Shown here: positions 1 to 47,499 of the stretch, piece by piece
Layout: the number at the start of each line of letters is the position of its first letter
How positions within the stretch are numbered: position 1 is the stretch's first letter
Origin: a virus
Length of the DNA: 47,499 bases
Virus record (IMG/VR): IMGVR_UViG_3300025764_000001
Coordinates: 1-47,499 of that record
Direction: 5' to 3' (one strand)
Program-made: the position numbers and the translations under genes
Notes under the pieces: model-generated
What the model saw: only the letters and a program-made list of their open reading frames with translations
Told to the model about the DNA's origin: nothing
Databases searched by the model: none

Positions 1-99
1 AAAATCCTGACCGGCGGCTACTCTTTGGCTTGCTCCCTGACCTTTTATAAATGTTATATCACCTCTCATTATTTTACTTTTTTATTGGCTTTCGCCTGT
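1..99. repeat. Terminal direct repeat, left copy
   Basis: These 99 bases are identical to 47401-47499. They hold the first codons of the tail sheath gene (its ATG is at 67-69 here and 47467-47469 at the other end) and the 3' end of the small gene just upstream of it. The genes run continuously across the join, so the window is a circular molecule with an overlap. A 99-base overlap is what a de Bruijn assembly with k=99 leaves on a circular or circularly permuted genome; a true physical terminal repeat is less likely but not excluded. Confidence 0.97.
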
Positions 100-263
100 G
101 AGGTTATTTTCTTTTCGATAGGCTCATTGGCCTGTGGAATTTCATCTGAATGCCTTAGTATTAGCTCGCAGTTTTCTCTTTCATACAAACTAAACTCTCC
201 GTCTTCGGATACCCATACCTTATTAATATGTGGCAGTGCTTCAAATGTTTTTTGAGTATCCAT
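69..263 (-). CDS. Small conserved-type protein upstream of tail sheath
   Basis: A 64-residue soluble protein with an acidic middle and a lysine-rich C-terminus (KKITSQAKANKKVK). It has no signal peptide or membrane segment. Its ATG overlaps the stop of the preceding gene as TAATG, and its own TAA overlaps the sheath ATG as TAATG, so the three genes look translationally coupled. Its position between a secreted protein and the tail sheath suggests a head-tail or tail assembly role, but I cannot assign a function. Confidence 0.75.
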   Translation of the reverse strand: MDTQKTFEALPHINKVWVSEDGEFSLYERENCELILRHSDEIPQANEPIEKKITSQAKANKKVK

Positions 264-694
264 TATTGAATGTATCTACCTTCTTCAATCCATTTCGCAC
301 CGTCAAACACAAGTTCGATAATTCCCTTTAATCCTGTCGAAAGGGTTGCCTTGCCTGCTGTTTTCCAATTTGAACCGTAAAACTTTAAGAACGGTGTTCC
401 GGATGGAGCTGTTAATATAATCTCAATCTTATCACCAAAATAGCAATTAGTTACGATAGGTTGTTTTAATGTAAGACTATCCTTAAGCGTTACGTTATAG
501 ATAGTAGTATAAGCGTTCGAACCCACAACAGTACTATCGGAACCTGTTACATCTGTAACCGTTACTACCTTGTAATTAAGAACACGGCCTGTATTGTCCT
601 GATTTTTCAGTGTTCCAAAACGTGGAGAAGTCGATTGAGCAAACATTGCTATCGAAATAGTGAGTAAAAATATAACTGCAAATAACTTTTTCAT
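263..694 (-). CDS. Secreted protein encoded between capsid and sheath genes
   Basis: A 143-residue protein. Residues 1-19 form a typical Bacteroidetes signal peptide: two lysines, a hydrophobic stretch, then a cleavage site after ...AMFA before Q. The rest is rich in Thr, Val and Ser and looks like beta-sandwich; the C-terminal part (IIELVFDGAKWIEEGRY) resembles the end of phage fibre or decoration domains. The gene lies directly downstream of the major capsid gene, after a hairpin, and is coupled to the next gene by TAATG. A capsid decoration protein would be expected here, but the export signal argues for a periplasmic or surface product. The function is unknown. Confidence 0.8.
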   Translation of the reverse strand: MKKLFAVIFLLTISIAMFAQSTSPRFGTLKNQDNTGRVLNYKVVTVTDVTGSDSTVVGSNAYTTIYNVTLKDSLTLKQPIVTNCYFGDKIEIILTAPSGTPFLKFYGSNWKTAGKATLSTGLKGIIELVFDGAKWIEEGRYIQ

Positions 695-697
695 ATT

Positions 698-711
698 GTT
701 AAGATTTTAAC
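698..711. promoter_or_regulatory. Inverted repeat GTTAA-GATT-TTAAC
   Basis: One of six GTTAA-N4-TTAAC palindromes in the genome, flanked here by T and A to give TGTTAA...TTAACA. It ends 3 bp upstream of the start codon of the secreted-protein gene, so a bound protein could block its expression. Operator function is inferred from recurrence. Confidence 0.45.
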
Positions 712-750
712 AAAAGGGCGTCGGCTCTTTTATGTGGCCTTATCCCTTTT
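712..750 (-). terminator. Hairpin after major capsid gene
   Basis: On the minus strand AAAAGGG (750-744) can pair with CCCTTTT (718-712) around a 25-nt loop that contains further GC pairs. It follows the capsid stop codon and is followed by TGTTAAAAT. It may be a weak terminator or processing hairpin that lowers expression of tail genes relative to capsid. Confidence 0.4.
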
Positions 751-761
751 GATGTGACTAA

Positions 762-1772
762 TTAAACCGTAAAACTTCCACTTGTTAAAGTGGTATATAA
801 AAAGACTTGTTCTGAGAATCCGTACTGAACGTCAAACTTCATAAGTCCTTTTAAGAAAAAGAGTTCTGAGTTGTTTTGTAGTCTCTGGAGCTGAAGGTTG
901 TTGTCTTCAGTTGAGTTCATACCTACGTAAAGATTTGAGCTTACGTCATCCAGACCTTCTACGAATAGAATTGTATTGTCTGGTAAACCTGCCAATCCAA
1001 TAACCTGAAATCCTTTATAAGGTTGTGTTTCGCCTGCCTGAGTAGTTTGACCTTTAAATGTAAGGTTAATACTTGCGCCCTGGTACAGTTGCTCTGAAGC
1101 AATAGACATAAAGAATTTAAGTCTTTTAAACCTGTTAGGGCGACTTAAAAGTGCTTTTTTGTTAACAGCGCAAAGAGTAATCAGTTTATCCATTGCCTCT
1201 AAAATGTTCGTAGAAGTTGAACCTACTGAAGCAGTAGAAATTAAAGGGTAAGGACTTGTCACCTTAAGTACTCCGGAATCTGCGATCATCTTTTTCAGGA
1301 AACCATCAAAGAAACAGATCTGTCCGTTTCCGGCTGTACCTGGAGTTGCTGAATAAGTTGTTGAACCCATCCAAAGACCGAGTTCAATTTGCTCAAACGC
1401 ACGCTCTAAGCCGATTTGCATCATGTAGTTTTCGGCTGTAACCGGAAGTTCACGAGCTAACAAAGTTGGTGAAAGTTGTTCTGCAAGCCAGTGTTGTTCA
1501 TAATCACGGGGATTAAATTCAACATAGACCATAAGGTCCTGAGGTTCCAAAACACGACCATCAACTGTAAAGGTTCCGGATGAAGTAGGAGTTGCGGCTC
1601 TGGGCTGCATAGGGTTTGCAAAGTCTACACGACCTATGGTGTGTTTCTTTTTAATGCCGTCCTGAACATATACGCCACCTTTTTGCAGAGTATCCATTCC
1701 GAATGTTGCAGGTAACCAAAAGTAGCTTGCAAATGTTCCGGCGTAACTGGTATCACTAATTACTAATGCCAT
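762..1772 (-). CDS. Major capsid protein
   Basis: A 336-residue protein, a usual length for a HK97-fold major capsid protein. It lies immediately after the protease/scaffold gene and ahead of the tail genes. It has no signal peptide or membrane segment. The N-terminal region contains an extended, Pro/Thr-rich stretch (residues about 55-70), followed by an alpha/beta body and a C-terminus rich in beta strands (FSEQVFLYTTLTSGSFTV). The assignment rests on gene order, size and composition more than on a motif. It would form the icosahedral head shell. Confidence 0.8.
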   Translation of the reverse strand: MALVISDTSYAGTFASYFWLPATFGMDTLQKGGVYVQDGIKKKHTIGRVDFANPMQPRAATPTSSGTFTVDGRVLEPQDLMVYVEFNPRDYEQHWLAEQLSPTLLARELPVTAENYMMQIGLERAFEQIELGLWMGSTTYSATPGTAGNGQICFFDGFLKKMIADSGVLKVTSPYPLISTASVGSTSTNILEAMDKLITLCAVNKKALLSRPNRFKRLKFFMSIASEQLYQGASINLTFKGQTTQAGETQPYKGFQVIGLAGLPDNTILFVEGLDDVSSNLYVGMNSTEDNNLQLQRLQNNSELFFLKGLMKFDVQYGFSEQVFLYTTLTSGSFTV

Positions 1773-1799
1773 TTTATCTGAGTTTTATTTTATTTATAA

Positions 1800-2357
1800 T
1801 TAAATTTTACCTTCTCTGCGAAGTTTGTTCTTTGCCATAAGTCCAAGTGCTGAAGTAGGTAATTGACCAGCATCTAACTTATTTGGAGTTGCATCTGTGA
1901 TAACGGGAGCGATTTTATTCAGTGGAAGGTCTTCAATCATAGATTTTGTTTCATTAAAACCTAATTTCTTAGCTGTCTCTGACCATTTTAGAATTACAGT
2001 AGCTTCGTTTTTGATACGACCTGCTTTTGCGTAGCCTTCGATCATGTTCTTGACCTTTTCGCCTTCAGCTTTGTCTTCAGCGGCTTTCTTGTCAGTCTCC
2101 ATTGCATTGAGTTTATTTTTGCAATCTTCGAGTTCTTCCATGCACTTGTCGTAAGTGGCTTTTGCTTCGGCAGCTTTGGCTTTCAGTTTATCCATCTCGT
2201 CGCCGTCAGCATCTTCTTTTGCTTTGGCTTTCATTTGAACTTCTTTAAGAGAGGCTTCGGCTGAAGTGGCTCTCAGTTCGATGACCTCAATAGCCTTTAC
2301 GATGCTATCTTCGGGTGCTGAATCATTTAAACCCAGCTTCATTGTTACCTTTATCAT
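1800..2357 (-). CDS. Possible nested scaffold gene inside the protease gene
   Basis: An in-frame ATG at codon 217 (ATG at 2355-2357) opens a run MIKVTMKLGLNDSAPEDSI that looks like a natural protein N-terminus. It begins just where the protease domain and linker end and the coiled-coil scaffold starts. The bases upstream are A-rich, the usual Bacteroidetes initiation context. Independent expression of the scaffold from within the protease gene is known in lambda (C/Nu3); here it is inferred. Confidence 0.4.
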   Translation of the reverse strand: MIKVTMKLGLNDSAPEDSIVKAIEVIELRATSAEASLKEVQMKAKAKEDADGDEMDKLKAKAAEAKATYDKCMEELEDCKNKLNAMETDKKAAEDKAEGEKVKNMIEGYAKAGRIKNEATVILKWSETAKKLGFNETKSMIEDLPLNKIAPVITDATPNKLDAGQLPTSALGLMAKNKLRREGKI

Positions 2358-3005
2358 TGTCTCAGTATTTGTGTTTAATATTGAATTTAAAACCGTGTTA
2401 CATTGTTTGTGAAAGTCTTTCGTTACCGATTGACCTCTTAAGTATTTTGTATTTGAGTTTGCGCTTGTTTCTACTGAGTCGCAAAGTCTCATTTCTAATG
2501 CTTCGCTTGGTGAAATATACGAATCCCGGTTCATCATTTTAACTACTTCGGGCTCTGTCATTCCTGAACGTTGTTCAATGATCTTTACAATACCGTTTTT
2601 AATAGTGTCCAGCATTGCATCTTCACCACCATAAGGGTTATGAAACATTAACCACGAGTAATCTGACATGATACGTTTACGACCTGTCAAAAAGATAACC
2701 CCTGCAATAGAAGCAGCTGCACCTACGCAATAAGTATCAACGGGAGTTTTGGTTGAAAGTATAGAATTACAAATAGAATAGCCGTCCACTACTGAACCGC
2801 CAAAGGAATTAATGTAAACATTGATTTTCTTTTTCCCTAATGTGTCTACAAATAGAAGTTCTTGTTGAAATAATGCACCGTCAATGCCTGGGCCTTCACC
2901 TTTTATGATATTACCGGATTTGTCAATTGAATCAGCATCGTTACCAATATGCTTATTGATTAAAAAGATAGGCTCGTCTGCTGAAGGGTCGATACAATAG
3001 TTCAT
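1800..3005 (-). CDS. ClpP-like prohead protease with C-terminal scaffold region
   Basis: A 401-residue protein. Residues about 1-180 are a ClpP-like serine protease: the oxyanion GGSV at 69-72, nucleophile Ser99 in GAAAS, His122 in FHNPYGG, and Asp161 in RDSYIS, the position of the catalytic Asp in ClpP. Residues about 217-325 are a long Lys/Glu/Ala-rich coiled coil, typical of capsid scaffold, followed by a short C-terminal domain. It would cleave scaffold and capsid during prohead maturation. It lies directly upstream of the major capsid gene, as in Mu and many phages with fused protease-scaffold genes. Confidence 0.88.
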   Translation of the reverse strand: MNYCIDPSADEPIFLINKHIGNDADSIDKSGNIIKGEGPGIDGALFQQELLFVDTLGKKKINVYINSFGGSVVDGYSICNSILSTKTPVDTYCVGAAASIAGVIFLTGRKRIMSDYSWLMFHNPYGGEDAMLDTIKNGIVKIIEQRSGMTEPEVVKMMNRDSYISPSEALEMRLCDSVETSANSNTKYLRGQSVTKDFHKQCNTVLNSILNTNTETMIKVTMKLGLNDSAPEDSIVKAIEVIELRATSAEASLKEVQMKAKAKEDADGDEMDKLKAKAAEAKATYDKCMEELEDCKNKLNAMETDKKAAEDKAEGEKVKNMIEGYAKAGRIKNEATVILKWSETAKKLGFNETKSMIEDLPLNKIAPVITDATPNKLDAGQLPTSALGLMAKNKLRREGKI

Positions 3006-3070
3006 GCAATAAAAGTATTACATGAAATTTGTCTATTTTATTTTTGTGTCAAATGTGAAGCTAATTTATT

Positions 3071-3111
3071 ATTAAAACAAAAACAGCTACCAAATAAATG
3101 ATAACTGTTTT
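3071..3111 (-). terminator. Rho-independent terminator upstream of protease gene
   Basis: On the minus strand AAAACAGTTATC pairs with GGTAGCTGTTTT around the loop ATTTATTT, giving about 12 bp with two G-T pairs, followed by TTTGTTTTAAT. It would end transcripts coming through the 112-residue gene upstream. Confidence 0.7.
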
Positions 3112-3214
3112 AATGGTTTGCCTGAACCGTCAGGTCTAGATAAGAGTTGAACTATTTTTCCATACCAATCCTTAACCACCGAGCAGAATCGAACTGCATT
3201 AATCTTAAATGTTT
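3112..3214 (-). other. Intergenic region with T-arm-like motif and GC hairpin
   Basis: This stretch has no gene with an ATG start. On the minus strand it holds GCAG-TTCGATT-CTGC (3197-3183), which resembles a tRNA T-arm, then a perfect hairpin CCTGA-CGGT-TCAGG (3134-3121), then the terminator at 3071-3111. One frame is open across it and reads like a protein (…KDWYGKIVQLLSRPDGSG…, ending at a TAG near 3091) but has no ATG. It could be a structured RNA or a decayed gene end. Confidence 0.35.
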
Positions 3215-3553
3215 TTAATTGAAATATTCGTTTGCAACTGATTGTATTCTATCCATCAACATTCTAATATTTTCGTTTTTGCTAATGTCCTCATAATCAT
3301 TATTGCTTACTTCAATAACGTTGATCGAAAAGTGAAAAGATGCAGTATTGTTTCTTGATGACCATCCACATAAATCGGTTGCCATTTCGCTTGTAGGTAT
3401 GCCAAACGATATAAATATTTTTTCTGTTTCCTCGAGTGCATTTTCGTGAACGTGATTTTCTCTCCAGTTTTCGAGTGATTTTATTTCTCTCGATAGCTTA
3501 CTGTCATAAAACTGACATGCTTCTTTTTTTAATCTAAATAATTTGGCTTTCAT
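3215..3553 (-). CDS. Hypothetical protein, 112 residues
   Basis: A soluble, charged, mostly helical protein starting MKAKLFRLKKEACQFYDSK. I do not recognise a family. It is the first gene after the promoter and terminator at 3636-3727, so it leads the head operon, and a terminator follows it. Its ATG sits in the leader AAAACCAATG that recurs in the early region, which is unusual for the late half of the genome and suggests shared translational control or recruitment from the early block. Confidence 0.7.
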   Translation of the reverse strand: MKAKLFRLKKEACQFYDSKLSREIKSLENWRENHVHENALEETEKIFISFGIPTSEMATDLCGWSSRNNTASFHFSINVIEVSNNDYEDISKNENIRMLMDRIQSVANEYFN

Positions 3554-3615
3554 TGGTTTTTAATTTTGGTTTCAACAAAAAAACAAAATTAAAACATTGA
3601 TATGTAAAATAAAGC

Positions 3616-3629
3616 GTTAAATATTTAAC
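3616..3629. promoter_or_regulatory. Perfect palindrome GTTAAATATTTAAC
   Basis: A 14-bp perfect palindrome of the GTTAA-N4-TTAAC family. It lies between the terminator (3636-3670) and the start of the 112-residue gene at 3553. It is a likely operator for a dimeric regulator. Confidence 0.5.
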
Positions 3630-3635
3630 AATAAC

Positions 3636-3670
3636 AAAATAAAAAGGCCGGGGAAACCAATAACCCGACC
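3636..3670 (-). terminator. Strong rho-independent terminator
   Basis: On the minus strand GGTCGGG (3670-3664) pairs with CCCCGGCC (3653-3646) with one G-T pair around a short loop, followed by TTTTTATTTTG. This is the clearest terminator in the window. It closes the terminase-to-tail-fibre operon and also lies only about 28 bp downstream of a good promoter (3698-3727). Confidence 0.85.
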
Positions 3671-3697
3671 CTCTTAACCAAACAAATGAAAAACAAA

Positions 3698-3727
3698 CAA
3701 AGATATTATTTTTTAGCCATTCTCAAA
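3698..3727 (-). promoter_or_regulatory. Bacteroidetes-type promoter TTTG-N18-TATCTTTG
   Basis: TTTG at 3727-3724 and TATCTTTG at 3705-3698, separated by 18 bp, match the Bacteroidetes primary sigma pattern (TTTG, then TAnnTTTG). It overlaps the end of the ribbon-helix-helix gene. Transcripts would start near 3690 and run at once into the terminator at 3636-3670, which suggests attenuation or antitermination ahead of the head operon. Confidence 0.55.
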
Positions 3728-3891
3728 ATATGTTCACGTTCTTGAATAGACATACGATCAAACTTCTCTTTGACTGCATCGGTTACAATACTGCTTTCAC
3801 TTTGCCCTGTATATTCCGCCTGTGCCTCTGTCAGTCGCTTGTATAATGGTGGCAAAGACGCCTGAACTCGTATGTATTTTTTATCGGCCAT
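3706..3891 (-). CDS. Ribbon-helix-helix-type small protein
   Basis: A 61-residue protein with a short beta strand (KYIRVQASLPP), a helix (LYKRLTEAQAEYTG) and a second helix after the SESSIVTDAVKEKF turn, the layout of a MetJ/Arc ribbon-helix-helix DNA-binding protein. Such proteins bind palindromic operators as dimers. It ends right at the promoter at 3698-3727, and palindrome 3616-3629 lies about 80 bp downstream, so it could regulate the head operon. Its start overlaps the stop of the previous gene by one base (TAATG). Confidence 0.65.
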   Translation of the reverse strand: MADKKYIRVQASLPPLYKRLTEAQAEYTGQSESSIVTDAVKEKFDRMSIQEREHILRMAKK

Positions 3892-4181
3892 TAGTTTACG
3901 CTTTCGTTCTTAAAATATTCCTGAAGTAATGTTTTGCCAGTCCAGATGGTTTCTTTTCGTATCTCTACGCCTTCAAGACTCCATTCACTTTCTGCAAACT
4001 CTTCGCCATAATTGTCAAACGCCCACTTCTTTAAAATATCAAAATAAGCTTTGCTTAAAATAATAGCTTTTAAGCGTAAACCAAATTTACGATTATGGAT
4101 GATACAGGCCGCACACATATCAATAGCAATGTTGTTTTGCTTTTGATAATTATTTAGGTCAATTATAGGTAGTTTTTTCAT
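3891..4181 (-). CDS. Hypothetical protein, 96 residues
   Basis: A soluble protein with a cysteine pair (MCAACII) and a C-terminal stretch with several aromatic residues. I do not recognise a family. It sits between the tail fibre gene and the ribbon-helix-helix gene and is coupled to the latter by TAATG. The pair could be a toxin-antitoxin or regulator-cofactor couple, but nothing in the sequence establishes that. Confidence 0.65.
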   Translation of the reverse strand: MKKLPIIDLNNYQKQNNIAIDMCAACIIHNRKFGLRLKAIILSKAYFDILKKWAFDNYGEEFAESEWSLEGVEIRKETIWTGKTLLQEYFKNESVN

Positions 4182-4183
4182 TT

Positions 4184-4975
4184 TTATACAGGATAAACAA
4201 CGTAAGAAACATCAAGGTTCTGAACTTCCCCAGGGCTCCTAAATTGTAGGGTAAATCCATTAATTGTTATTGTTGAGTCAATAACTCCAACATATGTATA
4301 AATATCACTTGCCGGAGCTGACCCTATTGAAATAAGTGATAAGCTTACTATATAGCTAGTTGTTGATAATGGCGTTGCAAATACAACATTATATGTTCCA
4401 ACTGTACTTGGAATGTCACCAATATGTACCCGGCCAACTGCTAACGGCTGTAATCCTGGCCCCGCAAAAGATAAATTAGGATATATACCAGAAACACCGC
4501 TTCCTGTTGCAATAAGTTGGGCCGGTATTGTAAAATTCATTGCATATCGAGCTGAATAATCAGCAAGTCCTGTTCCCGTTGTCCCAGCCTGAACTAATAC
4601 CTGCCTTATATTGTGAACGTTTTTTACTGAGCTATCTGTAAATGTTACAGGGTCGGCATTGATTGTATATTGACCAACATATCCCACAAAAACAGGTACA
4701 TCAGTTCCGGTTGTTGAAAAGCTAGCACCTGGAACGCTGAATATTTCGCCATTTAAAAATACATAACCTCCTGAAATAATGTAATTAGATCCTGAACCTG
4801 TATTAATGCAACCGCTCAAAACATACATAGTTGTAGCGCTATAGGTTGGCCCAATTAGGCTAATTATAATCCCGGCTAATGCTTCACTGTATGCCTGTTG
4901 CAAGAAAACAAGTGTCCCGCTTTTTATTGGCATTCTTGCCGAGTCTGTTATTGAACTAACGTCTAATATTTTCAT
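4184..4975 (-). CDS. Tail fibre or baseplate-attached fibre protein
   Basis: A 263-residue protein rich in Gly, Ser, Thr and Val with few charges, as in trimeric beta-structured fibres. The N-terminus (MKILDVSSITDSARMPIKSGTL) resembles the attachment region of short fibres. The C-terminus has alternating beta strands. It directly follows the P2-I-like tail protein (stop and start 2 bp apart), the usual place for a fibre in P2 and Mu-like phages. It would contact the host surface. It has no signal peptide, unlike the other fibre at 37848-39971. Confidence 0.65.
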   Translation of the reverse strand: MKILDVSSITDSARMPIKSGTLVFLQQAYSEALAGIIISLIGPTYSATTMYVLSGCINTGSGSNYIISGGYVFLNGEIFSVPGASFSTTGTDVPVFVGYVGQYTINADPVTFTDSSVKNVHNIRQVLVQAGTTGTGLADYSARYAMNFTIPAQLIATGSGVSGIYPNLSFAGPGLQPLAVGRVHIGDIPSTVGTYNVVFATPLSTTSYIVSLSLISIGSAPASDIYTYVGVIDSTITINGFTLQFRSPGEVQNLDVSYVVYPV

Positions 4976-4977
4976 GA

Positions 4978-5643
4978 TTAATATGTTGTTACCGTGTAAT
5001 TTAAACTCGTTGGAATGTATTGATTTACAAAATTCCTGACCGCCTGTTCATTTGTTGATGCAAATATAGCACTTGGAATGTTAATTTGAAAGTTATTCGC
5101 GTATGTGAATGTGTTATTGTTTCCTATTTTGTCGGCTGAAGTCGTTTGGCCTACTGAACTTGAATAAGCCTCAGTATGACCAATAAGAAAACCAACAACT
5201 GAACTCGAAAGGTTTGTAATATAAATATCGCTTACAGTGTCACCTATCCCGGACGGTGTCTGTGGTTGCCTGAAGGTACTGTCAAATTCTTTATTTAGAG
5301 CGTATTCCAATACCAACTTAGAACCATTATACAAAACCCGTTCCTGTAAACCAATAAAGTTATCCTGAATTAAAAGCCAGTTTGTTGTAGTTGGTAAATC
5401 AGTATTTCCATCAATCAAACTTGCGTAGATTTTCTTTTGGTATTTGACTTGTTGTAAATAGTTATAGGTACCTGCTGAATATGGCAAAGCCGTTGAACCC
5501 CCGTAGTACGAGCCAAAGAACAGATCCCTTAACCACTGCAAAGGTCTTAAAAGTGATTGAATAAATGCAATAGTGTTCTTATACCGTTTGTCGGGTGGTA
5601 AAAGATTTATTGCAGTGTCGTTTATGTTAACGTCGTAGATCAT
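4978..5643 (-). CDS. P2-I/Mu gp48-like tail protein with carbohydrate-binding-like segment
   Basis: A 221-residue protein encoded right after baseplate J, where P2 gpI or Mu gp48 relatives lie. The N-terminal 50 residues (DKRYKNTIAFIQSLLRPLQWL) are the conserved-looking part. Residues about 56-92 have the spacing of a small chitin/carbohydrate-binding module: Y-x-A-G-T-Y-x-Y-x-x-x-V-K-Y-x-x-K-I-Y and then P-T-T-T-N-W-L-L-I. It would sit at the baseplate rim and link it to fibres. Confidence 0.65.
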   Translation of the reverse strand: MIYDVNINDTAINLLPPDKRYKNTIAFIQSLLRPLQWLRDLFFGSYYGGSTALPYSAGTYNYLQQVKYQKKIYASLIDGNTDLPTTTNWLLIQDNFIGLQERVLYNGSKLVLEYALNKEFDSTFRQPQTPSGIGDTVSDIYITNLSSSVVGFLIGHTEAYSSSVGQTTSADKIGNNNTFTYANNFQINIPSAIFASTNEQAVRNFVNQYIPTSLNYTVTTY

Positions 5644-5646
5644 AAT

Positions 5647-5835
5647 TTATCCAATTAGTATCACTTCTTTTCCGGTTTCCGATTCTTGATATTGAGTATG
5701 CTGTTTTGAAATCTTTATTATTTCGGTTGCTTCTACTTCAATATACTCATTTCCGCAATCGTTTCTGTCATCCTTAAACACAATCATATCAAGTGGATAA
5801 TTGCGTAATTCCTTTATTAATTCAGCTACTGTCAT
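5647..5835 (-). CDS. Small protein of a phage-common type, 62 residues
   Basis: It starts MTVAELIKELRNYPLDMIVF and has an acidic middle. Short proteins beginning MTV-x-ELI-x-x-L-x-x-YP-x-D are common in phage and prophage genomes and have no established function. Here it lies between baseplate J and the P2-I-like gene. The spacing of 2-3 bp to both neighbours indicates one operon. Confidence 0.7.
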   Translation of the reverse strand: MTVAELIKELRNYPLDMIVFKDDRNDCGNEYIEVEATEIIKISKQHTQYQESETGKEVILIG

Positions 5836-5837
5836 AA

Positions 5838-6704
5838 TTATTCAGCTATAAAGTTAAGTGAATCCGCAAAAGCGTAACCTGTTGTATTTTCTCCGCTGAT
5901 ATACCCAGCGATCGTATTCCAGAGCCTCTGTTGAGTTTGTTTGTTTAGGATAAGGTTTATTCCCGCTGAATACGAATCGGTATCAGCACGCCCCCTTACA
6001 TTAAGCAGTACCACATCATTAACACCTGTCACATTCCTGATCACGTTTTCGAGGTCAGTCATTTTAAGTGAACCGTCAAAGTTTGTAATTGAAAGATTTT
6101 GTAAGAATGAATTTAAGGCCGCAATAACATTTGCACTTATCACTGCTGAATATTGGCCCTGGTAATAAATATCTGCATTCACATACAACTTATCGGAATC
6201 CAACGAAACAACCGTGTAGTTTATCCCAGCTGAACCAAGTTGATTTATGTAGCCTTGTGCGGCTGCTAATTCAGTTGAAGGACTAAGTTTAACAAATGGA
6301 TTTCCTTTAGCTACTTTGATTGTAACCTCATTTGATGCAGTTGATTTAACGGCGCACGCTGTAATAATTCTTAATGTAACGTCAACTAAGGGATAAACTG
6401 GAATAGTACCAACTAATTGTAATACTTGCGGGTCAGTACTTGAATATTGAAAAGCAAACATTTGCGCCTGAATCCAAAGACCGGAAGCCGCAGCACTTTG
6501 TGAGGCTGTCTTTTCGAGACTTAATTTAAGTACATCCATCAGTTGTTCCAAATAGGCCGTGCAAACTGAAAAGATATAACAAAATAGTCGCATCATGTTT
6601 CGTTTGCTCCACTTTGTCGGGTCAATCGTTATATTGATAGCCGCAAACGCTGCGACTAATTCTGTATTGATCTGGGTTTGAATATCGGAAATTGACCTAG
6701 CCAT
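5838..6704 (-). CDS. Baseplate J-like wedge protein
   Basis: A 288-residue protein starting MARSISDIQTQINTELVAAF. The start at 6704 is chosen because the 28 residues ahead of it duplicate coding sequence of the upstream gene. It has the baseplate-J pattern: a helical N-terminus, a central beta domain (residues about 110-220) and a C-terminal region with NVIRNVTGVNDVVLL. Gene order with tail protein I and fibre supports the call. It forms the wedge that attaches to the tail hub. Confidence 0.75.
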   Translation of the reverse strand: MARSISDIQTQINTELVAAFAAINITIDPTKWSKRNMMRLFCYIFSVCTAYLEQLMDVLKLSLEKTASQSAAASGLWIQAQMFAFQYSSTDPQVLQLVGTIPVYPLVDVTLRIITACAVKSTASNEVTIKVAKGNPFVKLSPSTELAAAQGYINQLGSAGINYTVVSLDSDKLYVNADIYYQGQYSAVISANVIAALNSFLQNLSITNFDGSLKMTDLENVIRNVTGVNDVVLLNVRGRADTDSYSAGINLILNKQTQQRLWNTIAGYISGENTTGYAFADSLNFIAE

Positions 6705-6963
6705 TATTATATATTTTAGTTTCGTAAACTGATTCGGGTTTATGTTTACAGTTAATGTAAACTCGAATACCTCTATCCATTTGCTCAAAGCTTAGTTCGT
6801 AATTAAAGATGGATAAAGCTTCATCGAAAACCCTTTGGACTACATCTTTATTTGTTTCTCTAAACTGTTTTGTAGTTTCACAATCAACAATAGTTTTCGA
6901 GTACATTATTAGTGTGGAGTGTACAAAATAAATCATTAATCTGTATTTCTCTTCAGGTGTCAT
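6697..6963 (-). CDS. Hypothetical protein, 88 residues
   Basis: A soluble, helix-rich protein with a cluster of aromatic residues. Its stop overlaps the baseplate J start by 8 bp. The position between the 60-residue gene and baseplate J would suit a gp25-like baseplate component, but I see no diagnostic motif. Confidence 0.65.
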   Translation of the reverse strand: MTPEEKYRLMIYFVHSTLIMYSKTIVDCETTKQFRETNKDVVQRVFDEALSIFNYELSFEQMDRGIRVYINCKHKPESVYETKIYNNG

Positions 6964-6964
6964 T

Positions 6965-7147
6965 TTATTGTTTTTTTATGAGTTCAGATATTTTTCTGGC
7001 ATAACCAAATTTGTCTCCCTCTGTAAAAGCGTTTTGTACAATCTTTGCCATTCTTAGTTCAAATTCTTTTGATGCTAAATACGGATTAGTCTCTTTGAGC
7101 GGTTCCATAATTTCCATCATTGCTTTTTGCGTGAGTCCTTCTAACAT
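6965..7147 (-). CDS. Hypothetical protein, 60 residues
   Basis: A helical, charged protein starting MLEGLTQKAMMEIMEPLKE. I recognise no family. It has tight spacing to both neighbours (1-3 bp), so it belongs to the neck/baseplate operon. Confidence 0.65.
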   Translation of the reverse strand: MLEGLTQKAMMEIMEPLKETNPYLASKEFELRMAKIVQNAFTEGDKFGYARKISELIKKQ

Positions 7148-7150
7148 TGG

Positions 7151-7759
7151 TTAATATTGTTTAACTGGTAAAATATAATCTGCTTGCGGTGTTTGTGCCG
7201 GTACTCCACTTTCAACACTCATATCCATTGTTGTATCGGCTGTATTTATAAACCTGCCTGCACTGTCATCAAATGGACTGCCCTTTGAATCGATAAAGTT
7301 ACAAACAAATTCAAGAATATACTCATAAAGATTATCATGGTTTGGATCTTGCGATTCATTCGTGCAAACCATAGGACCGCATCCAGTCGGGCAATAATTA
7401 GAAAGTCCTGGATTAACAGGATTATCGTAATTAGCTAAAATTTGATCTCTTAAATCAAAGATAATCAAATCCTGCTCAAATGTGCCGTCCTGATTATAAA
7501 AATCATGTATCAAATGAATCCTTATGCCTAAATCGGCAGTTCTTATTCCAAGTCCGAGAGCCTCAAAATTAACAGGTGAAATGATTTCAACAAATGCAGC
7601 GGGACGGGGCCAAACATAATCTTTGCCGTCTTCTAAATTCTTTAATTGATTATTCCAAATACGAGAGTAAAGATTAACCGCTTGGCTATCCTGGTTCATA
7701 ACCTGAATAGCTGTAAGTTTGGTTAATATGTCCTGTATTGGTGTCTTAATTCCTGACAT
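7151..7759 (-). CDS. Neck or tail-terminator-type protein (Mu gp37-like position)
   Basis: A 202-residue protein with N-terminal helix MSGIKTPIQDILTKL, then beta strands (WPRPAAFVEIIS; LGIRIHLIHDFYN) and a C-terminal low-complexity tail. The mixed alpha/beta fold and the position directly after the tail-completion gene (overlap at 7759) match tail terminator or minor tail proteins that cap the tail tube. A CPTGCGPMVC segment near residue 125 holds three cysteines and may be a local insertion. Confidence 0.6.
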   Translation of the reverse strand: MSGIKTPIQDILTKLTAIQVMNQDSQAVNLYSRIWNNQLKNLEDGKDYVWPRPAAFVEIISPVNFEALGLGIRTADLGIRIHLIHDFYNQDGTFEQDLIIFDLRDQILANYDNPVNPGLSNYCPTGCGPMVCTNESQDPNHDNLYEYILEFVCNFIDSKGSPFDDSAGRFINTADTTMDMSVESGVPAQTPQADYILPVKQY

Positions 7760-8226
7760 TATCTTTTAAATATTCGTGTAACAATTTCATCAAGTTTTTT
7801 CATTTGCATTTGAGTTAATTCAGTCGTTTGACCAATAAACTCACGGCGAGGCAAACGGCTATTCCCTTCATTTTGTGCCTTTGCATACGGTAAATCAACA
7901 ATCATTCTCAGAGTTCCGTTACCTATTTCGGCTGTTCTTGCCATTGTTGCAACTGCTAATCTCAAAGTGCCTCCACGTTTTTTAAATCCCGCACCGATTA
8001 AAATAGGACTTGTTTGTCTCTGTAATCCTTTTGTCTTTGGATATTTGTAAGCCTTTTCACCGGGTTCACGTCTTTTTACTTCTTTCCACGGTTCACCATT
8101 AAAGCCTTGATTTTTGAATGATTTTACAAAATAGTTCTGAGCTTGGTTTGCTAATAACACAAGTGTCTCCCGTCGCATTGCAACAAGTTTCCGCTTAATG
8201 TCTTCAAATCCAAACTTAGTATCCAT
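7759..8226 (-). CDS. Virion morphogenesis (Mu gpG / P2 gpS-type) tail completion protein
   Basis: A 155-residue basic protein. It has an N-terminal helix, then FKNQGFNGEPWKEVKRR, a poorly conserved basic loop, and the motif PYAKAQNEG...PRREFIGQT, which is the hallmark of the phage virion morphogenesis family (Y-A-x-x-x-N-E-G ... R-x-F-I/L-G). It joins tail to head. It is coupled to the next gene by a one-base overlap. Confidence 0.82.
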   Translation of the reverse strand: MDTKFGFEDIKRKLVAMRRETLVLLANQAQNYFVKSFKNQGFNGEPWKEVKRREPGEKAYKYPKTKGLQRQTSPILIGAGFKKRGGTLRLAVATMARTAEIGNGTLRMIVDLPYAKAQNEGNSRLPRREFIGQTTELTQMQMKKLDEIVTRIFKR

Positions 8227-8250
8227 TTATAATTAGTTTACAATTGTTAT

Positions 8251-8610
8251 TTACTTCAAAGTTAACAAATAAAAAGTATGATTAACAATTTGTTTCATGT
8301 CGGCTACAATATTATCCAAATCGGAATCCATCGGGTCGAGAATTGTCGCAATGTCCTGATTTAAAAATACCATAACGCCAATTAAATAATCATTGACATT
8401 AATTCCGGTTGAAGCGGTAAACATCAAAGTACCTGGAATTTTGCCATATTTGCCCTGATACGTTTCAATGAACTTATCCGCGAGGTCAAGCCATGTTTCA
8501 TAAAACTCATTTAACGCCTTGTGTTCGCTGTAAGAGGTTGTGTTCAGGTGTAAGAAATGGATCTGGTCTCTTACTTCAAATAGCTTTTGTAATGTTTTTA
8601 GTGGGGTCAT
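8251..8610 (-). CDS. DUF5856-like four-helix protein
   Basis: A 119-residue all-helical protein. The pattern H-L-N-T-x-S-Y-S-E-H-K-A-L-N-E-F-Y near residues 22-36 and ADKFIETYQGKYG resemble the DUF5856 family, small ferritin/Dps-like proteins common in Bacteroidetes phages next to head genes. His and Glu residues of the helices could bind metal. The role in the virion is unknown. Confidence 0.65.
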   Translation of the reverse strand: MTPLKTLQKLFEVRDQIHFLHLNTTSYSEHKALNEFYETWLDLADKFIETYQGKYGKIPGTLMFTASTGINVNDYLIGVMVFLNQDIATILDPMDSDLDNIVADMKQIVNHTFYLLTLK

Positions 8611-8792
8611 ATCTCTTTTATTGGTTCAAATACAATATCATTATTTTGATCTGGTAGCGGCTTGGAGTGGTCTTCTCCATCATAATAAATGCTTTCCGGT
8701 ATTCCATTGGGAAACGCTTTGCACGTTGGCGGTATGTCGTATAAATGGATTTTGTTTTTACAATTAAAACAAATTGCCTGTTCTGTCATCAT
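8607..8792 (-). CDS. Small zinc-binding-type protein next to MuF gene
   Basis: A 61-residue protein with CFNCKNKIHLYDIPPTC and a conserved-looking AFPNGIPESI...H segment. I recall this Cys pattern followed by A-F-P-x-G-I-P from small genes beside phage portal/MuF genes in many bacteria; the function is not known. It overlaps its neighbours by 4 bp on both sides. Confidence 0.7.
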   Translation of the reverse strand: MMTEQAICFNCKNKIHLYDIPPTCKAFPNGIPESIYYDGEDHSKPLPDQNNDIVFEPIKEI

Positions 8793-10195
8793 TTTGAGTA
8801 ATATTTATCAATTAGCGTTTTTACTGCATTTGCGTATTTGGATATTTTCTGTCCTTCAAGAGTGGTCATTGCAAAAGATTCTGCAACAAATTCGTATGTG
8901 TCCTTTCCTGCATATCCTGAAATATAATCAAATTTATTTATATTCTCCCCGGTTGCAATGAATTTTTTTAAATCATTTCGGTATCTTTTAAATAAACCCG
9001 TAAACTCTTTTCCTATATCCGTTTGCCTCTGAATATCCCTATATGATAAAACGTGTCCATATTCATGATGTATCGCTGATTTCATTGGGTTTCCTTGCTC
9101 AAATATATTATACCTGCTTATTGCAGCCTCTTTTTCTACTTTTTCAAAATATTTAAGATTATCAAAATATTTTGTATTAAAGTTCATAGATATTGCATTT
9201 GCCGAAGCCATCGCCCTTGGTCTTTTTTCATTGCCAAGTGTTTGCAGTTCGTCTTTGTATTTGGTTTTAAGTTCTGCAAGATCTTTGTTTATTTCGTTTC
9301 TTGCGTCAAGGTTTACGACCGTCCAATCTTTTTTTATACCCAACGTTTCAGAGTATGCCTTTGCCTCATCAATCGTTTTAGCTTCTTTAAATCCCTGTTT
9401 TCCTGTTTCGCTTTCTACGCTCGGAATCGGCAAATTAAAATTATTCTTTGCCAGTTCAATATCTTTTTTAGGTATATCAAAATATGGATGATCCCTTGAG
9501 AATATCTCTTTGTCTTTGCCGGGGTTCATTTTAAACGTGTCACTCATTTCGGCGTTTACCTTGTCGAATGTGTCGTTTTTTTCGACTTCAGGTGTCAGGG
9601 TTGCATCGCTATCCTCTTGTAATACAATACATAAGCAATTAAAATGATTTGTCGGCATTATGCTATCCCAGATAGGATCATCAACTGGCGCAATTAGCCC
9701 ATCAAGCGGTGCGCAAATATCACAAGCGTCTCCAATAGTTTGATATGATAAATTAGGCAAAAGATCTTTATTCTTTTCAATCTCATTCCATTTGTTTGCC
9801 ATCATTGCATTGTGAACACAAGTCCCATGCTCACTGAGCCCCCATGCCTCGTTCCAAGTCTCAAATGCCTGTTCACCTAATTGGGTAAACTCTTTTTGTG
9901 GTCTTAATTCGCCGGCTTCATTTAAAAGCAATGATCTGTATTCTTTTATTTGTTGATAGCTTTTACCACCGCTGAAAGCATAAACATTTGTTCGTAAATC
10001 TTCGAGTAACGCTAAATCTTTGCCACTAAATTTAGTTAAATCACCACCAAATCCCTGATATAATCCACTCTTTAAATAGTCGGCAATGGCTACATACAAG
10101 TCTTCAGGAATTGAATACTCCGTAATAGTGCCGTCATAAATCCCGTCGAGTAGACTTCGTATTTTAGCTGAATCGTATGTAAAGCGTTCCTTCAT
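8789..10195 (-). CDS. MuF head morphogenesis protein fused to a metallopeptidase-like C-terminal domain
   Basis: A 468-residue protein. Residues about 80-195 are the MuF domain: the end contains CDICAPLDG...PTNHFNCLCIV, with the conserved cysteines and N-H-F-x-C-x-C of Mu gp30/SPP1 gp7. After a charged linker, residues about 265-468 form a second domain with HHEYGH (H377, E378, H381), an HExxH zinc peptidase motif, and YEFVAESFAM (E439) as likely third ligand. MuF proteins with toxin-like C-terminal domains are known as polymorphic effectors packaged in the head. This one would be injected with the DNA or act during head maturation. Confidence 0.85.
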   Translation of the reverse strand: MKERFTYDSAKIRSLLDGIYDGTITEYSIPEDLYVAIADYLKSGLYQGFGGDLTKFSGKDLALLEDLRTNVYAFSGGKSYQQIKEYRSLLLNEAGELRPQKEFTQLGEQAFETWNEAWGLSEHGTCVHNAMMANKWNEIEKNKDLLPNLSYQTIGDACDICAPLDGLIAPVDDPIWDSIMPTNHFNCLCIVLQEDSDATLTPEVEKNDTFDKVNAEMSDTFKMNPGKDKEIFSRDHPYFDIPKKDIELAKNNFNLPIPSVESETGKQGFKEAKTIDEAKAYSETLGIKKDWTVVNLDARNEINKDLAELKTKYKDELQTLGNEKRPRAMASANAISMNFNTKYFDNLKYFEKVEKEAAISRYNIFEQGNPMKSAIHHEYGHVLSYRDIQRQTDIGKEFTGLFKRYRNDLKKFIATGENINKFDYISGYAGKDTYEFVAESFAMTTLEGQKISKYANAVKTLIDKYYSK

Positions 10196-10531
10196 TTAGT
10201 TTTGCTGAATTACATTAATATCTAAATAGAAGTCCGACCAAATAGTCATAGTATAAACAACCCGATTATTAGGTTTATCATAATGTGGTATTGTGTGATG
10301 TTCTTTAAATATACTTTCAGTAAAACAGTCAGATAATGATTGTATCATTTTTTCAACCGGTTTAGCGTCTTCAGTCCACGGCATTGCCATTAAATCCATA
10401 TCTGAAGCTAAACTACCATGCAAACCTAAAGCCCATCCACAAGAAGCGGCTGCGTTTTTTAAGTCACCTAATATGCAAGCGTAAAAGGCTGCCTTTCCAT
10501 GCTCTGTTATGTGTTCTCTACTGAATGCCAT
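10196..10531 (-). CDS. Hypothetical protein with nucleotidyltransferase-like motif
   Basis: A 111-residue protein. HGSLASDMDLMAMPW at residues about 39-53 matches the G-S-x(n)-D-x-D pattern of minimal nucleotidyltransferases. The protein is short for a whole enzyme, and I know of similar small proteins in phage neck operons without assigned function. It lies between a basic hypothetical gene and MuF. Confidence 0.6.
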   Translation of the reverse strand: MAFSREHITEHGKAAFYACILGDLKNAAASCGWALGLHGSLASDMDLMAMPWTEDAKPVEKMIQSLSDCFTESIFKEHHTIPHYDKPNNRVVYTMTIWSDFYLDINVIQQN

Positions 10532-10532
10532 A

Positions 10533-10823
10533 TTAATTTTGTTGTGCCTTTAAAAACTTACTCGCGAATTTTTCACTACATTTCTGATTAACCTGAACCG
10601 CTGTCATATTTTCACTCGCGCAAACCTGTTGTATTCCGTAAACCTTAACAAGTCTTTGCCATTGTTTTGGAGAACGTGTTTGAGAGTTAACGCCAAATGC
10701 TTGCTCAAACTTCTTTTGAGTATCAAACAACAATTTAGGGTTACTCAATAAGCCAGCTTTTAGCCTTACAAGTTCTTTTTTATGGCGTCTGGTTTTAAAC
10801 CAAAGTTTTATTTTGTAGAACAT
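10533..10823 (-). CDS. Hypothetical basic protein, 96 residues
   Basis: The N-terminus is strongly basic (WFKTRRHKKELVRLK) and the rest helical, with SPKQWQRLVKVYG in the middle. It could be a nucleic-acid-binding or capsid-internal protein, but I recognise no family. It is packed between portal-side small genes with 1-2 bp gaps. Confidence 0.6.
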   Translation of the reverse strand: MFYKIKLWFKTRRHKKELVRLKAGLLSNPKLLFDTQKKFEQAFGVNSQTRSPKQWQRLVKVYGIQQVCASENMTAVQVNQKCSEKFASKFLKAQQN

Positions 10824-10825
10824 AA

Positions 10826-11008
10826 TTATCTGGTTTTGTTTTTTCTTCTATCCCTACGTGATTCTCGTATATGTTGAATCGGATTAGTATTTATTGCCTT
10901 CCATCCAGTGGTCGTATCGTTTGAGTTATACATACTACTCGAAACCGTTGATACTGGAGCTGGAAACATTTCGTCAAGTCGCTGTAAAAACAATGCAGTT
11001 CTTGTCAT
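10826..11008 (-). CDS. Hypothetical protein, 60 residues
   Basis: A short protein with a Ser/Thr-rich middle and a basic C-terminus (ESRRDRRKNKTR). It has no recognisable domain. It starts 2 bp after the portal stop, so it is co-translated with the head genes. Confidence 0.6.
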   Translation of the reverse strand: MTRTALFLQRLDEMFPAPVSTVSSSMYNSNDTTTGWKAINTNPIQHIRESRRDRRKNKTR

Positions 11009-11010
11009 AA

Positions 11011-12330
11011 TTAATGTTTATGTTTGTTATACAAATTTTCCAGTTTGTTCTTAATTGAATCGGTCAAAGGTATTTTTGGAATAGGGACCGGCATAACCAC
11101 TTCAGCAACCGGAATGCCGGTTTGATCTGTAAAGTATTTTGTATCCATTTGTAACCCGCCTTTTGTCATTTCGACCGCCTGCTGAATTACAGCGTTGTTA
11201 ATTTCCATTATTTCGCTGTCATTTTTAAGAACGGCTTTTGTGTCCGGCGGAATATCGAAACCTAACGCCCGCATCTTTTCAAATAACTGATCATTGACAA
11301 TGCTTGCAATAAAAGATCCATCCTCGGTTTGTTTCTCTTCCATTGCTATTTGTGCCGGACTCTTTACGTTATTGTTTCCGAGTTTGCCCGGTACGCTGTC
11401 AATAGCATCAGCATGCCCTAAAATAATCTTACTGATTTTTTTTTCAAGTCTTTGTTCAAAATCGGTATAGCCTTTGTATCCCGTGCCGCCTAATGCCGTC
11501 TCTTTAAACTCAATATCATCCAATGGGTCAATAATTGCATAACCAGACGAACCCATTTGCTGTAAAGCCGCTTCGAGTGCATCTCTTTCTTTGCCAACTG
11601 AAGACGTCTTACCTACTCTGTAAGGTTGTGCAAATAGCTCTACAAAGTCACCGTTAAAGCCTAAAAGGTTTCTAAGGTAGATTTCATAATTAGCTATTTT
11701 GTAAAGCAACCCATATCCACATTTTGAACTTCCAATTTCGTTATAAGTAGGAATCCAAATGACCCAATCTTTCACTTCAGGGTCATCCATAAACTGAAGT
11801 CCTGAAAGTGAATAAACAAACCTGGTAATATTTAATCTGTCTGGTGATACATTCCATCGCCTTACAATGTCAATATCTGGAAACTCATCATTTACCACAT
11901 TTCCTAAAGAAATAAGCGTATAGCCAAAAGGAATCGCATCCATTGAATGATTAATGAACTTATTAAACCAGGGTTTGTTTTGACTTTGGCCTTTTACGGT
12001 ATTTAAAAATATATCGGTTGTCTTTTGATCTGTCTCGCCTTTTCCGTCTACAAATTCCCACTTTCTTAAAAGTGTTAATGCTTTGCGTTTTGACCAACAG
12101 GCCGTAACATGTCCGTTTAAAATCGTATCAATATAAAGCTTCTGGAGCTTAACCCTGTGAGGGTAAAAAGCAAGCTCTGCCTCCGTTACACCTTCGCGCC
12201 ATGACTGAATATCTTGTCTTATTCTTTGGAATTGTACCCGGGCAGGAAAATCATTTAAATCTTTTTTCTTTTTATCTGAATCTGTGGAATGACTTAAATA
12301 TGTCCATGCCTGTTGAAATAGGTTTGCCAT
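11011..12330 (-). CDS. Portal protein, DUF935 (Mu gp29) type
   Basis: A 439-residue protein, typical for the family. The N-terminal part has QRIRQDIQSWREGVTEAE, then the conserved-looking ILNGHVTACWSKRKALTL with the preceding LYIDT, as in Mu gp29 relatives (a residue run for one pass of DNA-channel helices). The central part holds PFGYTLISLG and the C-terminal part a long helix with LGHADAIDS. It forms the dodecameric DNA gate at one capsid vertex and docks the terminase. It lies directly after the neck protein and terminase genes. Confidence 0.85.
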   Translation of the reverse strand: MANLFQQAWTYLSHSTDSDKKKKDLNDFPARVQFQRIRQDIQSWREGVTEAELAFYPHRVKLQKLYIDTILNGHVTACWSKRKALTLLRKWEFVDGKGETDQKTTDIFLNTVKGQSQNKPWFNKFINHSMDAIPFGYTLISLGNVVNDEFPDIDIVRRWNVSPDRLNITRFVYSLSGLQFMDDPEVKDWVIWIPTYNEIGSSKCGYGLLYKIANYEIYLRNLLGFNGDFVELFAQPYRVGKTSSVGKERDALEAALQQMGSSGYAIIDPLDDIEFKETALGGTGYKGYTDFEQRLEKKISKIILGHADAIDSVPGKLGNNNVKSPAQIAMEEKQTEDGSFIASIVNDQLFEKMRALGFDIPPDTKAVLKNDSEIMEINNAVIQQAVEMTKGGLQMDTKYFTDQTGIPVAEVVMPVPIPKIPLTDSIKNKLENLYNKHKH

Positions 12331-12331
12331 T

Positions 12332-13273
12332 CTAATAATTGTTTATTGTTTTTACTTGGCCACCGAATCGTATTCTACCACCCTGCTCTGGTTGTAATAA
12401 AGGTAATTCCGGTGTTATATCATTTCCGATAACAGCCGATTGCAGCCACCCCAAAGAGCAATACGTGGGATATAAAACCCTTTGCCCTCGAACCTCACGA
12501 TCTTCACCGTTGCCGATGTAATTTATAATCCTTAATTCGGGAATGTTCTTTGGTGCTATTCTCATGTGTGCTTTATAAAGAGCGATGTTTACGCAAACCT
12601 CTAATAGCTTTTGATCTCTATTGTCGCCTTGTGTCCAAGCTGAATCGGTTATTGCTGTATTGGCTGCAATAGTATAACTCGTACCTGAGCCCCAATATTG
12701 AACGCCCTTAATGGGATCATCCGGGAATACGTTTGAGATAGAAGAAACACCTGCAACCCCGATCTGAAGTTGAGCTTCATGATCTAATATCGAAGTCTTA
12801 ATTTGGCAGGTGTATGTTTTGTTTCTCCAAAATACCTGATTTGTTTTCTCGTAAACGGTTTTGTAATTGAACAGGCCCTTTGGATAGGCTGCATAATACA
12901 AAGCGTATTGAACGCCGAGTAAGGTCCAGTGACTTGCTGTAAATGCTTCATGTGCGATTATTGCTGTTGAACACTGATAAACATTACCAAGCTGCAAAGT
13001 GAGCACACCCAAAGCGTATGTTTTCGTGGCGTCATAGGCCGGTGCATCTAAATACACGGTTTGCCCTGCATTGTAAGATTTTGTTTTATCCCACTTTGTA
13101 ACGGGTTGAAATGCCTGTGAGGTGTCGTATTTTTGTTTAAGATACGAGATGCATTCTTCTACTGCCGCTCGCTGTATTGATTCTAAAATTGTTAAATCGT
13201 TTCCGATTATCTGAAGTAAATTTTCACTTTGGACTGACTTATAATAGTCCCCTATAAAAATAAAACTGTCCAT
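12332..13273 (-). CDS. DUF1320-like neck protein with inserted carbohydrate-binding-like modules
   Basis: A 313-residue protein, about twice the size of Mu gp36 relatives. The N-terminus (LTILESIQRAAVEECISYLKQKYD) and the C-terminus (DQKLLEVCVNIALYKAHMRI) match the two halves of a DUF1320 head-completion protein. Between them, from about residue 60 to 215, lie repeats with W-x-x-x-x-x-Y-x-x-G-x-x-V-Y, A-Y-D-A-T-K-T-Y-A-L-G and S-H-W-x-L-L-G, resembling carbohydrate-binding or Ig-like modules. They probably project from the neck, like collar fibres. It is the first gene after a promoter-like site at 13299-13306. Confidence 0.65.
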   Translation of the reverse strand: MDSFIFIGDYYKSVQSENLLQIIGNDLTILESIQRAAVEECISYLKQKYDTSQAFQPVTKWDKTKSYNAGQTVYLDAPAYDATKTYALGVLTLQLGNVYQCSTAIIAHEAFTASHWTLLGVQYALYYAAYPKGLFNYKTVYEKTNQVFWRNKTYTCQIKTSILDHEAQLQIGVAGVSSISNVFPDDPIKGVQYWGSGTSYTIAANTAITDSAWTQGDNRDQKLLEVCVNIALYKAHMRIAPKNIPELRIINYIGNGEDREVRGQRVLYPTYCSLGWLQSAVIGNDITPELPLLQPEQGGRIRFGGQVKTINNY

Positions 13274-13298
13274 TGGCCAATAGTTTGATTTATTTTTT

Positions 13299-13306
13299 CA
13301 AAGATA
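13299..13306 (-). promoter_or_regulatory. Promoter -7 element TATCTTTG
   Basis: A perfect TAnnTTTG (TATCTTTG) lies in the 75-bp gap after the terminase gene, 26 bp upstream of the neck protein ATG. I do not see a clear -33 TTTG at standard spacing. It probably gives the portal/neck genes their own late promoter. Confidence 0.45.
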
Positions 13307-13348
13307 CATTATGTTTTGCTAATTGATACATTTGTAACTAATTATTTT

Positions 13349-14794
13349 TTAATAGCTGTTCCTGCTGACATTTTTCCCAATTAAGGGAACTGTTTTTCTG
13401 CCACCTCTTAAATATGTTTGATATTCATTTGCAAAAGCCATTGTTATAATATATCGCTTTGCATCTGAGGCATGGCCGAACTCTTCATAAGATACTCTTG
13501 TGACGGGATGTGTTTTCTTTGTCTTCTTAATTGTGCCGTCAGAATCCTCTAAAGCATATTGATAATCATAGATGCTTTTCTTACAATTATCTCCGATTAT
13601 TATTTCAATATCTGTTCTGCCGGCATAGGTCATATTTATAAATCCGCCCGATTGTTTTACTGATGGATTAACTGATTGCATTCTCATTGTTGGGTGATAA
13701 TCCCTTAGATACATTTGTATTTCGGTATAAAAGTTTTCGCCCTTTTCTAATTTTGTGTCTTCTTTTACTGAGGTTCTGTCGCCGTAGATATACATTCCTT
13801 TCGTTCTTTCTAATGGGTATCTTTTCATAAATTCATTGCAAACGTGCCTGACCCTATTCCGAGGATCCTCTAAACATATTTCATCTATCTGAGTTGCTGT
13901 TTTTCCGACTATTTGCCAGACCAGGCAAGTAAGATATGGATTTACATTTTCGTCCCAGCTTACATGAATCGGCAAGTCCTCATTCCATTGTACTTTTTGA
14001 ACATTATGATTTACATTAAAGTCTTTCCAAAACTCCCCTCCGGTTCTTATTTTGCCCCAATTACCTAAACCGTAAATTTGATAATAGGCATTATCTGTAA
14101 GTTTATCTTTCTCAAAGTCATCTATTGTATGTTGATCTACAAAGTTGGGTCCTACAATATACCGATTATCCAAGTAGTTTGTTTTCAAGATGACGGTATT
14201 GCCTTTTTCATTTATCCATTTCCCGGCTATATTTGTTTCGGCTTCGTAAAGTATTTCTAAATCAAATATCTTTGTTTTTATCCAGTGTTCTTCACTGATA
14301 GGATTAAAAATACCGATAACCTGCTGACCTTTTCGGCCTCTTAATCTTTTACGTATTTGCTTAAGGTCTATCTCATTGAACTGGCTTATCTCTTCTAATA
14401 TAACTCTTTTAAATGCCGTTATGCCTTTTACCTTTTCACTGTCATCTAAACCACGGAAACGACAATAAGAGCCAGTTAATTTGCATTCAATGTAATTGAT
14501 CTGAATTGTGAAATAATCTTCTACTCCCCAATCCGAAATAATTGTTTTGAAGTCTTGAAATATTGAATCCCTTATATCGACTGCATATTTTCTAAGTATT
14601 AATGCGTTTTGATCCGCCCCTGATAACATTTGAACTATCTGTAACTGAACAACTGAATATGTCTTTGATGCGCTTGATCCACCATAACACCAAATGAAAC
14701 GAATTAACTCATTTTCAAACGCTTCTTTTAGGTGCCAATAAACGTTATTAAAAAGGTCGGGATTAAAATCTATCTCAATCGTCCTTTGGTCCAT
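13349..14794 (-). CDS. terL: Terminase large subunit (PBSX-type)
   Basis: A 481-residue DNA-packaging motor. The ATPase has a Walker A-like YGGSSASKTYS at 37-47 and Walker B VILEE at 131-135. The C-terminal nuclease is rich in the expected acidic residues: HVSWDENVNPY, YIYGDRTS and EEFGHASDAKRY carry the metal-binding Asp positions. The length and the GGxxSxKT form of Walker A match PBSX/Bacteroidetes phage terminases. It overlaps the small subunit gene by 20 bp. It would cut and pump DNA through the portal, probably by headful packaging given the circular map. Confidence 0.93.
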   Translation of the reverse strand: MDQRTIEIDFNPDLFNNVYWHLKEAFENELIRFIWCYGGSSASKTYSVVQLQIVQMLSGADQNALILRKYAVDIRDSIFQDFKTIISDWGVEDYFTIQINYIECKLTGSYCRFRGLDDSEKVKGITAFKRVILEEISQFNEIDLKQIRKRLRGRKGQQVIGIFNPISEEHWIKTKIFDLEILYEAETNIAGKWINEKGNTVILKTNYLDNRYIVGPNFVDQHTIDDFEKDKLTDNAYYQIYGLGNWGKIRTGGEFWKDFNVNHNVQKVQWNEDLPIHVSWDENVNPYLTCLVWQIVGKTATQIDEICLEDPRNRVRHVCNEFMKRYPLERTKGMYIYGDRTSVKEDTKLEKGENFYTEIQMYLRDYHPTMRMQSVNPSVKQSGGFINMTYAGRTDIEIIIGDNCKKSIYDYQYALEDSDGTIKKTKKTHPVTRVSYEEFGHASDAKRYIITMAFANEYQTYLRGGRKTVPLIGKNVSRNSY

Positions 14795-15143
14795 AGCCTA
14801 TTTTTATGATAGGTATCAAGTCTTTGCCGTCTTTGCCTGAAAGTTCCGTTTTGTCACTTTGTCCCAAATACTGTTTACCCAGCCATATACACATTGGTAC
14901 ATTGCCTGTCATTGCAGTTTGAAATTGCTTAGCTCTTAAAAGCTCTTTACCTTCGCCTTTCTTTTGTTCGCAGTATGTTTCAAAATTAATTTTATTATCT
15001 CGCTTACACGCCCTGTAAAGTGTTGCCCTTGAGATGCCTAATAAACTTGCAATACCTGTTGATGCACATTGAGCTTGTAGGTATTTATCAACTATTTTCC
15101 AGTCAACTTTTATTTCTGGCCTTCCTGCCTTTGTTTTATTCAT
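14775..15143 (-). CDS. terS: Terminase small subunit
   Basis: A 122-residue protein. Residues about 5-50 form a DNA-binding helix-turn-helix (GRPEIKVDWKIVDKY...GIASLLGISRATLYRACK), followed by a helical region and a C-terminal tail with MTGNVPMCIWLGKQYLGQSD, a pattern frequent in phage small terminases. It recognises the packaging start site and loads TerL. It overlaps the methyltransferase gene by 8 bp upstream and terL by 20 bp downstream. Confidence 0.85.
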   Translation of the reverse strand: MNKTKAGRPEIKVDWKIVDKYLQAQCASTGIASLLGISRATLYRACKRDNKINFETYCEQKKGEGKELLRAKQFQTAMTGNVPMCIWLGKQYLGQSDKTELSGKDGKDLIPIIKIGYGPKDD

Positions 15144-16350
15144 AAATATATATCTCTCCGTTCTTTTTAATGATTAGGTCGGGATTAAGTTTTATCATTC
15201 GGTTAACGATAACCTGACAATATTTTGGATCCAATTCCATTCCGTAACATTTGCGTTTGAGTTGTTCGGATGCTACCATTGTAGAGCCTGAGCCCAAAAA
15301 TATATCTGCAATTAAATCATTTTCTTTTCCCCATTTATTAAAAAACCATTGTGCTAACAATATCGGTTTTTGTGTTGGGTGTACCCTTGTTTTGGTATCA
15401 TCTTGTGACATCCCAAAATAACCCGCCCATAATATTCGAGCTATTTCCCTTTTATGCTTGCTTTTTGACCAACAAAGCTCAAATGATGCTCCAAACATAT
15501 TATCCATTCCGCCTTCTTGCCTTTTATCCCAAACAACCCAACTACCATCATTTTTCTGAGGAAGCAATTCTGCAAAATAATCAGCACCCCAAATAAATAT
15601 TTCTTTAGTATTTGGAAAACAGGCAAATATAGTATTGATAAGTTCCGGTGTAAAATCTGATCCGTCACCTATCACATTGGAATATGATTTATGTGTAGTT
15701 CCTTTTGCTGTTGGCATATCATCAAAACCTTCTGCACCCAATTTCATCCCGTAAGGTGGATCCGTAAACACCATATCCGCTTTTTGTCCGTTCATCAACT
15801 TTGCCACTGCATCACTATCAGTTGAATCCCCACAAAGCAACCTGTGATTTCCGATTTCAAACAAGTCACCAAGCATAATATCTGTTTCAATGCCGCCTTC
15901 GGGTACTTCAAAATCGTCCTCGGTTGCTTCTAATTCGGTCGCATCACCAAAATCAACAGGTAAATCAAGCCCCCATTCAGTAACTTGATCAACATCCCAC
16001 TCATTTGCTATGATATCCCAGTCATTTTCTCCAAACGGGGTGTTATCTTTTATTGTGTATGCTTTTAGCTTTTCAACGGTGGTTTCCTGTGGTAAAATCT
16101 TAACTGGCACTTCCGTGTAACCCAAGTCAGATAATGCCTTCAGTCGCATATTTCCACATATTACGACCAATTCACCACTGTTGTCGTATGCGATAACTTC
16201 TCGGAGCTCCAACATCTCTGGATCGTCCTGAATTGACTTCTTTAATTTGGCATACTTTTCATCACGGATCAATCGTGGGTTCTTTGGAAGTCCTTCGATT
16301 TGTCCGGTATTGGATTTAAGTTTTGATATTTTAACTGTTTGTAGTTGCAT
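15136..16350 (-). CDS. ParB-domain DNA methyltransferase
   Basis: A 404-residue protein. Residues about 1-115 are a ParB/Srx-like domain (NPRLIRDEKY; GNMRLKAL at 66-73). The rest is an amino-methyltransferase: GDLFEIGNHRLLCGDST, catalytic DPPYG at 197-201, and the SAM-binding GSGS at 353-356 with YGMELDPKY after it. DPPY precedes the SAM motif, as in the beta-type N6-adenine/N4-cytosine enzymes. It probably modifies phage DNA against restriction. It overlaps terS by 8 bp, so modification and packaging are co-expressed. ParB-methyltransferases at this site are common in phages. Confidence 0.9.
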   Translation of the reverse strand: MQLQTVKISKLKSNTGQIEGLPKNPRLIRDEKYAKLKKSIQDDPEMLELREVIAYDNSGELVVICGNMRLKALSDLGYTEVPVKILPQETTVEKLKAYTIKDNTPFGENDWDIIANEWDVDQVTEWGLDLPVDFGDATELEATEDDFEVPEGGIETDIMLGDLFEIGNHRLLCGDSTDSDAVAKLMNGQKADMVFTDPPYGMKLGAEGFDDMPTAKGTTHKSYSNVIGDGSDFTPELINTIFACFPNTKEIFIWGADYFAELLPQKNDGSWVVWDKRQEGGMDNMFGASFELCWSKSKHKREIARILWAGYFGMSQDDTKTRVHPTQKPILLAQWFFNKWGKENDLIADIFLGSGSTMVASEQLKRKCYGMELDPKYCQVIVNRMIKLNPDLIIKKNGEIYIYE

Positions 16351-17164
16351 ATTTTTGCTGTATTTCTTTAGCTTTAAATTGTACCATATTATTCAGCCAG
16401 TCCGGTCTTATATTATCAATCGCAAATTCTACAAGCGTTTTATTGTGCTTTCTACTATTGCAGGGTTGACAGGAATAAACTAAGTTTATCCAATTATTAT
16501 CGCCCCCTTTACTGATAGGTATCAGATGCTCTATTGCTTTTTTCTTTAACCCAACTATGTCACCATTACAGTAGTAACATTTTTTACCCTGCAAAACAAA
16601 TAATATCTTTAAATACGTTTTGTCGATTTCACCAAGTGCACGCCGCTCATGATATCTCTTAATGTTTCTGGCTCTGGTGTTAACTATACCACCCTTCCAG
16701 TTATATAAATTCTTTCCTTTACATTTTTCTGAGTTTTTACGCCCCTCGCTAAGTGCTAATCGCCACTCTTTTGAAAGTGTTGTGCCTTTGCTTGATTTAC
16801 GACCTATCTTAAAACATTCCTCAGAACAAAACTTTGTATTTGGATCACTTGGATATTGCTTACTACAAATCGGGCACGTCTTTAATTTCAGTATGCTTTT
16901 ACCGTAACACTCAGACGAGCAGTATTTGGGTTGTCTTGTTAGTGTGTACTTTCTTGCCTTGAACCAGTCACCACAAGACAAACACTTGCAAAGCCTATGT
17001 CCGACTTTTCCATTTGCAGACTTGCCAAATACAACCATTGTTTCAGAAAGCCACGTAATTTCAGATTCATCTACACCTAAAGATTCAACAAGCTTTTTAA
17101 ACTTGTCATCTTTGATAAGTCTGGGATTATTTGGATTTGGATATATATCTGAAAGTTTAATCAT
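16331..17164 (-). CDS. HNH homing-type endonuclease fused to a ParB N-terminal fragment
   Basis: A 277-residue protein. Residues 1-29 (MIKLSDIYPNPNNPRLIKDD and on) match the start of a ParB-methyltransferase and resemble residues 5-40 of the gene just downstream. The rest is endonuclease-like: zinc cysteine pairs (CKCLSCGDWF, YCSSECYG, CPIC, FCSEEC), a basic middle, and a C-terminal HNH with CYYCN, EHLIPISKGGDNNW and CQPCNSRKHN. It probably inserted into, or captured the start of, a second ParB gene. It overlaps the intact methyltransferase by 20 bp. Confidence 0.85.
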   Translation of the reverse strand: MIKLSDIYPNPNNPRLIKDDKFKKLVESLGVDESEITWLSETMVVFGKSANGKVGHRLCKCLSCGDWFKARKYTLTRQPKYCSSECYGKSILKLKTCPICSKQYPSDPNTKFCSEECFKIGRKSSKGTTLSKEWRLALSEGRKNSEKCKGKNLYNWKGGIVNTRARNIKRYHERRALGEIDKTYLKILFVLQGKKCYYCNGDIVGLKKKAIEHLIPISKGGDNNWINLVYSCQPCNSRKHNKTLVEFAIDNIRPDWLNNMVQFKAKEIQQKYATTNS

Positions 17165-17202
17165 TTGATGCTGTTTTTAGCCATTTCAATCAATTATTGG
17201 TA

Positions 17203-17210
17203 CAAATATA
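17203..17210 (-). promoter_or_regulatory. Promoter -7 element TATATTTG
   Basis: TATATTTG lies in the 66-bp gap ahead of the HNH/ParB-methyltransferase/terminase genes and is a consensus Bacteroidetes -7 box. A 7-codon frame (MAKNSIK) lies between it and the HNH start and ends in ATGA overlap with it. This could be the start of the late transcript. Confidence 0.45.
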
Positions 17211-17230
17211 AACTATTTTTAGCTAATTAT

Positions 17231-17524
17231 TCACTTATTCTCAAAATATATCCCCTCGCAGTCATCTAAAATAACAGGTTCCATTCCATATTTAAGACAA
17301 ATACCCATCATTCGATTAGACGGACACGGCACGAATATATCAAAACCTAGATTTCTGATATTATCAAATAATCCTTTGACAAAGCCTTGCTTTTCCTTTT
17401 TGCTCGTTATCAAAGATATGATAATTAACTGACCTTCTTTCCAAAGATAACCGCTGAATAAATCAGAACTGAAGCCGACCTCTTTCGCTCCTTTGCTGTC
17501 TGGATAAATTATGCCGTCTTTCAT
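17231..17524 (-). CDS. Small GNAT-like protein
   Basis: A 97-residue protein. SGYLWKEGQLIIISLITSKKEKQGFVKGLFDNIRNLGF and PSNRMMGICLKYGMEPV follow the strand-helix-strand order of an N-acetyltransferase core (exposed strand, acceptor helix, then the K-x-G motif). It is shorter than full GNAT enzymes, so catalysis is uncertain. Similar small proteins occur in Bacteroidetes phages. It overlaps the DUF1937-like gene by 4 bp. Confidence 0.55.
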   Translation of the reverse strand: MKDGIIYPDSKGAKEVGFSSDLFSGYLWKEGQLIIISLITSKKEKQGFVKGLFDNIRNLGFDIFVPCPSNRMMGICLKYGMEPVILDDCEGIYFENK

Positions 17525-17871
17525 GTTATATCATGTAAATTATTTTCATGTAAATACATAATTTCTTTACCCTCTCGCATTGCTATTTTGATTTCAGCCT
17601 GAACGCCTTTACTTTGCTTAATCCTGTTAACCCCATCGTTTTCCATGATTACAATAATCATCCAGTCGCACCACTCAATAAAACTTTCATCAAGTGCTTT
17701 CCAGGACTCAAAATTTCCTGGTAAATTGTTTTCAATTGCAATACAGTGACTATGTGAAATTGGACTGAAAACAATGTATCCTTTTGACATCAAATAGGCC
17801 GCGACCTTATTTGCGACATTGAATGATTCTTCTTCGTGCTGACTATATGGAATTGTCAGGTATATTTTCAT
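17521..17871 (-). CDS. DUF1937-like (nucleoside deoxyribosyltransferase-fold) protein
   Basis: A 116-residue protein. The start at 17871 (MKIYLTIPYS) is chosen because it overlaps the previous stop as ATGA. The motifs IYLTIPYS, SFNVANKVAAYLMSKGYIVFSPISHSH and WCDWMIIV match DUF1937, which has the fold of nucleoside 2-deoxyribosyltransferases. The family is suspected to act on nucleotides or nucleosides but has no proven reaction. Confidence 0.75.
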   Translation of the reverse strand: MKIYLTIPYSQHEEESFNVANKVAAYLMSKGYIVFSPISHSHCIAIENNLPGNFESWKALDESFIEWCDWMIIVIMENDGVNRIKQSKGVQAEIKIAMREGKEIMYLHENNLHDIT

Positions 17872-18218
17872 AGCCCTATTAAATTTGAGCCACCCCTCCA
17901 TATTAGACCACTTGAAATCGGCTCATCTTTGAAATAATCCAAAAATTTATATGCCGGCACACCAACTTTCCGCTTACCTGCCGTTATCCAAATTGTGTCA
18001 GTAACCTTAAATTGGTCAAGACATATTGTAAACTTTGGCTTTTCTGATTTAATTGTAAAATAGTTCTGCTCTTGATCTTTAGTGGTTATCCATACTGAAA
18101 GTTTATTATTGTTTTGCTTAAAAGCTGAATCAGCTTTCTTAAATTCTTTGTCAAATCTGTTTTGTCCTGAGCAAATCACTGTGATTGCTAACAGGGTAAT
18201 TAAAAATAGTGTTTTCAT
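17868..18218 (-). CDS. Secreted hypothetical protein
   Basis: A 116-residue protein. Residues 1-18 form a signal peptide (MKTLFLITLLAITVICSG, then QN). The cysteine before S-G could make it a lipoprotein, but the lipobox is weak. The mature part is charged with no recognised domain. It is one of three exported proteins encoded by this phage and the only one in the early region. Confidence 0.7.
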   Translation of the reverse strand: MKTLFLITLLAITVICSGQNRFDKEFKKADSAFKQNNNKLSVWITTKDQEQNYFTIKSEKPKFTICLDQFKVTDTIWITAGKRKVGVPAYKFLDYFKDEPISSGLIWRGGSNLIGL

Positions 18219-18227
18219 ACTGTAAAT

Positions 18228-18593
18228 TTAAAGGTTTATTTCAAGTTCGGTTCCTGTTAGCGCAAAATAAATGTTTTGTAGTTGATGTAAATATTTAATA
18301 TTACATATCGAACTATTCATGTGTTCAATATTATAACTTCCATCGTCAAATAAGTCATAGCTTATAACGGGCTTTAATTTATACTCATAATAAAACGATT
18401 GACCTCTTTTAAATCCACATCTTAAAAGTATTTCCTCTGTCAATAAAATAGGGTTGCACTCTGACAAATCGTAGTCATCATCACTGTCATCGAATTCTAC
18501 TTTTCTTGTGGTGTCATTAATAACATCTACCACGGAAACACTTCCATTCCTTGAGTAGATTAGATTTCCAATTCGTAATTCATTTGCTTTCAT
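18228..18593 (-). CDS. Bacteroidetes phage-type protein with LHQLQN motif
   Basis: A 121-residue protein that begins MKANELRIGNLIY and ends with LHQLQNIYFALTGTELEI. This start-and-end pair, with I-x-L-T-E-E-x-L-L-x-x-G-F in the middle, is one I know from many phages and prophages of Bacteroidetes; no function is established. It overlaps the preceding gene by 4 bp. Confidence 0.75.
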   Translation of the reverse strand: MKANELRIGNLIYSRNGSVSVVDVINDTTRKVEFDDSDDDYDLSECNPILLTEEILLRCGFKRGQSFYYEYKLKPVISYDLFDDGSYNIEHMNSSICNIKYLHQLQNIYFALTGTELEINL

Positions 18594-18796
18594 TTCGTTT
18601 CTTTTTTAAGTTTAAAATAACTACCCATTGATTTAACACATATTCCGTTAGTAATCTTTACGCATTCTGCAACTTTACCAAATGCAAAGTTATTGATTCC
18701 TACGCGCTTTAAATAACAGGTACAGCATCCGCCTCCGCTTGGTATGAGTTCTAATGTTTTTCCGTTTACTTCGATTGTTTGGTTTTCTTTACTCAT
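18590..18796 (-). CDS. Small cysteine-rich hypothetical protein
   Basis: A 68-residue protein with GGGCCTCYLKRVG in the middle and further Cys residues near the C-terminus, so it may bind zinc. The start at 18796 (MSKENQTIEVNGKTLEL) follows from the ATGAGTAA overlap with the gene upstream. Its basic nature suggests a nucleic-acid-associated role, but this is not shown. Confidence 0.65.
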   Translation of the reverse strand: MSKENQTIEVNGKTLELIPSGGGCCTCYLKRVGINNFAFGKVAECVKITNGICVKSMGSYFKLKKETK

Positions 18797-18932
18797 TTTT
18801 ATTGGCTTTATAACATTTTTTACACTCATTTTGAACAATATCCAAAGATTTAAGAAATACGAGATAGCGCATTTTAGCTTCCCTGTTCTTTTTACGATTA
18901 TCTGTTAAGTTAAACAGTCTCTTTTGTTTCAT
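18789..18932 (-). CDS. Very small basic protein, 47 residues
   Basis: A short frame starting MKQKRLFNLTDNRKKNREAK and ending with a CKKC pair. It is strongly basic and could bind nucleic acid. It fits the gap between neighbours exactly: it ends 8 bp inside the next gene and starts 30 bp after the previous one. Confidence 0.55.
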   Translation of the reverse strand: MKQKRLFNLTDNRKKNREAKMRYLVFLKSLDIVQNECKKCYKANKNE

Positions 18933-18961
18933 TTATTTTCGTTCAATGTTCGTTAATTGGG

Positions 18962-19159
18962 TTATTTCTTAAATGCATTGCTTATAATTACAATCATTTT
19001 TTTATCATAAAAACCAGATTCATATTGTGCTGCGGTATAATCTTGCTTAGAATATCCGCCCTCTCTGATGATCTCTTCTGCAATGGTTGGTAGATCATGA
19101 TTAATTGCTATGTATTGAATAGCACATAAATAACCCTTTAAAAATTCAGTTGTTTTCAT
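18962..19159 (-). CDS. Hypothetical protein, 65 residues
   Basis: It starts MKTTEFLKGYLCAIQYIAIN, a helical protein with no recognised motif. It is coupled to the small gene upstream by an ATGA overlap. Confidence 0.6.
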   Translation of the reverse strand: MKTTEFLKGYLCAIQYIAINHDLPTIAEEIIREGGYSKQDYTAAQYESGFYDKKMIVIISNAFKK

Positions 19160-19287
19160 TTCTTAAGAGTATTTTTATTAGTACAAATCTTAATTCCATT
19201 TTCAAACTGAATTAAATAATGTGTTTTGTCTTCAGCTAAAACCGTGACTGGGATTAACTGACCTCTTTGAGGGTAAAATAATTTCAT
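19156..19287 (-). CDS. Very small protein, 43 residues
   Basis: The frame MKLFYPQRGQLIPVTVLAED... runs to a TGA that overlaps the next ATG, and its own ATG overlaps the stop of the NUMOD-type gene (ATGA at both ends). The beta-rich pattern could be a small SH3-like barrel. Coupling at both ends supports it as real. Confidence 0.55.
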   Translation of the reverse strand: MKLFYPQRGQLIPVTVLAEDKTHYLIQFENGIKICTNKNTLKK

Positions 19288-19658
19288 TTTATTAAAGTTT
19301 TCCATTTGCTATAATCGTTTTCAAAAAACCATAAAACACCTCCACATCGTTTCCTTTTACCTTCGCAGCAGTTGCTAATATTCCTTCTTTGAATATTAAG
19401 TAGTGAGGCTGCCCTTGTTGCGCTTTCAAATACCACAAATTTACCGTCTTTAATTCCGATCACTGGCTTTTTATTCCAGCCACCGATATCTGACCTGCCT
19501 TTCAAATTCAACAATCCAATTCTTTTGACCCGCTTCGCTTTGCGCATATCCATGTAATCAGTCCATTTTAAACCCTTATTAAATGGCTTGTGACCTTTGT
19601 TAAATTGTCCGTTTATTGGATTATACGGTTTCGGTATTGGTTCTAAATATAACTCCAT
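19284..19658 (-). CDS. NUMOD1-type protein, homing-endonuclease-associated family
   Basis: A 124-residue protein. The start at 19658 gives MELYLEPIPKPYNPINGQF, a start I know from a widespread Bacteroidetes phage family. The middle has GHKPFNKGLKW and a basic patch, and the C-terminal half has VFESATRAASLLNIQRRNIS followed by a Cys-Gly turn and VLWFF, a NUMOD1 DNA-binding helix-turn-helix. It lacks a visible nuclease active site, so it is probably a DNA-binding protein or a reduced homing endonuclease. Confidence 0.7.
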   Translation of the reverse strand: MELYLEPIPKPYNPINGQFNKGHKPFNKGLKWTDYMDMRKAKRVKRIGLLNLKGRSDIGGWNKKPVIGIKDGKFVVFESATRAASLLNIQRRNISNCCEGKRKRCGGVLWFFENDYSKWKTLIK

Positions 19659-19791
19659 GATTCTTTGTTTTAAATGGTGGGTTTCCAATAATACAATCTT
19701 TCTTTTGATCTTCGATGTATTTGATAATTATTTCGGGTGTGCAATAAATCAAATCGGTTAACTCATTTAGTGATTTCTGTAAGTAGTTCAT
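19621..19791 (-). CDS. Small hypothetical protein, 56 residues
   Basis: The frame starts MNYLQKSLNELTDLIYC after the leader AAACCAAAACCAAAATG and ends at a TAA at 19621, overlapping the NUMOD1 gene by 38 bp. It has an acidic helical N-terminal half and then CIIGNPPFKTKNHG. The NPPF run recalls the N6-methyltransferase motif, but it is isolated and the protein is too short to be one. A large overlap with a neighbour lowers confidence. Confidence 0.5.
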   Translation of the reverse strand: MNYLQKSLNELTDLIYCTPEIIIKYIEDQKKDCIIGNPPFKTKNHGVIFRTNTETV

Positions 19792-19806
19792 TTTGGTTTT
19801 GGTTTA

Positions 19807-20058
19807 TTACAAAATTAATTCATTGTCATTGATTTGCAAAGCTTTATTCTGTTGTATTTTAACTATTTCTAACTGAATTTTAACAGTTTCATTTAACTCA
19901 AATTCAATACTTCTCTTAATTTTCTTTAACAAAAATATTTCCTTATCAATTTTATATTCATTTTCCGGTTGCATTAACTTTTTATGTGCTAAATGGCAAA
20001 TGTCGTTTTCAATATCGTTTAGGTTATGTTTTAATATGGTTTCGGTTTCTGGGGTCAT
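19807..20058 (-). CDS. Hypothetical coiled-coil-like protein, 83 residues
   Basis: A helical, charged protein (MTPETETILKHNLNDIENDI; then FLLKKIKRSIEFELNETVKI). I recognise no family. It overlaps the methyltransferase stop by 4 bp. Confidence 0.65.
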   Translation of the reverse strand: MTPETETILKHNLNDIENDICHLAHKKLMQPENEYKIDKEIFLLKKIKRSIEFELNETVKIQLEIVKIQQNKALQINDNELIL

Positions 20059-21005
20059 AATTTTTCGTATTCGTTAATTGTTTTAAAAATCTGGAATGCA
20101 ACTTGCGGAACTATTGCGTTTCCGTATCCTTTGATTGATTCATTTCTGTGTTTTGGAAAGGTAATTCCAACCAGTCCGGCGGATAACCCATCATTTCTGC
20201 CACGAACCGGGGATTGAGTTGGGAAGTTGTCCCAGGTTTCGCGCCCATAATTCCGTGCATTGCATGTGCCAGTGTGTCGTTCTGTCTCTTCGGGTTCGGT
20301 CTCGTACATCCCCCTTTTACGTCCGATACCGCTGTCGGCGTTGGAAGTAGTTTCCTTATTTCTCTGTTTAAATCGAATTGGCTTTTGTAAGACGTCTCCC
20401 CTTTCCAGTCCCGGGAGTTCGGAGTTGGAAGTAATCCGTGTTGGGCCATATCCGAAAGATGTACCTGTTTTCTCTCCTCTAATGGCTGTTTTCTCCCGTC
20501 CCTCTCTCCGTTTGCACTTGGCGTAGGCAATAAACCAAACCCTGTCTCTTCTATGGGGAGCGTTAACAGTACAAGCTGGAAGTATGACCGTCTGTACTTC
20601 GTACTCTTCATTTTCCAAGTCAGTCTGCACCTCATTGAATACCAACCCTCCATTCCAACTAACAATTCCAGAAACGTTTTCGCCCACAACGTAGCGTGGG
20701 TTAATCTCCCGAATCGCTCTAAGCATTTCCGGCCAGAGGTGTCGGTCATCTTCTTTTCCAAGTCGTTTTCCTGCGACTGAGTATGGTTGGCAGGGAAATC
20801 CGCCCGTGAGAACATCAATTCTGTTTGCATATTTTGTAAAATCAGTAGTTTTTATATCTTCAAATAATTCTGCATTGGGCCAATAATATTTTAATACCTT
20901 TTGTCCGAATGGGTTTATCTCACAATGAAACAAGTTTTCCCATCCAGCCCAATTAGCAGCTAAATCAAATCCACCTATTCCAGAAAATAAAGATCCGTGT
21001 GTCAT
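20055..21005 (-). CDS. C5-cytosine DNA methyltransferase
   Basis: A 316-residue protein with the classical motifs: I GSLFSGIGGFDLAA (4-17), IV GGFPCQPYS (68-76) with catalytic Cys72, VI VVGENV (106-111), VIII HRRDRVWFIA (151-160), and X GYGNAIVPQVAFQIF near the C-terminus. The region between VIII and X, where target recognition should sit, is hydrophilic and low in hydrophobic core. That same DNA carries a second long frame (20111-20830). It would protect phage DNA from restriction. The local base composition is richer in GC than its neighbours. Confidence 0.92.
   Translation of the reverse strand: MTHGSLFSGIGGFDLAANWAGWENLFHCEINPFGQKVLKYYWPNAELFEDIKTTDFTKYANRIDVLTGGFPCQPYSVAGKRLGKEDDRHLWPEMLRAIREINPRYVVGENVSGIVSWNGGLVFNEVQTDLENEEYEVQTVILPACTVNAPHRRDRVWFIAYAKCKRREGREKTAIRGEKTGTSFGYGPTRITSNSELPGLERGDVLQKPIRFKQRNKETTSNADSGIGRKRGMYETEPEETERHTGTCNARNYGRETWDNFPTQSPVRGRNDGLSAGLVGITFPKHRNESIKGYGNAIVPQVAFQIFKTINEYEKL
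20111..20830 (-). CDS. Overlapping frame inside the cytosine methyltransferase gene
   Basis: A 239-codon frame on the same strand, shifted by one base, wholly inside the C5-methyltransferase gene. It begins MQTELMFSRADFPANHTQ. It reads like a structured protein: MTDTSGRKCLERF, LTWKMKSTKYRRSYFQLVL, three LLPTP boxes (100-104, 133-137, 161-165) each starting a similar segment, and LNPRFVAEMMGYPPDWLEL at the C-terminus. I recall the same motifs from phage proteins annotated as methyltransferase-related. The shared DNA would then code for two proteins, or the second frame may be read by frameshifting. Confidence 0.65.
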   Translation of the reverse strand: MQTELMFSRADFPANHTQSQENDLEKKMTDTSGRKCLERFGRLTHATLWAKTFLELLVGMEGWYSMRCRLTWKMKSTKYRRSYFQLVLLTLPIEETGFGLLPTPSANGERDGRKQPLEERKQVHLSDMAQHGLLPTPNSRDWKGETSYKSQFDLNREIRKLLPTPTAVSDVKGGCTRPNPKRQNDTLAHAMHGIMGAKPGTTSQLNPRFVAEMMGYPPDWLELPFQNTEMNQSKDTETQ

Positions 21006-21006
21006 T

Positions 21007-21228
21007 TTAGTTGTAAATTATTTGTTTAAAAAATTTAATATCCTTTTCAAACCAATCCATTCGCATTCTCATAACTTCCAACAAGGTAGACATTCTAAAA
21101 AGCTCAGATACCGAATTTTCATTTATCAAAGTATAATATTGATAATCAAGGGCACCAAGCCTATCCTCAGTTTTAATCATTTGAAAATACAGTAAAAATT
21201 CGTAGACTGGGTTTATTTTTGTTTCCAT
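21007..21228 (-). CDS. Hypothetical protein, 73 residues
   Basis: METKINPVYEFLLYFQMIKT... is helical with several aromatic residues. It has no recognised family. It overlaps the next gene upstream by 16 bp and precedes the methyltransferase by 1 bp. Confidence 0.6.
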   Translation of the reverse strand: METKINPVYEFLLYFQMIKTEDRLGALDYQYYTLINENSVSELFRMSTLLEVMRMRMDWFEKDIKFFKQIIYN

Positions 21229-21443
21229 TTTTCAATAGCTTCATTAAATAATTGAATAGATTTTAATTCTGCTTTTATAATGTCATTACACCATGATTCC
21301 CAAAATAAAACCCTTTCAGGCGTATCTAATTCTGGCAAAATATGTGATTTTATCCTACCTTTTGCCTCTCTGAATAGCTTAAGATTAGTTAAGCATTGTT
21401 GTTTTGATTTATATGCTTCGTTTATTATATCTGTGATTTCCAT
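21213..21443 (-). CDS. Hypothetical protein, 76 residues
   Basis: A helical protein (MEITDIINEAYKSKQQCLTN...WESWCNDIIKAELKSIQLF). It follows the primase-helicase gene by 1 bp, so it may be a small replication accessory, but no motif supports this. Confidence 0.6.
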   Translation of the reverse strand: MEITDIINEAYKSKQQCLTNLKLFREAKGRIKSHILPELDTPERVLFWESWCNDIIKAELKSIQLFNEAIEKWKQK

Positions 21444-21444
21444 T

Positions 21445-23259
21445 TTAAAAAGGTGTTATTATTTCGTTATCATTCGTAAATTCGTTTTTCATTGTGACTG
21501 ATTCAAATTGTAAATTAGGGTTAATTGTTTCCGATTCTTTCTCTAATGATAATTCAGGTGTTTCATAATTACCTTTAAGATAACTTTGATTGTCCCATTC
21601 GTGAATGCTTGATTTTTCATGTTCATACCTACCGTTGTTGTAATTATATTTTAGCGTTACAAGGCCACCGTCTCCCAGGTGTTTAAATTTAACCTTTAAA
21701 ACGTCAACAGATACAATCATTCTGGCAAAGTCCCGGTAAACACTTACTCCATAATCGCATTTGTTGTAAAAGTTTGCAGATCCGTTTATGTCGTAAAGTG
21801 TAGGCTTTGGATATTCGCCGTTTGCCTCTTTTTTTAACTTCGTAGGGTGTGCGACAAGTATAATTAAAACATCATATCTTTTACTGAATGAAGTTAATTT
21901 ATCCAAAAGCTTAGAAATATACTCCGTTTCGGTTTCGTTACGGTCCCGCATGTGTTCAACTTTATTGTAGGGATCAATAACCAGTATTTTGATACCTTGT
22001 TTTTTGACTAAATATTTAGCCTTTAATAAAATATTATCAATACACATATCATCTTCAGGATAGATAAAAAAGAAATTATCCTGAATATATTCAAAACTGT
22101 CCTCAAATTCATCCTGACTAATTACACCTTGTTTAAATACTTTCCCGGTTAGTTTACTTGCAAGTTTTGAATAAAAATAACTTACCGGGTAATTTTCAGG
22201 TGAAAAGTAAGCGGTTTTCCATCCGTGACAAATGTTTAATTTCATGCAAATAAAATCTACTAGCTCGCTTTTGCCGTGTCCAGGTATCCCGGTTACAACT
22301 GCAAGCCGGGACGTTTCCCACGTGATCGCTTCATCAATTTCATAAAACCCTATCTTTTTGCCTTTCTGTAAACCATTCACAAATAATGAATAAATATCAT
22401 CATAATAATTATTCAGATTTATGATTCCCTCAACTGGCAGGTCAATAGCGTTTTTAACAATTAAACAAAGTTCATTTCTGCCATATTTCTTTAAATATTC
22501 GTTAGCATCTTTACAATCTTTTGTTAAAACTATGTAACATTTTTCAGGGCCAAAACGTCTTATTAATTCATTTCTTAATTCAATCCCCTTAATGTCATTA
22601 TCAACTGAAAGATATATCTTTTCAATAGTATCAAATAAGTCAATTGAATTATCTAAATATTCCAGATTTTTTCCACTTGCTCCGTTCGGTACTGATATAC
22701 AATTTTCAAGTCCAGATTCAACATAACTTAAGCAATCCAGTTCACCTTCTGTAATTATTATCTCTTTTGCGTCCTTTAGGGCGTTGATATTATACCAAAT
22801 TAATTCAGCATCCTTTACGAGTTTAAAGTTCTTTCTACCGTCTCTATATTTGATATTGACTAACTTTTGATCGATGTAGAAAGGAAAACAAATTACTGAG
22901 GTTTCCTTTTCTATCTGTGGCATATATTCCATATCGGAATACACTCTCATTTTAATAAGTGTTTTCTGGTTTATACACCGTTCATCTAAAAACCATTTAA
23001 CGGCCTTGTCTGATAAATCTGTTTTATTTTTATTTACCGGGACCTTATATTCTTTCTTTTCAATAAATGGTTTGTATTCGTAAAAATTCGCATTGCAATT
23101 AAAACAGGTACCTACTTTACTGATTGAATTAAATGAAAACGATTTTCTATTTTTATGTTTTCTGTCTTTGTCACATTCAGGGCACGGCATGTGATTTTCA
23201 CCATGCTTTTTAAATTCAATGTCATAATTTAATTTCGTTATTGAGCTAACTATTTTCAT
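21445..23259 (-). CDS. TOPRIM primase-helicase (T7 gp4/DnaB-like)
   Basis: A 604-residue protein. Cysteines at 26, 29, 52 and 55 (CPEC, CFNC) form a CHC2-like primase zinc ribbon. A TOPRIM domain follows, with IITEGELDCLS (Glu171) and LSVDND (Asp220, Asp222). The C-terminal half is a RecA/DnaB-type helicase with Walker A GIPGHGKS (324-331) and Walker B ILVIDPYN near 420. It would unwind and prime at the phage fork, like T7 gp4 or Twinkle. The start overlaps the initiator gene stop by 4 bp. Confidence 0.9.
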   Translation of the reverse strand: MKIVSSITKLNYDIEFKKHGENHMPCPECDKDRKHKNRKSFSFNSISKVGTCFNCNANFYEYKPFIEKKEYKVPVNKNKTDLSDKAVKWFLDERCINQKTLIKMRVYSDMEYMPQIEKETSVICFPFYIDQKLVNIKYRDGRKNFKLVKDAELIWYNINALKDAKEIIITEGELDCLSYVESGLENCISVPNGASGKNLEYLDNSIDLFDTIEKIYLSVDNDIKGIELRNELIRRFGPEKCYIVLTKDCKDANEYLKKYGRNELCLIVKNAIDLPVEGIINLNNYYDDIYSLFVNGLQKGKKIGFYEIDEAITWETSRLAVVTGIPGHGKSELVDFICMKLNICHGWKTAYFSPENYPVSYFYSKLASKLTGKVFKQGVISQDEFEDSFEYIQDNFFFIYPEDDMCIDNILLKAKYLVKKQGIKILVIDPYNKVEHMRDRNETETEYISKLLDKLTSFSKRYDVLIILVAHPTKLKKEANGEYPKPTLYDINGSANFYNKCDYGVSVYRDFARMIVSVDVLKVKFKHLGDGGLVTLKYNYNNGRYEHEKSSIHEWDNQSYLKGNYETPELSLEKESETINPNLQFESVTMKNEFTNDNEIITPF

Positions 23260-23951
23260 CGTGGTCCTTTTTGATAAACAGTTGGTATTTCTGTATTTTG
23301 TGAAACTATATTAATTTCATCGTTCCATCTTTTTTGATTCAAATACGTTTCAGGGTTCGGATGGTTGTATGTAGAAAATGGTTTATAACTTTTAAACGTC
23401 TCGATAGTATTAAATATCTGTTCTTTTTCTTTTATGGTTAATTTATTCCATTTCTTTTCACAAACTGATTTTCCAACCTTAACAGGATATAAAGACCAAA
23501 ATTTTAAAAATTCATCTTTTATTCTTTCATTTTCTATTCTTTCTTCTTCTTTCCTTTCCTTTATAGTATTACGTTCTTCATTCGATTGTAATACGTTCGT
23601 ATTTTTATCAGGGTTATTCCAACGCTTATTTATTGATTCTCTGGCCTTTTCACTTTTATCACATCTTTTTTGTAAGCGTTCCAATACAGAGTTTGACCAA
23701 AATCGAAGTTCATCGTTTTCGAATAAATCAAAGTCATTTATTACTGATTGTATTACGTTTTCTTTAGATCGTAATTCAAACGTAATACGTTCGTATTCCA
23801 TTGGTAAATATCCACCTTCTTCATATAACATCTCAACTATACACCAATAAATACCAACTCCGGTCATACCGTGTTTCATTATTAATTTTACAAGTTTTCT
23901 ATCAGCCCTTGCATTATAATCATGTGAGAAAAAATAGGTTTCTTTACTCAT
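23256..23951 (-). CDS. DUF4373/Lin1244-type replication initiator-like protein
   Basis: A 231-residue protein. The N-terminus (YFFSHDYNARADRKLVKLIMKHGMTGVGIYW) matches the DUF4373 / Lin1244-Lin1753 domain common in phages of Firmicutes and Bacteroidetes, followed by a charged helical linker and a DnaD-like C-terminal region (FWSLYPVKVGKSVCEKKWNKL; then TYLNQKRWND). Such proteins lie directly upstream of the helicase, as here, and are thought to open the origin and load it. Confidence 0.85.
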   Translation of the reverse strand: MSKETYFFSHDYNARADRKLVKLIMKHGMTGVGIYWCIVEMLYEEGGYLPMEYERITFELRSKENVIQSVINDFDLFENDELRFWSNSVLERLQKRCDKSEKARESINKRWNNPDKNTNVLQSNEERNTIKERKEEERIENERIKDEFLKFWSLYPVKVGKSVCEKKWNKLTIKEKEQIFNTIETFKSYKPFSTYNHPNPETYLNQKRWNDEINIVSQNTEIPTVYQKGPR

Positions 23952-24070
23952 AATATTGTAAATAAAATAAGCCCTAAAAAGAAAATACCAACAGGCTTCA
24001 GGCTTTCCACGGCGCCAAACTGTTGGTAAAATCTAATATAGGGCTTAAAAGGTGATAAAATCGCTTTCAT
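23948..24070 (-). CDS. Small membrane protein upstream of initiator gene
   Basis: A 40-residue frame: MKAILSPFKPYIRFYQQFGA, then a hydrophobic C-terminal helix (VGIFFLGLILFTIL). Its TGA overlaps the initiator ATG as ATGA, which is strong support for translation coupling. It lies after a promoter-like box at 24098-24105. It may be a true small membrane protein or a leader peptide that controls the initiator. Confidence 0.55.
   Translation of the reverse strand: MKAILSPFKPYIRFYQQFGAVESLKPVGIFFLGLILFTIL
23968..24047 (-). ncRNA. Two-part RNA stem upstream of initiator gene
   Basis: Outer arms of 9 bp (TAAGCCCTA at 23968-23976 with TAGGGCTTA at 24039-24047) and inner arms of 9 bp (23986-23994 with 24020-24028: TACCAACAG/CTGTTGGTA) enclose a GC-rich loop with GGCGCC. 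The structure ends 17 bp before the initiator start codon. It lies inside the 40-codon frame, so ribosomes reading that frame would melt it. It could be an attenuator, a translation switch or part of the replication origin. Confidence 0.5.
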
Positions 24071-24097
24071 ATGTGGAAAATTTGAAGCTTTGATTTA

Positions 24098-24105
24098 CAA
24101 ATATA
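24098..24105 (-). promoter_or_regulatory. Promoter -7 element TATATTTG
   Basis: A consensus TAnnTTTG lies in the gap between the small zinc-type gene and the 40-codon membrane frame, about 28 bp upstream of the latter's ATG. A TTG occurs 22 bp upstream of the box. It may give the replication genes a promoter of their own. Confidence 0.4.
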
Positions 24106-24124
24106 AACAATATTTCAATTAAAA

Positions 24125-24298
24125 TTACAATTCAGGAAAATAAATACACTCGCTTTTTTCATCCGGCATAATCATACGAATATAAATATGATTACAGTAG
24201 ATATGATTATTTTTAAGCGGTTCACAGTATTTGCATTCGTAGTGATCGCGTAAAACTACTGGTTTAACTGTTTTAATTTCAATCTTCTGTTTAGCCAT
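24125..24298 (-). CDS. Small cysteine/histidine-rich protein, 57 residues
   Basis: The frame starts MAKQKIEIKTVKPVVLRDHY and holds CKYC, H-I-Y-C-N-H and a late Cys, a likely zinc site. It overlaps the previous stop by 8 bp. The function is unknown. Confidence 0.55.
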   Translation of the reverse strand: MAKQKIEIKTVKPVVLRDHYECKYCEPLKNNHIYCNHIYIRMIMPDEKSECIYFPEL

Positions 24299-24527
24299 TA
24301 TCTATTATTACTTTATCTGAAAAGTCTCTGTATGTCAAAATGACCTTTAGGTCATCTTTTGTATATTCCGGGTGTCTTAATAAAACTGCAGCACACCTGT
24401 AATTTAATACCATACTTTCGTAATTTTCGGTATCGCTTGTAAATTGGTCAACACATGGATACATCATTAATAGTGCATCCTTTTTATCGAACACCTGGAC
24501 TAACTGAATTTCGTATTTTCCTGTCAT
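24291..24527 (-). CDS. Hypothetical protein, 78 residues
   Basis: MTGKYEIQLVQVFDKKDALLMM... is a mixed alpha/beta protein without recognised motif. ATGA coupling to the gene before it and an 8-bp overlap with the gene after it place it in a tightly packed early operon. Confidence 0.6.
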   Translation of the reverse strand: MTGKYEIQLVQVFDKKDALLMMYPCVDQFTSDTENYESMVLNYRCAAVLLRHPEYTKDDLKVILTYRDFSDKVIIDNG

Positions 24528-24694
24528 TGTTTTGCTTTTAATACTTCGTTTATTTTTGACTGAATTAAAACTTGAAATATTCCGATAACTTCAATTCCAG
24601 AAAATCCAGTAACAGAAGTAAATATTTCGTTATTAATTTCAGTTATTTTAATCTCTCTAATTGATGGCTTTTCTTTAGTTGGTTTATTATTCAT
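24524..24694 (-). CDS. Hypothetical protein, 56 residues
   Basis: The frame runs MNNKPTKEKPSIREIKITEI... to a TGA that overlaps the next ATG. It has a charged N-terminus and a hydrophobic middle. No family is recognised. It is the first gene after the palindrome pair near 24.75-24.81 kb. Confidence 0.55.
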   Translation of the reverse strand: MNNKPTKEKPSIREIKITEINNEIFTSVTGFSGIEVIGIFQVLIQSKINEVLKAKQ

Positions 24695-24753
24695 GATTTT
24701 ATTTTTGAAAAGGGTTATAAAATTAATTCAATTATTTGCCGTTTTTACAATGT

Positions 24754-24767
24754 GTTAAGATCTTAAC
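24754..24767. promoter_or_regulatory. Perfect palindrome GTTAAGATCTTAAC
   Basis: A 14-bp perfect palindrome of the GTTAA-N4-TTAAC family that starts at the last base of the 60-residue gene's stop codon. A second copy lies 47 bp away at 24801-24814. Confidence 0.5.
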
Positions 24768-24949
24768 TACTTTTTCATTTCCTTACTAAAAACACCATTT
24801 GTTAAATTCTTAACGTTTTTAAAATACTTCTTTGCCTCTTTAATACTTAACCAGGCCGAACACTTCAGCACGTTTGCAGCGGGCTTAATTCCGCAAATAA
24901 TGAAATTGCAACAGAATTCACATGTCAATATTGTTTTGTCATTAATCAT
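24767..24949 (-). CDS. Small cysteine-rich protein, 60 residues
   Basis: MINDKTILTCEFCCNFIICG has a CxxCC cluster, and a further Cys follows at KCSAW, so metal binding is plausible. It directly follows the NinG-like gene by 1 bp. Palindrome 24801-24814 is inside its 3' part. Confidence 0.6.
   Translation of the reverse strand: MINDKTILTCEFCCNFIICGIKPAANVLKCSAWLSIKEAKKYFKNVKNLTNGVFSKEMKK
24801..24814. promoter_or_regulatory. Inverted repeat GTTAA-ATTC-TTAAC
   Basis: This member of the GTTAA-N4-TTAAC family lies inside the 60-residue gene, 47 bp from the copy at 24754. A close pair would allow cooperative binding of a dimeric regulator. Confidence 0.4.
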
Positions 24950-24950
24950 T

Positions 24951-25388
24951 TTAATAAGTGTGATATTTTACTATCTGTTTTACTTTTTCAGAATATTCTA
25001 CGATAATCATTATAAAGTAAAACCGGTCTGGTTTAAATGGCAAGTTCCTTTTTTGTTCGAGTTCACCTAAAACAGATTGACCATATTTCTTAAGCATGAA
25101 TTTTTGATAGCCGATTAGGTTACCGTGTTCAAACGTATTACAGTGCGAACACTGGCCGTTTACGTTCCTTTCATCGAATTCAATAGCTCCGTTGTGGCCT
25201 GCTGAATGAAAGTGGCCAGCGTGCATTAATTTAACTGGCTTCATCTGATTACATGAACAACAAGTAAACGCACGGTCATATTGATCCCGCTCCCGAATGA
25301 ATTTATTAAAATGTAAAACAGCCTTCTTTTTAAGTGTAGGCTGTGAATATATTGAGTATTTCTGAATGATTTTTGCAGTTAGTTCCAT
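24951..25388 (-). CDS. ninG: NinG/Rap-like recombination protein
   Basis: A 145-residue protein. It has the NinG signature: CCSCNQ, then HAGHFHSAGHNG, DERNVNGQCSHCNTFEHGN and the helical tail that follows. Lambda NinG (Rap) is a structure-specific endonuclease acting on recombination intermediates. With RecT, an SbcC-like ATPase and an exonuclease nearby, it completes a phage recombination set. Confidence 0.88.
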   Translation of the reverse strand: MELTAKIIQKYSIYSQPTLKKKAVLHFNKFIRERDQYDRAFTCCSCNQMKPVKLMHAGHFHSAGHNGAIEFDERNVNGQCSHCNTFEHGNLIGYQKFMLKKYGQSVLGELEQKRNLPFKPDRFYFIMIIVEYSEKVKQIVKYHTY

Positions 25389-25390
25389 TA

Positions 25391-25633
25391 TTACATTTGT
25401 AATTTAGTGTAAATCCCTTCGTTATTTGCAACGTATTTAATTTGTCCTCGCTCCATTAATTCACGTAGTTTTCTACTGATAGATGAATCATACGGACGAA
25501 AAGGAACCATCATTTTCAAAACTACTTTTGTAATTTGATGCAAATAAAATGTATCCAATTGTAAATTATAGGCAATCAACGTAGCGTCTTTGATGCTATA
25601 TTCGCCTCTCTTTTGGAACTGATTTGGCTTCAT
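25391..25633 (-). CDS. Winged-helix-like small protein
   Basis: An 80-residue protein with two helices and a C-terminal hairpin (ISRKLRELMERGQIKYVANNEGIYTKL), the layout of a winged helix-turn-helix. It is preceded by the recurring leader AAACCAATG. It could be an early regulator or replication accessory. Confidence 0.6.
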   Translation of the reverse strand: MKPNQFQKRGEYSIKDATLIAYNLQLDTFYLHQITKVVLKMMVPFRPYDSSISRKLRELMERGQIKYVANNEGIYTKLQM

Positions 25634-25875
25634 TGGTTTTTGGTTTTTAGTATTTCTATTTCAGTTGAATATTTGTCTTTGTCTTTTTTCCAAATGTTTT
25701 CAAGTCGCTTCATTTCTTTTTTAAATTGAACTTGATTTTGAAATGAAAATTTACCTAATTTTAACTCAAGTAAATCAAAACACTCTTCTTTCATATTTTT
25801 CCAGTCATCCATACATGAAAGGCATATTTTTCTGTTAATAACGTAAATATTTTCACCACATCGTATACATTTCAT
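25630..25875 (-). CDS. Small zinc-ribbon protein with helical tail
   Basis: An 81-residue protein. CIRCGENIYVINRKICLSC is a paired CxxC zinc ribbon, followed by a long charged helix. It overlaps the previous gene by 23 bp and the next by 4 bp. The function is unknown. Confidence 0.65.
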   Translation of the reverse strand: MKCIRCGENIYVINRKICLSCMDDWKNMKEECFDLLELKLGKFSFQNQVQFKKEMKRLENIWKKDKDKYSTEIEILKTKNQ

Positions 25876-26095
25876 AAGATTGAAAATTTAAAGGTTTTAG
25901 TAATCCGTTTAATTGTTTGTTCTTTCGTTTCGCCTTTGCGTGGCATGAAGTACGTGTTATTACTTTGACCGCTTTATTAATGTCAAATTTGGGACTTTTC
26001 TTTAATAGGGCTTCGAGTTTGATTTCATTTTTAATGTCCTCAATATCCTGAAGTACTACCCTGGTTTTGTCGAGTTTACGGTTTCTGTTTATCAT
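25853..26095 (-). CDS. Basic hypothetical protein, 80 residues
   Basis: A lysine- and arginine-rich protein (MINRNRKLDKTRVVLQDIED; CHAKAKRKNKQLNG). The basic composition suggests nucleic acid binding. No family is recognised. ATG overlaps the preceding stop by 4 bp. Confidence 0.6.
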   Translation of the reverse strand: MINRNRKLDKTRVVLQDIEDIKNEIKLEALLKKSPKFDINKAVKVITRTSCHAKAKRKNKQLNGLLKPLNFQSYEMYTMW

Positions 26096-26358
26096 ATTTT
26101 TACTCTTGTTTCGGTAAGTACTTTTGTAACTAACTCAAATGAATGTCTTGAGCTGTCGTTAAGGATTTCTGTAATTTGTTTTTTTGTTTTAGTTTCCTGT
26201 CCTTTAATAACATTACCTCCTGATTTACATTTGTAATCTCCGTTTTTTAATTTTACGATTACATTTGTAACACACAAAGAAGTAATATGTGTCGCTTCTA
26301 ACCTTGTATTAGTATTTTCTAATCCCTCAATGATTTGGTTTATTTGGTCTTGTGTCAT
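26092..26358 (-). CDS. Hypothetical protein, 88 residues
   Basis: MTQDQINQIIEGLENTNTRL, then a hydrophobic strand (ITSLCVTNVIVKLKNGDYKC) and a C-terminal helix. No family is recognised. It is part of the run of overlapping small genes. Confidence 0.6.
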   Translation of the reverse strand: MTQDQINQIIEGLENTNTRLEATHITSLCVTNVIVKLKNGDYKCKSGGNVIKGQETKTKKQITEILNDSSRHSFELVTKVLTETRVKI

Positions 26359-26386
26359 AATTATTGATATTTATAAATGTCAAGTT

Positions 26387-26593
26387 TTAAGATTTTTCAA
26401 TCGCACTATCAAACTTCTCCTCAAGTCTTGCGTGATCAACTAGCATTGCTGCAATATCGTTTTCAAGGTCTTCTGCTTCCGTTTCCAGCTCTTTAATCCT
26501 TTGCGCTGCATAAAGCGTAATAGGCATGTCCATTAATTCCAGATAACCAATAATGTTTTTATTCATTTCCGGATAGGTTTTTATTTCTGTCAT
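26387..26593 (-). CDS. Coiled-coil hypothetical protein, 68 residues
   Basis: The C-terminal half (AAQRIKELETEAEDLENDIAAML...) has heptad spacing, so it is probably a helical dimer. It overlaps the next gene upstream by 4 bp. Confidence 0.6.
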   Translation of the reverse strand: MTEIKTYPEMNKNIIGYLELMDMPITLYAAQRIKELETEAEDLENDIAAMLVDHARLEEKFDSAIEKS

Positions 26594-26880
26594 GATAATT
26601 TTTGTTTTAGCTGTTCACGAATAAATATACCGCCATCAATCCAACAATTTCTAAACCTTTCGTTCATTTGATTTTCTAAATCAGGGAATCTGCTTTTTGA
26701 TAATGTTTCGATTTCGCCATTGTCCGGAAACTCAAACTCTTTCAGCTTTTGGAGTTGGTCGATACATGATTTAAGGTGAATTATATTATGAATTTCTGGT
26801 AAATTTTGAACCCTTCTTTGATTGAATGTTATTTCATTATTGGTCAATTCAATCAGCGTTTCAATTACTTGTTTGTTCAT
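26590..26880 (-). CDS. Hypothetical protein, 96 residues
   Basis: The start at 26880 (MNKQVIETLIELTNNEITFN) is chosen because of the leader AAACCAATG directly in front of it. The protein is helical and acidic. No family is recognised. Confidence 0.6.
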   Translation of the reverse strand: MNKQVIETLIELTNNEITFNQRRVQNLPEIHNIIHLKSCIDQLQKLKEFEFPDNGEIETLSKSRFPDLENQMNERFRNCWIDGGIFIREQLKQKLS

Positions 26881-26884
26881 TGGT

Positions 26885-27085
26885 TTAGATTGTTTCAAAT
26901 AATAAATTAACCTTAACGCATATCCATCCGTATTCTTTACACTCTTTCCATGTCATAGTTGACCCCTTAACCATCTTATCAATACATTCCCTTTTTAGAT
27001 ATGAGATAGTATGTGGTTGTGTTCCGCCCTTTTCTGAAGCACATACCCACATGTCTTTTACTGGTTTTAGTTTAATTTTATCCAT
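26885..27085 (-). CDS. Hypothetical protein, 66 residues
   Basis: The start at 27085 (MDKIKLKPVKDMWVCASEKG) is chosen because AAACCAATG precedes it; an upstream ATG at 27130 lies inside the tRNA-like element. It has three cysteines (VCAS, RECID, ECKEYGWICV). No family is recognised. Confidence 0.6.
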   Translation of the reverse strand: MDKIKLKPVKDMWVCASEKGGTQPHTISYLKRECIDKMVKGSTMTWKECKEYGWICVKVNLLFETI

Positions 27086-27108
27086 TGGTTTGTTGTTTTG
27101 GTTTTTAG

Positions 27109-27150
27109 TTCCCTGCCATGAATCGAACAATGGCCAAACCGTACAGGGAA
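27109..27150 (-). ncRNA. tRNA-like minihelix (acceptor stem plus T-arm)
   Basis: A 42-nt element on the minus strand. TTCCCTG (27150-27144) and CAGGGAA (27115-27109) form a 7-bp acceptor-like stem, followed in the usual places by TA (positions 8-9) and an unpaired C at position 73. Inside is a T-arm: C-C-A-T-(T)-G, loop TTCGATT, C-A-T-G-G, with one bulged T. The loop matches the tRNA T-loop consensus TTCRANY exactly, and the T-stem abuts the acceptor stem as in tRNA. The D-arm and anticodon arm are missing. It lies in a 156-bp gap upstream of the gene ending at 27085. Confidence 0.5.
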
Positions 27151-27241
27151 GTGTAAATAATCAGCAATTAAATTATTAAGTTAATTAGTTAATATGCTGC
27201 AAACGTGTGTTATTTGTGGAGGTGAACGGTTTTTCATGGTG

Positions 27242-27937
27242 TTAAAAGGGGTTAAGATTAAAATCAATTTCAATTCCTTTATCTGCAATGGTTACCGTTT
27301 TCCCGGTTGCTAATTCTGTTCTTTTCTGAAAGTCTTTAGCGTTTGAAGACCCATTGCTCAAATGAGTAAGTACGATATTTTGAACTTTTGATAAATCGTT
27401 TTCTGATAAGAATTGCAGCGTTTTTTGAATTGACAAATGACTGGCTTCTACTCTGTTTTGGCCCCGGGCGTTTAGCTTGTCTTGCATCATTAATTCGTAA
27501 ACAATGTCCTCGTCATAGTTGGCCTCTATGATTACCTGGTTTAAATTTGCAAACTTGTAAGGGATTTCGCCGGTATCGGTTATGAATAGAATGTTTCCGG
27601 TTTCGGGATGATAGATATGAAAACCGTAAATCGGTACGTCGTGAATAAGGTCAAATGGAGTAACGATAAATTTCCCTACGTTTTTATTTGGTATTGCATG
27701 TTTTGGAAAATTGGGGAACATAACAGGAATTCCGGCCTTTACATATTCGCTCATGTACTTAGAATGATCTAAATGCGAATGACTGACCAGGCAACCAACA
27801 ATATTATCAATACTGTGATTCAGCGCTATTTTAACTTCTTTGAATGAAACGCCCGCTTCAATTACGAGCGTCTCATTTTTCGATATAAGTAAATAGCAAT
27901 TCCCCGAGCTACTGGAGCCCAAACATTTTAAAAACAT
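27242..27937 (-). CDS. Metallo-beta-lactamase-fold hydrolase
   Basis: A 231-residue protein starting MFLKCLGSSSSGNCYLL. SHSHLDHS near residue 60 is the HxHxDH metal site; later metal ligands appear in FITDTGE and VLTHLSNG. The start at 27937 is chosen because the upstream 8 codons overlap the HNH gene. In phages, such proteins lie beside RecT-type annealing proteins and are thought to be nucleases that make the single strand. The SSSSGNCY opening resembles YycJ/WalJ-type exonucleases. It overlaps the HNH gene by 10 bp. Confidence 0.85.
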   Translation of the reverse strand: MFLKCLGSSSSGNCYLLISKNETLVIEAGVSFKEVKIALNHSIDNIVGCLVSHSHLDHSKYMSEYVKAGIPVMFPNFPKHAIPNKNVGKFIVTPFDLIHDVPIYGFHIYHPETGNILFITDTGEIPYKFANLNQVIIEANYDEDIVYELMMQDKLNARGQNRVEASHLSIQKTLQFLSENDLSKVQNIVLTHLSNGSSNAKDFQKRTELATGKTVTIADKGIEIDFNLNPF

Positions 27938-28857
27938 ATTTTTTCCTCCTTGTATTTCCAAATATATCCACCAGACGTTTTCCTTGTTTTCCCTGGTTTA
28001 AATTCCTTTTTATTGGCTACAGATATGATATTACCCTTTGATATGCCCGTAATTCTTTGCGCGTCAACCGGACTTTTGTATTCTGATATGAATTTACCGT
28101 TTAAATCGTATTGAATTATTATTTTTTCGTGGACCGTTGTCCTTCCTATTTCTGCTATTGTTTCCCTGTTAATACATCCACAACTTTTTGTTAGTCCAGA
28201 TGTCATATTTGCACCTCTTATCTGTTTTGTTTTTCCACAATTACAAACACAATTCCATACGGCTCCGTGATCTCCAATTTTAGATAAACTAAGAACCGTT
28301 AACCTTCCATAGATATTCCCTATTAAATCGTTCATGCTTGGAACCAATGGATGTGTCATTGCTTTTTCGATAGGCCACCCAGAATTAATTCTACCCTGAA
28401 GTGTTTTTATTTCCAATCCTGATATTTTGGCCCACTCTGTTAGGGTTTTAGTTTTTCCGTTATATTCAATATTTCTATTTGTGCGTTTGTTTGATTGTTG
28501 TTCTTTATTGGTTATCCACCTACAATTACCGGGTTCGTAGTTACTATCGTTGTTTATTCTATCTATGGTCAAATTGTCATTATATCCATTATTTATTGAC
28601 CATGTATAAAACGACATAAAATCATTTTTCCATTCTTCGCACATTTTAATTCCCCTATTTCCGTAATTTTTGGAAACAGACAAATTGCCTACACGCGTTC
28701 TTTGCTTTATATTACACCACGTATTGTAAATTCGTGTTTTGATTAATCCGTGTCTTTTTGATGCCATAAACAAAACGACCTCCGAACACAAAGGCAACCC
28801 AGTTGAACCATTATGGTTCTTTGGCAATGTGTCCGAAAGTCGATTTAATGTTTTCAT
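27928..28857 (-). CDS. HNH homing endonuclease between RecT and nuclease genes
   Basis: A 309-residue protein. The HNH part (SINNGYNDNLTIDRINNDSN, then YEPGNCRWITNKEQQSNKR) is of the type found in mobile phage endonucleases. A middle helical DNA-binding region (LTEWAKISGLEIKTLQGRI), a zinc ribbon (CVCNCGKTKQIRGA, KSCGC) and a C-terminal NUMOD1-like helix-turn-helix (AQRITGISKGNI) follow. The first about 30 residues (MKTLNRLSDTLPKNHNGSTG) look unrelated and may be a fused remnant. It probably inserted between recT and the nuclease gene. Confidence 0.82.
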   Translation of the reverse strand: MKTLNRLSDTLPKNHNGSTGLPLCSEVVLFMASKRHGLIKTRIYNTWCNIKQRTRVGNLSVSKNYGNRGIKMCEEWKNDFMSFYTWSINNGYNDNLTIDRINNDSNYEPGNCRWITNKEQQSNKRTNRNIEYNGKTKTLTEWAKISGLEIKTLQGRINSGWPIEKAMTHPLVPSMNDLIGNIYGRLTVLSLSKIGDHGAVWNCVCNCGKTKQIRGANMTSGLTKSCGCINRETIAEIGRTTVHEKIIIQYDLNGKFISEYKSPVDAQRITGISKGNIISVANKKEFKPGKTRKTSGGYIWKYKEEKICF

Positions 28858-28876
28858 TATAAACTGAGTTGCGAAG

Positions 28877-28884
28877 TAAAGATA
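28877..28884 (-). promoter_or_regulatory. Promoter-like TATCTTTA element
   Basis: TATCTTTA, one base off TAnnTTTG, lies about 20 bp upstream of the HNH start at 28857 and just downstream of recT. It may give the HNH/nuclease pair its own transcript; no clear -33 element is seen. Confidence 0.3.
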
Positions 28885-28913
28885 CAAAATAAATTACAAA
28901 GAATGATTATAAA

Positions 28914-29999
28914 TTAGTCTTCGAATTTTACCTCTTTAACTTCTTTTTTGACCTTTGGTGTTACGTCTTCGGCATGTGTTAGCGGAATATCCAGTAACTT
29001 CTTTTCGGGTTCAGGTTCCGGTAAAAGATTCTGACTGTTTTCGATTTGCGCCAACTTCATATAGTCATTGTCGATCTTCTGGCTGTCAATTGTAATAGCG
29101 TTATATGCAGCCCTGAAAATGGTCTTATAACACATTTCATCATACCAACCTTCGATTAGCTCACCGCCGGGAACTTTAACGTTTTTGCCGTCTTTTCCTT
29201 TTTCCCACTTATCCTTAACTCCGCCCCAAAATTCTGCTGAAGCTGTTTTTGGCTTGCGTTTTTCAATCCATGCCTTATTTACGACAAAAAGAAAGTTCTT
29301 TTCGGGGTGTGTGAAATAGCTGTAATAATAAAAACCGCCTTCGAGTTCTCCACGATCAAAAGGTGTTGGAATGTCAAACTCGTAGCTTTCAATCCTGTTT
29401 TTTGAATCCTTTTTGATAGGTTTGAAAACATCGTTTTTGTATTTCAATTCTACAATAACGTCGTCCGGTTTTTCGACATCAAGGCCGTATTTCATTGCCT
29501 TTAGCTGACAACCTTTATACTCAACCCTGAAGCTAATATCATATAGCTTTGTAGCTGAATTTTTGTAAGGTATCATTGCAACATGGTTGTTTTGTGCCGG
29601 GTCCAGACCTATGCGAGCGCACGACACAACGTCAACTGCAAGCTGTGACATGTTCACCTTATCCCAGGTAAAAGGAATGTCAGCGCGGTATTGTTCGGCT
29701 GTCGCAAGTCTTTTGATTTCATTGGTCTTTAAAACGCTATCAACTGCAATAAAATAAGAAGTACAAAGCCTTTTTTGAAAGTCAGTCAGCTTTACGACTT
29801 CGCCGGCGTTTTGTGAAAATTCACGTACAACCATATCCGTAAATCGTTCGGCTTGCGTTTTGGTGTTTTTGGTGACCTGTTGATTTGTCGGTTGCTCTAT
29901 TTTTGCAACTTCTTTTTTGGGCTGTTCCGGTGTTTTGGGTTCCATTGGATTACCGGGACCTGTTGCCGGTTCATCGAATTTAATTTGGTTTTCGTTCAT
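28914..29999 (-). CDS. recT: RecT-family single-strand annealing protein
   Basis: A 361-residue protein. After a disordered Pro/Lys-rich N-terminus (about 1-45), the RecT core begins at FTDMVVREFSQNAGEVVKLTDFQKRL and includes DVVSCARIGLDPAQNNHVAMIPYKN and ISFRVEYKGCQLKAMKYG, the typical RecT segments. The C-terminal PEKKLLDIPL tail is acidic and basic by turns. It anneals single-stranded DNA in phage recombination and replication, together with the nearby nuclease and ATPase. Confidence 0.92.
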   Translation of the reverse strand: MNENQIKFDEPATGPGNPMEPKTPEQPKKEVAKIEQPTNQQVTKNTKTQAERFTDMVVREFSQNAGEVVKLTDFQKRLCTSYFIAVDSVLKTNEIKRLATAEQYRADIPFTWDKVNMSQLAVDVVSCARIGLDPAQNNHVAMIPYKNSATKLYDISFRVEYKGCQLKAMKYGLDVEKPDDVIVELKYKNDVFKPIKKDSKNRIESYEFDIPTPFDRGELEGGFYYYSYFTHPEKNFLFVVNKAWIEKRKPKTASAEFWGGVKDKWEKGKDGKNVKVPGGELIEGWYDEMCYKTIFRAAYNAITIDSQKIDNDYMKLAQIENSQNLLPEPEPEKKLLDIPLTHAEDVTPKVKKEVKEVKFED

Positions 30000-30004
30000 T
30001 TGGT

Positions 30005-30187
30005 TTATTTTAAAGTGTTGATAATTTCTTTTGCGTCCAGTCTCATTTTAGAAACAAGGTCATGAATTTTGATATATGCCTTGTGTCCTGAACCTGACCT
30101 CATAGACAGAATAGGCATAATGAAAAGATTAACCGCTCTTTCGAGTTCGTCTTTATCTTTTCCTTTATTGTAGTCGTTTTCGTTCAT
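30005..30187 (-). CDS. Hypothetical protein, 60 residues
   Basis: The start at 30187 (MNENDYNKGKDKDELERAVN) is preceded by AAACCAAACCAATG. The C-terminal half has HKAYIKIHDLVSKMRLDAKE. No family is recognised. It lies just upstream of recT. Confidence 0.6.
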   Translation of the reverse strand: MNENDYNKGKDKDELERAVNLFIMPILSMRSGSGHKAYIKIHDLVSKMRLDAKEIINTLK

Positions 30188-30247
30188 TGGTTTGGTTTTT
30201 AATTTATGTAAAATTACAAAATTGATATTCAATAGTAAAGAAATAAT

Positions 30248-30285
30248 GTGTTAAATACTAACTATTTATGTCGTTTATTTAACAC
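30248..30285. promoter_or_regulatory. Spaced inverted repeat GTGTTAAATA-N18-TATTTAACAC
   Basis: Two perfect 10-bp arms (30248-30257 and 30276-30285) separated by 18 bp, in the 110-bp gap between the SbcC-like gene and the 60-residue gene. The arms contain TGTTAA and TTAACA, the half-sites of the six-copy operator family, but at wider spacing. It could be a two-half-site operator or the stem of a weak terminator. Confidence 0.45.
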
Positions 30286-30297
30286 TTTGTCTATTAT

Positions 30298-32298
30298 CTA
30301 ACAGACCGTATTTACCATTAAAAGTGAGTCCCTGGTTACAACAAGTCTGATTAACTGGCTATCTGTTGGAATGATTTGATTGATCGCTTCAGCATTATCA
30401 ACAAATATAGGTGCGTGAACTTCGTATTGATTGCAAAGGGCATTAATAATATCAACCCCGGCGTTAATTTGGCCAGCATGATTAACAGAGGCAAAGGGAA
30501 CTCCGTTTACCAATGTATCGCAGCACTCAATTTCGCTACCGTTGATCTGAACATCAAACAATTTAAACCTAACATATTTAAATTTCGAATTAATAACCTT
30601 GTCAATCTCATTCATCTTTGCCTTTGAGAATTGAAGTAAATCATACTCAATCTTTTCGAGGTCTGCGATCTGTTGTGAAAGCGTGCGGGCTTCTTTGTTT
30701 AGTTCATCAATTCGTTTTTCTGCCTTTTCGATTTGATCCTTTGTTGACAATTGTAATTTCAGGGTGTCTAGTTCACTTTGTAGTTCGTTTCTTTTTACAA
30801 CTAACTCCGAATTGTCAACAGGGATAAAACCGTTGAGTTCAGCTTCTATTTCTTTAATTGACACTTCTAATTCAATCCAATCTTTAAGGTTTTCCGGTAC
30901 GATTGTTTCTGGTTGTTGGATTGACATACCGGCGACTACTTCGCGAAGATCCTTAATTGCTTTTTCGAGTTCGCTTAATTTAGTTTCGGATTTGGATATT
31001 TCACCATTAATGATTTCAATTGCTCTACTAAAATTTTCCAGTTTTGATTTCAAGTGGATCCCGTCATTTTTTATTGATTCTAATTTTGCTGTTTTAGAAC
31101 TATTAAAATTTTCAACTGCGGTTATCGTCGATTCGGTAAACTTATCAAATGCAAAAGAATCATTACATTGATGCTTATATAAGGGACAAATAAGAGTGTT
31201 ATTATTTGTCGTAAACCCTGATTCGTTGACCAAATTAAATAATTCCCTTAGCTTCGTTCTTTCGGTTTCTGTTTGTTCAAACTGTTGCTGAGTGTTTAGT
31301 AGATCAATTTTCAATGACTTCAATTCATTGTCAGCCCGGCGCCAGTCATTTGATAAGCCTGTTATTTGGCTGTTCTTTTCATTATATGATTGGTTTGTAA
31401 AATAAACCCGATCTCTTTCGGTCGCGCTCGCATCATATACTACTTTGCTTTGTGCTGTTTTCAGGTTGTTGATTTCAGAACGTTTCCCGGCCTGAATTTG
31501 ATATTGACTTTCGTTTGCTTTTTGTTTATCCTGAATATTAATATCATAATTACTAATTTCAGAAGCAATTTCATTAGATACCTTTTTGATATTATCATAA
31601 TCCAACGGCTCCGGGGTTCCTTTTTTAACCTCATCAATTCGAGTAGGGATCTGATCTAACTCCTTTTTAATGGTTAATCTTTGTTGTGCAGTCTTTGCCT
31701 TTAGATCAGATACTGACTTACCATTTAAGTTTGCGATAATGTCGGCAAAAGAAGGGTTCAGGCTTACGATATAATCATCTGTTACATTCTCTGCCATTTT
31801 AATAAGAACATCTCTACGATCATTCCATTTCAAAGAATTGAAGTACGAAGGATTTGTGATTAACTTAAAAGTTGATTCGTCTAAAATGTCGTTAATCCTG
31901 CGATTGTACTCTCCGATCTGAACCGGGACTTCATCAAAATAACAAACAGTTTCGTGACCCTGCATGATTGCGTCAAGTTCTCCTCTACGTTTTACCCAGT
32001 TTTCCCGGTAAATCTTTTTGAGTTCAAGTTTGCGGCCGTCAACAAGTAAAATGGCTGTTACTTCGTGGTCAACTTTCTCAATTACAGTATTATCGGAATT
32101 GAGCGTTTTAATGTCAAATTGCGCTGACCCGGTTGAATCTTTACCAAATAATAGCCACGTGAAGGCATTAAAAATAGTCGTTTTCCCGGTTTCGTTTGCA
32201 CCAGAAATATTAGTAATATCTTCATTAAATTCAACGTTTAATGATTTTGCCCCCATAAAATACCTGAGAGATAGTTCTTTTAAGATAATGGTTTTCAT
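30298..32298 (-). CDS. SbcC/Rad50-like SMC-type ATPase
   Basis: A 666-residue protein. Walker A GANETGKTT lies at 33-41. Two long coiled-coil arms flank a turn with CPLYKHQC near residue 370, a possible reduced zinc hook. The C-terminal lobe has GQINAGVDIINALC and APIFVDNAEAI, the Walker B region. It lacks the length of bacterial SbcC (about 1000 residues), as usual for phage versions. It would act with a nuclease in DNA end processing, next to RecT. Lysine- and glutamate-rich arms are typical of the family. Confidence 0.88.
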   Translation of the reverse strand: MKTIILKELSLRYFMGAKSLNVEFNEDITNISGANETGKTTIFNAFTWLLFGKDSTGSAQFDIKTLNSDNTVIEKVDHEVTAILLVDGRKLELKKIYRENWVKRRGELDAIMQGHETVCYFDEVPVQIGEYNRRINDILDESTFKLITNPSYFNSLKWNDRRDVLIKMAENVTDDYIVSLNPSFADIIANLNGKSVSDLKAKTAQQRLTIKKELDQIPTRIDEVKKGTPEPLDYDNIKKVSNEIASEISNYDINIQDKQKANESQYQIQAGKRSEINNLKTAQSKVVYDASATERDRVYFTNQSYNEKNSQITGLSNDWRRADNELKSLKIDLLNTQQQFEQTETERTKLRELFNLVNESGFTTNNNTLICPLYKHQCNDSFAFDKFTESTITAVENFNSSKTAKLESIKNDGIHLKSKLENFSRAIEIINGEISKSETKLSELEKAIKDLREVVAGMSIQQPETIVPENLKDWIELEVSIKEIEAELNGFIPVDNSELVVKRNELQSELDTLKLQLSTKDQIEKAEKRIDELNKEARTLSQQIADLEKIEYDLLQFSKAKMNEIDKVINSKFKYVRFKLFDVQINGSEIECCDTLVNGVPFASVNHAGQINAGVDIINALCNQYEVHAPIFVDNAEAINQIIPTDSQLIRLVVTRDSLLMVNTVC

Positions 32299-32387
32299 TG
32301 ATTTTTCGTTTGGTTAAATTGTGATTATAAACAAAAGTAAACAATGTAAATATCAATAATGAAATTATTGTGTTTGATTTTTAACAT

Positions 32388-32401
32388 GTTAAGAATTTAA
32401 C
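32388..32401. promoter_or_regulatory. Inverted repeat GTTAA-GAAT-TTAAC
   Basis: A member of the six-copy family (TGTTAAGAATTTAACA), overlapping the last codons of the exonuclease gene. A second palindrome TTAACATGTTAA (32381-32392) overlaps it. Both lie upstream of the SbcC-like gene. Confidence 0.45.
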
Positions 32402-32966
32402 AAGATAATTTTAAGCTGTAATAAATATCCTTTGTTAGTTCAATATCATAGGATGCATCATGTAATTTTGATTCATCGATTTCAATCCCTAGGTATTTTG
32501 CAACTGTCATTAATTTAAAATTTTCCATTACGGGTCTTTCGTTCATTAGTTTATCTGAGGACAAAACCATAACATCAATAGAATTTGACCAAAACCATGA
32601 GCCAAAATAATTATCTCCATTTTGAACAAACCACGCTCTTAAAAACTGATTGTCAAAACTTGCATTATTGTAACCAACTAAAAAGAATTTATCCTTTTTG
32701 TCGAACTTATCTACATATTTTGATAACATTTCGATAAATTGTAAATAAACATCTTTCATTGGAGGATATGCTTTTATTTGCTCAATAGTTACGTTTCCTA
32801 TTTCGAGAGCTTCTTTTTCAATCTCGCATCCTTGCACCGGACAAACTTTAAAATCAAATGATTCCTGGATAAAATCATCAATAATAATTTGCCCGCTTAT
32901 TTGGTGTATTCCGTTTTTCCAGAATTTTACTCCAGTTGTTTCAATATCGAAAAATAATAGCTTCAT
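32397..32966 (-). CDS. DnaQ-like 3'-5' exonuclease
   Basis: A 189-residue protein with the DEDDh motifs: ExoI FDIETTG (Asp7, Glu9), ExoII YNNASFDNQFL, and ExoIII LHDASYDIELT with His and Asp. The ExoIII form (H-x(4)-D) makes it DEDDh type. It resembles proofreading or RNase T-like exonucleases; phages use these with SbcC-like and RecT proteins. It overlaps the upstream membrane-protein gene by 4 bp. Confidence 0.9.
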   Translation of the reverse strand: MKLLFFDIETTGVKFWKNGIHQISGQIIIDDFIQESFDFKVCPVQGCEIEKEALEIGNVTIEQIKAYPPMKDVYLQFIEMLSKYVDKFDKKDKFFLVGYNNASFDNQFLRAWFVQNGDNYFGSWFWSNSIDVMVLSSDKLMNERPVMENFKLMTVAKYLGIEIDESKLHDASYDIELTKDIYYSLKLSC

Positions 32967-33166
32967 TTCTTTTTCTTTTTGTCTTCCATTAATTCACTTA
33001 GCGCGATCGAGAAAGTAAAGCCACCACCCAAAACGAATGCAATAAAATATCCGAGGGCGTGAAGCAGGTTTGTGCCTTTGTAATCTTTCGAGTTACGGAA
33101 TAGGTCAATACATACACCTATAAACCCGATTAATAACCATGTGATAATTACTTGTTTTAATGTCAT
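32963..33166 (-). CDS. Small membrane protein, 67 residues
   Basis: Two hydrophobic segments (VIITWLLIGFIGVCIDLF; HALGYFIAFVLGGGFTFSIA) and a lysine-rich C-terminus, so it should span the inner membrane twice. It precedes the exonuclease gene with a 4-bp overlap. The function is unknown; superinfection exclusion is a guess only. Confidence 0.7.
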   Translation of the reverse strand: MTLKQVIITWLLIGFIGVCIDLFRNSKDYKGTNLLHALGYFIAFVLGGGFTFSIALSELMEDKKKKK

Positions 33167-33177
33167 TTTTTTTAGTT

Positions 33178-33405
33178 TTAAAGGGTTTCTTGTTTTAAAA
33201 GTTCGTCGACGTATTTGTATGCTAAATTTACGTCACATTCGATATTTATACCTGAATTATCTGCTATTGATGACACTATTTGTATTGCAATATAAAGACG
33301 TTTTGATATTCCGTATTCTTGATCTGTAAATGATCTTCCAATTTCATTTACTCTTTCAAACGTTGTTGGGAATGCAGGTTCTGTTCCTAATTTTTTATTT
33401 TCCAT
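33178..33405 (-). CDS. Phage-type EPAFP protein, 75 residues
   Basis: The start at 33405 gives MENKKLGTEPAFPTTFERVN, and the middle has RSFTDQEYGISKRLYIA. I know this pattern (E-P-A-F-P, then a G-x-T/S-K-R-x-Y-x-A turn) from small proteins in many phages, where a single hydrophobic helix follows. The function is not known. Confidence 0.65.
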   Translation of the reverse strand: MENKKLGTEPAFPTTFERVNEIGRSFTDQEYGISKRLYIAIQIVSSIADNSGINIECDVNLAYKYVDELLKQETL

Positions 33406-33419
33406 TTCTTTAATTGTTT

Positions 33420-33539
33420 TTATCCGATAATTAATACAATAATAAATAATAGGACCGCGATAGCAAATGCGAGTAAGCATCCTCTTTCGCTACTTTCAAT
33501 TTGCTGTTTACTTTTCCCTTGATAATCATTTGGGTTCAT
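33420..33539 (-). CDS. Tiny membrane protein, 39 residues
   Basis: The frame MNPNDYQGKSKQQIESSERG ends in a hydrophobic helix (CLLAFAIAVLLFIIVLIIG). It overlaps the helix-turn-helix gene by 14 bp and stops before the EPAFP gene. The single C-terminal membrane span supports it as a real gene. Confidence 0.6.
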   Translation of the reverse strand: MNPNDYQGKSKQQIESSERGCLLAFAIAVLLFIIVLIIG

Positions 33540-33786
33540 AGCCTAGACCTTTTAATATTCGTAAAACTTCTTCAGATTTGAAATGCACTTTTCTGGTACC
33601 CGGTACTTTGACTTGCTCAAAAGTGTAAAGCGTATGTTTGCTTTTAAGGTTCGTAAACCAATATGAAGACTTTCCGTACATTTCTGCAATATCATCAAAG
33701 CTTACTAATTCTGGAACTTCTCGTTTTTTTGGTATGAAATGATCGTAAAGTTCGGTTATCATTTCTGTTTGTGTTTTTTCGCTCAT
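33526..33786 (-). CDS. Helix-turn-helix DNA-binding protein
   Basis: An 86-residue protein. The start at 33786 (MSEKTQTEMITELYDHF) directly follows the previous stop. VSFDDIAEMYGKSSYWFTNLKSK is an excisionase/MerR-type helix-turn-helix and VPGTRKVHFKSEEVLRIL a following wing. It is the best candidate in the early region for an early regulator or for the protein that binds the TGTTAA-N4-TTAACA sites. Confidence 0.7.
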   Translation of the reverse strand: MSEKTQTEMITELYDHFIPKKREVPELVSFDDIAEMYGKSSYWFTNLKSKHTLYTFEQVKVPGTRKVHFKSEEVLRILKGLGYEPK

Positions 33787-33787
33787 C

Positions 33788-33919
33788 TTATTCCGATTTG
33801 ATTGTTTTGTCATAAATAACATAAAAAATAGTGATGGCAATAAGGACAATTAAAACAGTCCATCCCGTGTGAGATGTTACGAAATTGTCAAGTGAGTTAA
33901 ATAAAATTGAAGGTTTCAT
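33788..33919 (-). CDS. Small membrane protein, 43 residues
   Basis: MKPSILFNSLDNFVTSHTGW followed by a membrane segment (TVLIVLIAITIFYVIY). It starts in the leader AAAAACAAATAATCATG, which also contains the stop of the gene before. It ends 1 bp before the helix-turn-helix gene. Confidence 0.6.
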   Translation of the reverse strand: MKPSILFNSLDNFVTSHTGWTVLIVLIAITIFYVIYDKTIKSE

Positions 33920-33921
33920 GA

Positions 33922-34320
33922 TTATTTGTTTTTAGGTAGTAATTTAACTTCTAAGTCATCATTGAAAAAATAGTGATCTTTGAGTGTTTTTTCATTAAAT
34001 GCAATAAGCGGATAATCATCATTTCTGTATTTTTTCTTAACCGTGAGGATTGTTTCATTATACTCAAATCTGTCATTTTTATGTAATTCTTTAATTGTTT
34101 TAATTAAAGGCAAAGGGGGTAAACTGATTCTTTCTTTTTCCCACTCATATAGTAACTCTTTCCATGTACTCGTTAAATATGTGAGCTCATTGGGTTTCTT
34201 ATCTAGATAATGTATGAATTTTGGACAGTCCAATTTTGCTCTATTTATATCAAATGTTCTAATTAAACAACATTCTTCATAGATACAGTACCCGCAACCG
34301 ATTTGGTTTTTATCATTCAT
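33922..34320 (-). CDS. Hypothetical protein with cysteine-rich N-terminus
   Basis: A 132-residue protein. GCGYCIYEECCLIRTF and a later Cys suggest a metal site (zinc or iron-sulfur) in the first 35 residues. The rest is charged, with DRFEYNETILTVKKKYRNDD resembling a small beta barrel. No family is recognised. The start shares its 19-bp leader with the 43-residue gene downstream. Confidence 0.65.
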   Translation of the reverse strand: MNDKNQIGCGYCIYEECCLIRTFDINRAKLDCPKFIHYLDKKPNELTYLTSTWKELLYEWEKERISLPPLPLIKTIKELHKNDRFEYNETILTVKKKYRNDDYPLIAFNEKTLKDHYFFNDDLEVKLLPKNK

Positions 34321-34322
34321 GA

Positions 34323-34493
34323 TTATTTGTTTTTAGTGTTAAATCCTACATATTCGCCTTGTCTGTTTCGTCCTCTGTTTTTTAATTCGAGGGTTGCTCT
34401 GTTTTTAACCAATGTATTACTTGATGCTATTAGTGTTAATAGCCCAGGACTTGCTAGGGTTAAAAGTTCGGTTAGATTGTTTATTTCTGGCAT
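34323..34493 (-). CDS. Hypothetical protein, 56 residues
   Basis: The frame MPEINNLTELLTLASPGLLT... continues to NRGRNRQGEYVGFN and a TAA at 34323. It has a hydrophobic N-terminal half and a basic C-terminal half. It fits the gap between its neighbours with 2-bp spacing. Confidence 0.55.
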   Translation of the reverse strand: MPEINNLTELLTLASPGLLTLIASSNTLVKNRATLELKNRGRNRQGEYVGFNTKNK

Positions 34494-34495
34494 GA

Positions 34496-34627
34496 TTAGT
34501 AATTGATTAAAAGTGAAAGTTGATTAGCCGACAAAGAGCAAATAAACAAGGTCACTATTGAAGCTATAATAGATATTACTAAAATTGCTGCTATTGTGTT
34601 TGGGTTGTTTTGAATTAGGGTTTTCAT
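34496..34627 (-). CDS. Small membrane protein, 43 residues
   Basis: The start at 34627 gives MKTLIQNNPNTIAAILVISI, and one long hydrophobic helix follows (IAAILVISIIASIVTLFIC). A longer frame upstream overlaps the neighbour and is less likely. The function is unknown. Confidence 0.55.
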   Translation of the reverse strand: MKTLIQNNPNTIAAILVISIIASIVTLFICSLSANQLSLLINY

Positions 34628-34682
34628 TTTTTTTGTTTTTAAATAGGTTAATCCCGGTTCACGATACCGGGAAACGGAATGG

Positions 34683-34907
34683 TTAATTGCTATATGTGAA
34701 TAATTTGTAATACGGCGCATTGTCCGTAAAATCATAGTGTTTGTAAATTATAGAATCTGAACGGAAACCACCGTTTTTACCAATGAATAATCTGATGAAA
34801 TAACTGGTTCCAAATCTTGCATCTATAACCAACGCACCAAAAGTGTTTTCAAATGAATTTAAAACGTTCTCTATTGATTTAAGTTTTAATTCCTGTTTAG
34901 TTGTCAT
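34683..34907 (-). CDS. First early gene, hypothetical protein of 74 residues
   Basis: MTTKQELKLKSIENVLNSFE, then a beta-rich half (FGALVIDARFGTSYFIRLF). No family is recognised. It is the first gene downstream of the 380-bp intergenic region, with a TATCTTTA box about 40 bp upstream, so it is probably expressed first after infection. Confidence 0.65.
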   Translation of the reverse strand: MTTKQELKLKSIENVLNSFENTFGALVIDARFGTSYFIRLFIGKNGGFRSDSIIYKHYDFTDNAPYYKLFTYSN

Positions 34908-34945
34908 TTCGTTTGGATTTTAAATTGTTTGTTGTTTCCTTTCAA

Positions 34946-34953
34946 TAAAGATA
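34946..34953 (-). promoter_or_regulatory. Early promoter-like TATCTTTA element
   Basis: TATCTTTA, one base off the Bacteroidetes -7 consensus, lies 38 bp upstream of the first early gene. Its surroundings are strongly AT-rich. No clean -33 TTTG is seen. Confidence 0.4.
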
Positions 34954-35055
34954 CAACATTTATATATAAATTATACATTTCAATAAAAATAAATAAAAAA
35001 TAATTCATTTTTATGTGTTTGATATAATGATAGTTATAAATTATTATTAGTGTTT

Positions 35056-35069
35056 GTTAAATTTTTAAC
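35056..35069. promoter_or_regulatory. Inverted repeat GTTAA-ATTT-TTAAC
   Basis: A member of the six-copy palindrome family (TGTTAAATTTTTAACA), lying about 100 bp upstream of the early promoter-like box. It is the likely operator for control of early transcription. Confidence 0.5.
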
Positions 35070-35121
35070 ACGAATGTTAAATATTTCGGGACAAATTATG
35101 GATATTTTCGATATTTTGATA

Positions 35122-35207
35122 TAAAATAAGAAATCCCTCCGATGGGCATCAAAAGGGATTAATCCAAACTTACGGATGTTGGCTCCTGTGTTCGGATATC
35201 ACGAACA
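35122..35207 (-). ncRNA. Candidate short RNA with terminator
   Basis: A TATATTTG box at 35211-35218 precedes a hairpin TGTTCG-N7-CGAACA (35207-35189), a short stem with ATCC and GGAT, and a terminator hairpin whose outer arms AATCCCT/AGGGATT and inner arms GATG/CATC are followed by TTCTTATTTTATAT. The unit would give an RNA of about 80 nt with no reading frame. It could also be simply the end of the lysis operon. Confidence 0.4.
35131..35160 (-). terminator. Terminator after lysis genes
   Basis: On the minus strand AATCCCT pairs with AGGGATT around an inner stem GATG-CC-CATC, then a T-rich tail. It separates late lysis transcripts from early genes. Confidence 0.7.
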
Positions 35208-35287
35208 ATGCAAATATACGAAATAAAAAGCAGAAACCGATAAGTTTAATTACCGGCTTCGTTACCGTTTCAACTTTGGTTGATCGG

Positions 35288-35485
35288 CTATTCATCATTT
35301 ACTAATCCCAAATCCTGTATAAATTTTTTCAAGTGCAAAGCTTGATGTTCTAATAGTAACTTTTTGTGCGCTAATTCAATATTGATAAAATCTTCACTTT
35401 CGAATCGCTTATGATAGACCTCTATGCTGTTTTCAGTAGCAAGGAGCCTATTCTTATAACAGCATTTTAATTCAGAGAGCGTCAT
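35288..35485 (-). CDS. Hypothetical protein, 65 residues
   Basis: A helical, charged protein (MTLSELKCCYKNRLLATENS). It is the last gene of the lysis block, ahead of the terminator. No family is recognised. Confidence 0.6.
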   Translation of the reverse strand: MTLSELKCCYKNRLLATENSIEVYHKRFESEDFINIELAHKKLLLEHQALHLKKFIQDLGLVNDE

Positions 35486-35523
35486 TATGCATTATGTTAA
35501 AATACTTAAATGAAGGTTATAAA

Positions 35524-35910
35524 TTAGCTAATTGTTATCCAAATTTCATCTTTGGCACTTTTCAGTACTTCAAACAGTTTATCGAAAGTAATTCTTGATT
35601 CAGTCAACTTGCCAATAATTGTATTTTTGCCTACCAATATACATCCTGAAGTATCTTCAGAAGTATTCCCGGGGTGTATACGAATACCTTCAAATCCCGG
35701 CACATTTACCAATAACGGCATTATACGTTTGAATCGGTTTGAGTAATTGAGAATAACTTTATACGTTCCGGTATGAATACATGTTTTGTTCATTATCTTA
35801 ACGTCTCTCGGAACGTCTTCCAATGTGTCACAAAAATAAATACCGTCAGTAAACCACTTACCAATAGTGTAATCTTTTCTGTATGCAATTCTTTTAACTT
35901 CTATTTTCAT
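35524..35910 (-). CDS. DUF5675 lysozyme-like protein
   Basis: A 128-residue protein. The pattern TDGIYFCDTLEDVPRD, GTYKVILNYSNRFKRIMPLL, GFEGIRIHPGNTSEDTSGC and ILVGKN is that of DUF5675, a family encoded in phage lysis blocks of Bacteroidetes and proposed to degrade peptidoglycan. The conserved IRIHPGN and SGC suggest an active site with His and Cys. It overlaps the spanin-like gene by one base. It has no signal peptide, so release would need a holin. Confidence 0.8.
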   Translation of the reverse strand: MKIEVKRIAYRKDYTIGKWFTDGIYFCDTLEDVPRDVKIMNKTCIHTGTYKVILNYSNRFKRIMPLLVNVPGFEGIRIHPGNTSEDTSGCILVGKNTIIGKLTESRITFDKLFEVLKSAKDEIWITIS

Positions 35911-36533
35911 TAGAATGATATTTTAAAGTTCCTACCAACTGAGTATATAGGTTTCTTCGAAAGTACAGGTATATAGTCAACCCCTGCGTTCCAAATAGCA
36001 TCTTTACGCGTTTTTAATACAATTGTGCCACCTATACCAAAGCCCGTGCTTAGGCCGTCTAATTTGACCCCTAAATAGAGTTGATTTTTTAACGGTTGTG
36101 ATGGGTTATTATTTATAATTGTTTGAGGTCTTTTAATGAAATATTTTCCGTCGGCACTTACTAAACGACCCTGTGTTATTCCATAATTTAATTTAAACCA
36201 CAAAAGGGAATCATTTACAATTGTTGCAGTATCAAATTTAGTAGCGAAATAATCGGCTAAAATCCTTAATGTGTCTTCAGATGTTAGTTTTGTCGGGACT
36301 GGGAAATAAATATTATTTGGATACCATTTTATCGACCCTGTATCTTTGTAATTCTGAATTATAATCGGTTTTAAATGTGCTATGAAATCAGTTGTATCAA
36401 ACGGGGTTTTTACCGTGTCACTTTTTATAACCGGCGGCTTTGGTGTAAATGCATTTGTCAGCTGCCAACCGATTAACATACCGATTAATAAAAGTCCAAC
36501 TACTGCAATCCAAGTCCATGTATTTGTTTTCAT
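35910..36533 (-). CDS. Membrane-anchored spanin-like protein
   Basis: A 207-residue protein. Residues about 8-27 are one N-terminal membrane anchor (TWIAVVGLLLIGMLIGWQL), followed by a periplasmic region with alternating short helices and beta strands ending in YSVGRNFKISF. Proteins of this layout are common in Bacteroidetes phages beside the lysozyme and may serve as inner-membrane spanins. It is flanked by a holin-like gene and the lysozyme. Confidence 0.6.
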   Translation of the reverse strand: MKTNTWTWIAVVGLLLIGMLIGWQLTNAFTPKPPVIKSDTVKTPFDTTDFIAHLKPIIIQNYKDTGSIKWYPNNIYFPVPTKLTSEDTLRILADYFATKFDTATIVNDSLLWFKLNYGITQGRLVSADGKYFIKRPQTIINNNPSQPLKNQLYLGVKLDGLSTGFGIGGTIVLKTRKDAIWNAGVDYIPVLSKKPIYSVGRNFKISF

Positions 36534-36958
36534 TTTATTGGGTGGCTAAAATAAATATTAGCAGCTGTTGCTATTAACATCAGTGCGGCAAAAATCCATT
36601 CAACGGTATATTTTTTTTCACTATTCCCTCCGTCGTGTTCAGATTTGAACCCTTCCAAACATAACAGTCTTTTTTCGTGGTTATCAATTTTACCCGACGT
36701 TCCCGTTTTTATTTCGTTTATATCTACGTTCAACCTTTCCATTTGCGTAGATATTTTTATCAACAGGTCGTGATCGTCTGCGTTTTTAACATTGGTAACC
36801 TTCAATGCTTCGCTCGCTGCGTTTGCTAACACTTTTGCTGCTGATTCTGCTGCTTGAGCAATAACCTTTGTGGCGCTTTCTGCTGCCTGAGCAATTGATT
36901 TTGTTGCATTGTCTGCTGCTTGTGCTATGTCGGTATTAGCTTTTGTTAATGGGGGCAT
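36530..36958 (-). CDS. Repeat-containing membrane protein of lysis block
   Basis: A 142-residue protein. Residues about 10-50 are four 11-residue repeats of the form AQAAESATKVI, rich in Ala, Lys and Glu, an amphipathic helix. A charged region and a C-terminal membrane helix (WIFAALMLIATAANIYF) follow. The topology is tail-anchored. It may be a holin or antiholin partner; the family is not recognised. Confidence 0.6.
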   Translation of the reverse strand: MPPLTKANTDIAQAADNATKSIAQAAESATKVIAQAAESAAKVLANAASEALKVTNVKNADDHDLLIKISTQMERLNVDINEIKTGTSGKIDNHEKRLLCLEGFKSEHDGGNSEKKYTVEWIFAALMLIATAANIYFSHPIK

Positions 36959-37010
36959 ATCTTATACTGTTTAATCCATAAAAATAGAAAAGGTAACTGT
37001 AAAATTTTAA

Positions 37011-37367
37011 TTATTTTTGAAATGATCCAAATATTTTATAATGTATCCATGAAATACAGACCGTAACACATGACATTATTAAAATTAACTTGATATAAAA
37101 CAGAGACTGAAATAAATAAATCGTGTGATCCATCAGTACAATTCCTGAAATAAACATCAAATTAAGTATTAAAACCCTATGCCATGCACAAAACCGACAT
37201 CCTATTGATAGGAAATACCACATAATACTCGTGAAAAGAGAAACTCCGAATATAGGTGAAAGGGTACCATAGGTATTAAAACCCAATAACGAAAATAAAA
37301 AGGTGACAATTATTGCCAGATTAGTGACAATCGGCCACCATTTTATTATCGTTATTACTCGTTTCAT
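37011..37367 (-). CDS. Polytopic membrane protein of lysis block
   Basis: A 118-residue protein. The start at 37367 (MKRVITIIKWWPIVTNLAII) follows directly after the previous stop. Four hydrophobic segments are visible (LAIIVTFLFSLLG; VSLFTSIMWYFLS; ILNLMFISGIVL; LILIMSCVTVCISW). It may be a holin of the four-span kind or an accessory of the neighbour holin. Confidence 0.65.
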   Translation of the reverse strand: MKRVITIIKWWPIVTNLAIIVTFLFSLLGFNTYGTLSPIFGVSLFTSIMWYFLSIGCRFCAWHRVLILNLMFISGIVLMDHTIYLFQSLFYIKLILIMSCVTVCISWIHYKIFGSFQK

Positions 37368-37368
37368 G

Positions 37369-37818
37369 TTATTTATGGCCTCCAAGCGTTCCTGTTGGAT
37401 CTGGCTTAACTGGATCCGTTGTCGTAACCTCTACTGATTTCGTATCTGCTATTTTTGCAGTATTTTGTTCAGCTTGCACGGTAAATGGTAATTTGGTATC
37501 TGTTGTTTTAATTACGGTTCCAGAAGGTACGCCCGCAATTGCTTTACTCGTTACACCAATTGCCGGACTTTGTGTTACAAGGGATGACATAAACAAAGCC
37601 ACGAATGAAGCGTATTTTACAACTAGCGTGATTTGCACATTCCATAAATCAGGAATAGCAATCCCCGGAATCAAATTCAGTAAATCCGGTACCCAAGAAA
37701 TGGCTATTAAAACCAGTGAAATAATCTGCCATATCTTAAAAAATAGAGGGCTTGAAGTAAATAATCTTTGGATGTTTTCTCCTAACCATTTTAGGATCAT
37801 GTTTTGATTTGCATTCAT
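37369..37818 (-). CDS. Holin-like protein
   Basis: A 149-residue protein with two membrane segments in the first 80 residues (FKIWQIISLVLIAISWV; LVVKYASFVALFMSSLV), then a polar C-terminal tail rich in Thr, Val, Lys and Pro (residues about 95-149). It lies at the start of the lysis block, right after the sialidase-type fibre. Two spans plus a polar tail match a class II-type holin. Confidence 0.65.
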   Translation of the reverse strand: MNANQNMILKWLGENIQRLFTSSPLFFKIWQIISLVLIAISWVPDLLNLIPGIAIPDLWNVQITLVVKYASFVALFMSSLVTQSPAIGVTSKAIAGVPSGTVIKTTDTKLPFTVQAEQNTAKIADTKSVEVTTTDPVKPDPTGTLGGHK

Positions 37819-37847
37819 AATGTTTATTTTTTAGGTTAATTATTATT

Positions 37848-39971
37848 TTAAAAAGTTGCCCCTACACATTTTATCCATGTGTCAGTTGCTGTGCAAATGA
37901 ATATTCCTGTTGTGGTAAATCTTATTTCACCTGTCGTTCCGGTATCTGAAGATGAAGATGGGGCAGTGTTTAATGCAGATAATTTATATTGTGTTGCCTT
38001 AACCGTTGCTGAAAATGTACCATTGCCACTATCAATAGTTAAATTGGGAGTAAAAGACGAAAGACTTCCTTTTCCAAAAACAAATAAACCATCAAACCCA
38101 GATATCCTATAACCACCAATATCATAAACCATTTCCCCCTTAAGTGTTGGATACCCACTCCTCGATAATCTAAGCATTCCACCCTCTCCTAACCATATGT
38201 TTTGAAGAATAGAGCTACTGTTTTGATTTAAAATATAAGAATCAGAATTAGTGCTTCCATCTGCCATCAACCGTTGTTGCGATGTACCTCCAATTCTTAT
38301 GAGAGAATCAGCGGTAATACTTTTGGATAATATAACATCCCCATATGTTTTAATCTTAGCATATATACTGTCCCCTTTTTGCGAAACAGCTTCAAATATA
38401 TTTGTGCTATGATCTACGGGTGTACTTAAAATTAACCCTTTTTGCCCCTGCAAATAAGCATATGGGTCAGCATAATCTATATTAATTGTATTTTTTTGAT
38501 TTTTAAAATCATAATTATTTGTTATTTTATTATAAACTACAGGCAAAGAATATCTATTGAATGCAAAAATATTGTTTGATGTCTTGTAATTTATATCAAA
38601 TTGATATAAGTTGGCAAACCCATCACCCGGTATGTATGTATATAAATTAGTAGAATGTTTATATGATAGATCTGTTATTAAGCCTATAAAGTTGCCGCTT
38701 TCTAGCCTGGTTATCGTAGGATATCCATAAAAAATAGTTAAATTTGGGAATGGCCTATGATGACATAACTGTTCTTTCCACTCATTACTAAACGCGCTAT
38801 CTGAAGACTGGATATATATATGTAAACTATCTTCTGTTGGCGAAAAAGAATTTAATTTTCTTGTTGTGGACATTGCAATTATATTTCCTCTAATGCTGTC
38901 CCAAACAATACATGGAGCCGAATGGCTAATACCCAATAGATTATTATTCATCTTAGTTCTTCCAAGATAATTCCATGTATTACCATTATCTGTACTACGA
39001 TGCATGAAATAGGTACTATCTGGGATGCTTTCATCTCTACTTATAGCAATCATTTTATTATTTCCTATATAGGCAATAGCAGTTTCATCAATTCCTGTTC
39101 TTGTGCTTATTGTTGATTTATAACTCCAAGCATCACCGTTAGTTGATTCATATATTTGAATATCTGCTGTGCCATCTATTATACAATTATATTTACCATC
39201 TCCTGTTTTTATAATAGGTCCAAACGTCTGTGCATTTGCTATTGATGTTGATATAGGGGAATAAGAACTCCAGGATGCGCCTTTGTTGTCACTATAAATC
39301 CTTCCAATATCATTAGTATTAGCACTTCTATACCTTCTGAATATTAAAATGATCCTTCCATTCGTCGTCATTCCGCCTATCACATTTCTGTCATCGTAAG
39401 GAGAATTATATGTTGTAGTGTAATTTGTCCAGGTCATTCCTTTATCGTAAGAATATCTTTGGATTAACGCGCCACCCGTATCCTCTACGTGTAGATTATT
39501 GCTATCAATTCTTACCACATTAAAAAGTGTGTCACCTCCAATATTCAATATCACACCCTCAGCTATGTAATATTTTGTCAATAATGAGGGTATCCACCCA
39601 CTAAAAGAATAGCCACCTGTATATTGATGAACAGAACTACCCTCCGCTACTGTATTGGATGTTAGACCGTAGTTGTTTTGTGAAGATGGGACAAATCCGT
39701 AAGGATCAAGCGTTGCCACTCCTCCTTGCTGGCCTTTTTCCGTTGCATTTATTTTTAAATTAAGCAAACTATCAACAATCGACCTCTTATAACCATAAGC
39801 GATAAGACTGTCTACGTACTTCTTTCGTGCTGCGGTATCATTTGCGCCAATTAAATAATAAGGCGAAATAATGCCTTTAAGCATGTTATACCTTTGAATT
39901 ATTGGTACAGGTGTTTGAGCGTTCGCAAAAGAAAAGCAAAAAAGAAGTAAGATTAAAAGTAGTTTTTTCAT
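37848..39971 (-). CDS. Sialidase-type tail fibre with signal peptide
   Basis: A 707-residue protein. Residues 1-18 form a signal peptide (MKKLLLILLLFCFSFANA, then Q). Residues about 70-100 have NATEKGQQGGVATLDPYGFV, a fibre-type segment. Four Asp-box repeats of the sialidase propeller are seen: SYDKGMTW (174-181), SDNKGASW (227-234), STNGDAW (276-282) and STDNGNTW (326-333). The C-terminal part (about 560-707) is Ser/Gly/Thr-rich, like a fibre tip, ending in FICTATDTWIKC. It may cleave or bind host glycans. The export signal is unusual for a virion protein. It follows the LysM-like gene by ATGA. Confidence 0.78.
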   Translation of the reverse strand: MKKLLLILLLFCFSFANAQTPVPIIQRYNMLKGIISPYYLIGANDTAARKKYVDSLIAYGYKRSIVDSLLNLKINATEKGQQGGVATLDPYGFVPSSQNNYGLTSNTVAEGSSVHQYTGGYSFSGWIPSLLTKYYIAEGVILNIGGDTLFNVVRIDSNNLHVEDTGGALIQRYSYDKGMTWTNYTTTYNSPYDDRNVIGGMTTNGRIILIFRRYRSANTNDIGRIYSDNKGASWSSYSPISTSIANAQTFGPIIKTGDGKYNCIIDGTADIQIYESTNGDAWSYKSTISTRTGIDETAIAYIGNNKMIAISRDESIPDSTYFMHRSTDNGNTWNYLGRTKMNNNLLGISHSAPCIVWDSIRGNIIAMSTTRKLNSFSPTEDSLHIYIQSSDSAFSNEWKEQLCHHRPFPNLTIFYGYPTITRLESGNFIGLITDLSYKHSTNLYTYIPGDGFANLYQFDINYKTSNNIFAFNRYSLPVVYNKITNNYDFKNQKNTINIDYADPYAYLQGQKGLILSTPVDHSTNIFEAVSQKGDSIYAKIKTYGDVILSKSITADSLIRIGGTSQQRLMADGSTNSDSYILNQNSSSILQNIWLGEGGMLRLSRSGYPTLKGEMVYDIGGYRISGFDGLFVFGKGSLSSFTPNLTIDSGNGTFSATVKATQYKLSALNTAPSSSSDTGTTGEIRFTTTGIFICTATDTWIKCVGATF

Positions 39972-40513
39972 GCCGTGACTATTTTAGTATAAATAATGTA
40001 AATCGTTTCAGTTGCTGCTAATGGATCGGAGGTGAATGTGATTTGTCCTGTATTGATATTTAGGGTAAACGTGCCGGCTCTCTGTGGTTGAATTTCCCTG
40101 TTTAATTGCACGATTGTCGCTCCGATTAATTCAGGTAAAATAATAAGTGTTTCGCCTCCACCCGCAATATATTGGGTTTCTAATGTTTCTTCATAATATT
40201 TCATATTAGTATTGTTTGGTAGTTGATAATAATTTGGTTGTGGTGTACCAATACTTTGCCCCTGCAGTTCTACAATAGAAAGCATGTTTCCGTTACCCAT
40301 GACTGCGGTTGCATAAATATCTTTTATATTCTTTGATATGATGTTATTAGATAGCGTTTCATCCCAAATAAACGATTGCCCTGACATAGGCAAAACATTC
40401 ACATTATCTACGCTATTGTCCTGAATGAATTTAGACAATAAATCCAAAGACCCATAACATTGAGCGCATAAATCCAGAATCGATTGACCACTGACACTAT
40501 TAACTGTTAACAT
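39968..40513 (-). CDS. LysM-like baseplate protein
   Basis: A 181-residue protein. The opening (SVSGQSILDLCAQCYGSLDLLSKFIQDN) has the LysM-like pattern common in tail hub proteins of Bacteroidetes phages, and VLPMSGQSFIWDE follows. The C-terminal half is a beta domain (TLNINTGQITFTSDPL). It probably joins the spike/hub to the fibre. It overlaps both neighbours. Confidence 0.65.
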   Translation of the reverse strand: MLTVNSVSGQSILDLCAQCYGSLDLLSKFIQDNSVDNVNVLPMSGQSFIWDETLSNNIISKNIKDIYATAVMGNGNMLSIVELQGQSIGTPQPNYYQLPNNTNMKYYEETLETQYIAGGGETLIILPELIGATIVQLNREIQPQRAGTFTLNINTGQITFTSDPLAATETIYIIYTKIVTA

Positions 40514-40793
40514 TTGGATCTACCGTTAAATTATTGTTTGCTTGTGTTATAATAGGCCTGGAGTTATATCCATCGGTTTGAAGTTGTATTTTCATGCTTC
40601 GGCTTAATTCTTGCTGAATGTTGCGACCTTTCAGATACGCCATAATCTTAATGCCATCGGTAGGGTTTTCCTTCCACCACCCCGGCCAAGCGTTTATAGT
40701 GTCGGCAATATGTTGATCATCGCTATCAGTAAGAACTAAGTCGTTATTATTGATAGTTAGATCATTTCCGGTTAACATTAAATCAGTTCTCAT
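40500..40793 (-). CDS. Mu gp46/gpW-type baseplate protein
   Basis: A 97-residue protein. DLMLTGNDLTINNNDLVLTD and then a helical part with AWPGWWKENPTDGIKIMAYLKG resemble the Mu gp46 / T4 gp25-like family, in which a short beta hairpin leads into a conserved helix pair. It is a baseplate wedge component. It is flanked by spike and LysM-like genes with small overlaps. Confidence 0.7.
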   Translation of the reverse strand: MRTDLMLTGNDLTINNNDLVLTDSDDQHIADTINAWPGWWKENPTDGIKIMAYLKGRNIQQELSRSMKIQLQTDGYNSRPIITQANNNLTVDPNVNS

Positions 40794-41326
40794 ATTCCGT
40801 GCTGAATTAGTGGATTCTCAATATCACTTACTTTTGTCTCTGTAATTTGTTGACCATACCAGGGGACCAGACTTGTTTTTAAAACCGTTTCCGCTAAAGG
40901 TGTCCATGAAGCAAAGACTTTTTTAACATTATTCAAGTCTTTTTCAAGTGTGTTTAGTTTTTTAACCAGATCGCCAATTTTAATAAGTCCACCAAAAGAT
41001 CCATCGTTAAGCTGAATTTTAGTTTTTGCATCGAGAGTTATATTTTCAATTTCAGAATACTGAGCAATATACGGCTCAATATTCATTGAAAAAATAACCT
41101 TAACGGTACTATTTAAAACAGGCTCCAATAAGATACCATCATCAACAACTGCCATTAATTTAACGTTTGGAAATTCATATTCCGTATGACCATCAATAAC
41201 AGTACAGTTACAGATACGTTTCCCAATATCAACAGAATTGACAGTAGCATTAACATACGTGACCCGATCATCTTTATGTTGATCTGTCATTTTTCTTATC
41301 GCTTCGCTTATCGCCCTGTCACTCAT
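40790..41326 (-). CDS. Baseplate spike (gpV/gp45-like)
   Basis: A 178-residue protein. An OB-fold-like N-terminal part (TYVNATVNSVDIGKRICNCT, then ILLEPVLNSTVKVIF) is followed by a repetitive beta segment (SEIENITLDAKTKIQLNDGSFGG), which in this family forms the triple-helix spike, and a helical tail. It forms the membrane-piercing tip below the hub. Confidence 0.75.
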   Translation of the reverse strand: MSDRAISEAIRKMTDQHKDDRVTYVNATVNSVDIGKRICNCTVIDGHTEYEFPNVKLMAVVDDGILLEPVLNSTVKVIFSMNIEPYIAQYSEIENITLDAKTKIQLNDGSFGGLIKIGDLVKKLNTLEKDLNNVKKVFASWTPLAETVLKTSLVPWYGQQITETKVSDIENPLIQHGI

Positions 41327-41365
41327 CTTAAATTAGTTTTATTTCTTCCCTCCATCAGGCAGAAG

Positions 41366-41470
41366 TTAATAAGTTATTATTACCCCATTATGAAATACTG
41401 GCGACCCGTTGTGATCAAATAGAACAGCCTGTGATGGCTCTGTAAATGGAAATTGGCTACTGTTTTTCAT
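41366..41470 (-). CDS. Very small protein, 34 residues
   Basis: The frame MKNSSQFPFTEPSQAVLFDH runs to a TAA at 41366 in the 171-bp gap between hub and spike genes. It is short and has no motif, but it fills the gap and its composition is protein-like. Confidence is low. Confidence 0.4.
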   Translation of the reverse strand: MKNSSQFPFTEPSQAVLFDHNGSPVFHNGVIITY

Positions 41471-41497
41471 ATTTTTATTTATTTAATTCATTATTTC

Positions 41498-42745
41498 TCA
41501 TAATAGTTTAAAATCGAGTTGAACCTCTTGTCTTATTCCTGAAAATCCTGCCTTATAATTTACCGACCTTACTTTGTAAAGACCGTTTCTTTCTGGCAAT
41601 ATATTGTCCTGAAGCTGCACATTGTCACCCATCCTTACAAATGGTATTCCAAATGTAGTAAACTTTCCTTTGAATCCAGTGTAATAATATTTTTTTAATT
41701 CTGTTAAAGCCAAACTTTTTAATTCATCAATAGATTTTGCAAACGGATACGGCATTGTCATCCTTTCGCCGCCGGTGTTTGGTGGGTATTCTTCACCTTT
41801 TTTCTTTATAAAATAGGTCGGTTCATCTGAACCATTACGAAGCGTCACCAAAACCTCCAGTCTTTCACACTTGGTTTTTTTGTGACCGTCTTTTGTCGTT
41901 TCGCCTGTCTCAGTCTCAATTTTATTAGAAGCCACAATACTAAGAACGATATCATCTTTTCGTTTATATTCTAAATCATCACTGATAATATTTTGCTGAA
42001 AAGTAAAGTTATATGTTTTTGCTTCGCTTTCAATATAAATCATAGACCCGACACGTAATTCGTTGCCTTTAAAATAAGACTCAAAATGATACTGCTTTCT
42101 TAGCCTTGCAAGAACCTCAGATACCGTTTCATTCCCTACCCGGAAAACCCCAAAAGTCGTTTTTGTTAAAGAATTAACTGTAAATTGTTCGTCTTTTGGT
42201 TTCCCTTCATTATATGGTTTGAATAAAAAACGCATTATATCTTCGAGAGTATCGGTTGCTTTAAATGTACGAATCGGACATGGTAATTGTTTTAAAATCC
42301 AGCTATTATCTTCTACTTTAAAATTGATAGGTTTTTTACTTGATACCTGGGAAATATAACCAACAAATAAATGAGTATTCGTTTTCGTGTCATACGTGCC
42401 CTCAGTTACTTCTTTTCCTTTCTTGAAGTACCTATAAGCATAGTCTATTGTAACTTTGTCACCACGCATTAAAATCGGCATAAACGAACTTTCAAATGTT
42501 TGATGTGCCCCTACATTTTGAAAGCCCCCAATATTACTATTTGAAAGCGGAACGAGTTTATTATTTTTATCCCTTACATAAAGATTTTTAGGTACTGTTA
42601 TTTCGGCCTGATTTGTAAAATCTCTCCATGAATCACTGCATGACATTTCAACTACAAAATCAAACTTAATTACCTTATTTCTCAAAGGCGCTTCTTTGAT
42701 TTGCGTTTTTTGTTCTATGGTTATATTTGTCAGTGCTCTTAACAT
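41498..42745 (-). CDS. Baseplate hub protein (late control D / gp27-like)
   Basis: A 415-residue protein in the slot of P2 gpD or Mu gp44. The N-terminal half has SWRDFTNQAEITVPKNLYVR and the central part a SEVLARLRKQYHFESYFKG segment. The C-terminal part (RNGLYKVRSVNYKAGFSGIRQEV) resembles the beta domain of hub proteins. The spike gene follows. It would form the trimeric hub between tube and spike. Confidence 0.7.
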   Translation of the reverse strand: MLRALTNITIEQKTQIKEAPLRNKVIKFDFVVEMSCSDSWRDFTNQAEITVPKNLYVRDKNNKLVPLSNSNIGGFQNVGAHQTFESSFMPILMRGDKVTIDYAYRYFKKGKEVTEGTYDTKTNTHLFVGYISQVSSKKPINFKVEDNSWILKQLPCPIRTFKATDTLEDIMRFLFKPYNEGKPKDEQFTVNSLTKTTFGVFRVGNETVSEVLARLRKQYHFESYFKGNELRVGSMIYIESEAKTYNFTFQQNIISDDLEYKRKDDIVLSIVASNKIETETGETTKDGHKKTKCERLEVLVTLRNGSDEPTYFIKKKGEEYPPNTGGERMTMPYPFAKSIDELKSLALTELKKYYYTGFKGKFTTFGIPFVRMGDNVQLQDNILPERNGLYKVRSVNYKAGFSGIRQEVQLDFKLL

Positions 42746-43377
42746 TATAGTATGTTTAATTCTTGTGCAATATCCTGAATGGCGTTTAATGTAAATGCCT
42801 GGTAAGAATACCCGCCCTCGTCCTGCCCTAATGTGCGATCCTCAAAAACGATTGTATCAATATCCAAATTATTCAAATAAGCTGAAATAACAGGAATTGA
42901 AACCGGCGCCTTAATTAATCTTTTAAGTGCTGCGACCTCATCAATAGGATAGTGATTATTAGGTCCTGTTATTATTCCACGAAAGGATATTTGAGCGTCA
43001 CCTTCTCCGATGTATTCTTTTACGGTTCCGGACCTACCTTGTATTTCTGTCTTTACGATATTTCTCGGAAGGGTAACGTCTACTAAAATAGCATCAAATT
43101 TCAATTTAGGTGTCGTTACCTCATTGTTTTGAGAATCGGTATAAGTTACGCTATCAAAAGTAACGTCTGTCATTACAGCGGTTCCAAGTATTGAACTACC
43201 TATCGGAGTGTCCCCGGCGTATGCCTGAATATCTGAACTCTGTAAATATGGATTATTACCTTGTATTTTTTTGCGTGCCTCACTTTGTGCAATTACCAGA
43301 CGCTCGCCAACGGCCCTTGCGCCTGATAAACCAAGCCCCTGAATTGTCACACCTCCGATGATATAGTCTTTTGCCAT
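42745..43377 (-). CDS. DUF6046-like tail protein
   Basis: A 210-residue protein. The stretch VTLPRNIVKTEIQGRSGTVKEYIGEGD and VEVAALKRL-like DEVAALKRLIKAPVSIPV match DUF6046, found next to tape measure genes in Bacteroidetes phages. It probably serves the role of the Mu gpN/DNA circularisation-type N-terminal domain, joining tape measure to hub. It shares its boundary base with the hub gene. Confidence 0.78.
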   Translation of the reverse strand: MAKDYIIGGVTIQGLGLSGARAVGERLVIAQSEARKKIQGNNPYLQSSDIQAYAGDTPIGSSILGTAVMTDVTFDSVTYTDSQNNEVTTPKLKFDAILVDVTLPRNIVKTEIQGRSGTVKEYIGEGDAQISFRGIITGPNNHYPIDEVAALKRLIKAPVSIPVISAYLNNLDIDTIVFEDRTLGQDEGGYSYQAFTLNAIQDIAQELNIL

Positions 43378-43380
43378 ACG

Positions 43381-44955
43381 TTAATAATCAGCAACCATTA
43401 ATGAATCGTGAGTAGCATCGACTAAGATCTTACTGACCATTTCTTTTAAATCCTGTAAGCCTTCTTTAATATTTGTAGTTGAAATAGTAAACCCTGAAAT
43501 TAATGGAGCGTTATAAGCTACGTGAATATTAATAGTTTTTTGACCTTCGGCTTTTGTCGCAGGTGTTTTGACTTCTTCAGCTTGTTTTCCTGTTGCGCCT
43601 AATTCCCCATCTTTGCCCGGGATTAGGCTTTTTGTTTTGGATGCCTTCGCTGCAGCTTGTGCATCTGAATTATTCCACGCATCATTAATGTTTTTGCCTG
43701 CATCCCTTACGGCGTTTACCGTATCGGTTAATCCTTTTGCAATTAATTTAGGACTGAAAGACAATGCGCCTGCGATTATTTCACCAAGCCCCCAAAATGC
43801 TTTTCCGGCTCCAACCGCAAACGCTTTTATGATTTGCCATGTACCTGCAAGCGCATTACCGAAGCCACCAAAATGATGTGTAAGTTTTAAAATACCTATA
43901 GTTAAAGCGGCGACTGCAATAACAACTTCAGGAATACCAGTTGACCAAAGAGCGGCACTAAATAGCCATGTTGCTGCCGTTGCCAGTGATGTAGCCAAAG
44001 TGACTGCGTTAAGAGCAATACCAAAACCCCAATAAACGATAGCAGTCCAGTTTGTAATAATAGCCATAGTTCCAATAGCAAGCGTAACGGCACCGATAAC
44101 AATAAGAATATCACCAAGCAGTCTTTTGTTTCTTATAACCCAGTCGCTAAATTCTTTTATCTTTTCGATTAATACTTTAACTCCTTTTACAAAACCCTCT
44201 AATGCCGGCATAACAAAACCTAAAATTTGAGTTGCATATTCACCTACTGATAGTTTCGTAGTTTCCATTAATTTATTAAAACGTGCCACCGGGTCAGCAT
44301 CAAACATTTTTTGCGCTACACCTGCATAACCAGACCCGGCTATGTCTTTCATCATTTCCTTTTGTGCAAGAATCAAATGACCGCTTTGCTGTAATTGTGT
44401 TATCCTTTTCTTTTCTTCTTCAGAAAAGATAACACCATAGCGTTGCATCTTTTGAAGCCCCTCTATTGGGCTGTTCAATGCTTTGCCGTACATTATCCCG
44501 GTCTCACTTAATCCGTGGCCTGTTTGCTTTGCAATGTCAGCAACAAGCCCCATAGACTGTTGAAATACATCTTTTGTGATTGAAGGGAAAGTAAGAAGTT
44601 GTGAAGCCATATCCGTGACCTCAGATTGAGTGGCCTGAATATGACTAGCTAGTCCTTTAGAAAAGTTTTGAATTTCTTTTAATGACATTCCGGCTTTTTC
44701 TCCGGTGGCAGTTAAATTTGCTTCTACCTTAGCTGTTGCTTGCTCAAGTTGGTGGAATGCTTCGAAACTTTCTTTGCCAAATTGGATAATCTGATAAACA
44801 CCAAATGCAGCACCCAAAGCAGCCCCCACGCTTAGTGCCATAGACTTAACACCACCCAAAGCCCCTTCCATCTTTTTAACGTGACCTGTTGCCCCGTCAA
44901 TAACCGGAGACATTTGATCTTTTAAATTCAGTACATAGTCAACTACATTTGCCAT
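43381..44955 (-). CDS. Tape measure protein
   Basis: A 524-residue protein, short for the family, which would predict a tail of roughly 80 nm. Helical coiled N-terminal third (residues 1-150), a conserved GMSLKEIQNFSKGLASH region, then hydrophobic segments in the middle (ILIVIGAVTLAIGTMAIITNW and AATWLFSAALW) and a Lys/Ala-rich C-terminus. It lies downstream of the frameshifted chaperone gene, whose extension ends in TAATG on its start codon. It sets tail length and is ejected with DNA. Confidence 0.88.
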   Translation of the reverse strand: MANVVDYVLNLKDQMSPVIDGATGHVKKMEGALGGVKSMALSVGAALGAAFGVYQIIQFGKESFEAFHQLEQATAKVEANLTATGEKAGMSLKEIQNFSKGLASHIQATQSEVTDMASQLLTFPSITKDVFQQSMGLVADIAKQTGHGLSETGIMYGKALNSPIEGLQKMQRYGVIFSEEEKKRITQLQQSGHLILAQKEMMKDIAGSGYAGVAQKMFDADPVARFNKLMETTKLSVGEYATQILGFVMPALEGFVKGVKVLIEKIKEFSDWVIRNKRLLGDILIVIGAVTLAIGTMAIITNWTAIVYWGFGIALNAVTLATSLATAATWLFSAALWSTGIPEVVIAVAALTIGILKLTHHFGGFGNALAGTWQIIKAFAVGAGKAFWGLGEIIAGALSFSPKLIAKGLTDTVNAVRDAGKNINDAWNNSDAQAAAKASKTKSLIPGKDGELGATGKQAEEVKTPATKAEGQKTINIHVAYNAPLISGFTISTTNIKEGLQDLKEMVSKILVDATHDSLMVADY

Positions 44956-45134
44956 TACGAGAATTTAACTTGGTGTATTATTTCAAGATAGAATTTAGTT
45001 TGTCCCCAAATCTCAATAAATTCATCCTCTGTCATTTTATCCATTTCTGATTTGCTTAAACGGAAATGGCAGCGTATTAGTGCTGCCATTCGTGTGTACA
45101 TAGCACTCGAATTATTAACTTCGTAGTGTGCTAT
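44955..45134 (-). CDS. -1 frameshift extension of tail assembly chaperone
   Basis: After the run TTT-AAA-AAA-AAA-TAG at the end of the chaperone gene, a shift by -1 at A-AAA-AAA skips the TAG and opens a 59-codon frame (IAHYEVNNSSAMYTRMAALI ... EIWGQTKFYLEIIHQ) that ends in TAA overlapping the tape measure ATG. It has no ATG in a good place, a protein-like composition and a C-terminus rich in aromatic residues. This is the layout of lambda G/GT and Mu gp41/gp42-type chaperones. The fused product would be 189 residues. Confidence 0.85.
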   Translation of the reverse strand: MAHYEVNNSSAMYTRMAALIRCHFRLSKSEMDKMTEDEFIEIWGQTKFYLEIIHQVKFS

Positions 45135-45523
45135 TTTTTTTTAAACGTGTTCTGAATGACATTGATAATTGGAACGCACATTCCGGTCATGCCTAATCTG
45201 TAAGCGTCACAATCGGGACTTTCATTGTATGTGCGGGGGTCTGAGTCTTCTTTCAGTGTAATTGCCTGTCTGAGTTCATCGCCTGCCAGGAACGGTCCTG
45301 TTGTGGTAATTTTATCCATCGTTGCAATTTTCTGAATGTAATTAGGCTCTTTAAGAAACCCAATTACCTTTTCGCCTGTTTCTGAAATACCTACATAGGC
45401 GTGAACTTTTGAAACTCCGTACTTCTTTGAAAGCTCGATACACTTTTCTTCGATCAAGTCATTGAATGCTTTCTCTTCAACCTCTTTTTGCTGTTCAGCT
45501 GTTAATTCAACTTCTTTCTTCAT
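45131..45523 (-). CDS. Tail assembly chaperone (G-like)
   Basis: A 130-residue protein with an acidic helical N-terminus (MKKEVELTAEQQKEVEEKAF) and a compact alpha/beta middle. It ends in KKK encoded by AAA-AAA-AAA next to TAG, which is a slippery site for the extension at 44955-45134. It lies between the tube and tape measure genes, the usual slot. It would help the tape measure recruit tube subunits. Confidence 0.88.
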   Translation of the reverse strand: MKKEVELTAEQQKEVEEKAFNDLIEEKCIELSKKYGVSKVHAYVGISETGEKVIGFLKEPNYIQKIATMDKITTTGPFLAGDELRQAITLKEDSDPRTYNESPDCDAYRLGMTGMCVPIINVIQNTFKKK

Positions 45524-45936
45524 TATCTATCGATTTGAGCAATGATTAAAGGAATCTTAACAGTCAAGGCGGTGTCGCCTTGTTTTGCGTTAAAAGGGTT
45601 TTCAAGAAACTCACAAGAACGAAGCACGTCAACAGTTGCATCGGCTATCGAGTTACCGTAAGTAACAGGAATATCAAACCAACCAATTGACAAAGGGTCA
45701 CGGTTTGGAGCGGCTGCAATAACTTTCTTCCATTCATCCAGGTAGATTTCAATTGATCCATCGGCCTCAATCTTACCATAACCACGACTTACCGGGCGTT
45801 GACCTGCTCCGTAATTATTGGTTTTATTTTGTTTTTCCTTATACTCGATATTTGTGATACCAGCAACAGGAACGCCAAACAAATTGAATGTTATCGAAGC
45901 CCAACTATATGATTCTCCGTTTATTAAAGGTGTCAT
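45523..45936 (-). CDS. Tail tube protein
   Basis: A 137-residue protein, the expected size for a tube subunit of a contractile tail. It starts MTPLINGESYSWASITFNLF and contains TNIEYKEKQNKTNNYGAGQR and GSIEIYLDEWKKVI, a beta-rich pattern. It lies between sheath and chaperone. It stacks as hexamers inside the sheath. Confidence 0.85.
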   Translation of the reverse strand: MTPLINGESYSWASITFNLFGVPVAGITNIEYKEKQNKTNNYGAGQRPVSRGYGKIEADGSIEIYLDEWKKVIAAAPNRDPLSIGWFDIPVTYGNSIADATVDVLRSCEFLENPFNAKQGDTALTVKIPLIIAQIDR

Positions 45937-45942
45937 AGTTTT

Positions 45943-47469
45943 TTATTTAAAAGATATTGGAACTTGAATATTGCGAGCTATTCCGTTTTCGTTCAGCTTC
46001 ACGTTAACGATAAGTAAACTTGTCGATACGACGTTTTGAGTAGGATCAATATAGACGTCATCTTTTACAACTTCGCCTAAATCCTGATCACGTGCCATTT
46101 GATACAAAGGCTGCAATGCCTGACTTTCAAGAAATGCTATCGTAGTAGCCGCAAGCGTACCGTCCGAGTTCTTTAATAACTTACTTTTCAGATAAGGAAT
46201 TAAAGCCGCGTAAATACCTCTTATTGCTTTGTCGATTACCCGATTGTCATTAATGTAGGCATAGTCTGAAGTAGTTGAAATAGCGCAATGATTGTCGTTA
46301 AAAAATGTACTTGCAACACCTACGTATTTTTGACCAAAGATGTGACGTTTTGCATCAATAGCATCTAGAGCAGAATCAGTTAACAGTGGATCTGTTAAAA
46401 GTTGACCATTAGCAAATGCCGGTATGTCATTTTCAAGTCCGTTACTGATTGAGAACTTAGAAGGTTGCCCGAAGTCTTCAGATACAGCACTAAGTGAAAG
46501 CATGCCCAGTGCAATTCCTAATTGTGTAACCGATTTCCCGGTAGTCAAATAAAGAAATGCGCCTAAAGCACCACCGTCCTGACCAATAACTGAACTTGCT
46601 TTGTTTGCTGTTAAAGTTGAAAGGTCGGCTATTCCTGTAATGTCTGTCTGAGCTTTTAAATCGGCTGCATATAGAGCGGAAAGGGGCTTGTGACGTGCAT
46701 CATTTGAAACTTTGATAACTCCATCAATAAGGGTAAGATCACCGCTTGCGTAGGCCGCAGAATCCTTAAATATACCTACCTGACGTAAACTTCCGTTTGC
46801 TGCTGTTTGCAAAGTAGTAATTTCCGCAAACGTGTAAGGACTTGGAACTGGAAAGAAACCGATCCATAGCTGTGAGTTTGGATTTGCTCTGAAATATTCA
46901 GCAATATGATAATGCCATACAGCTTGTTTTGAAGCGGCCCCTGTTGCAAATTGTGTTAACGTTCCTGCCAGTGTTGCACCGGCTGAAAGAGTAACCGTTA
47001 TCGGACTACCTGAATTTAAAAAGATACCCAAACCAGCACGAGGTCTTATTGTTACCGTTGCGGTTGAATCGCTTGCAGTGTAACCATGTACCAATGTACC
47101 GGCGTTAATTGCTGCTGCAATCGCAATACCTACCTTGTCAGGCGTATTATCTCCCACTACTTTCGTGTAGGTTCCCAGGTCAACAACAACACCAAATGGC
47201 TCAGTAACCTTAATGTTAATCGTATCACCACTGGCTCCAGCGCCTGTTACCAAATACGTTCCGGTTGCTTTTGTCTCATCTGAATAGTCGGCCAAAATAC
47301 CGAGGTTTTCAGCATCCACAATTCCAAACAGCTGCTTAATATTTTTAATAGTTGTAAATCCTAAAGGCAAAGAAGCGGTGTAAAGAATAAGACCGGAAAT
47401 AAAATCCTGACCGGCGGCTACTCTTTGGCTTGCTCCCTGACCTTTTATAAATGTTATATCACCTCTCAT
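45943..47469 (-). CDS. Tail sheath protein
   Basis: A 508-residue protein. The size, the gene order (sheath, tube, chaperones, tape measure) and the C-terminal domain with SALDAIDAKRHIFGQKY, AISTTSDYAYINDNRVID and IRGIYAALIPYLKS match contractile-tail sheaths. The 5' end is repeated at 1-69 because the circle was opened inside this gene. It stores the energy for injection. The small gene upstream is coupled by TAATG. Confidence 0.9.
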   Translation of the reverse strand: MRGDITFIKGQGASQRVAAGQDFISGLILYTASLPLGFTTIKNIKQLFGIVDAENLGILADYSDETKATGTYLVTGAGASGDTINIKVTEPFGVVVDLGTYTKVVGDNTPDKVGIAIAAAINAGTLVHGYTASDSTATVTIRPRAGLGIFLNSGSPITVTLSAGATLAGTLTQFATGAASKQAVWHYHIAEYFRANPNSQLWIGFFPVPSPYTFAEITTLQTAANGSLRQVGIFKDSAAYASGDLTLIDGVIKVSNDARHKPLSALYAADLKAQTDITGIADLSTLTANKASSVIGQDGGALGAFLYLTTGKSVTQLGIALGMLSLSAVSEDFGQPSKFSISNGLENDIPAFANGQLLTDPLLTDSALDAIDAKRHIFGQKYVGVASTFFNDNHCAISTTSDYAYINDNRVIDKAIRGIYAALIPYLKSKLLKNSDGTLAATTIAFLESQALQPLYQMARDQDLGEVVKDDVYIDPTQNVVSTSLLIVNVKLNENGIARNIQVPISFK

Positions 47470-47499
47470 TATTTTACTTTTTTATTGGCTTTCGCCTGT
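47401..47499. repeat. Terminal direct repeat, right copy
   Basis: Identical to bases 1-99. Removing one copy gives a circular genome of about 47,400 bp in which the sheath gene is continuous with the small gene at 69-263. Confidence 0.97.

Follow-up and report, generated by a model that had tools for sequence, protein, structure and literature searches.

In the 47,499-nucleotide viral stretch analysed here (the window), the gene for a C5-cytosine DNA methyltransferase, called alpha, contains in its +1 frame the coding sequence of a second protein, called beta. The two products quite probably (a probability of roughly 0.74) form a split C5 methyltransferase, that is, a heterodimer with beta nested in alpha, in an arrangement like that of M.EcoHK31I. 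Contractile-tail genes (tail sheath, baseplate hub) are present in the window, and its replication module adjoins the methyltransferase gene; elsewhere, at 27242-28887 of the minus strand, an HNH endonuclease with a NUMOD1 domain adjoins a protein of the metallo-beta-lactamase fold.

Alpha (316 aa) occupies positions 20055..21005 of the minus strand and is matched by PF00145 (8.5e-45), TIGR00675 (1.1e-37) and phrog_363 (2.8e-72). Beta (239 aa) lies fully within it, at 20111..20830 of the same strand, and runs for 239 codons from ATG to TAA inside the 316 codons of alpha. Its coordinates and the profile matches bear out the original prediction that a long same-strand frame, one base out of register, is embedded in a C5-methyltransferase gene. 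The prediction also held such a length to be improbable by chance, and this proved right: when synonymous codons were shuffled 5000 times with the methyltransferase protein fixed, the longest +1 frame reached 215 codons (mean 95), compared with 246 codons from stop to stop in the window (p<=0.0002). The +2 frame of alpha was of ordinary length in the same test. An HMM search places beta in a family, phrog_1008 (E=2.8e-26), with beta residues 3-230 of 239 aligned to profile positions 36-287 of 329, and searches of Pfam, NCBIfam and PDB sequences with beta gave no match. Two antisense (+) frames of 88 and 75 codons inside the methyltransferase gene, at 20260-20526 and 20553-20780, are probably incidental.

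It is strongly supported by comparison of related sequences that the second frame is a genuine gene and that both frames are under selection, because stops are depleted, residues are conserved in both directions and synonymous sites are frozen. Relatives were gathered with two queries, the methyltransferase and the second frame, and homology to the second frame was found in the +1 frame of all 80 loci kept from the methyltransferase query, which had been picked regardless of that frame. Pooling gave 107 distinct genes, in each of which the longest +1 frame spans 167-345 codons, and most of these frames exceed those of 100 shuffles. The stop, identity and start tests used 87 non-redundant viral relatives, which are related by descent and thus are non-independent trials, but which are diverse and offer a contrast internal to each gene: the +1 frame contains 1 stop over motifs IV-VIII (333.5 +- 14.7 expected) and 0 over the variable region (148.4 +- 9.0 expected). 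No depletion is seen upstream of the beta frame (230 stops against 156 expected), nor in the +2 frame over the catalytic half. The codon-level comparison of relatives therefore finds the second frame open, and not strewn with stops. Residue identity in the +1 frame is 0.54, 0.26 and 0.66 over three segments, where the null gives 0.34, 0.14 and 0.31, and in the last box the conservation of the beta frame exceeds that of the overlapping methyltransferase frame. The reverse test, with the beta protein fixed, gives 0 stops in alpha where 307, 375 and 76 are expected. Finally, among pairs at 60-75% alpha identity, the fraction of alpha 4-fold sites that differ is 0.635 and 0.597 in the flanks and falls to 0.353, 0.230 and 0.209 within the beta overlap.

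A second frame that was nothing but the chance shadow of a conserved methyltransferase could share some of these properties, given that same-strand +1 frames over conserved genes may appear conserved and that the shuffle null already reaches a +1 identity of 0.34. The observed values nevertheless stand far above the null, the 4-fold sites are frozen only within the beta frame, and other C5 methyltransferases (DillTech15 gp66, Wphi, RB43, SPbetaL2) lack such a signal; this reading retains next to no probability and is ruled out by the synonymous-site test. In a few copies, at two loci (L081, L090) and one bacterial locus (L323, genome G006, 678-1494), a stop breaks up beta while a methyltransferase frame remains; such copies are rare.

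The original prediction had credited the methyltransferase with all main motifs, which turned out to be true only in part. As a member of the C5-methyltransferase family (PF00145), alpha has in its own frame, on the minus strand, motif I (20970-20990), motif IV (GGFPCQPYS, with PCQ, 20778-20804), motif VI (ENV, 20673-20684), motif VIII (20532-20555) and motif X (GYGNAIVPQ, 20103-20129). Motif IX (RxLTPREcaRLqGFPD) was not found in the alpha frame on inspection between VIII and X, and a matching box sits in the +1 frame. Judged by its motifs, alpha alone is an incomplete C5 methyltransferase, because motif IX is not in its chain, and it is this absence that gives the key to the overlap. In a proteobacterial branch (Escherichia phage K1H, L001; BcepC6B, L145; SEN4, L146; RSU-F4K5, L147), the translations show YNEWD..IPFGVVDERSI ahead of alpha motif I (FFAGIGG), a stretch that to the eye resembles motifs II-III, as though circularly permuted.

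The assignment of motif IX to beta runs through relatives in which everything is read in one frame. In gp66 of mycobacteriophage DillTech15 and its relatives, a single chain contains motifs I-VIII, the LLPTP boxes, PRLaaaFpEWMMGWPaGW and then GNGV. Its EWMMGWPAGW segment aligns column by column with motif IX (RRLTPRECFRLQGFPD), and its GNGV with motif X, of canonical phage C5 methyltransferases; one single-frame relative reads ARLNPAFPEWMMGWPTGW at motif IX. By way of these enzymes the window box LNPRFVAEMMGYPPDW (20171..20218, minus strand) is aligned with RRLTPRECFRLQGFPD, and since they put the same segment on the canonical motif, the beta box is identified, by alignment, as motif IX. The phrog_1008 profile covers the C-terminus of DillTech15 gp66 (residues 247-446, 3e-76) and also matches Keziacharles14 gp81 (1.5e-69) and the beta protein of K1H (1.4e-55), and a single-frame relative modelled with AF2 resembles M.HhaI over its full length (Foldseek E=4e-13, TM 0.55-0.61). 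When beta is compared directly with canonical methyltransferases by hhalign, the only (top) local match is the motif IX box, at an E of 0.2-0.25 that is non-significant alone. Against an alignment that includes gp66, hhalign matches the LPTP region only. A mixed beta alignment was too diverse for use in scanning.

Upstream of this box, beta consists of two further parts, both on the minus strand. The N-terminal module (SRADFPAN..TSGRKC..CRLTWK..YFQLV, 20534..20830) lies over alpha motifs IV-VIII, the stretch nearly free of +1 stops, and three LLPTP boxes (20507-20533, 20408-20434 and 20324-20350, together 20324..20533) follow where the target-recognition region lies; these three boxes and the closing LNPRFVAEMMGYPPDW had been noticed in the product beforehand and are located here. 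Conservation of the LLPTP boxes is 0.46-0.47 in beta against 0.25-0.29 in the overlapping alpha, and single-frame relatives have the same boxes between motifs VIII and IX. The motif IX box itself stands about 14 codons upstream of alpha motif X, in the other frame. The AF2 model of beta alone is poor (pLDDT 60), as would be expected of a dependent subunit, with a beta-hairpin at residues 68-90 (pLDDT 87-90 by block); a fold search with this weak model matched no solved fold. The N-terminal half is no part of the canonical enzyme and is absent from single-frame enzymes, and by its sequence constraint it must have some further role, because it is strongly constrained though unneeded for motif IX.

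The probable start of beta is the ATG at 20828..20830 (minus strand), preceded by an A/T-rich leader with no Shine-Dalgarno motif. In 87 of 87 relatives, the interval from the last upstream stop to methyltransferase codon 62 contains an ATG in frame, and 86 of them have one within +1 codons 40-61, where the null gives 55.2 +- 4.1. The presence of this initiating codon in all relatives bears on the choice, left open at the outset, between two proteins sharing the DNA and a hybrid made by shifting ribosomes. Programmed +1 frameshifting would join alpha motifs I-VIII to the LPTP-IX segment and so yield a second, hybrid enzyme, a junction compatible with a fold because mycobacteriophages have the same two parts in one frame. 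The constrained +1 frame nevertheless begins about 100 codons ahead of the first point at which a junction would be useful, and its constraint over motifs IV-VIII would be unneeded if the shift followed motif VIII; moreover, beta ends before motif X, so that two shifts would be needed to place IX and X in one chain. A frameshift gene is conserved only downstream of the shift site and has no start of its own, and beta is unlike it on both counts. Frameshifting is thus unneeded and disfavoured, and very improbable as an account of the locus, given the constraint on the N-terminal half of beta and the two shifts required for IX and X; the stops, conservation and frozen sites favour two proteins.

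In the split-enzyme reading, then, alpha (motifs I-VIII and X) would be translated from one frame and beta (N-terminal module, LPTP boxes and motif IX) separately from the internal +1 start, and the two would associate into a single heterodimeric cytosine methyltransferase to which beta would supply motif IX. The LPTP boxes may contribute part of target recognition, because they are more conserved in beta and lie between VIII and IX in single-frame enzymes. Translation from the internal ATG, the formation of the heterodimer, its activity and the recognition role of the LPTP region are inferred. The phage would use the enzyme to protect or mark its own DNA.

One observation that speaks against a split enzyme comes from methyltransferases that possess a motif IX of their own and yet enclose a related nested module. 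In Firmicutes phages, single-chain C5 methyltransferases contain another kind of nested +1 ORF, phrog_16143, which spans about 140 codons and ends in SLSDILE..YFLS; it is found among viral relatives of the Streptococcus phage IPP14 methyltransferase (L236:1652-2071, L239, L324-L403). Over aa 50-175 the +1 frame of 43 non-redundant relatives has 24 stops against about 283 expected, and the 4-fold values are 0.31-0.50 there against 0.67 outside, frozen only in that stretch. The product also matches phrog_1008, weakly (3.4e-08 to 3e-03). Matches of these ORFs to the beta profile average 14.7 bits, against 6.4 in shuffles, and in 23 of the 68 genes the real sequence scores higher than every one of 30 shuffles; common descent of the N-terminal modules of beta and phrog_16143 is suggested, because the profile match is above shuffles on average. 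Long +1 frames also occur in two canonical control methyltransferases from Streptococcus phages, both of which have an in-frame motif IX.

These complete enzymes, whose nested module lacks motif IX, lend weight to the idea that beta is an independent protein with a task of its own (e.g., a methyltransferase regulator or chaperone, or a counter-defence factor) and that its likeness to motif IX is secondary, as does an N-terminal module constrained in its own right. What this idea leaves unexplained is that the motif IX gap of alpha falls exactly where beta supplies one, and that the same LPTP-IX segment forms the C-terminus of single-frame enzymes; it is considered unlikely, and the split enzyme is preferred. 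A tentative scenario, held at somewhat under even odds, is that the nested +1 protein is an old, general companion of phage C5 methyltransferases, whose N-terminal module would have its own function and be retained even in single-chain enzymes with no need of its motif IX (phrog_16143 in Firmicutes phages); one branch would then have lengthened this protein and moved motif IX onto it, leaving an enzyme unable to work without the overlapping gene.

The family occurs in three forms. In the single-frame form (a), represented by DillTech15 gp66 and about 25 relatives, the LLPTP boxes and the EWMMG-P-GW motif IX are as in window beta, but all motifs are in one frame, the N-terminal module of beta is lacking and the +1 frame is unconstrained. 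In the split form (b), alpha ends past motif VIII, and IX and X come next in the +1 frame (Keziacharles14 gp82/gp81; also L267, L268, L272, L274-L276, L278 and L280); such intermediates count in favour of the split-enzyme reading. In the nested form (c), that of the window, alpha retains X and motif IX lies in the +1 frame over alpha; its phages are those of Paenibacillus, Bacteroides, Escherichia, Klebsiella, Burkholderia and Salmonella, with K1H and epsilon15 as equivalents that can be cultivated. Nesting in +1 is the only arrangement in 152 of 155 loci, one more (L215) has a nested pair accompanied by a broken additional copy, and the remaining two represent the mycobacteriophage forms. The extra copy at L215:4053-4493 is a second beta-like stretch with stops, downstream of the intact pair.

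No stand-alone beta was found among viral contigs, genome contigs, or phage and plasmid records. Every relative examined lies within a methyltransferase gene or, in mycobacteriophages, is the C-terminus of the methyltransferase itself, and the stand-alone phage proteins mentioned in the original prediction have no counterpart there. The nested gene is mainly one of phages and prophages, since only 3 of 297 sampled Bacteroidota genomes match, one of them the seed genome. On a Sphingomonas paeninsulae plasmid (NZ_CP032828; L153:1760-2851), a protein annotated as hypothetical appears to be the beta frame, and the methyltransferase frame, +2 of the annotated protein and open for 362 codons, lacks annotation.

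Nested proteins of the phrog_1008 type have been annotated in a few phages as "internal gene" or "Mte8-like". The same nested protein as beta is g60 of Paenibacillus phage Sitara, which bears the GenBank note "g59 internal gene", and ORF28 inside ORF29 of Escherichia phage K1H. In these GenBank records no function, motif-IX assignment or selection test was found, and the open-access literature yielded no paper on this phage nesting, its motif-IX role or its selection.

Lee, Kam and Shaw are said to have described in 1995 that the smaller polypeptide of M.EcoHK31I is encoded within the gene of the larger one, in an alternative frame; in the window, the second polypeptide is likewise nested in an alternative frame. 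M.EaeI is another two-polypeptide C5 methyltransferase. The larger subunit of M.EcoHK31I has motifs I-VIII and X, and only IX is on the smaller polypeptide (PMC3404938), which, compared by motif layout, is the same division as that between alpha and beta in the window. The two differ in that the predicted target-recognition domain of M.EcoHK31I is on the larger subunit, whereas the LPTP boxes of the window are conserved in beta. In M.AquI, motifs IX-X are on the small subunit and two polypeptides complete one motif set (PMC3404938). The split form of mycobacteriophages (Keziacharles14 gp82/gp81) resembles it in placing both IX and X on the second piece, unlike the window, where motif X is on alpha and the frames overlap across the entire beta. 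In layout, form b corresponds to the arrangement published for M.AquI, and form c to that of M.EcoHK31I.

M.EcoHK31I already provides a known example of a two-polypeptide layout in which the small subunit bears motif IX. The full overlap of two conserved proteins over 720 bases ranks as a very large case of dual coding, and one that can be tested; it is maintained in phages of Bacteroidota, Firmicutes and Proteobacteria. It accounts for a family, phrog_1008, labelled merely "DNA methyltransferase", and implies that the annotation of many phage methyltransferases covers half of the likely enzyme and, for some, gives the wrong frame. In a methyltransferase expressed from a recoded gene, beta would be lost unnoticed. 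With single-frame, split and nested forms that can be compared side by side, the origin of a long overlap becomes open to study.
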